A DNA stretch of 64,000 bases from Heliocidaris erythrogramma. Taxonomy: Eukaryota; Echinodermata; Echinoidea; Camarodonta; Echinometridae. Position numbers and translations under genes: made by a program. The first letter of the stretch is position 1; each line of letters starts with the position of its first letter. Below the pieces are notes generated by a model. That model made no database searches. It was given only the letters and a program-made list of their open reading frames with translations, and had not been told where the DNA came from. Positions 1 through 64,000 of the stretch are shown in pieces. Location of the stretch: positions 31,428,208 to 31,492,207 of the forward strand of contig CM046856.1 in the NCBI GenBank assembly GCA_025617745.1, read 5' to 3'.

Positions 1-1591
1 CCTTGTTACTGTTCTTCTAAGTTACATAATATTGTTTGGGGGCGTATGCCCATGCCACAACTGGAAAATTAGTATTTACCCGTGTTGTATGAATTTTGAT
101 TGAACGCATGCCATCACGCAAGGGAACTTCACGTACCATACTGTATCTCTTAAAGCTGTATTTCTATTTATTCATGTTCGCATGTGATACTAACGTCTTC
201 ACAGTTTTACCCAAATCCGGCACAACTGAGTTTTTACATGTCATTTTCAAAATGCTGCTGCTCGGTAAAGCATGTACGGATTGAAGCCATCAGTATATCA
301 ACTAGAAGCATAATACTTCTAGTTTATTGAAAATAAAAAAAATATTGTCGTAGAGCACATGATGTGGTCACAATAACCCTTGTTTTAGGGTTTCGTTTTT
401 TTTCTGGGACGCACTGTACATTGATACTACATAGAGACTCAGTGCTGGTAGAGAGAGAGAAAAAAAAAAAACAACGAGCGAAAAAAGCCAGATCGAGAGG
501 GGGGGGGGGGGGGGGTGAGAACTGAGGGAAAAGATCAGACTCCGCCCAAGAAACAATTGTATGAGGAGGAATCCCATATATTTTACTGTAATTCTATACA
601 CAGGATGAATAATTCTCCACGGGTCCTGTGACATTTGAAAGACAATAATTTTAACAATTATGAGTATTTTATGAGGAAAAGTCATGTACTTTCGCAAACT
701 ATACATTACGCTACTCTTTTGTCACAACCTGAGTGTGATATTTCCTCATATAAAGTGCAGCCCTATATAAAGAACTTAGATGGTATGAACAGCATATAAA
801 GTAAAAACAAGTTTGACAAAACAATGGACAATGATGTCAAAATAATGCGTAGATTTATGAGGAAAGGTCACGTACATGTACTTTCACAAACTAAACATTA
901 TATACCCTATTCTTTTGTCATAATCTCAGCGTGATATTTCCTCAAAGTGCAGCCCTATAAATTACACAAACGATGAGATGAGGAACGTGGAAGGGAAAAA
1001 GTATATACAAAGTAAGAATTAATCTTTTATGATCTTTTTAGAAAAGAATGGACAATGAGTTTAATATCATGAGTAGTTCTATGAAGAAAATGACTTATTT
1101 TCTTTTCTATACATGATACTATAGGGTATTCTTTTGCCACAATCTCAGTGATATATCCTCAAACCAAGCACCGACATTTTCATACACAAACAATAAGGTA
1201 AAGAACTTTGAATGGGAAAAAGTACATATAAAAAGCAAGATACAGAATTGAGAAGATTACTAAAATGTTTTGGTTATTTAAAACGTATTAGAATAGAATG
1301 GACAGACTCTTCGTACCAAGCCGGAGAGGATATGAAAAGGACAGCTGGACATTATTTCATAGTAGTTTTGTACAAATATAGAGTAATTTCATTTACGTTT
1401 GCATGTCGTTATCTCTCTTTTGCATTAAAAAACAATAACACCTTACATCGGTGATAATATCAACAAAATTCAGTTTTCATTTTGCTCGTGACTTTTGTGC
1501 TGTTATTATCTCTTTTGAAAACACAGATACAAACAAGGACCAAAGCAGTGGAGTAAACTGGACCTTGGCTTGTGGGTGTATGTGTGTGCGT

Positions 1592-1622
<31 letters not shown>

Positions 1623-2393
1623 GGGGCATCTGAGCCATTGGTGATCAAGATAAAGTCCTTTTCCAGGACATACTTTGAGTCGGAAGGGTGCGGGGCGGGG
1701 GGGGGGGTAAGGATCGGATGTTCCTTTAAAGGGCAGAACGCACATTGTTATAGGTCCTCCAAAAAGAAAAAAAAGATCCTACGAAGTTATACATTTTGAA
1801 AAATTGACATTTTAGTCATTGTGTGTTGGAGCGAAAAGGAAAGTTGACCGCCGCTACATCACAGTGACCGTAGCGATGCGGCCAATAATAAAGGTTGGAT
1901 TTCCCTTTAACCGATCTGTTCATAATTCGCAGTTTGCTTTTGAATTCCTTTTATTTATTTTCATTGTAGTGTCATAAGCAACAGCACAATGTGCCGTAGA
2001 TATTTGGGAGCGAACGAAGCGAGTGGGCAAAAATGTTGGCATCATGAAGTTTTGATTGAAGTGTTTGGACAGGTTTAATTCTTTATCGTGAATAAACTAT
2101 TGATTTATATGTTTGTATGTTTTACTTCGAAATAATTGCTCCATAATGATTGAAGGAATCAGTCATTATTTTTCCATGGTTAAAATCTGTCGGAAGGGGG
2201 GAGGGGTAAGGGGGAAATTTGCCCCCCCCCCCTTCAGACACGCTAGTGGCTTACATATTTTGTAGATCCTCACCGACCTCATGTCACACAAGACAAGACG
2301 TGATCAGACCATAATACAGAGTCTAGTTATAGTTCTACTCCTAAACTGTATGGATTAGACTAACTGAATATTGTGTCCAAAATTTTATTTATT
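1..2393 (+). repeat. Large dispersed repeat, copy 1 (cut by window start)
   Basis: Almost base-for-base the same as the stretch about 3 kb further on (from about 3,010), starting with the shared word GTTACATAATATTGTTTGGG. It holds no conserved long ORF. Landmarks shared by both copies are a (GT)n tract running into a long G run (about 1,578-1,626), a second G run at about 1,694, the word AAGGTTGGATTTCCCTTTAA, and a C run followed by a TACGCTAGTGG-like word at about 2,220. A more diverged third copy is at about 36.9-39.3 kb. Probably a non-autonomous DNA transposon. At about 2,393 this copy breaks and is joined to sequence in reverse orientation. Confidence 0.85.
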
Positions 2394-3040
2394 TATTCGT
2401 TTCGATAAACATCAGTGTATTTCAGGAATTTCCTTTCTATAGTATGGGAGAGCCAATACAAAGACTTTGATTTTCAACCGTAGACAACAATATTATGTAA
2501 CTTAGAAGAACAATAACAAAGGAGAAAATCAATACCTAAACAAAGGTTTATATTATATTATTCTGTTATGCCTTCTCAACTTAATGTATCAATGTTTGTA
2601 TGATCACATATCTGTCCTCATGGTCCTACATGGCTGCCTGAGCGTTTTATCTGAATGTGAGAAAAACAACAAATACATTAATTAAATGAAATATATTATA
2701 GATCCGTGTGACAACTTTTTGTGCAATAAACAAACATCTGAATTTTGTTTACGTAACGTCACGACTAATACTTCTAAAAATGGTACAGAAAAATAATGAG
2801 TCCATTGACTGATTTTGAAACACGTGCAAACATGAGAAGGCCTATAATATTTTTTTAAATACGAATTCTTTAAATGCACTTCTTTACTTCTTACATCATT
2901 ACTTACCTGTGAAAAAGACAGTCCTTTGACTTGTTACGGCATGAATTAAGTTGAGAAGGCCTAACAGAATAATATAATATAAACCTTTGTTTAGGTATTG
3001 ACTTTCTCCTTTGTTATTGTTCTTCTAAGTTACATAATAT
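2394..3040. repeat. Segment inverted relative to the third repeat copy, with inverted-repeat ends
   Basis: Bases 2,400-2,945 match about 37,225-37,770 in reverse complement. About 85 bp at 2,505-2,590 recur in reverse complement at about 2,945-3,035. The unique middle is therefore flanked by inverted repeats and its orientation differs between copies. The two flanks carry the paired words AAAGGTTTATATTATATTAT and its complement. No coding content is seen. Confidence 0.7.
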
Positions 3041-4569
3041 TGTTTGGGGGCGTATGCCCATGCCACAACTGGAAAATTAGTATTTACCCGTGTTGTATGA
3101 ATTTTGATTGAATGCATGCCATCACGCAAGGGAACTTCACGTACCATATCTCTTAAAGCTGTATTTCTATTTATTCATTTTCGCACGTGATACTAACGTC
3201 TTCACGGTTTTACCCAAATCCGGCACAACTGGGTTTTTACATGTCATTTTCAAAATGCTGCTGCTCGGTAAAGCATGTACGGATTGAAGCCATCAGTATA
3301 TCAACTAGAAGCATAATACTTCTAGTTTATTGAAAATAAAAAAAATATTGTCGTAGAGCACATGATGTGGTCACAATAACCCTTTGTTTTAGGGTTTCGT
3401 TTTTTTCTGGGACGCACTGTACATTGATACTACATAGAGACTCAGTGCTGGTAGAGAGAGAGAAAAAAAAAAACAACGAGAGAAAAAAGCCAGAGCGAGA
3501 CAGAGAGAGAGGGGGGGGGGGGGGGAACTGAGGGAAAAGAAACAATTGTATGAGGAGGAATCCCATAGATTTTACTGTAATTCTATACACAGGATGAATA
3601 ATTCTCCACGGGTCCTGTGACATTTGAAAGACAATAATTTTAACAATTATGAGTATTTTATGAGGAAAAGTCATGTACTTTCGCAAACTATACATTACGC
3701 TACTCTTTTGTCACAACCTGAGTGTGATATTTCCTCATATAAAGTGCAGCCCTATATAAAGAACTTAGATGGTATGAATAGTATATAAAGTAAGAATAAG
3801 TTTGAAAAAAACAATGGGCAATGATGTTAAAATAATGAGTAGATTTATGAGGAAAGGTCACGTACATGTACTTTCAGTCACAAACTAAACATTATATACC
3901 CTATTCTTTTGTCATAACTTCAGCGTGATATTTCCTCAAAGTGCAGCCCTATAAATTACACAAACGATGAGATGAGGAACGTGCAAGGGAAAAAGTATAT
4001 ACAAAGTAAGAATTAATCTTTTGTGATCTTTTTAGAAAAGAATGGACAATGATTTTAATATCATGAGTAGTTCTATGAAGAAAATGACTTTTTTTCTTTT
4101 CTATACATGATGCTATACGGTATTCTTTTGTCACAATCTCAGTGATATATCCTCAAACCAAGCACCGGCATTTTCATACACAAACAATAAGGTAAAGAAC
4201 TTTGAATGGGAAAAAGTACATATAAAAAGCAAGATACAGAATTAAGAAGATTACTAAAATGTTTTGGTTATTTCAAACGTATTAGAATAGAATGGACAGA
4301 CTCTTCGTACCAAGCCGGAGAGGATATGAAAAGGACAGCTGGACATTATTTCATAGCAGTTTTGTACAAATATAGAGTAATTTCATTTACGTTTGCATGT
4401 CGTTATCTCTCTTTTGCATTAAAAAACAATAACACCTTACATCGGTGATAATATCAACAAAATTCAGTTTTCATTGTGCTGTTATTATCTCTTTGAAAAC
4501 ACAGATACAAACAAGGACCAAAGCAGTGGAGTAAACTGGACCTTGGCTTGTGGGTGTATGTGTGTGCGT

Positions 4570-4600
<31 letters not shown>

Positions 4601-5870
4601 GGGGGACATCTGAGCCATTGGTGATCAAGACAAAGTCCTTTTCCAGGACATACTTTGAGTTGGAAGGGTGCAGGGGGGGGGGGGGTAAGGATCGGATGTT
4701 CCTTTAAAGGGCAGAACGCACATTGTTATAGGTCCTCCAAAAAGAAAAAAAGATCCTACGAAGTTATACATTTTGAAAAATTGACATTTTAGTCATTGTG
4801 TGTTGGAGCGAAAAGGAAAGTTGACCGCCGCTACATCACAGTGACCGTAGCGATGCGGCCAATTAATTACATAAAGGTTGGATTTCCCTTAACCGATCTA
4901 TTCATAATTCGCAGTTTGCTTTTGAATTCCTTTTAATTATTTTCATTGTAGTGTCATAAGCAACAGCACAATGTGCCGTAGATATTTGGGAGCGAACGAA
5001 GCGAGTGAGCAAAAATGTTGGCATCATGAAGTTTTGATTGAAGTGTTTGGACAGGTTTAATTCTTTATCGTGAATAAACTATTGATTTATATGTTTGTAT
5101 GTTTTTACTTCGAAATAATTGCTTCATAATGATTGAAAGAATCAGTCATTATTTTTCCATGGTTGAAATCTGTCGGAAGGGGGGAGGGGTAAGGGGGAAA
5201 TTTGCCCCCCCCCCCTTCAGATACGCTAGTGGACTTACATATTTTGTAGATCCTCATCGACTTCATGTCACACAAGACAAGACGTGATCAGACCATAATA
5301 CAGAGTCTAGTTATAGTTCTACTCGTAAACTCTATGGATCAGACTAACTGAATATTGTGTCCAAAATTTTATTTATTTATTCTACATTTATGCTTTATTT
5401 TCCATATTTTACTTTAATTTTCACTTTTCAGTATTTCCTTAAATTTTCTTTGAATTTCCTGGATATTTCTTCAAATTTTCCTTGAATTTCCTTTGAATTT
5501 TTCAACTTCATTAATAACTTCCTTGACACTTTCAAAATTCCTTATTTTTCCTGAAAGAAATTTCCTTGAAAGTGGAAGTCCTGGGGCATGCAACATAAAG
5601 AGATACAATCAGTCTTACGATTGATATCAATCGTAAGTCTATGGCAAATCATGTACTGAAGAGTTACAATTGATCGTAAGATTGATTGTATCTCTTTATG
5701 TTACAGGCCCCTGGTTTGATATCAAACAAATCTCTGTGTCCTGTGTACATAGGCCAACCGTCCGCTTCGATGATGCGCCTTCCGTTTCGGCGAAGTCCAC
5801 GCGCTTGCGCACTTCGGTCTTGCTGCTCAGCTTATGAATAATTCATGAAATTTTCGTTAATTTGCGTTAA
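2945..5870 (+). repeat. Large dispersed repeat, copy 2 (more complete)
   Basis: This copy continues past the point where copy 1 breaks. It runs through a T-rich stretch of TTTCCTTGAATTTCC-like words (5,400-5,560), a short inverted repeat ending in TTGATTGTATCTCTTTATG (5,600-5,700), and an end containing CAGCTTATGAATAATTCATG (about 5,827). The same terminal word occurs in inverted pairing at the two ends of the third copy (36.87 and 39.30 kb), so this is probably one end of a transposon of about 2.5-2.9 kb. No intact transposase is visible. Confidence 0.7.
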
Positions 5871-5972
5871 AGTTTATGATCAGCTCCTCGATCCCCCCCC
5901 CCCCCCCGTTTCTTTAAACTGATCATAAAAGGGAAACCACGAGTAAACCACTGGTTTATTTTATTTTTTTAC

Positions 5973-6385
5973 ATTTGCGGTTGACATGTTTTGTGGTTAA
6001 GGGTGTTTCAATATTTTAGGGATTTTAATGGGAAGGAAAACCTCACACACACGCATACACGCGCACAAACACATACATATCATAATAACTTGTCTCACAT
6101 GGGTGCAAGCAATGAGTTTTCACATTTGCGGTCGACATGTTATGACATTTGTGGTAAAAATGGAAATTTCTACATTTGTAGGCGAAATGTTTTTACATTT
6201 GTGGTTAAACCGATTTTTACATTTGTGGGCGATTTTTTTTTTCCTTCGTGGTTATTTTTACACTTGTGGTTGATATGTTATGACATTTGTGGTTATTTTG
6301 ACATTTGCGGGTACAATGTTTTTACATTTATGGTTATTTTTGTGGACATTTGTGGACATTTTTGTGGACATTTGTGGACTCTACA
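5973..6385 (+). repeat. Degenerate tandem array of an ACATTTGTGGTT-type unit
   Basis: Units of roughly 30 bp start with ACATTTGTGG or ACATTTGCGG and usually continue TTATTTTT or TCGACATGTT. About a dozen degenerate units can be followed. ORFs across it are long only because the unit lacks stops in some frames. I see no gene. Confidence 0.75.
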
Positions 6386-6399
6386 GGGGGTGCTGGAGG

Positions 6400-8630
6400 C
6401 TACCCCTCCCCCAGTTTTGAAACTACTGCATATTCGAGCAATTGCTATCTCTAATGCAGCGGTCACCTCATTTTGACGCAGCAAGTTAGACCTTTGTATT
6501 TTTGAACTTACACCTAGTCTTTTGTCGCGATACGCTTGCTTCCCTCTCTCGCAAACTTTAGAATTCGGATGGTTGATATTCGGGCAAGAGACGTCAGCTC
6601 CCAAGCGAGATTTTGCGCGTACGCTTATTATGAAGGCATTGGTGTATTTTTAGCCTCCTTCATTTACAATCCAGGTGAAAAACTGAACTTCTCAACAGGT
6701 TGGAAAATGACTTCAGGCCTACAAAGTCCAATTGAATATTTTTTTCTGTAATTATGGAATAAGATATGACTTGTTGTCACATGGTAAAAATACCCCAAGC
6801 AGCATCTACTTGTGGTATAATAAAGGACAACACGGTTAATGACTGAATGATACAATTATCATTAATATATTCATGTATATTTCGAGCAATTAGTCGAACT
6901 AATTGTGCTTTAATGAACTTAAATGATTACAACCTTACATGAATGATGACCATTGATAGCGACTGTGAAATGTGCAATTCCCTGAATGACATGAATTTAT
7001 TTCAAAATGAATAATTGATACATTGGTAGAAAAATGTCAACTTGATATACCCATGTAATTTCCCGTTTTTGTATTACGTTATTTAAATTTGATATTATGC
7101 ACCAAAATCTCACATAATATTAACTCATTAGGATGAAGATTACCTATTCTTATAATTCTTTCTCTTAAACAAACAAATTATAAAATCAATACATTTGTGT
7201 ATGTCCAGGTTTCCGAAATAAATAATCACTAGTTTAATATTAATTATAATTGCACTAATAAAATGGTTGTACCGCAAACCTTTTCTCTGAATTACAACTT
7301 CACCATGCAAACCTTCAAATACTAATAAAGTAATTTAACAAATCAGATGTGTATCTGTTATAAAAAGAAACTGACTTTAATTTCATAATTTCTCAATGTG
7401 TATGCCAACTTCAACACTGACATCAAAATTTTCTCATTTTAAAGAATGATGTACATGAATATATGATGTATACGCATGTGTGCGTATGTGTGTGTACATC
7501 ATTTGTGTGCGGGGGTGTATGGGGGCGTGTGTGTTTGTGTGTACAGTGATTTTATTTGATGTACAAATGAGGACATATTTTATACACCGTAAAGAGAAAA
7601 TGGGTGTTTAGCATTAATATTGTATTTGGCACTTTTACCAGGAAGGGCAGCTATAATTTTCCCTATTTTCATGTATGTGACTAGAGCAATATTATAATAT
7701 TTTGAACTGAATTGAATTGAAAAGCTTTTTATTGGTATTGCACATGGCAGTCAAACAACTGAATTGAGTACAATTACAATGGCATATGGTTAAAAAAGCA
7801 ATCTTATAAAATACAGAACATATACATACTTATATTGCACCTGTATAAAAAAAATATTTGAAGGTATGAAAACTCATGACTAAGGCAGTAACAGATAAAA
7901 AAATTAACATAATTTGGGGAAGACTGGGGAAGATAATGCAGTTGTGAAGGAGGGAAATAAAGGAATATGACACAAGAGTGGGTCAAGGATGAGTAAGCAA
8001 TCACTTTGCTGACACATACTCTCAGCAATACAATCAACCACAGTCGCAAGACTCACCCCCTTCCACTCTCAAGCACCCACTCTTGTACTCAACTCTTGCA
8101 CACCCCCATAAACTCTAGTATACTGGAAATCAAAACAAACACCATAGCTAAAGATTTTGCTCACCCATCCCTGACCGCCTCCTCTGTCAAGTGGTATAGT
8201 ATAGTTCTGAGTAACTGAGTTACACATAACAATTGAAAAAATTTTTTCCAAAATATGAAATACAATAATTATTTTCCCCAGCCTTGATTAATTAATAGGG
8301 GGTATTGTGTAAAAAAAAAAAAGTGAGACAAATCTATGCTTAAAAATGTGAAAGCCATAAGTTGCCCTGTCATGACTTGCCATAAACCGTAATCAGTTGA
8401 ATAATTTAAAAATAACATTTTACATACACATAGTAATTTGTAAAAATCAATAAAAAATCATCATGGTTGCTTGAAATCTAAGGTATACTGAGGGAATTAA
8501 ATTACGTAAAATTTGGTTTAAGATGGTTTTAAAAATGGTTTTAGAAAGGTCACACGACCGTAACATGCACAACTGGTACTCGTACTTATTGCAATGACCT
8601 ATATGGCAAAGCTGCAATAGTGCATCCCAG
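6400..8630. other. AT-rich stretch with no recognised gene
   Basis: Both strands are broken by frequent stops. There is a (GT)n-like patch at about 7,470-7,545. A short inverted match occurs between ACTCTTGTACTC near 8,080 and CACAAGAGTG near 7,970. I can support nothing else here. Confidence 0.5.
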
Positions 8631-8631
8631 T

Positions 8632-9163
8632 TCAATCAGTACTATTTAACAGGTCAATCAAATATGGAATTGGACTGGTTTTAAATCGTTTGGTTCTACA
8701 ATGAAATTGACGATACTTTGCCCTTCTTCGCAATGAGTAACCAACATCATTGTTAGCAGGTAACCAATGTTTACACAGTGGGCTATTGGTAAGAGAGACG
8801 GCAAACTTAACACATAATTGTTTCCTTCTTTCGGACAGAGATGATAAGGAACACATTTTGGGGGCATTATCATAGGTAATATATCGAACACCCATCATAA
8901 TCCTACACGCTCTTTTCTGAATGCGTTCTAAACATAAAACGTGGCTTTGTGTAAGGTTTCCATTGAAAACTGGTACCCCATAATCCAATATTGGACGAAT
9001 ATAACCCTTCTGAACTGTAATTAAATCACAAAGTGGCAGATCATACGTCCTGAGACAACGAAGCATATAGAGTTTCTTGTTGCATCTACATACAAGATTT
9101 GATATAAGACTGTCCCATTTTAAATTGGACTGTACAACAATACCTAGATACCTAGAATATTCT
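8632..9163 (-). pseudogene. Non-LTR retrotransposon fragment, end of reverse transcriptase
   Basis: The minus-strand frame reads the stretch that follows the catalytic domain in jockey/CR1-type LINE reverse transcriptases: RYLGIVVQSNLKWDSLI, then NKKLYMLRCLRTYDLP, YIRPILDYGVPVFN and LERIQKRACRIMMGVRY. The frame is open for about 177 codons, but the palm and endonuclease are absent. It is therefore a 5'-truncated insertion, with only the 3' end of the ORF kept. Upstream, beyond 9,163, similarity stops. It is not a host gene and has no relation to the receptor downstream on the same strand. Confidence 0.85.
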
Positions 9164-9489
9164 TTTTAAATAAAAATATCCATTGATATGATAAGAACTG
9201 GGTTAAACGGGTAATAAAAATTACATTTTAAAAAACAAACAAAAACAAGCAATGTTTCTGTGTGAAAGTCGTTTTGTAATTCAAGAGACGAGTGTTTCAA
9301 AAATATTGAGAATATTTTTAAATCGCGAAATGTAGGAAGGACAATTTCAAATAGAAAACTTGTAGTGATCGACACAATGAACAGGTTAGCTCTTTCAAAT
9401 TCGGAAAAAATAAAGAAATACTCGCATGCATGGATAAGTACCTTTATATACTTAACACATTGTAAGAATAGGTACTGTTCTCTTTTTTC

Positions 9490-9660
9490 ATAATCAAAAT
9501 ATGAACACTGTATCATTTTCGGAATAACGAACCCTATTCCATTTTCGGAATTATGAATCATCGGAGTAATGAACCTCAGGATTACCGGAACATCGGAATA
9601 ACGAACCTTTCGAATAATTGACCTTCCGAAAAACGATCTGTAATCGTCGGAATATAGGGG
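9490..9660. repeat. Repeated GGAATAACGAACC / GGAATTATGAA words
   Basis: Short words such as TCGGAATAACGAACC and TTCGGAATTATGAATC recur with small changes every 15-30 bp. The same vocabulary forms a larger array at 26.26-26.55 kb. Each word is partly self-complementary (TTCCGAA). Confidence 0.7.
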
Positions 9661-10317
9661 CGTGGGAAAATAGGGATGTTAAAAATAGGGGGTAAAACGT
9701 CCTTAAATTGAATAAAAATACTTGTATATTGACGTAGAGAGTAAACCTAAAACGTTTTATTTGGAAAGCCCAATCAGGTTTATTAAGAAGTCCATAGCCC
9801 CCCCCCCCCCCCCTTCACATGACCGTCGTTAGTACATCAAAAATAGCTCAACAGTAATGAGGTGAAAAAAATTATGAGCTATCTCAGTTATTGTTAGCTT
9901 GAAAGAATATCATAAAAGAAATGTCCCCTGAAAATGATTGCTCTTCAAATGTCCTCATGCATATTGGATTATGAAAAGAAAGCGATGAAAAGTCTGCACC
10001 AAAACATTCATGCCACATGTGTGTGTGTAGTCCCATATACCAATTTCTGTGTGCAGTGCATTTGATTTTCAGCAAAAATGTCTATTTCTATTCCAAAACA
10101 TCACAATATACAACAATAATATTTTATATAATACAGTTTCTATCACAATGTAATTGCATGACCAGAATTAAACTTTATCTTTAAGTAGAAAGCACATCAA
10201 AATGAATGACGATAATCAGAGAATATATCAATTCATTTCAAACTACTATTATGCATAGTATGTTGATAAAGTATCAATTAAGATGACGTTGATTTCGTGA
10301 ACATCTAATTACATAAC

Positions 10318-10442
10318 CAGGGGCGGATCCCTTTTGAAACCCAACTGGTATACCTTAAGGACACAATAAAAAATTGCCTCCTTATTTGTGTACTTTTCCG
10401 ACTATGTGCCCCCTCTTTTATAAAATCCTGGATCCGCCCCTG
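10318..10442. mobile_element. 125-bp MITE with CAGGGGCGGATCC ends and a 5-bp target duplication
   Basis: The element begins CAGGGGCGGATCC and ends GGATCCGCCCCTG, a perfect 13-bp terminal inverted repeat. It is flanked on both sides by ATAAC (10,313-10,317 and 10,443-10,447). Its interior (CCTTAAGGACACAAT, TTGCCTCCTTATTTGTG) recurs imperfectly at about 61,085-61,160. Two further insertions at 58,444 and 58,980 share the ends and the 5-bp duplication. Confidence 0.9.
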
Positions 10443-10504
10443 ATAACGATGATGGTGGTGATGATGATGATAATGACAGTAACAGAATAATCATACAGAG
10501 AAAT

Positions 10505-10775
10505 AGGCATTTAACCTTCATTTGATCCAGTGCAAATTAGCACAATATGACGCGTGCCACGCAAGCACAATAACAGGAACCAATGAACAACAGGATTTCC
10601 ACCGAGAATTACAAAATGTTGTATAATAGCCCACTTCCGGTCTTTATTTGCTCCCTGGAAATCCCTTAATCCCCTGTATGTCCTAATTTATACTTGAAAC
10701 TTTTCGATAAACCCGAACACGGTGAAAAATATCCCATGAGATATATACTGTGGCACAGGTTCGGGGGGGGGGGGG
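10505..10775 (+). repeat. Dispersed repeat shared with 20.03-20.70 kb
   Basis: The stretch containing GTGCAAATTAGCACAATAT, CCCACTTCCGGTCTT and CTGTGGCACAGG recurs at 20,030-20,180 and 20,605-20,700, where about 420 bp of other sequence splits it. This copy runs straight into a long G tract at about 10,762. No coding function is seen. Confidence 0.75.
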
Positions 10776-11065
10776 GGGGGGGGGGTACTCGACCCTATAA
10801 GTATGTACCACTGCTGTCGCCAGCACTCAAACCATATCTTTTCGCCAGCCCTCCAAAAGTCACTCAGTGGGGGTGGGGGGGGGGGGGGGTTACCAGATTT
10901 TATGGGGTCCAGTTTTCCTCCATAATTCTCTGACAAGCCAAAAAAAAAGGTCTAAAGGGGAGCAAAATGTATATTTGTCTTTCAAAATCTCTTTTGTTTT
11001 AGTCAAAAGTTGTCAGGGTGGCAGTCTGCCCTTTGCCCCCCCCCCCCCCCCCCCCCCCCCATTTG
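10760..11065. repeat. Cluster of three G/C homopolymers at transposon ends
   Basis: Long G runs at about 10,762 and 10,875 and a long C run at about 11,037 lie within 300 bp. The last sits before a GGTACGCTAGTG word, the same arrangement as at 2,220, 5,208 and 38,735. ORFs here read as Gly or Pro stretches and are not genes. Confidence 0.7.
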
Positions 11066-11214
11066 GTACGCTAGTGATTATATCCCTACAATTTGTTTTT
11101 CATGAATATTCATGCCGACTAGTCTTGACGAATAAACCGTATTGTCACCCTTATTGACGCTCAAATACTGCCCTCTCTCGCAAGTCTTGACAGAAAAAAC
11201 CAAACAGTGGCACA

Positions 11215-11700
11215 TACAATACAATACAATAATCATTTATAGTACGCCCTTCCCATAAGGCTCGGAGCGTTTACAAAATATTTAAATTATAGAACACATC
11301 ATAATTAGTATATAAACACAAATCAGAAAACTCTTCAATCGTCCATGTGGGAACTACCAGGTGGTTTTATGGAGACAAAATGTAATAAATGTACCTGTTA
11401 CAAAGTTTGATATCGGATTTAAAATAAATATTATTTCACAGCTTTTTTGAAGGTCTTTATGGATGCTGACTGTCTAATGGTCAAGGGGAGATTATTCCAC
11501 AGCCTAGATGCAGTAACTGTGAAAGTCCTATCACCTGACAAATTTCGGGTCATTTGGGTAGCTGAGCTGAAAGTTGTGATTTGAGGATCTGAGATTTCTA
11601 CTAGGTGTATATACAGTTAAGCATTCAGATATGTACCCTGGAGCCTGGTTATTAAAGAGTTAACTGAATGAATTATACGGACTTAACATTTTGTAGAGGA
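11215..11700. repeat. Dispersed repeat, related to 35.74-36.09 kb
   Basis: It starts in a short ACAATACAATA array and then reads ATTTATAGTACGCCC. A parallel stretch at 35,745 reads ATTCATAGAGCGCC after a (TAA)n-like patch. Such 3' ends are usual for SINE/LINE tails. There is no ORF, and the stretch lies just downstream of the receptor stop codon, so it could form part of its 3' UTR. Confidence 0.45.
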
Positions 11701-11757
11701 GGCATCTTTTTCGCCAAGTAGATACCAGACTGGTACCGTAACTCGGGGTTTTTGCTA

Positions 11758-12811
11758 TTATTTCTTTGAATAGTCGAAGAGAGAATACAAATATGGATTA
11801 ATCGAAGAATTGATTGGCAGAATGAAGACTACAAGCCAGGCGTACACATCAGAGGACAGGATGACACCTCGAACCTGGACTAGGATACTCAGGATAATGA
11901 TAGGCATCCAGCAAAAGAAGTCGGTTCCCACGATGAAGGACATCTTGATGGCCATTTTGATCTCGTTGGAGGTCCGGGCCTTCTGCCCTGCTGCCGTCCT
12001 ACTGAAGCGAATATTGAAGAAGATGGCAATGTAGCAGACGAGGATGAGGATGAAACTGATGAGGTTCACGACGAGAAAGATGGCGATAGAGAAGTACCAA
12101 GTAGAAGCGGTCGAGGACACGTGGTCACTGAAAGCATCGATACCATACAGAGAGAATGTCAATGGATCTAATTCGGTATCGGTGGAGAACTTCCGAATGA
12201 GAGGGAGACCTACACAGACATCGCTGAGGCCATATGCGTCAGGAGTCAGGATGTTTAGAAGGAGAGAGATCACACTGAGCAGGAGGGAGCCGCACCAAAT
12301 GATGACTGCAGCAATGCGGGCTGCAGTGACTCCGAGACGTTTCTGACTGAACGGAAACACAAGGCAGATGAAACGGTCAATACTGATCAGGGTTACCAAG
12401 AATACAGAGGTCTCACTGCTGAGAAAGGAGACAAAGCCAGCGATTCTACAGGCGTTGCTGGATCGCCACTCATTTCCTAATCCATCCCAAAAGTACGATT
12501 CACCAATGTAGAGATCCATGACACCAAGGATTACCATATAAACCCCCATCAAGAAATCAGACATGGCCAGGTTGGTAATCAAGATAGACTGGACAGCGGC
12601 GGTGGTCGTAGAGGGCTTATCTCGCAATCTCAAGACGATGACAAAGGCGTTACCTAGCAACGCACTGATGCCAAGTATCCAAATGAAGACCCTGATAGTG
12701 AAGCTTTGGAGGAAAGTCTTTCGGCATGTGAAGAGGGGATGAGCAGGGTACTTTGTTTGGCAGTTTAAACTTTTCGAAACCATGCAGCATATTCGGGGGT
12801 CGTACACGCTT
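11758..12811 (-). CDS. Receptor last exon: LRR hinge and seven transmembrane helices
   Basis: A class-A G-protein-coupled receptor core in one exon of 1,054 nt, entered in phase 2 after TTTGCAG. It begins with the Cys-rich hinge (SVYDPRICC, later FTC), then TM1 (VFIWILGISALLGN), TM2 with LAMSD, a TM3 ending in SIDRF in place of DRY, TM6 with FFCWMP and TM7 with NPYLY. Cysteines in the first and second outer loops (about residues 120 and 198 of the exon) can form the usual disulfide. The RVFIWILGISALLGN start is typical of LGR/relaxin-receptor/GRL101 proteins. The reading frame stops only eight residues after NPYLY, so the cytoplasmic tail is almost absent. No splice donor is seen near the stop. 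The receptor would sit in the plasma membrane and signal through G proteins. Confidence 0.95.
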
Positions 12812-13265
12812 CTGCAAAGTTAGAACAAGGATTAACAATTATTAACTCTTCCTTTCCCAATGGCAATATGTAAGACAGTGAGAGTATGAATGATATTTCC
12901 TTTTCTCTTTAAGATCCTCATTAAAAAAGTGGGGAAAGTATATGCAAATAACTGTGAAAGACAAAAAATGCTTTGAAGGATCGACCAATTTAATACAGGC
13001 GAGGAAATGGTTCAACTCCATCAAAACAGGGTTTTTAGTTTTAGATTTACAAAATAAGGTTTGATATATGTTTGGCTCTGTCATTCATGTATACCAGGGT
13101 TGCTTAACTTGAAAGGACTACTCATCATAGGAAGTAGATTTGCGCCCCACATACGATACGTGAGCACTGTCTGCTAGTGACAAAATGCCGAGTCTAGCTC
13201 ACTATGGCCAAATGCTGGATTTAGGCCTTTTTTTCCTCTTTTGTATTAAATAATGTAAAACTTAC

Positions 13266-13337
13266 AGTAGCTGTAATCCTGAAACCCCGTCGAAAATGTC
13301 AGGAGTAAGCCGAATTCTTGATGAGGACTGGAGTCTC
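13266..13337 (-). CDS. Receptor LRR exon 6 (72 nt)
   Basis: One leucine-rich repeat of exactly 72 nt between ACGACAG and a GTAAGT donor, phase 2 at both ends. It reads RLQSSSRIRLTPDIFDGVSG followed by LQLL, with the LxxLxxxxFxGLxxLxxL spacing of extracellular LRRs. Its last partial codon joins the hinge exon to give Leu-Ser-Val-Tyr. It is the repeat nearest the membrane. Confidence 0.85.
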
Positions 13338-13552
13338 CTGTCGTAACCAACGGATGAAAAAGCGATGAAGAGAGAGAGAGAGAGAATCTTAATCTGCTGA
13401 CTTTTCGTTATGGTGACAGCGATTATCTCTATTCTACTCTCTGCACATTTAATGTTCATTGTAACTAATTCAATATATTCATCCATTTATTTTGTAACCG
13501 ATTTATCACCTTGTGCGAACGGTTTGATGTAGATGTGGATTTAATAAACTCC

Positions 13553-13700
13553 AGGGCCCCCGTGTCAAAAACCTTTTTATCAATAACACGGTACAAAACT
13601 CTTATAAGCTACTGAAATTCTTGCATCTGATTGGCTGATAGCAAGTTCGTTATAGAACTTTGACAGTTGTTATTGCTAACAATTTGTATGAAACATGGCC
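13553..13700. mobile_element. MITE related to those at 31.1, 49.0 and 50.2 kb
   Basis: It shares CTTATAAGCTACTGAAATTC and GCATCTGATTGGCTGA with the other copies. Its ends are less conserved (GGGCCCCCGTGTC and GAAACATGGCC). It lies just outside an LRR exon, in the intron before it. Confidence 0.65.
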
Positions 13701-14008
13701 TAGATCTCAAAGATGGAGGGTTGCGACTTTGACCGAATCAATCTCTTTTGAACGTCAACTTATTAAAATACAATAAGAATGATGTCTTACTCACACGTCT
13801 CCTAAAGCTTGCAATCCCGAAAAGATGCCGGGTTGTATCGTTGTTATGGGGTTATCTTTAAAGTTACTGCAGGGGCAATCAACCATTAATACATTATGGT
13901 AACATAGGCAACATTTTCAGCAATAGCGTAAAGGCCACCGCCCATCTTACTTTCCGACTATGTAGGCCTACTACTAGTACTAGTTTAAAGGAAACTTGCA
14001 ATAGGTAC

Positions 14009-15467
14009 GTTCACACGTAGAGCGATAGCATCGATGCTATCGAGGTGTCGATGCTATTTTGGTGAAGACCAGATAGTGTCGAGACCAAACGCTGTCTGAA
14101 CGCAGATAGTCACGAGATAGAAGCGAGTTTCCAAACTATTCTTGCAGCGAGTTTAGCAGGAGTAAATCTCAGGATCCAGCGACAAAGCATCGACGCTTTG
14201 CGGTAGACCACCCACTGTTTCATGTGGTGCTATAATATAATGCAATGCATGTATTTATGTGATGTACCCTCTTCCCTACTGTTTTTTCTATTATCATTCT
14301 GTCTGTTTCATCTGGTACTGTAATGTAATGTATGTATTCATGTGATGTATATAGGGGTATAGTAGGGTAATGTGTATACTGTGTGGTAAGGAAGGGTTTT
14401 TTTTTTTTTTTTTTTTTTTTTTGGGGGGGGGGGTCCTTCTTTTTATCTTTTTCTTTTTTATATATGTGACCAGGCACCACAAAACCACCCAAAAGTCGCA
14501 CTGTGTGATTTTCAGTTAGAGATCAATCAATGTGTTTTGGTTGGCATGCATGGTCAAATTTTAGTTTTGGGTATTTCCTGAAAGAGTATACTTTTTTCTA
14601 AGTAATCTAAAATGTGGTATTTTTGCCAGCTTTTTATCAGACTTATGTGTGTCTTCTCTGGATTTTGTTGTATTACTTTTCTTTTTCACGACCCTGAATA
14701 CTTGTCTCATTTTAATATCCCATAAATCTCCCGGAGTACGTTCTTGCGTTGATACTTGTGCACTATGATAAACAGGATATGTCTATGTAGTATGCCAAGT
14801 TTTAGGACAATCTGATAATCCCTTCATAGAAATTTCATTGAGTTCTAATCCTCCATTTGTCATCTTAGCACAACACTTTGCAAGTCAGAGTGCTTCAATA
14901 GACTGCAAACTTTAAACCCTTATTAAGAAGTAACATTATGAGGGACTGTGCATTCTTCTCTTTGTACATTGAGTTATGAACATCCAATGAGTTATATATC
15001 ATTTTAAAGCTGAGAATCTGCTCTTTCAGAATCAGACCTTAACTAAAGTATGATGTGGTCTTTAGATATTGATTTACATGTGCTTACCAGAGAATATAGT
15101 GTGCATGCATGTCTTTTATTTTGGCATAAGATTGGAGTTCAGTCAATTTTGACATGTACAAGGTTTATTTAAAATTAAGTATTATTACACATGTATTTGC
15201 TACTTGATTGTATTATCGATATTACAAATGAATTGTTATTGTGTTATTATGTTGATTTATGAAGACATATAACTTCCGCGCGTTTGACCATGCATACCAA
15301 TTATACTCGGGTCACTCTGTGTGGCGCAGTAATTATTGTTTTGACAGCGGGTGAGCGATGAATAGTCACGAGTGGGTGATAGAAGCAAGTCGATCACGGC
15401 CTGTCTGAACGTACTGGAAATATTTTTGAAACTTACATAGCATCGATGCTATGTACTACGTGTGAAC
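14009..15467. mobile_element. DNA transposon remnant with GTTCACACGTAG ends and a nested inverted-repeat insert
   Basis: The left end reads GTTCACACGTAG and the right end CTACGTGTGAAC. Just inside both ends is the palindrome AGCATCGATGCT. A second pair of inverted words (TTGGTTGGCATGCATGGTCA near 14,538 and its complement near 15,281) marks another element nested inside. A poly-T/poly-G tract lies at 14,398-14,431. There is no transposase ORF. It lies in the receptor intron between 13.3 and 19.4 kb. Confidence 0.65.
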
Positions 15468-15734
15468 ATAACTAATAATGATCATGATGATGAGATGAAT
15501 ACAAATATAGATTCAAAACAAATAAACTATGCTGATTCTTCCTGATTGAGGTCCCTATAATGGTCTTAGGAATTTTATTATCGAAAATCACAAGCTTTCC
15601 ACTTTCCAGTCGGGTAAGGGGCCGTAAGCACGGTAAGGGATGCGATTCGAAGTGACGTCAGATGCAGTCGCATGACGGTTCACTGACTTGTTGTTCTTTC
15701 GGCCTTTTCCCCGACTGGGAACCCACAAATCTAA

Positions 15735-16260
15735 TGATTGGGAGTGCGTTGGTGCGATCTGGCAACACAAAGGTATTTATCGTGGTGTACTATAACGCAC
15801 GAGGCGCAAGCCGAGTGTGTTTGACACCAAGATAAAAACCTGCGTGTTGCCAGATCGCACTAACGCACGAACTCACAACCATGTATTAATAGTTTTATAA
15901 AACGGGTCGGCAATATGATTATGAAGTCTATAAAAATGGTTACGAATCCCATAGAAACGCCAAGAGTCGCACAGTCATGGAGGCTGCCATTTGCTTTCCT
16001 GGATGACATCACAGAAGCGCAGCCAACAAAAGTCATGCGCGTTTCATTGCGCGCATGTAATCCCTGCGCTAAAATGACAGTTAAACTACACGATTTCATT
16101 GCGTTTTAAGTTTGCACGCACCAGAGGTACGCGTACGCGCAGCTCAGCCGTGCGTTATCACTTTTTTTTTCACGATCACGTGGTGTTATTTGACCAATCA
16201 GGATGGCTACATTCTTGAACCCGTTTTATAACACTTATTATAAAACGGGTTACATGTAAA
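15735..16260. mobile_element. Inverted-repeat element, longer relative of the 17.28-kb hairpin
   Basis: Bases 15,740-15,895 repeat the arms of the 17.28-kb hairpin (TGCGATCTGGCAACACAAAG, GTTGCCAGATCGCACTAACG). The word TATAAAACGGGT occurs at about 15,895 and again in both orientations at 16,220-16,250, which marks the ends of a larger element. A short array of ACATGTAAACAT words follows to about 16,310. Confidence 0.6.
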
Positions 16261-16372
16261 CATGTAAACATGTAAACATAAACATGTAAACATAAACATG
16301 TAAACATTTATGTAGCGCAGACGATACGACTCGATTTTGCTATATGTTTTTACACGCTATACCGTATACGCT

Positions 16373-16392
16373 ATCGATATCGCGATATCGAT
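16373..16392. promoter_or_regulatory. Perfect 20-bp palindrome upstream of the 16.5-kb gene
   Basis: ATCGATATCGCGATATCGAT reads the same on both strands. It lies about 135 bp before the ATG of the two-exon gene, in a CpG-rich patch unlike its AT-rich surroundings. It could be a dimeric protein-binding site or part of a transposon end; no function is shown. Confidence 0.35.
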
Positions 16393-16526
16393 CGTCGCGC
16401 TAATGTCAACAAATCAACAAATCAACAAAATTACAGCTGTAGCGCTACCGCGGTCGGATCGTTGCAATTCAGTACCTAAAAATGAAAGTTTAAGTTTAAT
16501 TTTTGACGACAGAAGCGTGTAAAAAA

Positions 16527-16978
16527 ATGGCTGTATCTTCGAATCTCAGTTTTGCACCTCTCACGGAGGAAGAACTCGACGATCTACTGAATGGGAAGGA
16601 TTCCAACAGTACGAAAAGAGCAGTGAAATTTGGATTTTCAAAGCTTGAACGTTACGCTAAACTCAGTCGTACGGACCTATCCACCATCAAGCTAGGTGAG
16701 TAAGATACGGTACGCTGTTTTTAATGTTGAGCCATTTCTATGCAGGCATATTAGAAAAGCGGATGGAACGGACTACACAAAGAACACAACTGTGCCAAGT
16801 GATTCCTACTCCGAGTCCTATTCCTACTAGTGCTAGTACTAGTCCTGTTCCTACTAGTGCTAGTACTGGTACTAGTCCTACTCTTAGTCTTAGTGCCATT
16901 GGTGGTACCTTGTCTTCATCCTTCAGGCTTCAATATAAGCTCAAATTCGAACATGCTCAGCCAAGCTCAAGGAAGTGA
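16527..16978 (+). CDS. Two-exon gene, 133 aa, Crypton/DUF3504-like N-terminal domain
   Basis: Exon 1 is 16,527-16,695 and exon 2 is 16,746-16,978, separated by a 50-nt intron with a GTGAGT donor and TTCTATGCAG acceptor. Both boundaries are phase 1 and the joined frame reaches a TGA, giving 133 residues. The start ATG sits in AAAAAAATGG. Residues about 10-45 read FAPLTEEELDDLLNGKDS then NSTKRAVKFGFSKLERY, which resembles the short domain found before the recombinase in Crypton/DUF3504 proteins and ZMYM/QRICH1-type relatives (recognition by eye). Exon 2 is rich in Pro, Ser and Thr, with a repeated PTSAST unit. No catalytic recombinase follows. It may be a truncated transposon gene or an independent small gene. 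It lies opposite the receptor, in its intron. Confidence 0.45.
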
Positions 16979-17282
16979 AAATACATCGGTGAACCAGATT
17001 CAATACCACTTCCATTACACATTAGGCCTAGGCTACTAAGAAATAGGTCTAAGTCCTAACACGAGGCCTAAACATTGTCATTGTAAATAAACATGTGCAG
17101 GCCTATATACGTTCGCAACGGTCTAGACTAGGCTAGAGCCTAGGCCTAAACATTGTAAATAAACATTGTATGTTGCAACACTAGTCTACTACTACTAGTA
17201 GGCCTACATCATGTTTTGCTGAGCAGGATTCACGCATGGGACATGCCATGACAGTTTGAGGTAAGTGAAAGCACTTACAAAA

Positions 17283-17438
17283 CTGTTAATACATGGTTGT
17301 GAGGTCGTGCATTAGTGTGATCCGGCAACACGCAGGTTTTTATCGTGGTGTCTGACGCCTCGTGCGTTAGGTACACCACGATAAAAACCTTTGTGTTGCC
17401 GGATCGCACTAACACACTCCCAACCATGTATTAACAGT
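17283..17438. mobile_element. Hairpin MITE, about 156 bp
   Basis: A near-complete palindrome: CTGTTAATACATGGTTG at the left end and CAACCATGTATTAACAG at the right, with arms continuing through ATCCGGCAACAC and TTTTTATCGTGGTGT. The loop is near GACGCCTCGTGCGTTAG. It has no coding capacity. Confidence 0.85.
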
Positions 17439-17631
17439 ATAATAGTGTTTGTAAGATTTTTTTTTTTTTATTTAGTTCATTAACAGCAAAATGTTTACAA
17501 ATTTAAACGGCCTAAACATAAAAGGTAACATTATTCAGTTCGAGAACAGTAGCTGCGTTATAATCTAGCTATGGTAGTTATTATCATAGTAATAGTCATA
17601 GTCGTGTAGTAGTAGTAGTCTACAAATTTAA

Positions 17632-17890
17632 GGAGAGGCGATATGGCTCAGTCGGTGCAGTGTCTGCCTGTCAAACAAAAGATCCTGGGTTCAAATCCAC
17701 CCTGGCGGATGACTGAAGCCTGCGCTGTGTGTTGATGTACCCCTCCCTTGTTTCATAGACACAGCCAATTTTACAGTGGAAAACACACCGTCCCTCGGAT
17801 GGGACGTTAAATGGAGAACCCACTGCACTATTTGAAGAAGAGTAGGGGGGAAACCCCTGTGTAGTGGTAGTAATAGAAAAGTAAAGGGGA
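17632..17890 (+). repeat. tRNA-derived SINE with a GGGACGTTAAA core
   Basis: The head keeps an A box (TGGCTCAGTCGG) and a B box (GGTTCAAATCC) spaced as in a tRNA. It is followed by CGGATGGGACGTTAAA, a core word seen in SINEs of sea urchins and molluscs. The acceptor stem does not pair well, so this is not a working tRNA gene. Transcription by RNA polymerase III from the internal boxes would be expected if active. Confidence 0.8.
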
Positions 17891-18289
17891 GAATTAGTAG
17901 TAGTCGTCTTGTTGTTGTTGTTGTTAATAGTGCTTACATAAACATTGACTGTACTTTAAGTAAATACTCACACAATAAACAGCTTGTGCAGACCATTTAA
18001 CATGGAGGAATTCAAGTTCTTTATGAAGTTATGTGCGACAGACCTTTCAAAGGAAAATGAAAATAAACAAATTCAGTGGTCATCAGATTTTGGGAGCGTT
18101 GATTTATATTTTCAAGAAAAAGTGTCTGACAAGCAAAAACAATTTTTTTTAAAGGAAAACAGGGGATGTGGCCCAATTACCAAAAATCGCTGATATGCAT
18201 CCCTCCCCCCCCCCCCCCAAAAAAAAAAAAAATCAACAAATTAATAAAAGAAGAAGATCTGCCCCTGCAATTAGTATCGTCTTTTCACT

Positions 18290-18575
18290 GGGAGAGGAGC
18301 CGTAGTCGAGTGGTTTAAAAAGTTGACTCGAGATGCGATGATCGTGAGTTCGGTATTAATGTACTTGAGCAAGGCATTTTATCTACATTGCTCCTCTCCA
18401 CCCAGGTGTTAAGTGGGTACCCGGTAGCATACGAAAGTCATTGTGAGTGGATTAGCATGTGCGCGCCCGTAAAAGCCGAATGGTTGGAATGGAGAAGGTG
18501 TTATGTACAGGCAAGCCTGAATCCAATGACCATTCTAATAATATATCTGTAAAGCGCCTAGAAACATTGAAAGAA
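18290..18575 (+). repeat. Second SINE, Ser/Leu-like head with a V-SINE-type core
   Basis: The head (GAGCCGTAGTCGAGTGG) resembles class-II tRNAs. It is followed by CTTGAGCAAGGCATTTTATC and CCAGGTGTTAAGTGGGTACC, which resemble the conserved core of V-SINE elements. The copy ends near AAAGCGCCTAGAAACATTG. The B box is degenerate. Confidence 0.75.
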
Positions 18576-18904
18576 AAGTCTTTCCCCTCTTTATATTTGT
18601 CTATATATATATTTAAATGTATTAATATTAGATTTTGTATTCGATTGGTTCAAACGTATAAATTTACATTGTGTACATCTGAAGCTTTTTTATATTTAGA
18701 TGTTGTTGTTTAGGGGATTGACCTTTAATAGGTAAACTGAACCTTTGTTAATCCCCCACAATTCGGATGATTTATATTGCTGCTTCTTCTGTTATCCATT
18801 ATATACATTGCATTGTTTACATTGTATTGTTTGTATTTTTATTCGAAATTGTGGAAATAAAGTCAACTTGAACAAAACAGGTTTGAAAAGGTTTGATGGT
18901 TTAT

Positions 18905-19064
18905 TTTACCTGAGTAAGCAACCAGGGGACCGACGGCTTTAAGTCATTTCCGAGGGACTTGGTAATGAGGATTAATACCTTACCAAAGCGCATCCACTTG
19001 GATTCAAACCCGGGTCCTCCAGTTACGATACCACTGCTCTACCACTGAGCCATCGCGCCTCCGT
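18905..19064 (-). repeat. Third SINE, minus strand
   Basis: On the minus strand it reads GGCGCGATGGCTCAGTGGTA (A box) and GGGTTTGAATCC (B box), then a short body ending near 18,905. Three SINEs therefore lie within 1.5 kb of each other. It is a tRNA-like head, not a tRNA gene. Confidence 0.75.
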
Positions 19065-19425
19065 GGAACTTGAAATTCTGAACGCGTGAGCTTTACATAA
19101 TTATATTCTGTGTTTGTGACAAGTTTAAAGTTGATCCATTATCTGAAGTCATTTCGAGGAATGAGAACCGTTTATTGTTCTTCGCCCGCAGTGATAACCT
19201 TGACATTGACTCTTTTGCCCTCTGTGTCACATGAGAGTGACGTTGATAAACAGAAGAGCGGAATACTCAGCAAACAGGATCGCAGACTCTGTCCCAGTTT
19301 TTTTTTACGGGCCTTTCAAAAACGAGGGGGAAGGGGGAGGATAGGAACGTAGCCAGCGAACTCCACTGTCCTCCACACTGATACACTGACGATACAATAT
19401 TACAATCCAATCAAAGAATACTTAC

Positions 19426-19500
19426 ATGCGTTCCAAAGACTGACCAAGTTCCTCAAAGGCACCTGACTGAATCTCCGACAAATGGTTAAATTCAAAGTCT
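19426..19500 (-). CDS. Receptor LRR exon 5 (75 nt)
   Basis: One leucine-rich repeat between CTTTTCAG and a GTAAGT donor, phase 2 at both ends. It reads DFEFNHLSEIQSGAFEELGQ then SLERM. It is 75 nt rather than 72, one extra codon within the repeat, so the frame is kept. Confidence 0.85.
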
Positions 19501-19611
19501 CTGAAAAGCGTTAAATGAAATTATATAATGATCGGTGTTGATATAATTACTCGGGGATGAATGCAAAAACTTTTATCAAGATTTGATCATAGTACAATAT
19601 ATATTGATATA

Positions 19612-19822
19612 TACAGCCCTGGAAATAATTATTAGACCAAGCTTCTGCAAGATACTATAATATGCATTCAAATTAGTGGAAATGATTTGTATTTGTATTT
19701 CATTCAATGAATAACAAATTCCAGCAATTGTACCTTGCTTTTATGATATTTTATTCCTTCTTACCACAAATATAACACTTTCAGTAACTATTCTTGGTCT
19801 AATATTTTTTTCCATGGCTGTA
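19612..19822. mobile_element. TA-flanked MITE, copy 1
   Basis: It begins TACAGCCCTGGAAATAATTA and ends in the near complement (TTCCATGGCTGTA). The terminal repeats of about 28 bp include ATTAGACCAAG / CTTGGTCTAAT. A nearly identical copy lies at 27,474. The TA flanks point to a Tc1/mariner-type non-autonomous element. Confidence 0.85.
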
Positions 19823-20029
19823 GGTTTATATTGTAATATACACCACTATGTAGCAATGCTGCTAGTAAGGTGCGGCGCCAATCTTTAATTAAGATGAATA
19901 ATTCATTCCGAAATGGGTTACTTTAAAACGAATTACTGTAAAAATTTACTAGAGTACTCAATAATCTCTTCACTTCGTGGTAATATACAATGGAGTTTGA
20001 TTGAAATTAAACTTTCATGCAGTTGCCAA

Positions 20030-20705
20030 AGTGCAAATTAGCACAATATAGGAGGTGTGCCACAAGTGCAAATCGGCACAATAATAGGAACCAATGAACA
20101 AGAGGATTTTCACTGAGAATTACAAAAGCTTTGTATAATAACCCACTTCCGGTCTTGATTGCCTACCTGACAGTCCCTTAAACTCTTACTATGGCAAGGG
20201 GTTTAGCTATCTTCAAAATTTTACCAAAATGTGATCAATGCTTACTTTTCAAATGTCTGCACTTCATTAACCATGTATTATTTCACAAAATATTGTGTAC
20301 AAAACTTGTACGAAATTCATTACCATTTCTTATGATACCAAAAATTATTGCTTTACATAAGGATTATAAAAAAATACATTTGAGTTTCTTTTTTGTCCAT
20401 CATATTTTAGTTTCTCGTTTGTTTACTATTGAGTAATATTGAAATAAGGTAAAATATATCTTTTTAAAAATTTGCAATTTTCTCTGAAAATTTCTCTGGC
20501 AGCATATGATTATAATCATATATTTAGAATGCTTGATTTAATGAAAATACATGTAAGTCTATCTGTCACATATGTATGACATCGGCACTGAAAGATTTAA
20601 TCACTTGTATGTACTAATTTTTATACTTGAAACTGTTAAATAAACCCAAACACGTTTGTAAAACTACACCTTGATGTATATCCTGTGGCACAGGCAGGGG
20701 TGTCG
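20030..20705 (+). repeat. Dispersed repeat shared with 10.5 kb, split by unrelated sequence
   Basis: The two ends (to about 20,180 and from about 20,605) match 10,505-10,775. The middle of about 420 bp is absent from the other copy and has no recognised content. Confidence 0.7.
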
Positions 20706-21160
20706 ATCCGTGTTCACGATTGGGGGGGGGGGGGGGTGACCTGCGAGGGAGCGAAACCAGCGGCGTATCTAGGGATTATGGCGCCCGGGGCAAAACATGA
20801 AGTTACGCCCCCCCCCCCCCCCCCCCCCCCCCGAGTGCCAAAACTACGTTAGCGAGGGAGCAAAGCGACCGAGCGGAAAATTTTTCAATTTTTAACCCTA
20901 AAAAACGCAATTTCTTGTCCATTTTACCCAGGAAATTTTGCAATTGACCACCCCAATTCAGCGGTAGAGAAGCTCGAGTTTTATACATTGCTAAACGGTT
21001 TTCTATGCACTCACTTCTACAATCGGGAGCAAAACTAACGAAAACCCTAAATAGGCTTGAGAAAGAGTCGTGAAATTCAGCAAGGCTACCTAAACTTGAG
21101 AACCTTTGCAAATGTTGTTTTATACACTTTATCCTATATTGGGGGTGCAATATTATACAA

Positions 21161-21313
21161 ATAATGAATGTTTATGAGTGCAATGGACAGAATATTTCAT
21201 GAGGTGAAAGATGAAATGATCCATTCAACGAGGCGGAGCCGAGTTGAATGGATCGAATTTCATCTTTCACCGAATGAAATATTCTGTCCATTGCACTCAT
21301 AAACATTCATTAT
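21161..21313. mobile_element. Hairpin with GAGGCGGAGCCGAG loop
   Basis: The arms ATAATGAATGTTTATGAGTG and their complement enclose a GGCGGAGCC centre. The pairing runs through CCATTGCACTCATAAAC with few mismatches. It probably forms the inner part of a longer element reaching about 21,650 (GTGTCATATAATTTT). Confidence 0.85.
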
Positions 21314-21723
21314 TTGTTTTATATGACACCTAAAAATAGCTGTCTTTCTCATTTGACATTTTATGAATTAAGAAACAAGATCAGATTGAAGGGACATTTT
21401 GTTGTGCGGTCCGTCAATGTACTTGATAGTCGCATGCGCGTGCGCGCTGCAAAGGCAAGTCGTTTTTGCGTATGTAGACGTGTTTGTGGTCGCGCGAGTG
21501 CAATTGACAATTTCGTATGGATCCAAAATTGCACGGTGAATGGATCAAATTTGCACGATTGATGACGTAATTGTTAAATGGGAAAAATGATCAACATCAA
21601 ACAACCAATCAAATGGCAAGGATCTAATTACGTGTCATATAATTTTAGCAGGAGTCATTCTGAAACTTACATGATATAGGGAGCAAAGCAATTACATCTT
21701 TATTTTTTCAAATTCTGAACCCT

Positions 21724-22311
21724 TTAAAGGAGAATGAAACCCTGGGGAAATATCCATTTTAATGAAAAGATAGTAAAGAGAGAAGCAATTTAAAAAAAGT
21801 TCCATCAAAATCGGTTAAGAAATGAAAAAGTTGTGAAAGTTTGAAAAGTCTCGATTTACTTTCTATGGCGATCCTCAAATTGGCTATTTGCTTCAATGTG
21901 GCAGGTTTTTGTGGACAACTCTCCATATGTTTTGTACACAAAATTTCATATTTTCTCCATTATCTCTAAAGATGCTACTTGTCTCTTTGTGACCTCAACA
22001 TATGTTGTGTAAAATACATTTTACCATGATATACATAGAGCTAAAAAAGAGACAAGCTGTACCTTGAGAGATAATGGAGAAAATCTGAAATTTTGTGTAC
22101 AAAACATAATGGAGAGTTGTCCACAAAAACCTGCCACATTGAAGCAAATAGCCAATTTGAGGATCACCATAGAAAGTAAATCGAGACTTTTCAAACTTTC
22201 ACAACTTTTTCATTTCTTAACCGATTTTGATGGAACTTTTTTTAAATTGCTTCTCTCTTTACTATCTTTTCATTAAAATGGATATTTCCCCAGGGTTTCA
22301 TTCCCCTTTAA
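21724..22311. mobile_element. 588-bp palindromic MITE inserted at TTAA
   Basis: The outer ends are TTAAAGGAGAATGAAACCC and its near complement. The arms of about 250 bp are almost identical in reverse complement, including TCGATTTACTTTCTATGG. A TTAA at each end fits a piggyBac- or Kolobok-type target duplication. Apparent ORFs in the two arms are mirror images and not genes. Confidence 0.9.
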
Positions 22312-22914
22312 GCTATTTGAGAACTATATAGGCCTACTGGTGGCACGAAATTATGAGATCCTGAAGGAATATAATTATGCGAGGGAGCAAAGCGACCGAG
22401 CTTTGGAAAATTTTTGCATTTCAAACCTTCAAAAACTAGATTTCTAGTGCACTTATAATGCGAATTTGGGGACGCATAATCCGTAAGGGTTATGAGTTTT
22501 CTTCAATTCCCCCCTTTTTCTTTTTCTCCTTCGCGTTTTTGCGCCCCTCCAAATGATGCCCGCGCCCCCTGCCCCTAGATACGCAAAGTGACAGAGCGGG
22601 AGAGGGTGTGGGAGGGGGGTATCCCCCTCCCTTTTTTCAAAAATCTGTCTATAAAACTTGCATTTCATAGCATCCCAGAGTGGTTTTTAATGAAAAGGAG
22701 GAATGCACGGATCTACGCCATTGGACGGAACCCCTCAATTGAGAATAACAATGCCAGTGAACGAATTTTCTTTGATATTTTGGCATTGAAATTATGGAAT
22801 TTCTTATTTCCTTACTTCTCATCATTAAAGAATGTGATGATATTTCAAGATCAAACATAACGAGTTTGAATAATTATTACTTTTAAGTTAATGTATCATA
22901 ATTCTTATTTATTT

Positions 22915-23280
22915 TATCCAAATTATTGGGGGGGGGGTGATAACACAGGCCACCCCCCCCCCCCACCTCAAATTTTGGGGGGATATATACCCCCATCCCA
23001 AGAGTTAGCTCTGGTATTGTGTTATTTTCTTTTATTCCGATAACAAACTTGTGGCGTTGAATTATGATCTCATTGCATTGTGTAACATAGTGTAGAAAAG
23101 AAGTTCCTATAAGGATAACGAATACTCACAATGGCTGAATATGGGTCGGGGCTAGCGGGAGCACTGAAATCATATTCCATATGGACAAAAAAAAATGTCT
23201 AGATAAATATCATTGCTACCCCTCCCCCAACCTCCAGTGAGTAAATCGGGGGGGGGGGGGTGGGGGTGATGCGATTCACA
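22915..23280. other. Receptor intron with G/C runs, no gene recognised
   Basis: Alternating G and C runs at about 22,927, 22,956 and 23,250 suggest fragments of further transposon ends. A possible splice pair near 23,128 is discussed under rejected items. Confidence 0.4.
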
Positions 23281-23340
23281 ACATTAATTTTTTTTTTTTA
23301 AGGGGAATCGAATATGATGATAAAACTGATATTGTCTTAC

Positions 23341-23412
23341 ATGAAAAATAGGTTATCCAGCCCTCCGAAGCAGCCTTCGTCCAAACGAGAGATCATGTTC
23401 TCTTCCATGTAT
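23341..23412 (-). CDS. Receptor LRR exon 4 (72 nt)
   Basis: One leucine-rich repeat of exactly 72 nt between TATATCAG and a GTAAGA donor, phase 2 to phase 2. It reads YMEENMISRLDEGCFGGLDN then LFF, with the N, L and F positions of an LRR in place. It is less hydrophobic than its neighbours. Confidence 0.85.
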
Positions 23413-24381
23413 CTGATATAACAGAACATGTTTCATAATCAATTGTAATTGTATACAAATACAATGACAGGTATAAATGCCTCATTCATTACATGACAAT
23501 TACAATAGTGGGCTGGTACACCCCACAGCCTTCATTGTTCATCATCTTCGGATGCTTGCTCATGGTGTTCATTTGGAGTGAAATAAACATAAATAAATAA
23601 ACAATATTCCGATTCAATTTGCTTTGACTTGCTGCTTCAAAGTGTTTAACGATCATGATATGATGATGGTGTTAATTGTTCCTCAACATCCAAACGTCCA
23701 TCTTGAAAATAATATGCGTAAATGCTTGTCATCGTGGATCCTCTTTAGCTTTATTTGTGATCAGGAGTTAACGGTCTGTCCTTTCACTTAATCCTTAACA
23801 TGACCCCAGGGTGTATGTGTGTGTGGGGGTGTGTTTGTTCGTAACTGCATGTGTGTTTTAATATTGTGTGTGTCATGTTTAATTTTGTTTGGGACGGTTT
23901 GAGCGTTATTTGTATCTGCAAAGACCGAATTAATGCCCTTATTCAAAATGTTTTGTTCAAACATCACATAAGGAGTAAGCCTATTATGGCGCAGGTTGAT
24001 TTTTACACTGTCGCAAACAATGCCCCCTGTTCATCCAAGCGTAGACACATACCACACAAAAATGGTACCAAATGATGCGGGATAAGATACTTTTTCAAAA
24101 TATGTATAATAATTTGCGTTCATAACTGAGTTTTAAACAAAATGGCAATTTTTTAAGTGTATATTTTTTTTTACTCACACGGTAGTTTCTCAACCCGTAG
24201 TATTTTACATTATAATACGACTGTTGTTGTTGTTTTTCAAAGTAGAAAATTATTGTATGCACTGATGCTTTCAGGATTTCCTTAGATATACAAGTGAATA
24301 GGTGAACATACAACGTTTATGAGAAGCAGAAACTATGGAGAAAACGCTGAATTAACCCCTTTTTTTGGTCCAATTGCTTAC

Positions 24382-24453
24382 AAAAGACGCAGGTTGTGTA
24401 ATCCGTCAAATGTGCCATTTTCGAGAAACTTCAGGCGGTTGTTCTTCAGAATT
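24382..24453 (-). CDS. Receptor LRR exon 3 (72 nt)
   Basis: The most canonical repeat of the gene: ILKNNRLKFLENGTFDGLHN then LRLL, 72 nt, phase 2 to phase 2, between GGTTAG and a GTAAGC donor. The LxxNxLxxLxxGxFxGLxxL pattern is complete. Confidence 0.9.
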
Positions 24454-24793
24454 CTAACCGTAAAGTAATGATATAAATAAAAATTCATGTAAATGATCAA
24501 TTACGAAACTGTATCTTTGATAGTTTATGATTTATTAATTTCTGTATCATCGTTTATTAAATCAGATTATAACGAAAATTTAAAAAGAAAAAACATTGAA
24601 AAAATATCATATAACATTAAGGAATGTTTCCAAGTTAAATAAAGTAAAAAGAAATTAATAAGTAATTTAAACCTCTTTTATCATCTAAATTATATAGCTT
24701 TTCATTATTATCTAAATGAAATCACACTAATCGTAAGAGTGAATACAATTTTAAAAGTACCAGACTATTGTGAGGAACTTTTTTCTAACTTAC

Positions 24794-24865
24794 ATCTTCC
24801 AAAGTCGTGATAAGTCGTCAAATACCCGACTAGGGAGATATGTCAATCCACACGACTCTAGGTCT
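24794..24865 (-). CDS. Receptor LRR exon 2 (72 nt)
   Basis: It reads DLESCGLTYLPSRVFDDLSR then LWK, 72 nt, phase 2 to phase 2, with the acceptor CCCTCCAG and donor GTAAGTT. A Cys occupies the variable position before GL, as is common in LGR repeats. The intron to the next repeat is about 340 bp, the shortest between LRR exons here. Confidence 0.88.
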
Positions 24866-25198
24866 CTGGAGGGGAAAAATTAATGAATCTGAAATGCATT
24901 GGCGTAGACAGGTCCTCATACATGGGGGTGTGTGTGTGTGAGGGTGTGGGAGGGTGCGTTTGTTTAGCACTATGTCCGAGGACATTTTCGGACAGAGAAC
25001 AAATAAAAAAATCATGACAACAATGGTCCCTCGGAAGCCGGACAATAGTCCTCGAACTTCGAACAATGAATTTATGCCTTATTCCGTCGACTGTCCGAGG
25101 ACGAGTAACAATAGAGGAACAATAGTTGTCCTCGGAAGTAAAGTCATGTAAACGTGTCTGTGTTTGTGTGTGTATGAAAAGAAAAAAAGTGTGTGTAC

Positions 25199-25200
<2 letters not shown>

Positions 25201-25235
<35 letters not shown>
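25201..25235. repeat. (AT)n microsatellite
   Basis: Uninterrupted AT dinucleotides. Just beyond, CTGTCCACCTAATGTA occurs twice (25,289 and 25,309), with inverted or variant forms to 25,380. Confidence 0.95.
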
Positions 25236-25239
<4 letters not shown>

Positions 25240-25449
25240 TCTAAAGGCTACATTAGGTGGACAGTTTTTGTCTTATTTCTATGCTCAACTGTCCACCTAA
25301 TGTACCAACTGTCCACCTAATGTAGGGGGCGCTATTATGACGAAATAAACCGCATTGTTGTGTGTCCACCTGATGTACCCATTAATTAGTAATATATATT
25401 TGCACCTTGGTCCTGTCCGCTACCGTCGGTTTCACGCTCGACGCGATCT

Positions 25450-26096
25450 TCAGGCAGACTGATGACTCGACTCGGCTTGTGCATCTGCTTGCTGCAATGG
25501 ATCGGTGTCACGCTTGGGTGGCTTTCTTGGCGGCCTTTTTCGGTGCCTGCACTTTGAGATGATCTCCGACCTTCTGTTTGGTGCCTCTCTGTTACTGATA
25601 ATAGTGTACTTCTCCTCTAGGCAGAGATTGCAGAGCCCACTTTTTCTTAGGTTTAGATTGGACAGAGGCTCTTCTGAGTGCGGCCAGGCCATCGTCGCGA
25701 TAAAGGTCTATGCTGTGTGTATTCAGATTCTTCATTTTGGATAGTGCGTATAGGCCCACGAGCTCGCATACTTCGGCTCCATCAAAGGCCCCCATGGAAA
25801 CGTCGAACTGTTTCCGCCCCTCTTGCTTTTGCCATGGTTTGTTATTGTTGTCATACAGTAGGATTCTCGCCGCACTCAGAAGAGCCTCGGGCAGCAGGGC
25901 TGATAGGTCGCGGAAAGACCTTATCAAAATCTTCAATGAGATGGGCTTACGCATCACGGTCCAAGCCAAACTTAAATCAGTCGACTACATAGACGTAACC
26001 CTTGATCTCGATTACGGTACGTTCCAACCTTACAGGAAACCGAACGACACATCCCTGTACGTACACAAGAGCTCGAACCACCCTCTCCCATTCTGA
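25450..26096. pseudogene. Rearranged YRDD-type reverse transcriptase fragment
   Basis: The minus strand (about 25,870-25,640) reads FDVSMGAFDGAEVCELVGLY and then IDLYRDDGLAAL, the catalytic palm of a retroelement reverse transcriptase with a YRDD box. The plus strand (about 25,900-26,096) reads KIFNEMGLRITVQAKLKSVD, YIDVTLDLDYGTFQPYRKPN and VHKSSNHPLPF, the part that normally follows. The two halves are thus inverted relative to each other, around a repeated ACTCAGAAGAGCC word. Lower on the minus strand, LCNLCLEEKYTIISN and RSEIISKCRHRKRP look like the Cys/His-containing C-terminus of the same protein, joined by a deletion. I tentatively place it with Penelope-like elements. It cannot be functional. 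Confidence 0.7.
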
Positions 26097-26254
26097 TTCA
26101 AATACCATTAGCCGTGGGAAAACGGATATCAACATTATCGTCGAACGAAAAATGGAAATAGGATACAAGAAGGTTAAAGGGCTGGTCACAGCTCACCGAT
26201 TATAACAAAAGCAATGAAAAATGGTTACATGTCGTTTTCCCCCGAGGGTTCGCT

Positions 26255-26555
26255 TTTCCGACTAAGGTTCGTATTCCGAAGGTTCGTTACTCCGACGGTT
26301 CATAATTCCAAAAATGAAAAAGGGTTCATATTTCCAAAGGTTCCTAATTCCAAAAAGTTATGTAGGGCTCAATTGCATTTTCGGAATTACGAACCTTCGG
26401 AATTATGAAACTGTTTTCATTTTCGGAATTACGAACCTTCGGAGTAACGCATCAAATGTCCGGAATTATGAACCCTATTTTTTTTTTTTGGAATTATGAA
26501 CCCCCTGCTATGGGAAATTTGTGTTTCGGAATAACGAACCTTCGGAAAAACGAGT

Positions 26556-26589
<34 letters not shown>

Positions 26590-26590
26590 T
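26255..26590. repeat. Array of GGAATTACGAACCTTC words ending in a C run
   Basis: Words such as GGAATTACGAACCTTCGGA, GGAATTATGAAC and GGTTCGTTACTCCGA recur in both orientations over about 300 bp. They end in a C tract of about 32 bases at 26,557-26,588. The same vocabulary occurs at 9.49-9.66 kb. Confidence 0.8.
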
Positions 26591-26701
26591 CATGTACACG
26601 AGCGTATTCACAACAAGTTGTAGCTTTAATGGAAAATCTCGTCATCAGTCTGACCAGCCCTTTACTTGTTATGGGCAACAACTTTTTTTATGAGAACTTA
26701 C

Positions 26702-26773
26702 AGTGTATGGGCGTTGTGTAGTCCCCGGAAATATCCCGGTTCGAGATGACTTAAAGGAGCCCCGTTCAGGTTG
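26702..26773 (-). CDS. Receptor LRR exon 1 (72 nt)
   Basis: First leucine-rich repeat: NLNGAPLSHLEPGYFRGLHN then AHTL, 72 nt, phase 2 to phase 2, between AAATTCAG and GTAAGT. It follows the LRRNT exon, whose donor is also phase 2. Confidence 0.85.
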
Positions 26774-27473
26774 CTGAATTTGATGGAGAGATGGTAAGAT
26801 GGAAGAAATTCTTGGAATAAGAACGTTCTGAGTAGTAATTACATATGTTGCATTCTCTCGTGGGCAGAAATAATGATTGATAATATTCTACGATGGATTT
26901 GGTAATTTTCCATGACACTTAAGCCTATAATTCTTATGGAAATTTTTAGAGGCAATTTTCGTTCTCTAAAGGAAAACCCAATGCATCTAAAATAGACAAA
27001 CCCTCTTATCAAAACATTATGATAATCACGATGGTATGATTTCAAGCTCGGTTTGAAAGAGAAAGTCCCAACGCTGCATAGGTCGGTTTATTTGACGTAT
27101 ATGTGATGCTTGGTCCCAATAAATGGGGTTGGTCTTGATGAGAAAAAAATTGTTAGAAGGTTCAAGTCGCGGTTTGTTGGTCTCGTGGGCCATTGGTCTC
27201 ACGAACCCTCAGATAAGTTTCAGAAAGTCCATTAACTTAACGTTAGTAGGGTTTTTATAGGAATCTGAGGGTAATGAACTCGTCGCCCAGCTGGCAGAAT
27301 AGTGGCTCGAGTTAACGCCCTCCTGCCAGCCGGGCTACGAACCGTTTGAACAAATTCCTTTATACACACACACAAAAGGTGGCAGAAGGAAAATCATAAA
27401 TTTTGTTTTTAGGCTGTACTGAAAATAGGCGGACATGTTTACCAGTTCACAGAGGTTGGATTGCCAACGCAAA

Positions 27474-27688
27474 TACAGCCCTGGAAAAAATTATTAGACC
27501 AAGCTTCTGTAATAAATGTACTGTGGTATACATTCAAACTAATGAAAATGCTTTATCTTTGTATTTCATTGAATGAATAACAATTCCAGCAATTGTACCT
27601 TGCTTTTATGATATTTTATTTCCTTCTTACCACAAATATAACACTTTCAGTAGCCATTCTTGGTCTAATAATGTTTTCCATGGCTGTA
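27474..27688. mobile_element. TA-flanked MITE, copy 2
   Basis: Same ends (TACAGCC and GGCTGTA) and interior as 19,612-19,822, with only scattered differences. It ends about 120 bp from the LRRNT exon, so two copies of one family sit in introns of the same gene. Confidence 0.85.
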
Positions 27689-27804
27689 TATATAAAGAAC
27701 ATTTCTTTGTATTTTATATCAAAAGTTGGACAAAATAACGTTATATAATGTTGCCTTCATGTCCTCACATCATGATAGCTTTTGACGAAGTTTGGTTTGC
27801 ATAC

Positions 27805-27940
27805 TCCTGGTTCCAACCTTCCGAGCAGTTGACCCAGAAAGGCATCCACGATGGATCTCCACATGGCGGGGTAAGGGGGCCATGGCGACCAATGAACGGA
27901 GACTCGCCGCATGAACACGACGACGGACACTGCAATATTT
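27805..27940 (-). CDS. Receptor LRRNT exon (N-terminal cap)
   Basis: 136 nt, phase 1 in (TTTTGCAG acceptor) and phase 2 out (GTATGC donor). It reads EILQCPSSCSCGE and, after a Gly/Pro-rich loop, PFWVNCSEGWNQ. The CPxxCxC...VxCS pattern is the Cys-rich cap before extracellular LRRs. The gap between the first three cysteines and VNCS is longer than usual and holds an extra Cys (PPCGDPSW). Confidence 0.85.
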
Positions 27941-28616
27941 CTGCAAAATTGAAATAGTCAAAAGAAAAAGTCGCATGAAAGGGGTTCATTTCTTCAACCA
28001 TCGATATTCATTTAGGTGTTGCTTGAACAAACTTGAACAAATTTGCTTTTGTCATTTAAATACTTAATTTTTTTAAATGTCTGATACTCTTCGACAGATT
28101 TCTACTAACCTCATATTTATCACTTAATCATTCTGAAAAAGTCCCCCCATAAAAAATAGATTGGGGAATCAAAACGCTTTATAGTAGCATTACTCTTCGA
28201 CGTAATCATATACAAAAGAATAGAAGATTTTGCCAAGAATAAACTCTCTGAAATTTCTGATATAACATGCATAAGAGTTCGGGTTTACACTCTGTTGTGT
28301 TCTGTGATATTTACATTCATGTAAAATCCATAAAGTCTGGATTAAGACTAATGATGAATACACATGTGATGAGCAAAGGAGCTCGTGGTCGTTGCATGAT
28401 GGACGTCGAATAAAGTGCTGGCGCTACTGTACTTCAGTTCTTACGTTTATTTCATTTTCTGTGTTTGGAGTAGGATACAACACAGTCTTTAGCCCCATAC
28501 TTGGCAACACGTAGAAAACCTCAGAAGCAAATAAAAACATAACAATAGCAAAAACAAACATCACACCAGCAGTAACAAACATCACACCAGCAAAAACAGA
28601 AACAAAGATGAATTAC

Positions 28617-28727
28617 CGCATAAAGCTTCATCGTCCCCATAGGGACAGTCCTGAACACCATCGCATTGCAAGATGGGAAGGAGACAGATGTCACTACCCT
28701 TACACCGATAAGCACTAGGTTCGCAGT
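28617..28727 (-). CDS. Receptor LDL-receptor class A exon
   Basis: One complete LDLa module in a 111-nt exon, phase 1 on both sides, acceptor ATACCCAG and donor GTAATT. It reads DCEPSAYRCKGSDICLLPIL then QCDGVQDCPYGDDEALCG. All six cysteines and the calcium-cage acidic residues (CDGVQDCPYGDDE) are present. In relaxin receptors the single LDLa module is needed for receptor activation; whether that holds here is inference. The exon could be skipped without shifting the frame. Confidence 0.93.
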
Positions 28728-29378
28728 CTGGGTATTAGGTGTAAAAAGAGCAGAGATACGAGAAAGTTGGGCAGGGATGGATAACGAATATAAAAAGAAA
28801 ACAGAGAAATATGTAGAGAGAGAGGGGGAGTGAGAGAGAGAAAAAAAATAACGAGGGACATATGCCAAACAGGAAACAGAAAAAGGGAGGAGGGACAAAA
28901 GAACAAAGCAAAGGAACATTTATAATAACCCGTTATTGCTAGTATCACATTATCTCCAATGAAGATTATCATGATCATTCTTATTTCAGTGATATGTATG
29001 CTACAAAACATTTAAATTATTCTCATTCCCCATGAGCTTAATGCAAGAACCATTCTATTTTTAAGCAAATGGGTTATCTAAGTGTCGGCCGTAAAAATGA
29101 ATACAATGGCATCTGTCTTATTACTTCAGTCATAATCATAAACTATAGCGATCATCACGAATTAGGTTGCATTATGATATGGGCATTAATAGCATTACTC
29201 CCCCACGGACATTGGTTTCGACTTGCTGACATCTATCTACCTGAAATAAATTATGATTTAGTGTATTTCTTGAAGCCAAGGGGATGTTAGTTATATAGAG
29301 TATTCTCTTGTTAACGACCTGACAATACGTAGTCCACGGCTAATACCTTCTTTTACGCAACTTACAACGTCAGCAAAT

Positions 29379-30857
29379 AGTGAGTTTTCGAATGTGTCGA
29401 CGTGAACGCCGTCCTAGATCCTCCCAGCGACAATGGACTGCTTTGTGTTAACTGCATACAAAGTAGGTGAAGCAGGAAACTAACAATGGGTGAAGCGAGG
29501 TTCACGTTTTAGAGAAGACGGCAAAACCATGTTTGACTAGTGGACGAGGGAGAAGCCAGTGGACGGGTGAGCCGTTCTTGTGCGGTATGCAGCTGACACA
29601 AAGCGGTCCATCGTAGGTGGGAAAATCTAAGACGGCGTTCCAGTCCACATATTCGAAAGCTCAATAATACCATGTCTGACGCGTTCTAGCCTCTTGTCGA
29701 GGCCCTGGCGCTGTTGAAATCCTTGGCGATATGGAAGCAAAAACCGAGGCGCTTGCGCCGAGGGCCTCTTGACACCTGATCTGAATTTCTTTTGTATTTC
29801 ATTGTTTTGACGAATATTCCGACCAAATTTTGGTCGGTGAAAATCATCCAATAAGCGCGAGCTACCATGACGTAATGTTAAATATTCATGACTCGACTGC
29901 ACGCTATTTCTTACATATTAATTAATCGTAGCCCAAAATGGCGTTCAACGTTTCTTCCACGACGAGTGATGACGATATTTGTAAGAGCTTAGAATATGCC
30001 GCTAGAATGTTGAAGATTGACAGATTCAAAGATTTGCAAGTTGATGCAATCAAATCTGCACTTAAAGGACAAGATGTTTTTGTGAATCTGCCTACTGGCT
30101 ATGGAAAAGTGTTATTTTTCACGCGCTACCGCTCTGTGCTGATTACCTCCGTGGGCCAGGGATGGAGAGTGCTAGCTTCGCGAGTTCCAGGCGGATCCCC
30201 CGGGGCCTTGCCGGGCAGTGAAGTTGCTGGTAACTCCTTGGTTACATCAGAATTGATGGAGATGCATCTATTGTTGAACGGTGACTTTTATTGCCCATTC
30301 TTCATTATTTGTAAATATATGATGATCTCTTGAGAAATATGTACATTTGTCTTATTTCAAATTACCATGGTTTGTAAGCTAGAGATCGAATTCTTCATAA
30401 TGTGCCTGTTTGTGAATGTATTTTGAGCAAGAGATTTACGTAATCCCCCCCCCCCCCAAAAAAAAAAAAAAAAAAAAAAAATAGTAGACTAGTCCAGAAC
30501 TGAAGTAAGAAATCCTTGAGATTTCATTTGCCAATTTGCTGGGCGATCGCCGCGGTTATCTAACTATTCACGTTTTCATGCATAATTCAGTAGGAAATCG
30601 TGCCTCATGAATATATAATTCAGGTCGGGTGTCAAGAGGCCCTCGGCGCAAGCGCCTCGGCCTCCATATCGCCAAGGATTTCAACAGCGCCAGGGCCTCG
30701 ACAAGAGGCTAGACGCGTTCTCGATCTGACTAGTGGACGAGAAAGAAGCCAGTGGACGGGTGAGCCGTTCCTGCACAAAGCGCGGTCGCAAAGCAGTCCA
30801 TTGTAGATGGGAGGATCTAGGACGGCGTTCACGTCGACACATTCGAAAACTCACTAA
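29379..30857. mobile_element. Inverted-repeat element carrying a helicase fragment
   Basis: The ends are complementary: TGAGTTTTCGAATGTGTCGA at the left (from about 29,381) and TGTCGACACATTCG-type sequence at the right. A second inverted pair (GAGGCCCTGGCGCTGTTGAA at about 29,699 and its complement near 30,680) lies inside. A further copy of the end at 29,590-29,660 makes the left end itself a hairpin. Short GC-rich patches interrupt AT-rich DNA. No transposase is seen. It lies in the receptor intron between 28.7 and 32.0 kb. Confidence 0.75.
29938..30108 (+). pseudogene. RecQ-like helicase N-terminal fragment
   Basis: From the ATG it reads MAFNVSSTTSDDDICKSLEY and then FKDLQVDAIKSALKGQDVFV followed by NLPTGYGK. 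The FxxLQxxAIxxxLxGxDVxVxLPTGxGK pattern is the Q-motif/Walker A start of a RecQ-family ATPase. After GYGK the frame continues in unrelated residues, so about 57 codons of homology remain. It is probably a first exon captured or kept by the surrounding element, not a working helicase. Confidence 0.6.
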
Positions 30858-31144
30858 TGACGCCTCGTGTGAGCCGGGCTTTAGCGAAAGGTTTCGGAAT
30901 TATCCGAAAATCAGCTTTCGAGGGAAAACTGGCGTAACAATCAACACAAAAAAAATAACTTTATACATTTTGTGTGTCGTCATTATCTTTAGGGGCCTAT
31001 TTATCAACGCTTACTGTGGCATGACTTATTTTGAATTGAATAATTAGTTGGTGTAACTGGAGGTAATGGAATAATGCCTCGTGTGCGTCGGGCTTAACCT
31101 GTTGACTACTGAATTCTTTTATTCCCATATGTTTTACACAGATG

Positions 31145-31288
31145 CCTGGGGAGCGTTTCATCAAGCGTTTTGTCAGTGATTTTTACCGACAACTGTTATA
31201 AGCTACTGAAATCCTAGCATCTGATTGGTTGAGAGCAAATTTGTCGGTAAAAATCACCGACAAAACGCTTGATGACATGCTCCCCAGG
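31145..31288. mobile_element. 144-bp MITE, CCTGGGGAGCGTTTCATC ends
   Basis: The ends are complementary: CCTGGGGAGC and GCTCCCCAGG, with arms through TTGTCAGTGATTTTTACCGA. The centre contains GCATCTGATTGGTTGAGAGC. A close copy lies at 50,211 and diverged ones at 13,553 and 49,042. Confidence 0.88.
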
Positions 31289-31602
31289 TTCCTGTATAGG
31301 CAATGGGTTAATACTCTAAAAAAGTACAGGTGTGAAAATATAACTTTGGTCATATACCATTACATCCGGCCTCGTCGCTTAAGTCATGGCAATCAACGAA
31401 TCCATCGCATCTCGAAGAGGCCAATACGAGTTGCATTCCGGATCGACAGGCTAATGCGTCATCGAGATCGACAGCAGTACCTGTTGAGGTGCGACAATAG
31501 AAAGGAAAGAGGGGTAAGGGGTCTTACTTAACAGGGTCATATTCAAAAGTTGGAAATGATATCGGTAGCCTTCTGCAGGAGGCAGTGATGTAATCGTAAA
31601 GT

Positions 31603-31604
31603 AC

Positions 31605-31670
<66 letters not shown>
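31603..31670. repeat. (ATA)n microsatellite
   Basis: More than 20 uninterrupted AAT/ATA triplets, with looser copies to about 31,770. Confidence 0.95.
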
Positions 31671-31671
<1 letters not shown>

Positions 31672-31978
31672 GATAATAATAACAAAGATAACAAAATGAT
31701 GCTAATAATGATGCTAAAAATGATGATGATAATAATAATAACAATAATAATAATAATAATAATAATACTAATAAAAGAGGCGTCGCTAGATCATTTTTAA
31801 TGGAATGGGCTGTAGGGGAAATAAAAAAAGCATTGTCATCTGCCAGTCAATTGGCGCTTATCGTTCGCTGTGATCTTGGTGGCTATACTATCTTGGAGGG
31901 AGTAGCCCCGAGATCATCCCGGCGAGAATAGTTTGTCCCACCGCCCCAACAGTCTGTAATTATCTGCTCACAACTAAC

Positions 31979-32198
31979 CATTTGCGCGATATGCGTAAAC
32001 GTCAAGAGCAAAACCCGATGATTCCTGCATGACGTCACTACAGAAGCCAATCACGGTCTTTCCTGCCGGCAGAATTAGTGACGTCACTTTCTCGTTTGTA
32101 AATGAAAAGATAGTTGAGATGTTGTTGTGACTGAAGTGAGTAACGGTTAGAATATCCCATGGACGCTCTAGGGATAGGGCCTTGAAGTCTACAATCAC
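31979..32198 (-). CDS. Receptor CUB domain, second half
   Basis: 220 nt, phase 0 in (TATTTCCAG) and phase 1 out (GTTAGT). It reads VIVDFKALSLERPWDILTVT, ISTIFSFTNEKVTSLILPAG and VIGFCSDVMQESSGFALDVY. The LxFxxxxLExxxDxLxV and FxSDxxxxxSGFxLxY patterns are those of CUB domains. The usual aromatic in FxSD is replaced by Cys. It follows the 33.6-kb exon without frame loss and feeds the LDLa exon in phase 1. Confidence 0.82.
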
Positions 32199-33638
32199 CT
32201 GGAAATATAAGATTGAAAAATGTGCAAAGTTTAAAGGTTATATTGGATTACCCAAATGTAATGATGGTATAATCATTATCTTGAAAAAGCCGTTCTGCTG
32301 AACTGCGTATGCTAAATTGCGAATGCAAGATAACGCACTGTTGAACATTGCTTTATCTTTCTTCTCCTGAGATAAAGTACAGGTAGCTATAAGTTAATAA
32401 AAATAGTCCGTGGCATTTGAAGGATTTATTATTCATAGAAAAGAAATACTTGTTCATTAATGGTAAGGCATGCAATTTGCTTCATGTCGGTGTTTCCTGG
32501 ATAAACCGAACCCTAGTGCGGAATAGATGAGGCAAATGATACTATTTGAAGTTTGAAGTTTATTTGTTCCACATTTACATCAAAAAAAAAATTCAGGAAC
32601 GATTTTACAAGCATATTAATTTTGTCAATTTCAAAACATAGGGGTAAATAACTCAAATCAAGTACAATGTCCAGTAAATAGGTAAAAGGTTTGAGAGATA
32701 TATGAATGACTGGCAACTATTTTTCTGTAGTTTGACATAAGTGAGCATGGGGAGGAACTAACAGTCACTTGGAATGTTTTAATCAATTGGCACTTTGTAG
32801 GAATAATATTTAAAAAAATGAATTTACTGTCTTCTTATATGTATTATACCATATCCTTCTCTAACACATACCTACGTATATCATATGAGAACAGTAATTC
32901 AATTTGGAAGTTTATTGTTTTTTCGGGTAAAATTTAACTTCCAGGGAAAAGAAAGGATAAATATTTTTAAGAACATTTCTCTGCAATTTAATTTAAACAC
33001 TGATGCCAAGCAGATGATAAGGGTTCATTTAGAATGGTTTATACCACTTGGCGATTTGTAGAAATAATAAGTTCTAACATGCATGTTCTGACATTTCCCT
33101 AGATAGATTTAACCAGGATAAGAAAAGTAATTCATCTTTTTGGACTTCTCTTCTTTTCTAATTACGATAATTAAGATACGAAAACTATTTCGATTCTTTG
33201 TTTATCTCCATAGTTATGTTATTCGTTAATTAAAGAGAAACAAATAGTTGGTTGACGTATGGCCATTAATTTTCTGTGATCAACCGTCGTTGTTTTGTCG
33301 AAAAATTAAGCGTCTATATTATAGATGGGAAAGAGGAGTCAGATGAAACAATTTCTAGTTTTGCTTAAGAAAGTGATCGACACCAATTAAGTGGTAAAAT
33401 AGAGTTGAACCTCTTACTGGTGTAGCTCAATGGGAGGGGGCACTAGTCTTACTCGGTGCATGAAATACACACAAGGCCATTGATTGGGGGAATGTGTGGG
33501 AGGAGGCCGGAGCGCCCTTTCCTATCTTTTTCTTTCTTTCATTTTCCCTCTTTTGTCCACCATTTCATTGGAAGAGGCACGTGCCCCTGTGCCCACGTGG
33601 CTACCCCAGTGAACGATTCAATATCTAAACATGCTTAC

Positions 33639-33743
33639 ATTTTGGTCAGGAAAGGTTTCCACGATCCATTCAGAGGCGATATCTGGTGGGTAGCTGCCCG
33701 GGTGATTTGGGGAGTTAAGACTCATTTTGTAGGTCCCTCCTTC
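33639..33743 (-). CDS. Receptor CUB domain, first half
   Basis: 105 nt, phase 0 to phase 0, GTAAGC donor. It reads EGGTYKMSLNSPNHPGSYPP and DIASEWIVETFPDQN. SPNxPxxYPP...xxWxV is the CUB signature; a Ser stands where the second Cys normally precedes Trp. The acceptor is chosen to fit the phase of exon 2 (after ACGGAG). An alternative acceptor upstream (CTTTACAAAG) has a better pyrimidine tract but would need phase 1, so the 5' edge is uncertain. Confidence 0.72.
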
Positions 33744-34461
33744 CTCCGTGCGGTGCCCATCAGAAGCTTTGTAAAGACAATAACATACAGTTATTGTTAT
33801 CTTTGTGTTCTTACACATTATATTAAGACTTTTACAGCAGTAAGAAGGAACTGTATAGACATGATAGAACTATATAATAACGATCAACGGAGGGATAAAC
33901 TATACCTTACGGGTATCAAAGTGTATTGTGATAGAACGGGGAAAAGAAAATGGAAACACTTGGAGAAAAGCTAATAGTTGTGGAAGATGTTGAAACAAAT
34001 ATGATAATCCAGACAAAAACAGAAAACCACAACAGTAGGTACCAAATGATATGTCCTCGACGAGACAAAGAAGGAGTAACTGAGTATATTTGTTTCCATG
34101 AGTAAACAATATAAATTATCTACTTACCCACCCACAGAATTAAAAAGGGACCACTAGCGTTGTGTTACGCAAGGAAGGGCAGTAAAAATAAGGGATAAAT
34201 AAAGAGGGAAAATTGGAAAGGGCTGAGATAAAAAGATTAAGAGGAATCTAAAGTGAAATAAAGTAATTTATATTCTAAGAGGTAAAGATGGTGGAAGGAT
34301 ATGGAAGAAGATGGATGTAGCAGGGCGATGATGGTGAAGGAATCATCAAATAAAACGTATCAATTGAGCGTAGACAATAATTAACCACCCCTTCATTGGA
34401 TCAATCATTTCTTTTACAGTATTAATACTTTTAACTCAGATGGAGAATTACCTCGGACAAC

Positions 34462-34676
34462 TACACTCTTAGAAATATTGGGCAAAATTTTACCCAAATT
34501 TTACCCAACATGAGGGTCCTTATGAGTCCGACCAACTTTTGGGTAATCTTTACCAATTTCATTCTTATTTTTGACCAATGTTGGGTAAATGCATGTAAAA
34601 GTTGAGCAAGATTTAACCAACCTATGCCCAATCTTCATTTACCCAGTGGCATTTACCCAACATTTCTAAGAGTGTA
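34462..34676. mobile_element. 215-bp MITE, TACACTCTTAGAAATATTGG ends, copy 1
   Basis: Ends TACACTCTTAGAAAT and its complement, with inner arms rich in ACCCAA/TTGGGT words. A copy of the same length lies at 53,356-53,570. TA flanks suggest a Tc1/mariner-type element. It lies in the intron between exons 2 and 3 of the receptor. Confidence 0.92.
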
Positions 34677-35382
34677 CCTATCAAATGAAAATTCCCCCAT
34701 TGCGATTTTTGTCTTACTTGTTGTAGGATGTAATTCTCATACGAAATGAAACATTTTAATTTGCCAACTGTCACAAAATACGACTTAATTTGAGAGGAAT
34801 CATCGAAAGTAATACATATGATGTATGCATATAGAGGATCTAAGAAAGATCTGAATTTTATAACTGTCACTTTTTAGCTGTTAGAAATAGAAATATACAG
34901 ATTCCAATTGTAACAGTTAAAAAAGTTCCCTATTGAATGGATGCTCGAGTGACGTTTGACTTTTCCTATAATCTTGACCTATATCTCGACCTTTCCTTGA
35001 GTCCACATACGCAAGAAGCAATTTGAGATAGATATCAAACAGCTTTAAAACGTATTTATGAGATAAATCTTCAGGGCACAACTAATAATCGAATATATAT
35101 ATTAAGAGAGTTGACAACGTGTTCTACATTGCGCTTTATTGACAAGCAAAATGAAGATCTAATCTCACATCCATAATCTTATGTCATTTTCATATAGGTT
35201 GTTGGAGAAATTCTAGTATAATTGCGACGGGTAAATTCAATAGGAGACAAAGGTGCTGAATTCAGGAAGAATGATGATCCCTTTAAAAATGTATTACCAA
35301 CGTAAACTCTATCAAAATGCAAATCAAGATGGATCTTTTGCCACCTTCCAATGACATGGTTTCGAAAGATACCGAAACTTAC

Positions 35383-35429
35383 AGTTTCGAAGCCACGAGT
35401 CCCTAACCGCAGCGAGGATTCACACGAGC
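35383..35429 (-). CDS. Receptor exon 2 (47 nt), start of CUB domain
   Basis: Bounded by GTTGTTTCAG and a strong GTAAGT donor. Entered in phase 1 from the signal exons it reads GSCESSLRLGTRGFET and leaves in phase 0, as the CUB exon needs. The Cys would be the first CUB cysteine. The short length makes the call depend on phase and context. Part of the surrounding sequence resembles a degenerate tRNA-like repeat on the minus strand. Confidence 0.55.
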
Positions 35430-36227
35430 CTGAAACAACGAGCTCAAACTACAATGTCACTGAAAGGTGACGCTGTACCACTGGGTTAAGGTTCATTGCC
35501 CCAAGCCAAACCATAATGCTTTTACCACACGTTTATTTTGTATATTTCCTCTCAAAGGAATGGAAGAAAGTAATAAGACTCATAATATTCTCTAATCGTC
35601 TTGAGAAGAATTAATACCGCAACTTTAAGCCGATTGGGCTTTCATACAAACAAATATTAAAGTCGTAAATATTTTCATCCTACATTATTGCTTGCTGCAA
35701 TACTTTATATTTTGAATGGAAACTCAGTGACTAATAGAAATCATGATAATAATGATAATAATAATATTCATAGAGCGCCATTTCCATTACGCAAAAAGCT
35801 AAAGGCGCTGGAAAAAAAATATTTGAACAATAAAAGTCTGTAACTTATTGTAATACAGATTATACAATGAAATCAGGAAAACAAAAGGTTTGAGATAAAG
35901 ATAGAATAGGAAACACGGATAACATAAATGTGACTAAATATATATCTATACATGAGAAACATTGTCAAATTACTCATGTGCAGTTTTGAACAAGTTTGTT
36001 TTCACCGAAGACTTACAAGAGTTTGCAGTTGATATGTTTTTAAGAGGTATGATATTATCAACTGTTGCACCAATCACATAGGATGGGATTCTGAATATTG
36101 CAAATCTGCTTAGATCATGCTTCCAGGGGCACCTGTCGTTTCTTACCCATGGAAGTTTCCCTTTACTAATTCAACATCTTCATTAGATAGTGTAAAGCAA
36201 AATATAGGATTTGCTTCTCCCTCTGAC

Positions 36228-36267
36228 CATGTATAGGACACAAAACAAAAGAGATCAGCTCTGTCAT
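36228..36267 (-). CDS. First-exon copy F (type A), shortened
   Basis: It reads MTELISFVLCPIH plus one base, 12 nt shorter than the intact copies but still phase 1. It closely matches copy A (MAELISFALC). The donor is weak (GTCAGA). With only 13 residues the hydrophobic stretch is probably too short for a good signal peptide, so it may be decayed. Confidence 0.45.
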
Positions 36268-36352
36268 TTAAGGAACATGAAGATTATTTTTATATATTTT
36301 AAAAGTCTTTTTTTTTCCTGGTTTCTTATTTCTAGATTTACATCTCCTCTTC

Positions 36353-36403
36353 TTTTATAGTATAAATGAGGGAATACCAGATTAAAGGAACCAGCTCCAT
36401 CAT
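36353..36403 (-). pseudogene. First-exon copy E (type C), donor lost
   Basis: It reads MMELVPLIWYSLIYTIK, similar to copy C (MMELLLSLGWKV). Where the others have GGTAAG it has GAAGAG, so no GT donor remains. Flanking words (ATCTTCAAATCCCTGATGC) match the other copies. Confidence 0.6.
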
Positions 36404-36589
36404 CTTCAAATCCCTGATGCTTTTATAAGCAGTTCAGAATCATTAGTATTATCACTGCAATAACTGCAGATATGTATTATATATTTATATTTCACTGTTG
36501 CTTACGCCAAAGCATAATACAGGATGTAATCCCCCATACCATGTAGCCTAAACATGACAGCGTACAAGACAGGATGTAATCCCCCATAC

Positions 36590-36641
36590 CATGTAGCCTA
36601 AACATGACAGCGTACAAGACAGAAGAAGGTACATCCTTCAT
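36590..36641 (-). CDS. First-exon copy D (type B), signal peptide
   Basis: 52 nt of coding sequence, MKDVPSSVLYAVMFRLH plus one base, then GTATGG. It is close to copy B (MTNVLSNVLYAVMFSLH). The end is phase 1, so joining to 35,429 would give His-Gly-Ser-Cys. A hydrophobic run (VLYAVMF) follows a charged start, but an Arg lies near the end. The 3' half of this exon and its donor are duplicated in tandem just downstream (36,521-36,570 and 36,571-36,620, 50-bp offset). Confidence 0.6.
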
Positions 36642-36849
36642 CTTGAAATGCCTCATGCTATTTTTAAGTAGCTCAGGATATTTTAAATATAATTTTCGAG
36701 CATTTCTACAAGATTTTCCCTTGATTCTTACCAGGGATATAGCAGAGGGATATAGCGGAGTTTGGGGGACGATTGAATTACCGCGTTCGAGGGAACATTG
36801 AAGCGCGAGAGGATGTGATGAACTGGAGCATGCAAACGGGTCGCGAATT

Positions 36850-39340
36850 TTTTTTCCACACGTGGTTACGCAAATTTTCATGAATTATTCATAAGCTGCG
36901 CTGCAAGCCTGGGGTGCGCAAGCGCGTGGACTAGATGAAACTGAAGGCATCGTTGAATTGGTCGGTGGACGGTTGGCAAAGCGGCCATGGTTCCACCAAG
37001 GCGTTATCACAGTACTCCTTGCATGCCTTAGTTCTACCCAGATTTGATATTAAGCATTGAAATGTTTTATCTCAACTCTCACCTCTCTCTCTCTCTCTCT
37101 CTCTCTCTCGCAGCCCTGAATCACTCTGTACAGGTATCAATGTATATATCCGCGTAAATATAGAAGGGAAACCCATTGATTAAAGCGAGGAAATGTAGAT
37201 ACATTTCCCTGATTAAAATATTTTATGCCGTAACAACTCAAAGGACTGTCTTTTCCACAGGTAAATAATGATGTAAGAAATAAGGAAGTGCATTTACAGA
37301 ATTCGTATTAAAAAATATTATAGGCCTTTTCATTTTTGCACATGTTTCAAAATTAGTCAATGCAATCATTATTGTCTTTACCATTAAAAATATTTGTCGT
37401 GACGTTACGTATACAATTTCAGGTGTTTGCTTATTGGACAAATAGTTTTCACACGAATCTGTAATGTTGTAATGTATTAAATTTAATTAATATATTTGTT
37501 GTTTTTCTCACATTCAGATAAAAGGCTCATGCAGCCACGCAGGCCTATAAGGACAGAAATATGATCCTACACTGATACATTAAGTTGAGTAGGCCTCACA
37601 GAATAACATAATATAGACCTTTGTTAAGGTATTGACTTTCTCCTGTCTTTTTGTTCTCCTAAGTTACATAATTTGGTTGTTTACGGTTGAAAATCAAAGT
37701 CTTTGTCTTTGTATTGGCTCTCCCATACTAGAAAAGGCAATTCCTGAAATACACTGATGTTTATCGAAATGAATAAAGTCATAATATGAACATGAACAAG
37801 TATTTCGGTTAAGTATGAAAAATTTGCTAACAGAAATATACGAAATATACTCCAACGATTTTTTTTAGACATTTTTTTTACATAATCTATTTACTTCACT
37901 GATTAATATCAACTGAAAAAAAGAAAAAGAATTTTTTTTCGGATTTCCATTAATTTGAGTGATTAACAAATAATGGTCATATTTCTCCATAGACAAACCA
38001 ACGACCATAATAGCTTGTTTCATTTAAACAATCTTATTCATATCCATGTGTCTTTATACTAAGCTGAATTTTAAACAATCACATGGTTTTCTTGAACAAA
38101 ATGTAGGCCTACATCTGAGCCAATGGGTATGTAGACAAAATCTTTTTCTAGTACATAATTTGAGTCGGAAGGGTGCGGGCGGAGGGGGGGGGGGGGGGTT
38201 AAGGTAAAACAAAGTTATACATTTTGAAAAAAATGATATTTTAGTCATTTTGTGGGCTGGAGCGTCTTTGAAAGTTAACCGCTGCTACATCACAGTGACC
38301 GTACCGATTATAGGCCAATTTAAAAAAAAAAATCACAACTTTCTTATCGTTTGCACAATTTTTTTTAAACTTTCACACAAATCAAATTATTACATAAAGT
38401 TTGGATTTCTCCTTCACCGATCTATTCATAACTTGCAATTTGTGCTTATGAATTCCTTTCATTTCTTTTCCTTGTAGTATCATTAACAACAGCACAAAGT
38501 CTCGTAGATTTTGGAGGGCGAAAAAGCGAGGAGTGAGCAACAATTTTGATTGAAGATTGAAGTATTGAAGTATTTGGACAGGTTTAATTCTTTATCATCA
38601 TTAAACTAAAATGTATATGTCTGTATGTTATTACTTCGAAATGATTGCTCCATAATGATTGAAAGAATCAGTCATTATTTTTTCATGGTTGAAAATCTGT
38701 CTGGAAGGGGGGAGGGGCACGGGTGGCAATTTGCCCCCCCCCCCACCTTAAGATACGCTAGTGGACTTTTTTTAGATCCTCACCAACTTCATGTCCCACA
38801 CATGATTCTCAAGACAAGACGTGATCACACCAGGATCAGGATATAAAGTCTAGTTATAGTTCTACTAGCAAACTTTATGGCTCAAGACGTGATCACACCA
38901 GGATCAGGATATAAAGTCTAGTTATAGTTCTACTAGCAAACTTTATGGATCAAGAATATTGTGTCAAATTTTTTATTTATTCATTCTGCAATTATGATTT
39001 ATTTTTTCATATTTTACTTTAATTTTCGCTTTTCAGTATTCCTTGAATATTCTTTGATTTTCCAGGATATTTCTTCAATTTTTCCTTGAATTTCCTTGAA
39101 TTTCTCAACTTCCTTAATAATGTCCTTGATACTTTCAAAGTCCCTTATTTTTCCTAAAGGAAATTTCCTTGAAAGTGGAAGCCCTGCTTTGAACCAAACA
39201 AATCTGTGTCCTGTGTAGAACCTTAATTATAGGCCAGCCCTCCGCTCCGATGATGCCTTCAGTTTCGGCCAGTCCACGTGCTTGCGCACCACGGTCTTGA
39301 AGCTCAGCTTATGAATAATTCATGAGAATTTGCATTAACA
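36850..39340. mobile_element. Third copy of the large repeat, with inverted ends
   Basis: The left end near 36,880-36,960 (TTCATGAATTATTCATAAGC, GCGCAAGCGCGTGG) is the complement of the right end near 39,265-39,335 (CAGCTTATGAATAATTCATG). The interior matches both copies at the start of the window (CATCTGAGCCA at 38,112, the G run at 38,180, the C run at 38,735) and includes the segment that is flipped at 2.4-2.9 kb. It also has a 60-bp tandem duplication at 38,820-38,945 and a (TC)n tract at 37,084. Its insertion helps to separate the two first-exon clusters. Confidence 0.7.
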
Positions 39341-39436
39341 TAATGTGGAAAAAAATATCGCCAAGGGGTCACAGCGAACCGATATAGATCGGTTAGGGTC
39401 AAAATTTTCGATTATCGTGACACGCCGGACAAAAGC

Positions 39437-39735
39437 ACCATTTTTGGTGTGAAGCTTCCTTAGGGTATATAAAATTATTCCAGTCGAGGAGCCCCCTCGA
39501 AATATGTCCGTAACCATGGCAACAGGCAAATATCCAAGATAATCGCTATTTATGCTAGTCTTCGGCAACGTAAGACAAAATCCTATTTCATGACGCTCAA
39601 AAGCAGCGTCCCAGATCCCACTTTTGGTGTGAAGCTTCCTTAGGATATATAAAATGATTTTAGCCAAGGAGCCCTTGCGAAAATATGTCCGTATGTATGG
39701 TAACAGGCAAATATCCCATGATGACCGCCATTTTA
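39437..39735 (+). repeat. Two-unit tandem repeat, about 180 bp
   Basis: TTTTGGTGTGAAGCTTCCTT, followed by a TATATAAAAT word and ATATGTCCGTA, occurs at about 39,451 and again at about 39,622. Both end near GGCAACAGGCAAATATCC or a variant of it. Confidence 0.75.
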
Positions 39736-39789
39736 AGCTGGTCTTCGGCCACGTAAGACAAAATCTTGACTTGACTTGAATTTTCTTGA

Positions 39790-40520
39790 CTCGATCTTTA
39801 TAACAGAATTTATTTTATGTTTATCACTCAAATCATTGAAGACATTTTGTTTCAGTTTTAACCAAAGAAAAATTCCGAAAAAATAAAGAATTGCCGTGAC
39901 AATACTAAATAATATCAGCTGTCTTGGAGTCGGTTTTTGGCATAGGGGTGCTGGACTTTGGCCACATGTACAAATTCAATGGAGAGTTTGCGACCTGAGC
40001 AAAATGCCAGCGGTCCAAGCAAGCGTCCCACGCCAAAACTTCTCACATACAATCCGGTCAAAAACCAGCGCAGAGTTATCAAACACTGACATCGCAATAC
40101 ATACGGAGCTATCGCGTGTGTCTCATCCACTGAATATTGATGACTGCAGCAACGGTCCATCGGACACTTTTTTAACGTAAAATCCCAGTCTATAATTTAA
40201 CTGAATATTTCTTGAAACGCAGCTCAGTTTTAGGGACTATTTCTACTTATGAGTAATCATTGTAGCTTTAAGGGAAATGGAATGTATATAATTAGGTATA
40301 ATAATGGGCCCAGCATATCCCTGAAATATGAAATCAATTATCACAATAGACGGCGTTCTGTTGAAATTGTAATTGTTCTGGACTTTTAAGGTTTAGTAGC
40401 ATCCGATTCCGCTACCAGAATGTAATACTGACACAATTGAAAAATATGTATCTGCCCGAATATGAGGTCACGATTGCCCGAGTAAGAACTTTGAAAATCC
40501 TTAGGGATAGGATTGCGCCC
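39790..40520. other. No gene recognised
   Basis: Short ORFs only, with no domain and no paired splice sites that I could support. Confidence 0.4.
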
Positions 40521-40527
40521 AGCTCCA

Positions 40528-41800
40528 GGCTCCCCCGCCCGCGTCTTTTTTTTTGTAACCAGGCCTAGGCAGATTTCGCATTTTTTCATAAATATTCATG
40601 ACGCAGGGTCGGGAAACGGTTCCGATTGGTCTTCATGACAGCACGGTCGCCGGTAGGGGAAAAAAGTCCCTGGCCTGCACGCACGTACACATATTATGAT
40701 CGTATGTGTTCAACGTGTAGGCGCCTAGCCTACGTTTTTGCACTGAATCTATTATCGATCTAAGTTAGATCTTAATATAAGAGTTAGAATTGCCTCCACG
40801 TATCCCTCAAAATGCTGGCCTAATAATAGACGTGTGGTAGACCCAACTTCAAAATGGAATCGGAATGTGATGGTGTGATATCATCAAATTTGCAGCTATG
40901 TTTAGCCAAGACTCTAACTACTCTAGATCTACTCTAACTAGACCAATTTTGTTACAATTTTCAATTTCAGTTAAGTTTAGATTAAGTGAATGTTATTTTA
41001 AGGTCAATGAGCATGATGAGTTAGACCTAGATCTAATCAGTAAATGATTGATGATGGGGGTAGATCTACATCTAGATGATTTAAGATCTACCTACATTAA
41101 CTAGTTACGCACTTTGTTTTAATCAGCAAGGTCACCAAAATAATTTGTTTTCTTGGTAGGGCCTACTAACGTTAGTAGTATTGAAACGTTAGTAGTAGTC
41201 TGCTTCTTCCAGTCCTGAAGACTCTTGCAGTTCTTCTAACTCTGGGCAATGTGCGTTTACAGGAGCAGGTTGCAAGTGCTAATTACAGTGTGCATGCAAG
41301 GAAATTTAATTTCTAACGTGAACAGTAAGACTCTAACGTTGTTAGACCTAGCCTCGAGTCTGTGTCTTGATTCTGCATATTGTTGTAAAGTTCATTTGTG
41401 GAGAACATTACGATGGGCAATTGTCAATATACGCATAGCCTAGGCCTAGACCTATTTTCAGAGTAATGCCAGTGGCAGTGTCAATTTTGGTCGGAAAAGG
41501 AGGGTGTCTCAAAAGAGCTAATTACTAAATTAGATCTACGCACATGCAATAACTTAATGCAAAACTTGATTTTGAAATTGACTGCTCAATCCAATTTTTT
41601 ACGTGTCACATTGCATAGGTGGGTACCGGTGAATATGTTGAGAATTAAACAATACATACATGAACGTAGGCTAGGCGCCTACACGTTGAACACACACGAT
41701 CAATCGGAACCGTTTCCCGACCCTGCGTCATGAATATTCATGACAAAATGCGAAATCTGCCTAGGCTTGGTTACAAAAAAAAGACGCCCCCTGCCCCACC
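40528..41800. mobile_element. Element with long inverted ends (over 100 bp)
   Basis: The left arm (CGTCTTTTTTTTTGTAACC, ATGAATATTCATGA-like core, GGGTCGGGAAACGG) returns in complement at 41,690-41,800. An inner pair (GTAGGCGCCTAGCCTACG near 40,716 and its complement near 41,668) extends the arms. The middle is rich in CTAGA/TCTAG words and has no conserved ORF. Confidence 0.8.
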
Positions 41801-43262
41801 GCCTCATACCCCATTTGCTTTATTGGTGTTTTATACAGCAATCACACATGCGATATACATACATTATATTTTTAATATAATAGTAAATTCAATAAGGTAT
41901 TATAATTTATACCTATCAATGTAATATTCATTTGATTTTCAGTAGTGTGCAAACAGTTATATATTAAATAATGATAGAAAGGGAGGGAGAGATTTTACTA
42001 GAACAATGAATAATTGCAGTCCTAGGACTGAATTGACATGGATTACATTTTAAAAATATCTTCGCAAAATGACAAAAGTATTTTACAAAATGCGATATGA
42101 TATAAATGATAGAAATAGCAAAGAGCTACATTATTCAGCAATTAAAATATCTGGAAAAAATCTTCATTATGCTTCAAGTTCATTATGACTCACAATAAAA
42201 CGTAAATGTTCGTGAAAGGAGCATCATCATGCATTATTTTATATCTACCACACACATCGATGAAGTTTATTACTGTTTGCAGAGGTTTATTACTGTACTT
42301 TCATTGTGGCACTGTGTAATGCCACCTACGACATGTCTATGGGCTACGGGCTTACGATTTTTTTCAAATTTGTATAACTTCCCGCAAAACTAAATCGTAA
42401 AAACCGCGGAGCCGTGAATCCGTACGAAAATCCCACGGCCGCCTCCTACCTCCGCGCGGAGGCCCCACGATAAAGGGGATACGGGCTACGTAGACCAATC
42501 GCAGGTCAAATGTAAACTAAGCAATAGTTTTCTTCTACTTGATTCTAGAGTTTCAAGTTTACATATTCGACAGACATCACCATAAGTGGTATACAACGGT
42601 CCCAGCATGATTTTACATACTCTTTTTTGGATTCGTTCGAGGCTTTTGATATGTATCTAAAGCCTAGGTCGCAACCCGCCGTACCGCAAGTGCGTGCTGT
42701 CTGCGTGCAAAAATGTGGGCAAGATTTGTGGATACGTAAAGCGCTGGTCCCATCCCGCCGTACTTGCAAGTGCGTGCTGTCTACTTGCAAAAACGTGGGC
42801 AAAATTTGGGGATCCGTACGTGGTGAGTACCGCCTCAGTACGGATTTGGGAGCACGCAGACACGCCGTAGCACTTTTAGTGCACGAGGAACTTTCGCTGC
42901 GTTCAGGCTGCGGGTGGTCTACAGATTCACCCCCAGTACGGGTGACGTGCGTTGACGTGCGTGCCCTCTGCTGCTAACGAGCGCACAACGCACGGACTCC
43001 GTGAGTTTTTGAAAATTTTTCCCACAGTTACTTGCTCTACGGACAACGCACCTAGCACGTGCGTGCTCCGCACGTGATAAGTGCGGGGTCCGTGCTTATT
43101 CGGCGCTTCTCCAGTTCAATTGTCCAGTGAGCACGCAGAACTCACGTAAACCGCACCGAGGAAGTACGTGCTATGCACTTGCAACGCACGTTGTGCGCGC
43201 TGATTTCTGCAGGATATACAAAAGCCGAGCAGACTGACGAGTATCATCATTTCGTCTCCAAG

Positions 43263-43445
43263 ATGCCCAAGAAGCTTAACAAAAAGGGGTCAGCTCAAAA
43301 GACAGCTAATAGGGCCAGAGAGGCCCAACAGAAACGGGCCGTAGATGATGTAAAGGCAGGCGACGAACAGATGAGGAGCGATGAAGACTCGGCAGATGGT
43401 GACGGGAAAAAAACTTGCACGCACTTACTCCCTGCAAGTCGGTAA
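43263..43445 (+). CDS. Short basic/acidic ORF in transposon repeat 1
   Basis: About 60 residues from an ATG 53 bp after GGATATACAAAAG. The start is MPKKLNKKGSAQKT, followed by a charged middle (KAGDEQMRSDEDSADGDGKK). I do not recognise it. The second repeat has the same start, but an internal deletion changes the rest. It could be a first exon of a transposon gene or a captured host fragment. Confidence 0.35.
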   Translation: MPKKLNKKGSAQKTANRAREAQQKRAVDDVKAGDEQMRSDEDSADGDGKKTCTHLLPASR

Positions 43446-44102
43446 GGACACCATACGTGAAAGTACGGCCTCCGTACGATAACGAGGCAACCGCACGGCG
43501 ATCGTACGTTGTAAGCACGTACAACTCACTTACCAGGTGCGCAACGTACGATGCACGCAACCACTCACGTCTAGGCGTGGCGTGCGGGCCACGTACTTAC
43601 ACCTTGCGTTGTAGTGCGTGTGAAGTGCGTTGACGTAGTCCTTCCCTGCTCTTGCTACTCCCTCCCCACGTTTTCAGAAAAACGTGGCGGACGTGGCCTC
43701 CGCAGAACACGTACGGACTAAAAACACGCACGGTGGGATGTGACCATGCCTTAACGTGGTGAGTACTCAGACAAGACGTAGAATTTTTAGTGCAGGAGGA
43801 ACTTTGGCTGCGTTCAGGCTGCGGGCGGTCTACGGATTCACCCCCAGTACGGGTGACGTGCGTTGACGTGCGTGCCCTCTGCTGCTAACGAGCGCACAAC
43901 GCACGGACTCCGTGAGTTTTTGAAAATTTTTCCCACAGTTACTTGCTCTACGGACAACGCACCTAGCAAGTGCGGGTTCCGTGCTTACTCGGCGCTTCTC
44001 CAATTTCAATTGTCCAGTGAGCACGCAGAACTCACGTAAACCGCACCGAGGAAGTACGTGCTATGCACTTACAACGCACGTTGTGCGCGCTGATTTCTGC
44101 AG

Positions 44103-44251
44103 GATATATAAAAGCCGAGCAGACTGACGAGTATCATCATTTCGTCTCCAAGATGCCCAAGAAGCTTAACAAAAAGGAGTCAGCTCAAAAGACTTACTCC
44201 CTGCAAGTCAGTAAGGACACCGTACGTGAATGTACGGCTTCCGTGCGATAA
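44103..44251 (+). pseudogene. Second copy of the TATA box and short ORF, deleted inside
   Basis: The TATA-like word is better here (GATATATAAAAG, 44,103). The ORF starts at 44,153 with MPKKLNKKESAQKT, but about 100 bp present in the first copy are missing, so the frame runs into other sequence and stops at 44,251. Confidence 0.45.
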
Positions 44252-44627
44252 AGAGGCAACCGCACGGCGATCGTACGTTGTAAGCACATTGTAAGCACGT
44301 ACAACTCACTTACCAGGTGCGCAACATACGATGCACGCAACCACTCACGTCCAGGCGTGGCGTGCGGGCCACGTACTTACACCTTGCGTTGTAGTGCGTG
44401 TGAAGTGCGTTGACGTACTCCTTCCCTGCTCTTGCTACTCCCTCCCCACGTTTTCAGAAAAACGTGGCGGACGTGGCCTCCGAAGAACACGTACGGACAA
44501 AAAACACGCACGGCGGGTTGTGACCTCGGTTTAAGTGAGCCCTCCATCAAAAACAGGTACGCAATATTTCAAAATAGGACAGATGTAGCCAGCATAGACT
44601 GTTTTCAAGTGAGATAGACAGACCAAA

Positions 44628-45293
44628 TGTGACCCTCCACCACAAAACGACCAATAAGTCGGAAATTTTGTGTTTTTTAATTCCAGCACAGTTTGAAAGC
44701 TTAGATTCTTAGCTTTAAAATGATATATAACTTGTCTTGTATGGACTAAGCAAACCCTTATAAATTACAATGAGAATGTCCGAGTGTCAGACAGGCTAAT
44801 GACCGAAACAATAGAGAAAACGGGCTCTAAAGAAGGGTGACCATTTAAGAGCGCCTAATCTGTGTCCTATTGTTTGTCGCACAAAAGGTTGAGTCAAAAC
44901 TCCAAAGCCTACACTGTGAAGTACTCATTGGATTGGGTTGAAACTTTCCATATCTTTAGGATAGATATATTTCTTTCTTTCTGTAGATTTTGAATATCAG
45001 ACAGTGCATAGTTTTTGAGCTATACCAGAAAAGCGATGTGAAGTATGATCCCAGCAAGCTGACTCACAAAGTTTGAATATCCAGGAAAAAATGGTCATCT
45101 TGAATGAGAGAAAAAACATATTTCAGCGTGGTATTTTACCCTGAAATTTTGTCAGATGGTAGATTAATAAATAAACTTCCAAAAAATACCCCAAAAAATA
45201 AAATATAAATTTCCACCCCAAACAACCTTTTTCAGCTGTTTACTCTAAAACTCCCATTGCGACTTATTGGTCGTTTTGTGGTGGAGGGTCACA
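44628..45293. mobile_element. 666-bp MITE with perfect 34-bp inverted ends
   Basis: The ends begin TGTGACCCTCCACCACAAAA and pair perfectly for 34 bases with the right end. The inside is AT-rich without an ORF. The perfect ends suggest a fairly recent insertion. Confidence 0.93.
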
Positions 45294-45582
45294 TATTGTT
45301 TCACGAGTCTAAACATGTACAATTTTTACATTTTTCAAAACTTCTGCTACATGCAGGTCCCATTGAGGTTTGATTGTATTGTGACACCAAGAATCTTTGA
45401 GGATTGAACATTTTGTAGAACTGAGTCATTGCTATAAAGATTTGAAGCGGGGATGGGATTTCTCAAGAAGTGAACATCTCTACGACTATGGAAAGCTTCC
45501 TGACTCTTGAATATCAGATGTCAGTTGTTGCGTCATCCAAGGTTTATCACAGCTGTTGACGCATACTTCTTTTGTAGGATAT

Positions 45583-46401
45583 GCTATGGTCACATCCCAG
45601 AAAATCAGCCTGCTCGGCGGCCGGGCGGCGAGTTTTTAGCCAATTTCGCCCAGGCACCGAGCGGCGGCCGTCTGGGCCCCGCTTTTTTTTTTTTAGGGCA
45701 TCGCTCGGTCGCCGCTGAAATTTTAGCGCGGAGTTAAAATTTCGGTGGCGCCTGGCTAGTTTTCACTCGCCGCCCAAAATACGCTCGGTGCCGAGCGGCG
45801 AGCTGAAACTTGACCGGCGTCCGGGCGGCGCCTGGTTTATAAAAGGCGCTGCTCAGCGCAAATATTCTTTTTTGAATGAGGAGCGCCTCAGAGCTTAAAT
45901 AAACAAATAAACAAACAAGCTCCACAAAAGAAAACACGTAAATATCAGAACGAAGTTATCAAAGTAAGCCCTGATTTTATCCTATAAGGTTTTCCATCAA
46001 TTAAAATGCCAGAGCAAAAGCGTTGTTCTTGATGGCCAGGTCGCTCGAGAAAAATTCCCGGTGGAGACCGGCGGGCCGCGGCCGGTACGCCAACGGGACA
46101 CCTGCAGATGCCCCGCCTATCACCTGCCGGCCACCGGGCGATTTCTTAAAAAATCGACCGGTGGCCAGTGGAAGATCGTCCGGGAATCGGTGGGTCATCA
46201 TTCGGTCACTGATCGGACGCCGCGCGGAGAAGATCCCCCTTTTTCGCGAGTTTTGACCTAAAATGGACCGGCGACCGACGGGAAATCGACAGGACATCGC
46301 TGTGGCTTTACAGCCCGCTCGACTTCTTCAAAAATCGTTGGGCGATCCCTAAATTTCAGGCTACAAATCGGTCGGTCACCGCCCTGATTTGTGACCATAG
46401 C
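45583..46401. mobile_element. GC-rich element with GCTATGGTCAC ends
   Basis: The ends are GCTATGGTCAC and GTGACCATAGC. The interior is rich in CGGCG and GGTCG words, with several short inverted repeats (CGGGCGGCG / CGCCGCCC types). ORFs on both strands reflect GC content, not genes. No clear target duplication. Confidence 0.75.
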
Positions 46402-46799
46402 CTAAGTAGCGATTAAGGTTTAACATTGTAGTGTTATATATGAATGCACATTTGTCAGATGGATCCCTGAGTAGAAACACATTTTCCCATGCATATGTTG
46501 TGATCCATTGACCGAAAGATCTTAATCCGCTATCCGCAGCGGACTATCCTTTTCTTAACTAGGTTTTTTGGCTTGATGTATGGTTGAAGAGGTGACCACA
46601 GTACACAGTTGTGATCACTGACATGCCGAGGGGCGACAGTACAAAGGTAAGCAGAAGTAGTTAATTCATTAAGGCCAATCTTCCCGCTTGCTGGGGAATT
46701 TGATCGTACCCTAAAACTCGTTACTCTCACTGACTAATTATAATTTAACATCTCAGGTAGATAGTGTAAAACGAAATTCCTATCTACATCTTTTCTTAC

Positions 46800-46853
46800 C
46801 TTGTAGTATAACATGACGACCTTCCAGCCTAAAGAAAGCAGTAATTCCATCAT
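46800..46853 (-). pseudogene. First-exon copy C (type C), frame off by one base
   Basis: It reads MMELLLSLGWKVVMLYYK to a good GTAAG donor. Compared with copy A (ATATTAAACCTACAAG) it has one base fewer (ATGTTATACTACAAG), so it ends in phase 0 and would read into a stop within exon 2. Either decayed, or used with another downstream exon. Confidence 0.6.
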
Positions 46854-47021
46854 CTTCAAATCACCGTTTGTCGTATCATCCAGTTCGGAATCATTAATAT
46901 CATCATTGAAATAATTTCAGATCATTTTTAGATTATAATCATTTCATTGCTTCTTACCCTAAAGTTCAACATCTTCATTAGATACAATAAACCTTAATAT
47001 TGGATGTACATCTCCTCTTAC

Positions 47022-47073
47022 CATGCAGGCTAAACATGACAGCATATAAGACATTAGAGAGCACATTCGTCAT
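47022..47073 (-). CDS. First-exon copy B (type B), signal peptide
   Basis: 52 nt of coding sequence, MTNVLSNVLYAVMFSLH plus one base, then GTAAGA. Phase 1 fits exon 2. The hydrophobic core VLYAVMF and small residues near the end fit a signal peptide for the secretory pathway, as expected for a receptor with CUB and LDLa modules. The ATG context is CAAGATGA. Confidence 0.65.
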
Positions 47074-47411
47074 CTTGAAATGCCTGATACTCTTTTATGT
47101 AGTTCAGATTATTATTATTATTTTCACAATTTTAAAACATTTTCTCTGCTTGATCATCATGATCGCAAAGACTTTCAGGAAATCAACTCAAGGGAAACTT
47201 CAATACCCTATTTTATTACCTTTAGAAATCACGTTCGGATTATAAATCATTTCATTGTAATGTTCGCACATTTCTAAATGTGACGCTCTAAGCTATATTG
47301 AACTTGCATTAGGTTTATTTATAGAAAGTCTTTGCCATCTTGTTATTCTTACTCGGAAAACTTTAAAAACATCCAATAGATACAAATGATATTATCTATA
47401 TCTCCTCTCAC

Positions 47412-47478
47412 CTTGTAGGTTTAATATGAATGCACACAAGGCGAAAGAGATCAGCTCTGCCATCTTCGAATCCCCCAT
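47412..47478 (-). CDS. First-exon copy A (type A), signal peptide
   Basis: The best first exon: MGDSKMAELISFALCAFILN then LQ plus one base, and GTGAGA. The core ISFALCAFIL is a good signal-peptide hydrophobic stretch. It has five extra codons before the Met that aligns with the ATG of the other copies. Phase 1 fits exon 2, giving Gly-Ser-Cys at the join. It is the copy furthest from the body of the gene, about 12 kb from exon 2. Confidence 0.7.
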
Positions 47479-47699
47479 GCTGTTTTATATTCAGTACAGG
47501 TGAAGCATTCAGATTTCGGAGACACACCACATCAGAGAAACTACTGAAAATGTCACGCACTTCACTTTCCCCGACTCTATAAGGAACAATCTCGATATTA
47601 TAATTTTTATCGAGGTAGCATACTACAATTTCTGATTGGCTCGCTGAAACTAAAGCCGGGCTCACACTAAGAAAGGCACCTTCGAATTCCATAGAGACT

Positions 47700-49040
47700 T
47701 AATCGTATAAAAGTGATATAATTTATTTGAATAATCTTTATTAAATTGGAAACGATATTCCTTGCTTAAGTGGATTATATCATCATCAATATAAAAATAA
47801 TTTTTGTTTTCTTCTGGCTACACAACTATGACAGGGACAGTTGTATCAACATTGATACAAATTCATTAAACTCACGAGCAGTCTTCTTGTCAAATTCTTT
47901 CCTTTTCCATTCTTATCAGTTTACCCTTTATTTGTTTTCTTGCAGTTTTGCTTTCATTTCATATTTATTCTCCTTAATCACCTCTGTCTGTTTTTCTCCC
48001 GCTTTTTACACTTTCTTGAATCTTCTTCTTTTTAAATTGTCTTCCCTTTTAGTGTACATGTAGTTTATTATTTTACTGTCTATCTTAATTTCCTCATTTC
48101 TTGTATTATTTTGTTCTTTGTATTGGTAAATATGCGTTGTTATATCAGTGCGAAAGGGCTTTCTTGGCTCCTGCAACTTTTGTCTGGAACAAATCTCATC
48201 TTGCACCTCGGAACAAAACCTATAAAAAACGGTACCATACAAATTAAACAGATTAAACAGATATATAAAGAAATATCGCAAAAAATTGTTGGTGATAATA
48301 GTCAAAATTGACTGATTGCCATATAACACTAATCAACAACAATGCCTATATGATTATCATTATTGTTCTTATTTTTCATAACTATTATCATTTTTTGTTA
48401 TTTTTATTGTTGTTGTTGTTATTAATATCATTGTAACAATAGAAATAAAAAGACAATGAACACTCATTTTCCCCAGAACATGGTCTGCCTTTAAGAATAA
48501 AATTTCGCCTTTTTGTAGTTAAAAATGATAATAAATAGCATACGTACATGCCATGGTAATCTAATAATCGCATCCATGGTAATGATTGAAGGATTATATC
48601 AAATTTTTAAGGTAAATAAACCTAATTCTCTGCTATCTATTATTCCTCCTACTCTTAAAATCGAATGAATTATATACAACTCCTCTTCCTGGTGAAGCTT
48701 CTTTTTGATTTTAAAAGATTTTATATTACCCCATTTATGAAAACATCATATTTTATTTGAATAAATACCCGTTATCTTTAATTTGCTACCTTGCGTTTTT
48801 TTCTTTGATTATTCATATCTCCAAGTCGAAACTAGCTAATATTCTGTAAACGGGGATTACGCTTAACAGCTGGTAGGAAAAGGAGGTCGTTTAAATTAAG
48901 AAATGGAAAACAGAGCTCACGTATAATCATCAGTACAGATTATGTTCGGGGTTTGATATTTAAAGACAGGTTGAGTATTAACATGTCAGCGTTTGGAAGT
49001 ATCATTCAAGCAGTAATGAATCAGCAATCCTTGTTCTTCT
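47700..49040. other. AT-rich DNA, no gene recognised
   Basis: Poly-T and (TTG)n-like patches (48,405-48,425) and short ORFs only. It could include the promoter of first exon A, but I see no clear TATA or other signal to name. Confidence 0.4.
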
Positions 49041-49041
49041 C

Positions 49042-49193
49042 CTGGGTCCCGTTTCATAAAACCTGCTTTCAATAACAACTGCCTCATTTCTATGAGAGAT
49101 TCGCACTCAGCCAGTCAGATTCAAGGATTTCAGTAGCTTATGACAATTACTGTAACTTGTTATTGATAAAAAGCTTTTTGAAACAGGGCCCAG
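49042..49193. mobile_element. MITE of the 31.1-kb family, opposite orientation
   Basis: Ends CCTGGGTCCCGTTTCA and GAAACAGGGCCCAG. The inside has the complement of the shared centre (GCCAGTCAGATTCAAGGATT, then CAGTAGCTTATGAC). Confidence 0.75.
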
Positions 49194-49199
49194 ATACAA

Positions 49200-50205
49200 A
49201 ACGATGTCAAATTACACTCCATGTGGGACGTGAACTTATTTGTGTAACAAAATGCAAAGTTGCGAGTACAACCATAATCCCTCATCATGGGCATAGGGTC
49301 ACAGTTGGCAATACCAAAATAAAATTAACACCCATTATAGTTATGGAAAGATTATCTTAATGCGGCTTATGTATACTCAACTTAACGAGAACGAATTATT
49401 TTTCTGTATTTTTAATATGAAAAATAATTATTGTCACGTCATTTTCTACAGAGCAAGTGTTCAAGGGAAAATAAAATTACTGAATCATATTTATGAGGTG
49501 TGAAACATAATCAGTGATATTGATAATTTACATCGCTGGCTTGGATCTAAATTCCCTCGTACCACGGTCACATGTACAAATAAACAGACGGCTTTGGGTG
49601 CACGGTATTGTACAAACAACTGTGAGATTGCTATGTAGGGAGCTTCGATTCACAAATAACACATATGAGGGTATAATCTACTAGTCTCATCGTAAAATCA
49701 TCATCATAAGTAAGTCAACAATGATGTAATTCTATGTTATATATCAAATATGATTTCATTATCTTTTATCCCTCCCCGCTGTCGTCTTGAGATTGATGAG
49801 ATTCAAATACTGAATAAAGAACGAATAAAGAACGCGCGATCTTGTTTACTCAAATTTGGGTCAATGTGCGAACTTTTATTAGCTGCGCGCGATAAATTGA
49901 AGTCGCTTTGAAGTTTGATCCAGAGAAAGGAGCAGCCAACTGTAAAACCGTCCATAGATTGCGACTTGTCGCTCCCTTTAATATATGTGCTATTAGCCAG
50001 CATTTCTCTCGTTGGTTCTGCACGCAATTTTAAATGACCTATGCATAGCATCTCAGAACGGCACGATGGAGTATAGAGTGTTGACAGTGATATCTTAATG
50101 TCAGCAGTAAGAGTTTAGAAATCTGACAAAAATTGTATTCGCTTCCTTCTGCCGGGCACAATAAGACCAATGGCTGTGTTCATACAGGTGAACTACTTTA
50201 AAACC
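49200..50205. other. No gene recognised
   Basis: AT-rich sequence with short ORFs on both strands. The longest (minus strand, 49,803-50,051) has no domain I know. Confidence 0.4.
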
Positions 50206-50210
50206 TGGGG

Positions 50211-50350
50211 AGCGTTTCATCAATTGTTTTGTCAGTGATTTTTACCGACAACTGTTATAAGTTACTGAAATCCTTGCATCTGATTGGCTGAGAGCAAATT
50301 TGCCGGTGAAAATCACTGACAAAACACTTGATGAAATGCTCCCCTGGTTT
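50211..50350. mobile_element. 140-bp MITE of the 31.1-kb family
   Basis: Ends AAACCTGGGGAGCG and GCTCCCCTGGTTT. The interior matches 31,145-31,288 with few differences. Confidence 0.88.
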
Positions 50351-50880
50351 ATATCTTACTCCACCGATTTATGGATCGCCGAGTTTCAAGCTCTTTATTA
50401 TGTACAAATATTACTGTAATTTTCAAACGAAGGAAATCTACAATTAGAAGCATATATCTTCTTACTAGATTCCCTCATATTTCACGCCAAAGTTGTTCAT
50501 CTAATACAAATTTTAAAACGATGGAATATTGATCTGTGTCTCGATCTGTATGTTCACTTTCATTTTTTTTCCTTTTTTTTTTTTGTTAAAAGTATTGAAG
50601 ATGTTTTCCTAGAGTATTGTAATAATGCACTGGTCATTGCTTAGGTTCCATTTATGTGATATGAAAATGAACTGAAAATGAAACTGCAGTCATGAAATGA
50701 ATATGAGATATTGATTTCATGCTGACTGAACTTTTGATCTTTTCATTTAGTTACAGAATTATGGCAAGGTTGACACTTGGCGTTGTATAAATCAGTGGAC
50801 TAAAATGTACCCCCTGAAACATGGATTAAAGTTAGTTTTCTTTTAAGATTACAGGCCACTGATCTTATTGTGGAACTTAC

Positions 50881-51060
50881 CAGTGACATGTAGTCCATAT
50901 GGTAGAGAGTCTTGTTAAAGGTCACTGCACTGATGATCAGCGTGGGGTGTATGAGGTAGGCGAATTAAGTAAGGCGGGTCATGGGTATCCAGAAAGACCA
51001 GTCCAGCAACACCCCAACAGGACCTTGAAGTAACCAGAAGAAAAACATTTGACAAAAGCA
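50881..51060 (-). pseudogene. Exon of an NRF-6-like acyltransferase with a stop codon
   Basis: The minus strand reads GPVGVLLDWSFWIPMTRLT, a TAA, then FAYLIHPTLIISAVTFNKTL and a GTAAGT donor. The W...FxPxxRLTYxAYLxHP pattern belongs to the acyltransferase-3 membrane family (nose-resistant-to-fluoxetine type, nrf-6), in which the position of the stop is normally Tyr, so TAC or TAT to TAA is the likely change. The 5' boundary was not found with confidence. A sequencing error is possible. Other exons of such a gene were not recognised. Confidence 0.6.
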
Positions 51061-51143
51061 CATCCAAAAGAACGATCTTGTCTCTGACGATCGAGTGGAT
51101 ATTTGTGTTTAAGCCGTTATTTTCCTCTTAAAAGGAGAAAGAA

Positions 51144-52812
51144 ATATGGCTACCTATGATTAGCTTTCTCGGTTCGATCATGGAAACCATGTACAGATAT
51201 CAAACTAAATACATTTTCCCCAAAATGTCCAAGGCCGTACTTATTCAAGGCGATCTACGCACCCCCCCCCCCCCCCGCAATATGATATTTTAATATGGAG
51301 ACCTACGGCGGATTGGCGGTATGATTATACGTGTATAGCCTATGCCCAATGGGTAAAGCCCCTTTTTTAATCACGTTAATATAAGGACAACTGATTCTTT
51401 TTGAGGTCTAAAAATTTCGAGGGAAACTTCCCGAAAGAGTTATTATTCCGATCAATTATTGTTTTTATTTTATACTTTATTATAATAAGTAAAGAACAAA
51501 CCTTTTTTAATTATATATTTCTGTTTTTTGTATATAAGCTTATTTGTGTAATGCTACTTTGTTATTTTGGGGGACCCATACTCTACAAGATTTACTTTTT
51601 AATGGGTCCCTCCATTTCCATAGAGAATATTATTACCTTTTGTATTTTGTTATTCAAATTTTCGTTTATACGCAGTTTAATTATTTTTAAATTATGTTAT
51701 TCGTAATATGGCTACCTATGATTAGCTTTCTCGGTTCGATCATGGAAACCATGTACAGATATCAAACTAAATACCTTTTCCCCAAAATGTCGAAGGCCGT
51801 ACTTATTCAAGGCGATCGACGCACCCCCCCCCCCCCCCCCCGCAATATGATATTTTAATATGGAGACCTACGGCGAATTGGCGGTATGATTATACATGTA
51901 TAGCCTATGCCCAATGGGTAAAGCCCTTTTTTTAATCATGTTAAGGACAACTGATTCTTTTTCAGGTCTAAAAATTTCGAGGGAAACTTCCCGAAAGAGT
52001 TATTATTCCAATCAATTATTGTTTTTATTTTATACTTTATTATAATAATTAAAGAACAAACCTTTTTTAATTATATATTTATGTTTCTTGTATATAAGCT
52101 TATTTGTGTAATGCTACTTTGTTATTTTGGGGGACCCATACTCTACAAGATTTACTTTTTAATGGGTCCCTCCATTTCCATAGAGAATATTATTACCTTT
52201 TGTATTTTGTTATTCAAATTTTCGTTTATACGCAGTTTAATTATTTTTAAATTATGTTATTCGTAATATGGCTACCTATGATTAGCTTTCTCGGTTCGAT
52301 CATGGAAACCATGTACAGATATCAAACTAAATACCTTTTCCCCAAAATGTCGAAGGCCGTACTTATTCAAGGCGATCGACGCACCCCCCCCCCCCCGCAA
52401 TATGATATTTTAATATGGAGACCTACGGCGAATTGGCGGTATGATTATACATGTATAGCCTATGCCCAATGGGTAAAGCCCCTTTTTTTAATCATGTTAA
52501 GGACAACTGATTCTTTTTCAGGTCTAAAAATTTCGAGGGAAACTTCCCGAAAGAGTTATTATTCCAATCAATTATTGTTTTTATTTTATACTTTATTATA
52601 ATAATTAAAGAACAAACCTTTTTTAATTATATATTTATGTTTCTTGTATATAAGCTTATTTGTGTAATGCTACTTTGTTATTTTGGGGGACCCATACTCT
52701 ACAAGTATTTACCTCTTAATGGGTCCCTCCATTTCCATAGAGAATATTATTACCTTTTGTATTTTGTTATTTTCGTTTATACGCAGTTTAATTATTTTTA
52801 AATTATGTTATT
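51144..52812 (+). repeat. Three tandem units of about 560 bp
   Basis: Units begin ATATGGCTACCTATGATTAG at 51,144, 51,706 and 52,266. They include a C run (51,260, 51,825, 52,386), a TATAATAATTAAAGAAC-like word and TTTTGGGGGACCCATACTC. The last two are nearly identical, except that the third loses a few bases near its end. The apparent ORF in each unit is hydrophobic and repeats only because the unit does. Confidence 0.92.
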
Positions 52813-53024
52813 CAAATGTTTTGTTCCCTTTTTTGTTATTCATGAAATGTGATTTCTATGGAAGTGGAAAATAAATTTGAATTAAACTGAATTGAAATCA
52901 ACGAAAAAAAGGTTATGTCGGGCAACAAAAAATGAAATTGTAATACACCTCCCCTGCTCGCCCTAGCATGATTCTGACCATGCAGTGAAGTGCCGACCAC
53001 TTCCTCCTTTCATTTCTGACAACC

Positions 53025-53345
53025 CTGGTTTCTACTCCCGCAGTCTGGAGTAGATGTATAGTTTTAACCAATCAGAACACAGGAAACTATACAACTATAC
53101 ATCTACTCCCGCAGTCTGGAATAGATGTATAGTTTTAACCAATCAGAACACAGGAAACTATACAACTATACATCTACTCCCGCAGTCTGGAATAGATGTA
53201 TAGTTTTCGAGTAGATGTATAGTTTTAACCAATCAGATCACATGAAACTATACAACTATACATCTACTCCAGACTGCAGGAGTCTGCAGGAGTAGATGTC
53301 TGATTGGTTAAAACTATACATCTACTCTACAGCGGTACGGATGTA
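53025..53345. repeat. Array of ACTATACATCTACTC words in both orientations
   Basis: Units of about 80 bp join GCAGTCTGGAGTAGATGTAT, AGTTTTAACCAATCAGAACA and CAACTATACATCTACTCC, so each unit can fold. The array resumes at 53,590-53,700 after the MITE at 53,356. Confidence 0.85.
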
Positions 53346-53355
53346 CAGTTGCACG

Positions 53356-53570
53356 TACACTCTTAGAAATATTGGGCAAAATTTTACCCAAATTTTACCC
53401 AACATGAGGGTCCTTATGAGTCCGACCAACTTTTGGGTAAACTTTACCAATTTCATTGTTATTTTTGACCAATGTTGGGTAAATGCATGTAAAAGTTGAG
53501 CAAGATTTAACCAACCTATGCCCAATCTTCATTTACCCAGTGGCATTTACCCAACATTTCTAAGAGTGTA
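53356..53570. mobile_element. 215-bp MITE, TACACTCTTAGAAATATTGG ends, copy 2
   Basis: Same length and nearly the same sequence as 34,462-34,676. It is inserted in the foldback array, which continues on its other side. Confidence 0.92.
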
Positions 53571-53739
53571 ATTATGGCACGTTGGCCCGCTTACTATACA
53601 ACTATACATGCGTAGCTCCTAACAGTTGCACAGTTGTATAGTTTCCTGTATTCTGATTGGTTAAAACTATACATCTACTCGACAGTTGTATAGTTATATA
53701 GTTGGGCATATTTATGTCATTCTTCGCCCGTCATACTCG

Positions 53740-53763
53740 CCATCCCCTCTCTTTCTCTCTTCT

Positions 53764-53794
<31 letters not shown>

Positions 53795-54205
53795 GTAACA
53801 CGTTCACAAGCTTCCATCTAATCACGATGTTGGTTCAGGCATTCAGGCAAGGAGTTATCACAAGCATTTTTTAGTTATAACTCCGGTGTAACTGGACATG
53901 TCAGTCTACCAGGCCTTCTGTAAACTTCACTGAGGCTTCACTAGACTGAAATTGTCATTCTTATGGGTTGTCGGTCTCATGGGCTGTCAGCCTACTGAGA
54001 CGTCCCCATTCAAGGCGATCAATTTTCATGGCATAGTGGAATCTTGTTATAACAAACTCCTTGGGACCAACAGAAATATGTTGCTCTCTACTGATACCTT
54101 GTTACCCTAATGACCGTTATGAATGTTGATCACAATGAGGTTCTAATGTATCAATTTCCCCAGGCCTCAATGTAAATATTTAACATGATATTCCATTTTC
54201 AGACT
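53740..54205 (+). repeat. Segmental duplication, left copy
   Basis: A (TC)n tract, TACACACACAGTA, ATCTAATCACGATGTTGGTT and then CTTCACTGAGGCTTCACTAG to GAGGTTCTAATGTATCAA. It recurs at 55,050-55,715 with an offset of about 1.5 kb in its second half. Confidence 0.88.
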
Positions 54206-54213
54206 ATAATCCT

Positions 54214-54808
54214 TTAAAGGGAAATCCAACCTTAATAGCAAGTTGCTTTGAAAGAAAGAGGAATCAGAGAAGCAGATTGATAAAAGTTTGAACGAAATCG
54301 GACAAGCAATAAGAAAGTTATGAATTGTTGAAAGTTGTAATCACTACATATATGGGAATTTCAAATTGGCCGAACTGGTAATGTCACTGTGATGTAGCTG
54401 TGGACAACTCCCTCATTCGCTCCAACACACAAAATGACTAAACTGTCACTTTTTTGGTCAAAATGTATTACTTATTAGGATCTTTTTCTTTCATGAGGAC
54501 CTATAACAATATGCTATGTCCAATATATTTTGAGCCCTGCCCCGAGGGTAAAAGCGCCTCGAAGAAATCCGCAAATTAATGATATTTTTGTGTACGACAC
54601 ACAGGAGAGAGTTGTCCACAAACATGTCACAATCAACTCAAATTGCCAATTTGAGATTCGCATAGATGTAGTGATCTCATTTTTCAAACATCAATAACTT
54701 TCTTAGTCCTTGTCCGATTTCTTTCAAATTAACTTTCACCATCCTGTTTTTCTTATTTTTCTGCTTTCACACAAATCAACTTATTACCAAGGTTGGATTG
54801 CCCTTTAA
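54214..54808. mobile_element. 595-bp MITE at TTAA
   Basis: Ends TTAAAGGGAAATCCAACCTT and AAGGTTGGATTGCCCTTTAA. The inner word CAAATTGGCCGAACTGG and the word GACTAAACTGTCA resemble parts of the large repeat at 1,800-1,915, which carries the same end. Another copy starts at 63,789. Confidence 0.88.
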
Positions 54809-55049
54809 CCATACCGCATGCTTCAGCACATACACAGGGAAGTGTTATACACACCACACATCCGCATACTATTCACATCACGTGCCATTCCTGGCTTCAA
54901 GCCCGACTATGCACAAAACATAGAGTTACATAAGTTCAGGAGATGCATTGGAAAAATACAGACTAAACGTACTAGGCAAGCAAGCTTGTATAACCTCCTT
55001 GGTATTCTTGGTATTACTCGCTCACATGAATGGACATCAATTTCTGTCA

Positions 55050-55087
55050 ACAAACGCCTCACCCTCCCCTCTCTCTCTCTCTCTCGC

Positions 55088-55119
<32 letters not shown>

Positions 55120-55715
55120 ACACACACAGTATACATGTTCACAAGCGTTCATCTAATCACGATGTTGGTTCAGGCAAGGAATTATCACAAGCAGTTTTTA
55201 GTTATAATTGGAAATAAATACACGAGATGCAGAATACATGAAATGAAGAATCAATACAATAAGGTAGGCCTACCCATGCACTTACCGAGGGGGTGTTCAA
55301 ACACCCCCTTTGACAAAAGGGGTGTTTTTAGGTGGTCAAACACCCCCTTTTGGTGTTATTGTAAGTTAGAACGCACCTTTTGTATGTTAAAAACGCCCCC
55401 CCCCCCCCCCGTTAGAATTCCTTTTCTTCTGTCAACTTCACTGAGGCTTCACTAGACTGAAATTGTCATTCTTATGGGTTGTCGGTCTCATGGGCTGTCA
55501 GACTACTGAGACGTCCCCATTCAAGGCGATCAATTTTCATGGCATAGTGGAATCTTGTTATAACAAACTCCTTGGGACCAACAGAAATATGTTGCTCTCT
55601 ACTGATACCTTGTTACCCTAATGACCGTTATGAATGTTGATCACAATGAGGTTCTAATTTATCAATATCCCCAGGCCTCAATGTAAATATTTAACATAAT
55701 ATTCCATTTGCAAAG
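55050..55715 (+). repeat. Segmental duplication, right copy
   Basis: It matches 53,740-54,205, with about 200 bp extra inside (55,215-55,425) that hold AACACCCCCTTTTG words in both orientations and a C run. Confidence 0.85.
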
Positions 55716-55719
55716 TTTT

Positions 55720-56760
55720 TTTGAGAAAAAAATACCTTCTTTAGTGATTAAAAATGCCAAATGGATGCTGTATTATGGTTGTATTATTCTACAGCATGTG
55801 GGAGGTACAATGTACAGTACTACAATGGTATGAAGTCCAAGTCCACCATTATAAGAAAAATCAAATAAAATGCCATGTAGGCATACCCGGTATATTATTC
55901 ATGTATGTAAAAGTAGCTCTTTACAACTACCAATATTTTTGTTCTAAAACAAGAACCCCAAAACTACCATCCCCTAAAAATCTAGTTAAGGAGAGCTATA
56001 GTACATGTACCCCTCTCTGCACAAATGTACCACATTAGGCAAGAATTAAAAATTTTAAAAATTACTTGCAGGGACAACTACCTCACTACAGTCCGTCAAA
56101 CTAATAGGTTTAACAGTGGCAGGGAATCCAATCAGCCCACACAACAGTTTGGTAGTGCTGTAATAAAAGAAAAGATAGTTAAAAAAGAAATGAATTATAC
56201 AATTTCATTGAAATCATTCTTTTTTTCTTTTGTGAAAAGGCCATGGCCTGAATTCACGAATACTTCTGTAAGGGTATACAAGCAACGTGCATGGCCTCAT
56301 GTCCAAAGAAATGGCAATACAGGCTATTTAAAACCATGGTTTACACCATGGGTTTACCCTTCTTTGTGAATTGTGGCCAATGTGCTTCTTAACAAGGTGT
56401 CAAGCTTTCATTACACTTTTTTGGTCATGAACTGAAATGGAACTGTCCTAAAGTGAAATATGCCAGTGTTGCGAATACAACATGCACTAGTCTATAGAGG
56501 TACCTTTGACAAATATTCTAGCATTTTACACAGCAACACCTGGTGTAAACAAATCAGACAGGAACTAACAACTGCCTACAAAAAATTACTTATACTGACA
56601 AAATCTCTATATCCGTGCTACGGAATGTCATAAATAAATCACCATAAGAATTTAAAATGGAAAGTAAATCCATCCTTGATCCACAAATATTGCTTTCATC
56701 ATTCATCAAGACAAATTTACAAACCCTATAGGAATGCAGATATAAAAATCATAAATTTGT
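55720..56760. other. No supported gene; one possible exon
   Basis: The minus strand at about 56,060-56,155 has an acceptor-like TTTTATTACAG, an open stretch including LLCGLIGFPATVKPISLTDC, and a GTAATT. I do not recognise it. Confidence 0.25.
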
Positions 56761-56763
56761 CAA

Positions 56764-57491
56764 CCGGGGCGTGGCTAGCGGGGGTGTGACACCCCCCCCC
56801 CCCCCACACTCAAAATCGTTGTCGGCAAATGCGCCACCTCTGTTGGCAAAAAAAAGAGGGGAGAAAAGAGAGAGGGAAGAGGAAAGAGATAGGGTAAAAA
56901 AAGAAAAGGGAAAGGAAAGGAAAATAAAAACTGAAAAGGAAAGGAAAAGGGGAAGGGAAGAAAAAGAAGGAAAAGAAAATTGCTCGCTCCAGTCGCTCGC
57001 AAAAACATTGGGATGTTAATCTTCGGGCAAATGGCGTCCCTTCCCTTCTGCAATGGGCTACAGCTGCCCCCTGGGATTGTTAAAGTTCAGATAGTCATAT
57101 TCGGGCAGCGAGGTGCTAGAATATATCCACATATTGAAGAAAGGTTCCAGGATAATTATATAACTTATGTACAGTAAGTAACTTCAGTAATTTTCACCTC
57201 AAAAAGTTCAAAAAAATGTTGCTTGACTTGCTTCGCTCGCTCGCAAAAAAATTAGAAATTGAAAAGCTGATATTTGGGCAAAAGGCGTCAGCCCCCTCCT
57301 TGCGAAAATGGGCCCGTCTGATCAAGATCTCTAAGTCTGCGATTTTCTTTTATTATTATTTGTGGGGGAGAGGGATTAGGGTGCAGCATTTTTGTCGGCA
57401 AAAATGGGTATCGCATCCTAAAAATTTGTTGGCAAATTTGGGTGTCACACCGTCCCCCCCCCCATTCAAAATGTTCTAGCGACGCCCCTGC
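56764..57491. mobile_element. 728-bp element with GGGGCGTGGCTAG ends and TTGTCAA duplication
   Basis: The left end CGGGGCGTGGCTAG and right end CTAGCGACGCCCCTG pair imperfectly. TTGTCAA flanks both sides (56,757-56,763 and 57,492-57,498). Just inside are C runs and GGCAAA words in inverse positions. A 7-8-bp duplication fits an hAT-type element. The Lys/Glu-rich ORF inside (56,850-57,000) is a purine-rich low-complexity tract. Confidence 0.8.
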
Positions 57492-58078
57492 TTGTCAAGC
57501 TCTTGCATGACAAAAACACTAATGGAATAGACCTGAGTGGCAATAAACCAGCTTAATTTGATTTTTATTATACTTCATTTCTTTATATTTTACATGTACT
57601 CTCTATCACTCTAATAACTTCTGAAATAGTCACAACTCCAAATTAATACAAAATTTCTTTGTTTCATTCATGTTCTATAATTGCACATCTCTCAAGTAAA
57701 CATGGAGGGTGAAGAAAAGGGATATTTACCTGTACTAGGCGAGCGTAGATCTTACATGTTTCTGGCATCACTGTGTGTGCTCCATCATCAAATAAGAGAT
57801 GTCATGCATCTTTAAGCAAAATAGAATGACTAGTCAAATGTATCCATAACAGACTATCAAACAGTTTTCTTACGCGAGTATATGGATCTGAACGAAAGAC
57901 TGGAAATAAGAGTTTGTAGATATCTACTGCAATCATATACCTGTCAACAGTCCACACCTCCCTGCCCTTCTGCAATACCCACTTATCCAGGCAAACCACC
58001 CTCGGAGTTTGCTAAAGGGGTTACCTTCAAGGATCAACTAAGATTGTAAAAATCGAATGAATAAAAAAGAAAAAAAAA

Positions 58079-58239
58079 CCCACAAAAACGGGCAGGTGTG
58101 ATCAGGGTTGTTTTACCTTGCACATGTAACTTGTATATATGTGACTACCCATGCAAGGTAAGATATGCGTAGTCTCATATATACAAGTTACATATGCCAG
58201 GTAACAAAAAACCTGATCACACCTGCCGATTTTTGTGGG
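58079..58239. mobile_element. Hairpin MITE, about 160 bp
   Basis: Arms CCCACAAAAACGGGCAGGTG and the near complement (CACCTGCCGATTTTTGTGGG), continuing through TGATCAGG / CCTGATCA. The loop contains ACTACCCATGCAAGGTAAG. Confidence 0.85.
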
Positions 58240-58443
58240 GGTTTTTTTTCTTTTATATTCATTCATTTTTTTTATTTTTTTTTTGGTTTGCATGGGCCAT
58301 GGCTCACATGTGATATTTAGATCTATTTTTGTTGTGATATCTGCCTCCACACACGGTATATGGATCCCATGTACAGCTCCGTAGGCCAGTACCACTACCA
58401 GATTGATAAGCCAAGGAGCTCGTACAGTACAATAGGTCACCCC

Positions 58444-58613
58444 CAGGGGCGGATACAGGATTTTCAGAAAGGGGGCGCACACTGAGGAACATTCCGTTTG
58501 ACGAAGCCAAACGGTCATCTAGGGGGTCCGGTGGCATACTTTGTCAAACAAAACGGGGGGGGGGGGGCGCACGCCCCTTGCGCCCCCCCCCCCCCCCATT
58601 GGGTCCGCGCCTG
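58444..58613. mobile_element. 170-bp MITE, CAGGGGCGGATACAGG ends, ACCCC duplication
   Basis: Ends CAGGGGCGGATACAGG and GGGTCCGCGCCTG. Flanked by ACCCC at 58,439-58,443 and 58,614-58,618. It contains a G run followed by a C run. Nearly the same sequence is inserted at 58,980. Confidence 0.88.
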
Positions 58614-58859
58614 ACCCCATTACATTATACCTACCAGTCAGTTGTGGCTATCACAGTGCCCCGGGGCCCGCGCCGGCATTATGTTTGGTCAATCTGACTA
58701 GACAGCAAGCTAAGCAACACTGCAGCATAATGTATTAGCTGCTTGTCTGAAGAAGAAAAAAATCTCAAGTCTCTAGATGATAAAACAAACGTCGAGAACT
58801 AGGTTTGAGTGTGCATGCTAGAATGTGAAACTAACATTCCATCAATGCCAGACACTGAG

Positions 58860-60640
58860 GTAATGGAAGAAGGGGTGGTCAAGTTGCATTAAAGAACTTA
58901 GCCAACACAAAGAGGCAGGTCCAGACGAAATATCTCCCTTGGTCCTCCAAAAAAACAGCTGAAGAAATTGGGCCCGCACCAGGGGCGGATACAGGATTTT
59001 CAGAAAGGGGGGGGGGCGCATTTCAGAAAGGGGGCGCACACTGAGAAACCCTCCGTTTGACAAAGCCAAACGGCCATCTAGGGGGTCCGGGGGCATACTT
59101 TGTCAGACAAAACGGGGGGGGGGGGGCGCACGCCCCTTGCGCCACCCCCTGGATCCGCGCTTGCGCACTAACCATTGTCTTTCAACTATCACTTGAAACT
59201 GAGGATTGGTTGTGTGCAAATATAACACCTATTTTTAAGAAGGGTGATAAAACGCAACCAGCAAATTATCGCTCAGTAAATCTCACCTCAGTCTGTAGTA
59301 AAATAATGGAACACATTCTCTGTTCTAATGTAATGTCTCACTTGGATACACATAACATACTGTGTAGCCAACACCATGGGTTTCGCAAAAACCATTCTTG
59401 TGAAACACAGTTGATTTCCACCGTACAAGATATTGCATATGAATTAGATCAGAAATATCAGGTAGACGTAATAATCATGGACTTTCAAAAGGCATTTGAT
59501 AAAGTGCCCCATAAAAGACTACTACTCAAACTCTGGCGCTATGGCATTAGGGGGAAGATTCATAGATGGATAAAAGGATTCTTGATAAATCGTAAACAGC
59601 GGGTAGTTATAGAGGGTGAATGCTCTGATTGGGTCACAGTAGATTCTAGTGTACCGCAAGCTAGGGACGGTCTCGGGCCCGATAGATTTTTAACTCTTCA
59701 CAAACGAGCTCCCTGATGGCCTTGAATCAAGCTGCCGTCTATTTGCAGACGACTGCATTCTGTACACACCAGTATCAGGCCACAAAGATGCCGAAAGGTT
59801 ACAAAGAGACCTAGATAGATTTTCATCTTGGCAAAATAAGTGGCAGATGGACTTTAATGTCCAAAAGTGTTATGTTCTTCGTATCACTCATGCCAGAAAA
59901 ACGCACAAATATGATTATACCTTGAACAACACTGCATTACCAGAAACTAATTCCCATACTTACCTGGGAGTCGACATAAGCAAAGATCTAACATGGAATA
60001 CTCATGTTGATAGAGTTTGCGCAAAGGCAAACAGAACACTAGGTTTCCTTAGAAGGAATTTACATTCATGTCCACCTCATGTAAAGGAATCGTCTCATAA
60101 GACACTTGTGAGACCCATATACTGGATTATTGTTCATCCGTATGGGATCCACACACTCAAACGCTTATTAACAAATTAGAAATAATAAAAAATAGTGCTG
60201 TTCGTTTCATAACAGGAGACTACAGGTTGAGAAGCAGTGTAACAGAAATGAAAAAGAAACTTAAAATCGAAGCCTTACAACAAAGGCGAAAAACAAACCG
60301 CCTATCAATCTTTCAACAGGCAGTTGTGGGTCACCTCGCCGTGCCATGCAGTGCAGTCTATCCTGCGCCCGGTCCAAAGGAATATGAGAAAAACTTCGGT
60401 AAATAGTTATATTCCAATCGTTACTAACAAAAATTGTTATAAATATTCTTTCATACCCCGTTCAATTACTGACTGTACTGTAAAAACAATCCTCGACAGA
60501 CACAAATTCAAGGAATCCGTACAAAAACACCTCTCAAATTAAGCAAAATTAAACCCTCTCTCATCATAGCCTTTATACCATCTGCGCACCCTACCCCTGC
60601 CCGTTTTACCCCTTTTAGGGGTGTTGGGCAGTATCACCAT
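58860..60640 (+). pseudogene. Non-LTR retrotransposon, reverse transcriptase ORF, broken
   Basis: A LINE reverse transcriptase of jockey/CR1-like type. It shows KEAGPDEISPLVLQK (58,890), then TPIFKKGDK (59,228), NYRSVNLTSVCSK, the first catalytic stretch DFQKAFDKVPH (59,479), the FADD box (59,742-59,753), and the later NSHTYLGVDISKDLTWNTHV and RTLGFLRRNLHSCPPHVKES. Frameshifts near 58,950, between 59,660 and 59,720, and near 60,110, and the MITE at 58,980, break it. No endonuclease domain is seen, so it is 5'-truncated. The 3' untranslated end runs to about 60,640. Confidence 0.9.
58980..59163. mobile_element. 184-bp MITE nested in the LINE, CGCAC duplication
   Basis: It starts CAGGGGCGGATACAGG and ends GGATCCGCGCTTG. 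It is flanked by CGCAC at 58,975-58,979 and 59,164-59,168. Leaving out the element and one CGCAC puts GPA directly before LTIVFQL in the reverse transcriptase frame, which confirms insertion into an existing LINE copy. Confidence 0.93.
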
Positions 60641-60644
60641 CAAA

Positions 60645-62220
60645 ATCAAAACTAGCTGCGCTGAGCTAGCTGCATGCATGATATGCCAGCCGGCCCGCGC
60701 CGGTGCATGCACGACTCGACGACTGTTGCACTATCCCGACAGCTAGCTAAAAGCTGGTATATCTTTGGCGCCTAGCGCCTGTAAGTGGACGAAGTGTGGG
60801 CAATGGGCATGAAACATACGAAACACGAACGTATTACCAATGTCTCACAACGAACGCATGAGGACGCGACACCAAATATTGTTTGAAACGTAGATCTGCC
60901 GTTATTTAAGCCAGAATTTTGATTTCAAAACCACATTTATTTCCTCTTTTTTTAAATAGTAAATCAGCTCCAATTTCTATCTTACTTTCACATGTCACTA
61001 ATTATACTTCTAACATTAGGATTATATATCATTGAACCACTTTTACGATGAATTTGTCAAATTTTGCAAAGCTACCAAATACCTTTAAGTACACAATACA
61101 AATAATTGCCTCCTTAATTGTGTAATTTTCCAGCTCTGTGCCTCCTCTTTTACAATATGGTGGCGTTCGCGTCAACGCGACGCGACGCTACCCACCCTTT
61201 CCGAACAAGCCCCTTACTTCTTTCCTAAGCCTTTAGAGTATAAGCTTGGATATCTCCTCATTTCACATTCATCAAGTTCCCCTTTTACGGACGTAATAAA
61301 TGCACACAGCATAATTGTAAGAAATTTAAAAAGCTTGCCTCGAAGACAGATGAGATGATTCTCGAATGTTATAGGGTAAATGGTGCTATAAGAGGTCTCA
61401 CTATAAAATGAAATGACGATCGTCTCATTTTGTCCACTTTTTTAAAAATTACATCTTTATACAATATACCCACATGGATTGGATGGCCCTTTCAAGAAAT
61501 TAAACAATTTTGAGGGGCTTCACTAGACCGTGTTGATGGAGGATGTCTGACCAAAGTTTCTGTCGACAATTTCTGTTTTTAGATATTCAAACAAAGCACA
61601 CACCCACCCACCCACACACACACACACCCAAACACAGAGATTTCAGGAGTTCTAAATTTGCTGACAAAAAGGAAAAGAACATCGTAGTTATGGTAAAAGT
61701 CCAACAACAAAGTAAAATCATAATTTCATGCAAACAACGTTCGTGTTCTCAAATGGACTGGTATTACAACAAATACTAACCTGTGCAAGATTGTGGTCAT
61801 CATGTAAAATGGATTCCACAGTATCTAATTTCATGCCTCACTCTGAAAGTAATCCTTTGTGAGCCGATATTGAATGTGCCACTTCAGCAGCTAAAATATA
61901 AATATTCGATATTACGATTTCTTTTGATGAGATCTATCTATATAAAAATGCATTTGTAAGATATTATTTAAGCATGTAATTCGATATGATTTATGCGAAA
62001 CTTGCTAGAAAACAAATTAGTATGTATGCTTTTATGAATGATATTTCAGACGTCCTGTTTATATCAATCTACACAATTTACACAGTTTTCGAAATTTACA
62101 CAAAACTAGCGAGAAAGCAAAAAAGCCTAATTTTATGCCTTCAGAGACATGAGAGATGCCCTGTTATTACGTCAAGTATGTTTGAAAACGACGAGGTATT
62201 TGGTCGGCTACCAATTTCAT
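60645..62220. other. No supported gene
   Basis: GC-rich palindromic words at 60,655-60,780 (AGCTAGCTGCATGCATG). A weak relative of the 10,318 MITE interior lies at 61,085-61,160. A (CA)n-like tract is at 61,600-61,630. A possible minus-strand exon boundary (GTTAGT) near 61,793 is not supported by a domain. Confidence 0.4.
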
Positions 62221-62250
62221 ACCTACAACAGATCTTTCCTTACAAACTTA

Positions 62251-62385
62251 CCTTGCTTCTGTTTTCTCATTAAACTTCCAAAAGCGGGATTGAACTGACA
62301 AAGTACATACTGGAAACACACTGAAGACCATATTGCAACCAGCAGTGACTTCTGCAACCATGTGCGCCATTTTTGGTTTAACGTG
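62251..62385 (-). other. Possible first exon of an unrecognised gene
   Basis: The minus strand has AAAAATGGCGCACATGG, a good start context, an open frame of 39 codons, and a GTAAGT donor (62,246-62,251). Another frame contains the hydrophobic stretch KSLLVAIWSSVCFQYVLC. No domain is recognised and no matching second exon was found. Confidence 0.2.
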
Positions 62386-62469
62386 AAAAGATCACAGGGA
62401 AAGCCCAAAAGACGATGGACGTGCTCTGAAAGAAGCTTCAACTTATATACATGCATATACTAATAGGTC

Positions 62470-63780
62470 TTCACAAATAACGTTGTTAACTATTTATTAC
62501 GTAATAGCCTCAAAGCCTTTACTTTTATCTATTACACAGATACACTGAGGCAAAAATGAATGATACGACTGTAATCACGTTTAACATGAATTAGTTCAGT
62601 TGAAGGGGACCAAACACACAAAAAAACATGTTTAGAATCTCAGTTTCAAATTTTGCTTCTCGAAAGAAAAATTGCAAGTTAAAATAATGACATTACACCC
62701 TGAACAAACGTAAAAACGACCTGTGAGTAGTCTAGTTGACGGATGTCGGATGCCTAAAACAAATAAATCATTTTCCGACAAAGTGAATAATGAGAAAATA
62801 AAATAGAGATGATAGAAACATGTCGGGACCTCAACAGATATTTTTTGGGATAAATTGCATAGATATTTATTTTATTTAAAGAAAATCTCGAAATAATTGC
62901 ATTCTTCACAGATAACTACATTAATCTAAGAACTGCAAAAACGCTTTATATAATTGAAAGACACCCTGTAAAATGCTTTTATACAATAGGGAAACATTCA
63001 CTCGGGTGAAGATCAATGTCGAATGTTGCCTTATATTCAAATTATTATCTTTTGAGCTTGAAATCTTGCTTATTCTTTATGATAATAATCATAAATAGAT
63101 GCCAGTTAGCGCATGTCATAAAGTTCGCTTAAGAGCAGGAACGCAAAAAGGGAGAAAAATGTAAAACCACTGAAGGTATTGACTTATACATCAAAATTGA
63201 TTCAATTCCAATTGGGCGAATTCTGGACAATGAGAAATAGTTTAACTCAGTAGGCATGGAGACATGTAGAATCGGAATTAGAGTTTTTATCATTATCATA
63301 TAGTGGGTGTGAAGTGGTGTACGATTTAAAACCAGAATATGGCATAATTCAATTTTCCCGTTCCATGAAATAGTCGTCTGTTGAATTACTATTGATCGTG
63401 ACTGGCCATTGAAATTAAAATATGTAATCAAAATGACCACTGAATTTGCAGTGTATTAACACAGAGCACTTGATATTTCATATTAATATTTGAAAGATAT
63501 CCTGGTAAATCCGTCATGTAAAAAATAAAAGGCCAACATTAAAAGAAATATTGTGTGTTTTTTGTTTGTGCCTGTATTTCAAATTTTGTCTCCATTGTTA
63601 TTTTACCCTTCTGACGGCTCGTAGTATATTTTCCAAGTTTAGCTACCTCCATAAATTACAATGAAAGATATTGATAAAGTAAAAATCCTTTTCATTTCCT
63701 CAGAATGGCTCTATATCTTTTTGTAAGCAGCTAATAAAATGAATAAAGTTAAAACAGGGAGTTGAGTCCCTTTAACCTAC
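62470..63780. other. AT-rich DNA, nothing recognised
   Basis: Short ORFs only; no repeat with clear ends. Confidence 0.45.
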
Positions 63781-63788
63781 CATTCAAT

Positions 63789-63945
63789 TTAAAGGGAAAT
63801 CCAACTTTAATGGCAAGTTAGTAAACGAAGAAGTTGACTGGGGAGGAATTTTTTTTAAATTTGTTAACAAATCTTTAGGCATTTTACTCCCAGTGTTAAA
63901 GATCGTATGCTCGATCTGTAATGAAAAACACAAGTCAGAAAAAAT
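63789..63945. mobile_element. TTAA MITE end, continues in part
   Basis: TTAAAGGGAAATCCAACTTT matches the left end of the element at 54,214. Homology fades after about 40 bp; the other end is not in the window. Confidence 0.6.
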
Positions 63946-64000
63946 TGGAACCAGCGGGATTCGAACCTGTCATCTACTGCTTGCCGGGCAGCGACTTAAC
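63946..64000 (-). repeat. tRNA-like SINE head cut by the window end
   Basis: The minus strand reads AGGTTCGAATCCCGCTGG, a B box and T-arm-like stretch, after an anticodon-arm-like CTGCCCGGCAAGCAG. The loop lacks the invariant T before an anticodon, so it is more likely a SINE than a tRNA gene. The D-arm side lies beyond the window. Confidence 0.55.

Follow-up and report, generated by a model that had tools for sequence, protein, structure and literature searches.

The stretch of Heliocidaris erythrogramma DNA analysed here (64,000 nt, hereafter the window) carries a receptor gene with two clusters of short Met-led units in its 5' flank, and raises the question as to whether the receptor can draw on a set of interchangeable signal-peptide exons or whether the units are remnants of a less unusual process. 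Our analysis of the homology, splicing and surroundings of the units indicates that the array consists of duplicated signal-exon units that probably reflect ordinary exon duplication and decay rather than an interchangeable signal set.

The receptor body and the units upstream of it

The window is part of a 56.8-Mb contig in a genome of 1.06 Gb. This genome also encodes bindin (E 2e-68; no match in any of 14 control genomes), a sperm protein of sea urchins and also of sea stars, which marks the host as an echinoderm and most likely a sea urchin. The receptor body lies on the minus strand and is organised as CUB-LDLa-LDLa-LRR-7TM (Table 1). When its exons were joined by hand and compared with Pfam, Ldl_recept_a was matched over 2 stretches (5e-11) and 7tm_1 at 3.7e-27, and the single leucine-rich repeat exon matched LRR_8 at 2.1e-4 with 21.4 bits, which is below the 27-bit cut-off. 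The nearest solved structure is that of relaxin receptor 1 (RXFP1, 7tmw; 1.2e-36), and the presence of LDLa modules, leucine-rich repeats and a rhodopsin-class 7TM places the body with the relaxin-receptor-like, type C LGR proteins. It belongs to a large receptor family with 126 exon matches in the genome, and besides a second copy of the locus described below relatives of the 7TM domain were found at nine places with 56-67% identity. Some short tandem pairs are present near the CUB exons of paralogs, and upstream of the CUB exon of one of them (L026:1936-2260) we observed a 51-nt tandem pair (76%, spacing 274) that encodes hydrophobic stretches and in which no GT donor was seen by eye; judged by its letters this could be another decayed signal-exon pair.

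We placed the end of the second exon, which is the first common receptor exon, at GTATCT because the CUB exon at 33766 is then entered in phase 1 and because a GTAAGT in the window reads ATAAGT in the second copy. The second copy may no longer be functional, however, and this earlier donor (GTAAGT at 35382) may instead be used together with a more upstream acceptor of the CUB exon. Either choice leaves the junction with the first exon unchanged.

All six units are on the minus strand and 5' of the receptor body, and they have a common origin. Among units A to E eight of the ten possible pairs match one another in blastn (E 6e-22 to 6e-7), A/D and C/D being the two without a direct match, and F matches A with 82% identity over 39 nt (E 2.4e-4). 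A sequence profile recovers each of the six window units at E <= 6e-19, a value to be read in the light of the profile having been built from these same units and the second copy's D. The units have the appearance of a signal-peptide first exon duplicated in tandem upstream of the receptor, as the first-pass annotation of this DNA had described them, and in-silico splicing confirmed the 52-nt coding part ending in phase 1 that it had given for A, B and D. Unit A has a second in-frame Met at 47478, upstream of the aligned one.

Table 1 Features of the locus, in window coordinates
Feature	Position	Aligned Met	Strand	Remarks
Unit A, signal-peptide first exon (best candidate)	47412..47478	47463	-	MGDSK-MAELISFALCAFILNLQ-G; donor AAG|GTGAGA; phase 1
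Unit B, plausible alternative first exon	47022..47073	47073	-	MTNVLSNVLYAVMFSLH-G; donor ATG|GTAAGA; phase 1
Unit C	46800..46853	46853	-	54 nt; phase 0; good donor AAG|GTAAGA; out of frame with body exon, stop after splicing
Unit D	36590..36641	36641	-	MKDVPSSVLYAVMFRLH-G; weak donor ATG|GTATGG; phase 1; upstream in-frame Met possible
50-nt tandem duplication inside unit D	36521..36620		-	copies 36571-36620 and 36521-36570; absent in second copy
Unit E	36352..36403	36403	-	frame intact; GT donor lost (AAAAG|AAGAGG)
Unit F	36228..36267	36267	-	40 nt; MTELISFVLCPIH-G; weak donor ATG|GTCAGA; without common upstream sequence
Dispersed repeat between A and B	47158..47345		.	about 188 bp; from DNA search of genome
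Repeat-rich stretch between ABC and DEF	36700..46700		.	about 10 kb
First common receptor exon	35373..35429		-	57 nt; phase 1 to phase 1; GSCESSLRLGTRGFETVSF; 3' end inferred
CUB exon, first half	33639..33766		-	
CUB exon, second half	31979..32198		-	2-nt deletion and frameshift in second copy
LDLa module 1	31356..31481		-	limits approximate
LDLa module 2	28615..28728		-	limits approximate
Leucine-rich repeat exon	24381..24455		-	limits approximate
Seven-transmembrane domain, rhodopsin class, relaxin-receptor-like	11758..12819		-	

Second copy, genomic distribution and duplication history

A collinear second copy of the locus is found about 0.40-0.43 Mb away, with at least -8845 to 66392 in window coordinates corresponding to C4:31820001-31919784. 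The matching blocks are mostly 94-99% identical, some down to about 89%, and large insertions are present in the second copy, the one separating D from C measuring about 18 kb. The two copies agree fully in the exons of units A to D; around A they differ by a 2-nt indel and a single substitution, which lie about 65 nt or more upstream of the aligned Met. E's exon and the whole of F are absent from the second copy, with 43 nt of E's upstream part kept, and the second half of its CUB exon has a frame-breaking 2-nt deletion (window 31979-32198 vs C4:31864191-31864413). This second copy is either an allele that the assembly retained twice or the product of a recent duplication, and inference of selection from it was dropped in view of the CUB frameshift and its possible status as an allele. 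Twin pairs of this kind recur among the 126 exon matches, with at least six lying on the same strand of the same chromosome, 75-436 kb apart and with scores within 2 bits; paired by score alone these are this locus and C3 55.4/55.8 Mb, C2 11.4/11.6, C2 31.5/31.6, C2 16.26/16.34 and C13 14.72/14.79.

The homology, order, frames and splice-site letters of the units can be read directly, and no other genomic place was found for them. Membership of a widespread transposon family, which would have argued against the reading as signal exons of the receptor, did not emerge from the DNA searches of the genome, whose 7 and 5 matches all belong to the window array and the second copy on C4; searches of this type pass over very common words and may overlook diverged copies, and A was always queried in combination with other units. 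The query running from A to C was swamped by the dispersed repeat between A and B, with 822 first-look candidates of which 40 were scored, so its counts are lower bounds, and among the matches listed all those beyond the two C4 loci fall within query positions 394-606, which is the repeat. Insertion of this repeat explains the longer spacing between A and B. A dispersed repeat was also considered as the origin of the units themselves and was rejected, a B-C query that leaves out the A-B repeat matching the two C4 loci only.

The surroundings of the array are themselves repetitive. Direct repeats of about 190-270 nt with copies some 780-910 nt apart occupy window positions 42850-44534, and open frames at 59045-60179 (+) and 8632-9165 (-) resemble, by eye, pieces of a retroelement reverse transcriptase.

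The units had initially been sorted into three pairs, A/F, B/D and C/E, whose order was taken to suggest duplication of a three-exon block. We calculated a tree from 215 nt per unit, using the second copy's D in place of the window's D with its internal duplication. Bootstrap values of 93 for B/D and 83 for C/E uphold two of the pairs, but the split of A and F from the rest reaches only 46. These two units have 39 nt in common and are 41% identical upstream, and the 90 nt downstream of F are, among five comparisons, most like those of B (62%) and least like those of A (41%). The B-C stretch and the D-E stretch align in a single collinear match (366 query bases, 69%), and the data thus show a block of two units in place of the three first proposed. 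In B/D and C/E the exon with 60 nt of upstream sequence is 76-80% alike and the 90 nt downstream are 57% and 44% alike respectively, and this better conservation of exon and upstream sequence is a hint of past constraint.

Splicing, signal-peptide potential and promoter-like sequences

Spliced in silico to the body exons (35429-35373, 33766-33639 and 32198-31979), units A, B, D, E and F each give an open CUB frame, and unit C joins the body with its phase off by 2 nt, a stop following soon after. Unit E has AAGAGG with no GT at the expected donor position, and unit F falls 12 nt short of the 52-nt length and has no upstream sequence in common with the other units. Donor scores are 6.7 for A, 6.8 for C, 4.8 for B, 2.4 for D and 0.8 for F, calculated with a primate matrix. 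On this matrix the inferred donors of the body itself reach -2.2, 3.4 and 2.5, so it serves only as a guide and the weak scores of D and F are compatible with their use. The first-pass annotation had counted six signal-peptide exons and raised the possibility of their being interchangeable. Six related units do exist, but interchangeability of all six is not supported by their present state, with A and B clean, D and F marginal and doubtful, and C (by its phase) and E (by its lack of a GT) unusable as they stand.

In order to set the hydrophobicity of the encoded peptides against a background we used the ATG-led 17-codon frames of the window (n=1080), of which 3.4% are at least as hydrophobic as A, 11.6% as F, 12.9% as E, 16.4% as B, 18.5% as C and 23.3% as D. 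The original description of the peptides as hydrophobic therefore clearly suits A, but B to F taken alone are near background (11.6-23.3%). The region was also scanned for signal exons, with limits chosen after the units had been seen. Within the 16.2 kb that separate position 50000 from the CUB exon, A (from both Mets) and B were the only ATG-led exons to combine hydrophobicity, phase 1 and a donor score >= 4. A strict scan of 214 kb on both strands and in three phases (428 kb of strand) gave one phase-1 donor per copy on the receptor's strand; the scan gave counts only, and we take this donor to be A because A meets the strict limits. With looser limits the same 214 kb, again on both strands and in three phases, yielded 41 donors in all, so B by itself does not rise above background.

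The near-background hydrophobicity of B to F would also fit an array that is a non-coding tandem repeat with chance frames, no unit being the start of the receptor and the true first exon lying elsewhere. Consistent with such an origin is a 3'-splice-like TTTCAG that precedes the first Met of A by about 65 nt, by which A might be a second exon, as is the result that the profile detected no unit in four paralogs when applied to an 8-kb piece around the CUB exon of each (four of nine further loci whose CUB match reached E <= 4.4e-8). In the 21.2 kb scanned for these four paralogs there was likewise no phase-1 signal exon, looser donor limit included. The paralog search is however weak, in that a 52-nt exon at 40-60% identity would escape it, and the paralogs' own first exons were missed by the same scan, so their silence says little. 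As A is the only strict candidate in the window copy, shares its strand with the receptor, precedes the body and has the phase that is needed, we consider an array of chance frames to be quite improbable.

With regard to selection, the comparison of units B and D gives differences at 5 of 11.8 synonymous sites and 6 of 39.2 replacement sites (pS 0.42, pN 0.15; Fisher p 0.10 on rounded counts) and that of units A and F at 3 of 8.8 synonymous and 6 of 30.2 replacement sites (Fisher p 0.41 on rounded counts), with no clear synonymous excess in the other six unit pairs compared. These counts give a weak hint that B and D may both have been coding for a time, and an excess that is not significant leaves room for past coding use of the units.

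By eye, a TATAAAA string was seen in A, E and F at 24-27 nt upstream of the aligned Met; B and D have weaker forms of it and C has none. The usual distance from a TATA box to the start of transcription is about 30 nt, to which a leader would have to be added. The TATAAAA strings would thus be too near the Met, as transcription would begin at or just past it, which would speak against a promoter per unit, and the suggestion that each unit might have its own promoter is not supported by these motifs. Their presence before A, E and F nevertheless counts in some measure against simple decay of the array.

An array of alternative first exons, in which A, B and perhaps D would have their own promoters and supply the same receptor with tissue- or stage-specific signal peptides, would account for A, B and D having kept both their GT and their phase into 35,429, for the low pN relative to pS in B/D and for the intron of B/D and C/E being less well conserved than the exon and upstream sequence. 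It would sit poorly with C being out of phase, E donorless, F truncated and D equipped with a weak donor, with the hydrophobicity of B and D falling within background, with a synonymous excess short of significance and with TATA-like strings that are badly placed relative to the Met, and on this evidence we regard it as unlikely. A variant in which A, B and D represent a working choice of start exons under different promoters, and C gives rise to a non-productive out-of-frame transcript as an off state, appears to us very improbable.

A probable duplicated signal exon and its relation to known systems

The explanation we favour, and consider probable, is that a signal exon was duplicated in tandem, leaving A as the working copy, B as a possible alternative and C to F mostly as relics. 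In this scenario the gene of a relaxin-receptor-like GPCR would have had its first exon, which encodes the signal peptide, copied in tandem as a unit of about 200 bp made up of some upstream sequence, the 52-nt coding part and the beginning of the intron. Later on, two units would have been duplicated together at least once (B-C and D-E), and inserted repeats would have spread the array apart. The predicted peptide of A (MAELISFALCAFILNLQG, or a form longer by five residues) would direct the CUB-LDLa-LRR-7TM protein into the ER and would be cleaved near the G|SC junction. Unit B could serve as an alternative first exon, and C and E, and probably D and F, would be decaying copies from which no full-length receptor is made. 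The locus would then provide a snapshot of possible signal-peptide exon duplication followed by loss, with intact, frameshifted, donorless and truncated copies together in a large GPCR family, and should A and B both turn out to be in use, it would offer a simple natural test of the effect of signal-peptide change on a receptor.

The combination of LDLa modules, leucine-rich repeats and a rhodopsin-class 7TM is shared with GRL101 and the type C2 LGRs and with the relaxin receptors, as these are described in the cited accounts (PMC8286064, PMC6267866), from which the present receptor differs in the N-terminal CUB domain and two LDLa modules found here. One GRL101 per ambulacrarian species is reported (PMC8286064), in contrast to the large family of 126 exon matches observed in this genome. 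Among the papers listed in our literature search there was no echinoderm relaxin-type receptor with such an array, and no priority is claimed.

The receptor CRHR2 is of a different class from this one, and its alternative exons also change part of the ectodomain. It is nevertheless a GPCR in which alternative first exons affect the signal peptide, its isoforms being described as differing in signal peptide and N-terminus by first-exon choice (PMC6778379), and together with the two following systems it provides a precedent for alternative first exons. A further system is SpIL17-4a of the purple sea urchin, also a sea urchin gene, whose alternative first exons are described as altering the predicted signal peptide (PMC5457136); it differs in encoding a cytokine, in having two first exons and in that the cited account, in the part relevant here, describes no decayed array. 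In the IgLON genes (Lsamp, Ntm and Opcml) promoters 1a and 1b are reported with alternative signal-peptide exons, both supported by transcripts (PMC5288359), and these first exons are spliced to a common body as would hold for A and B. The array described here differs from the IgLON arrangement, as given in that account, in being short and tandem, in being known from sequence alone and in containing at least two of six units that are unable to work as they stand.
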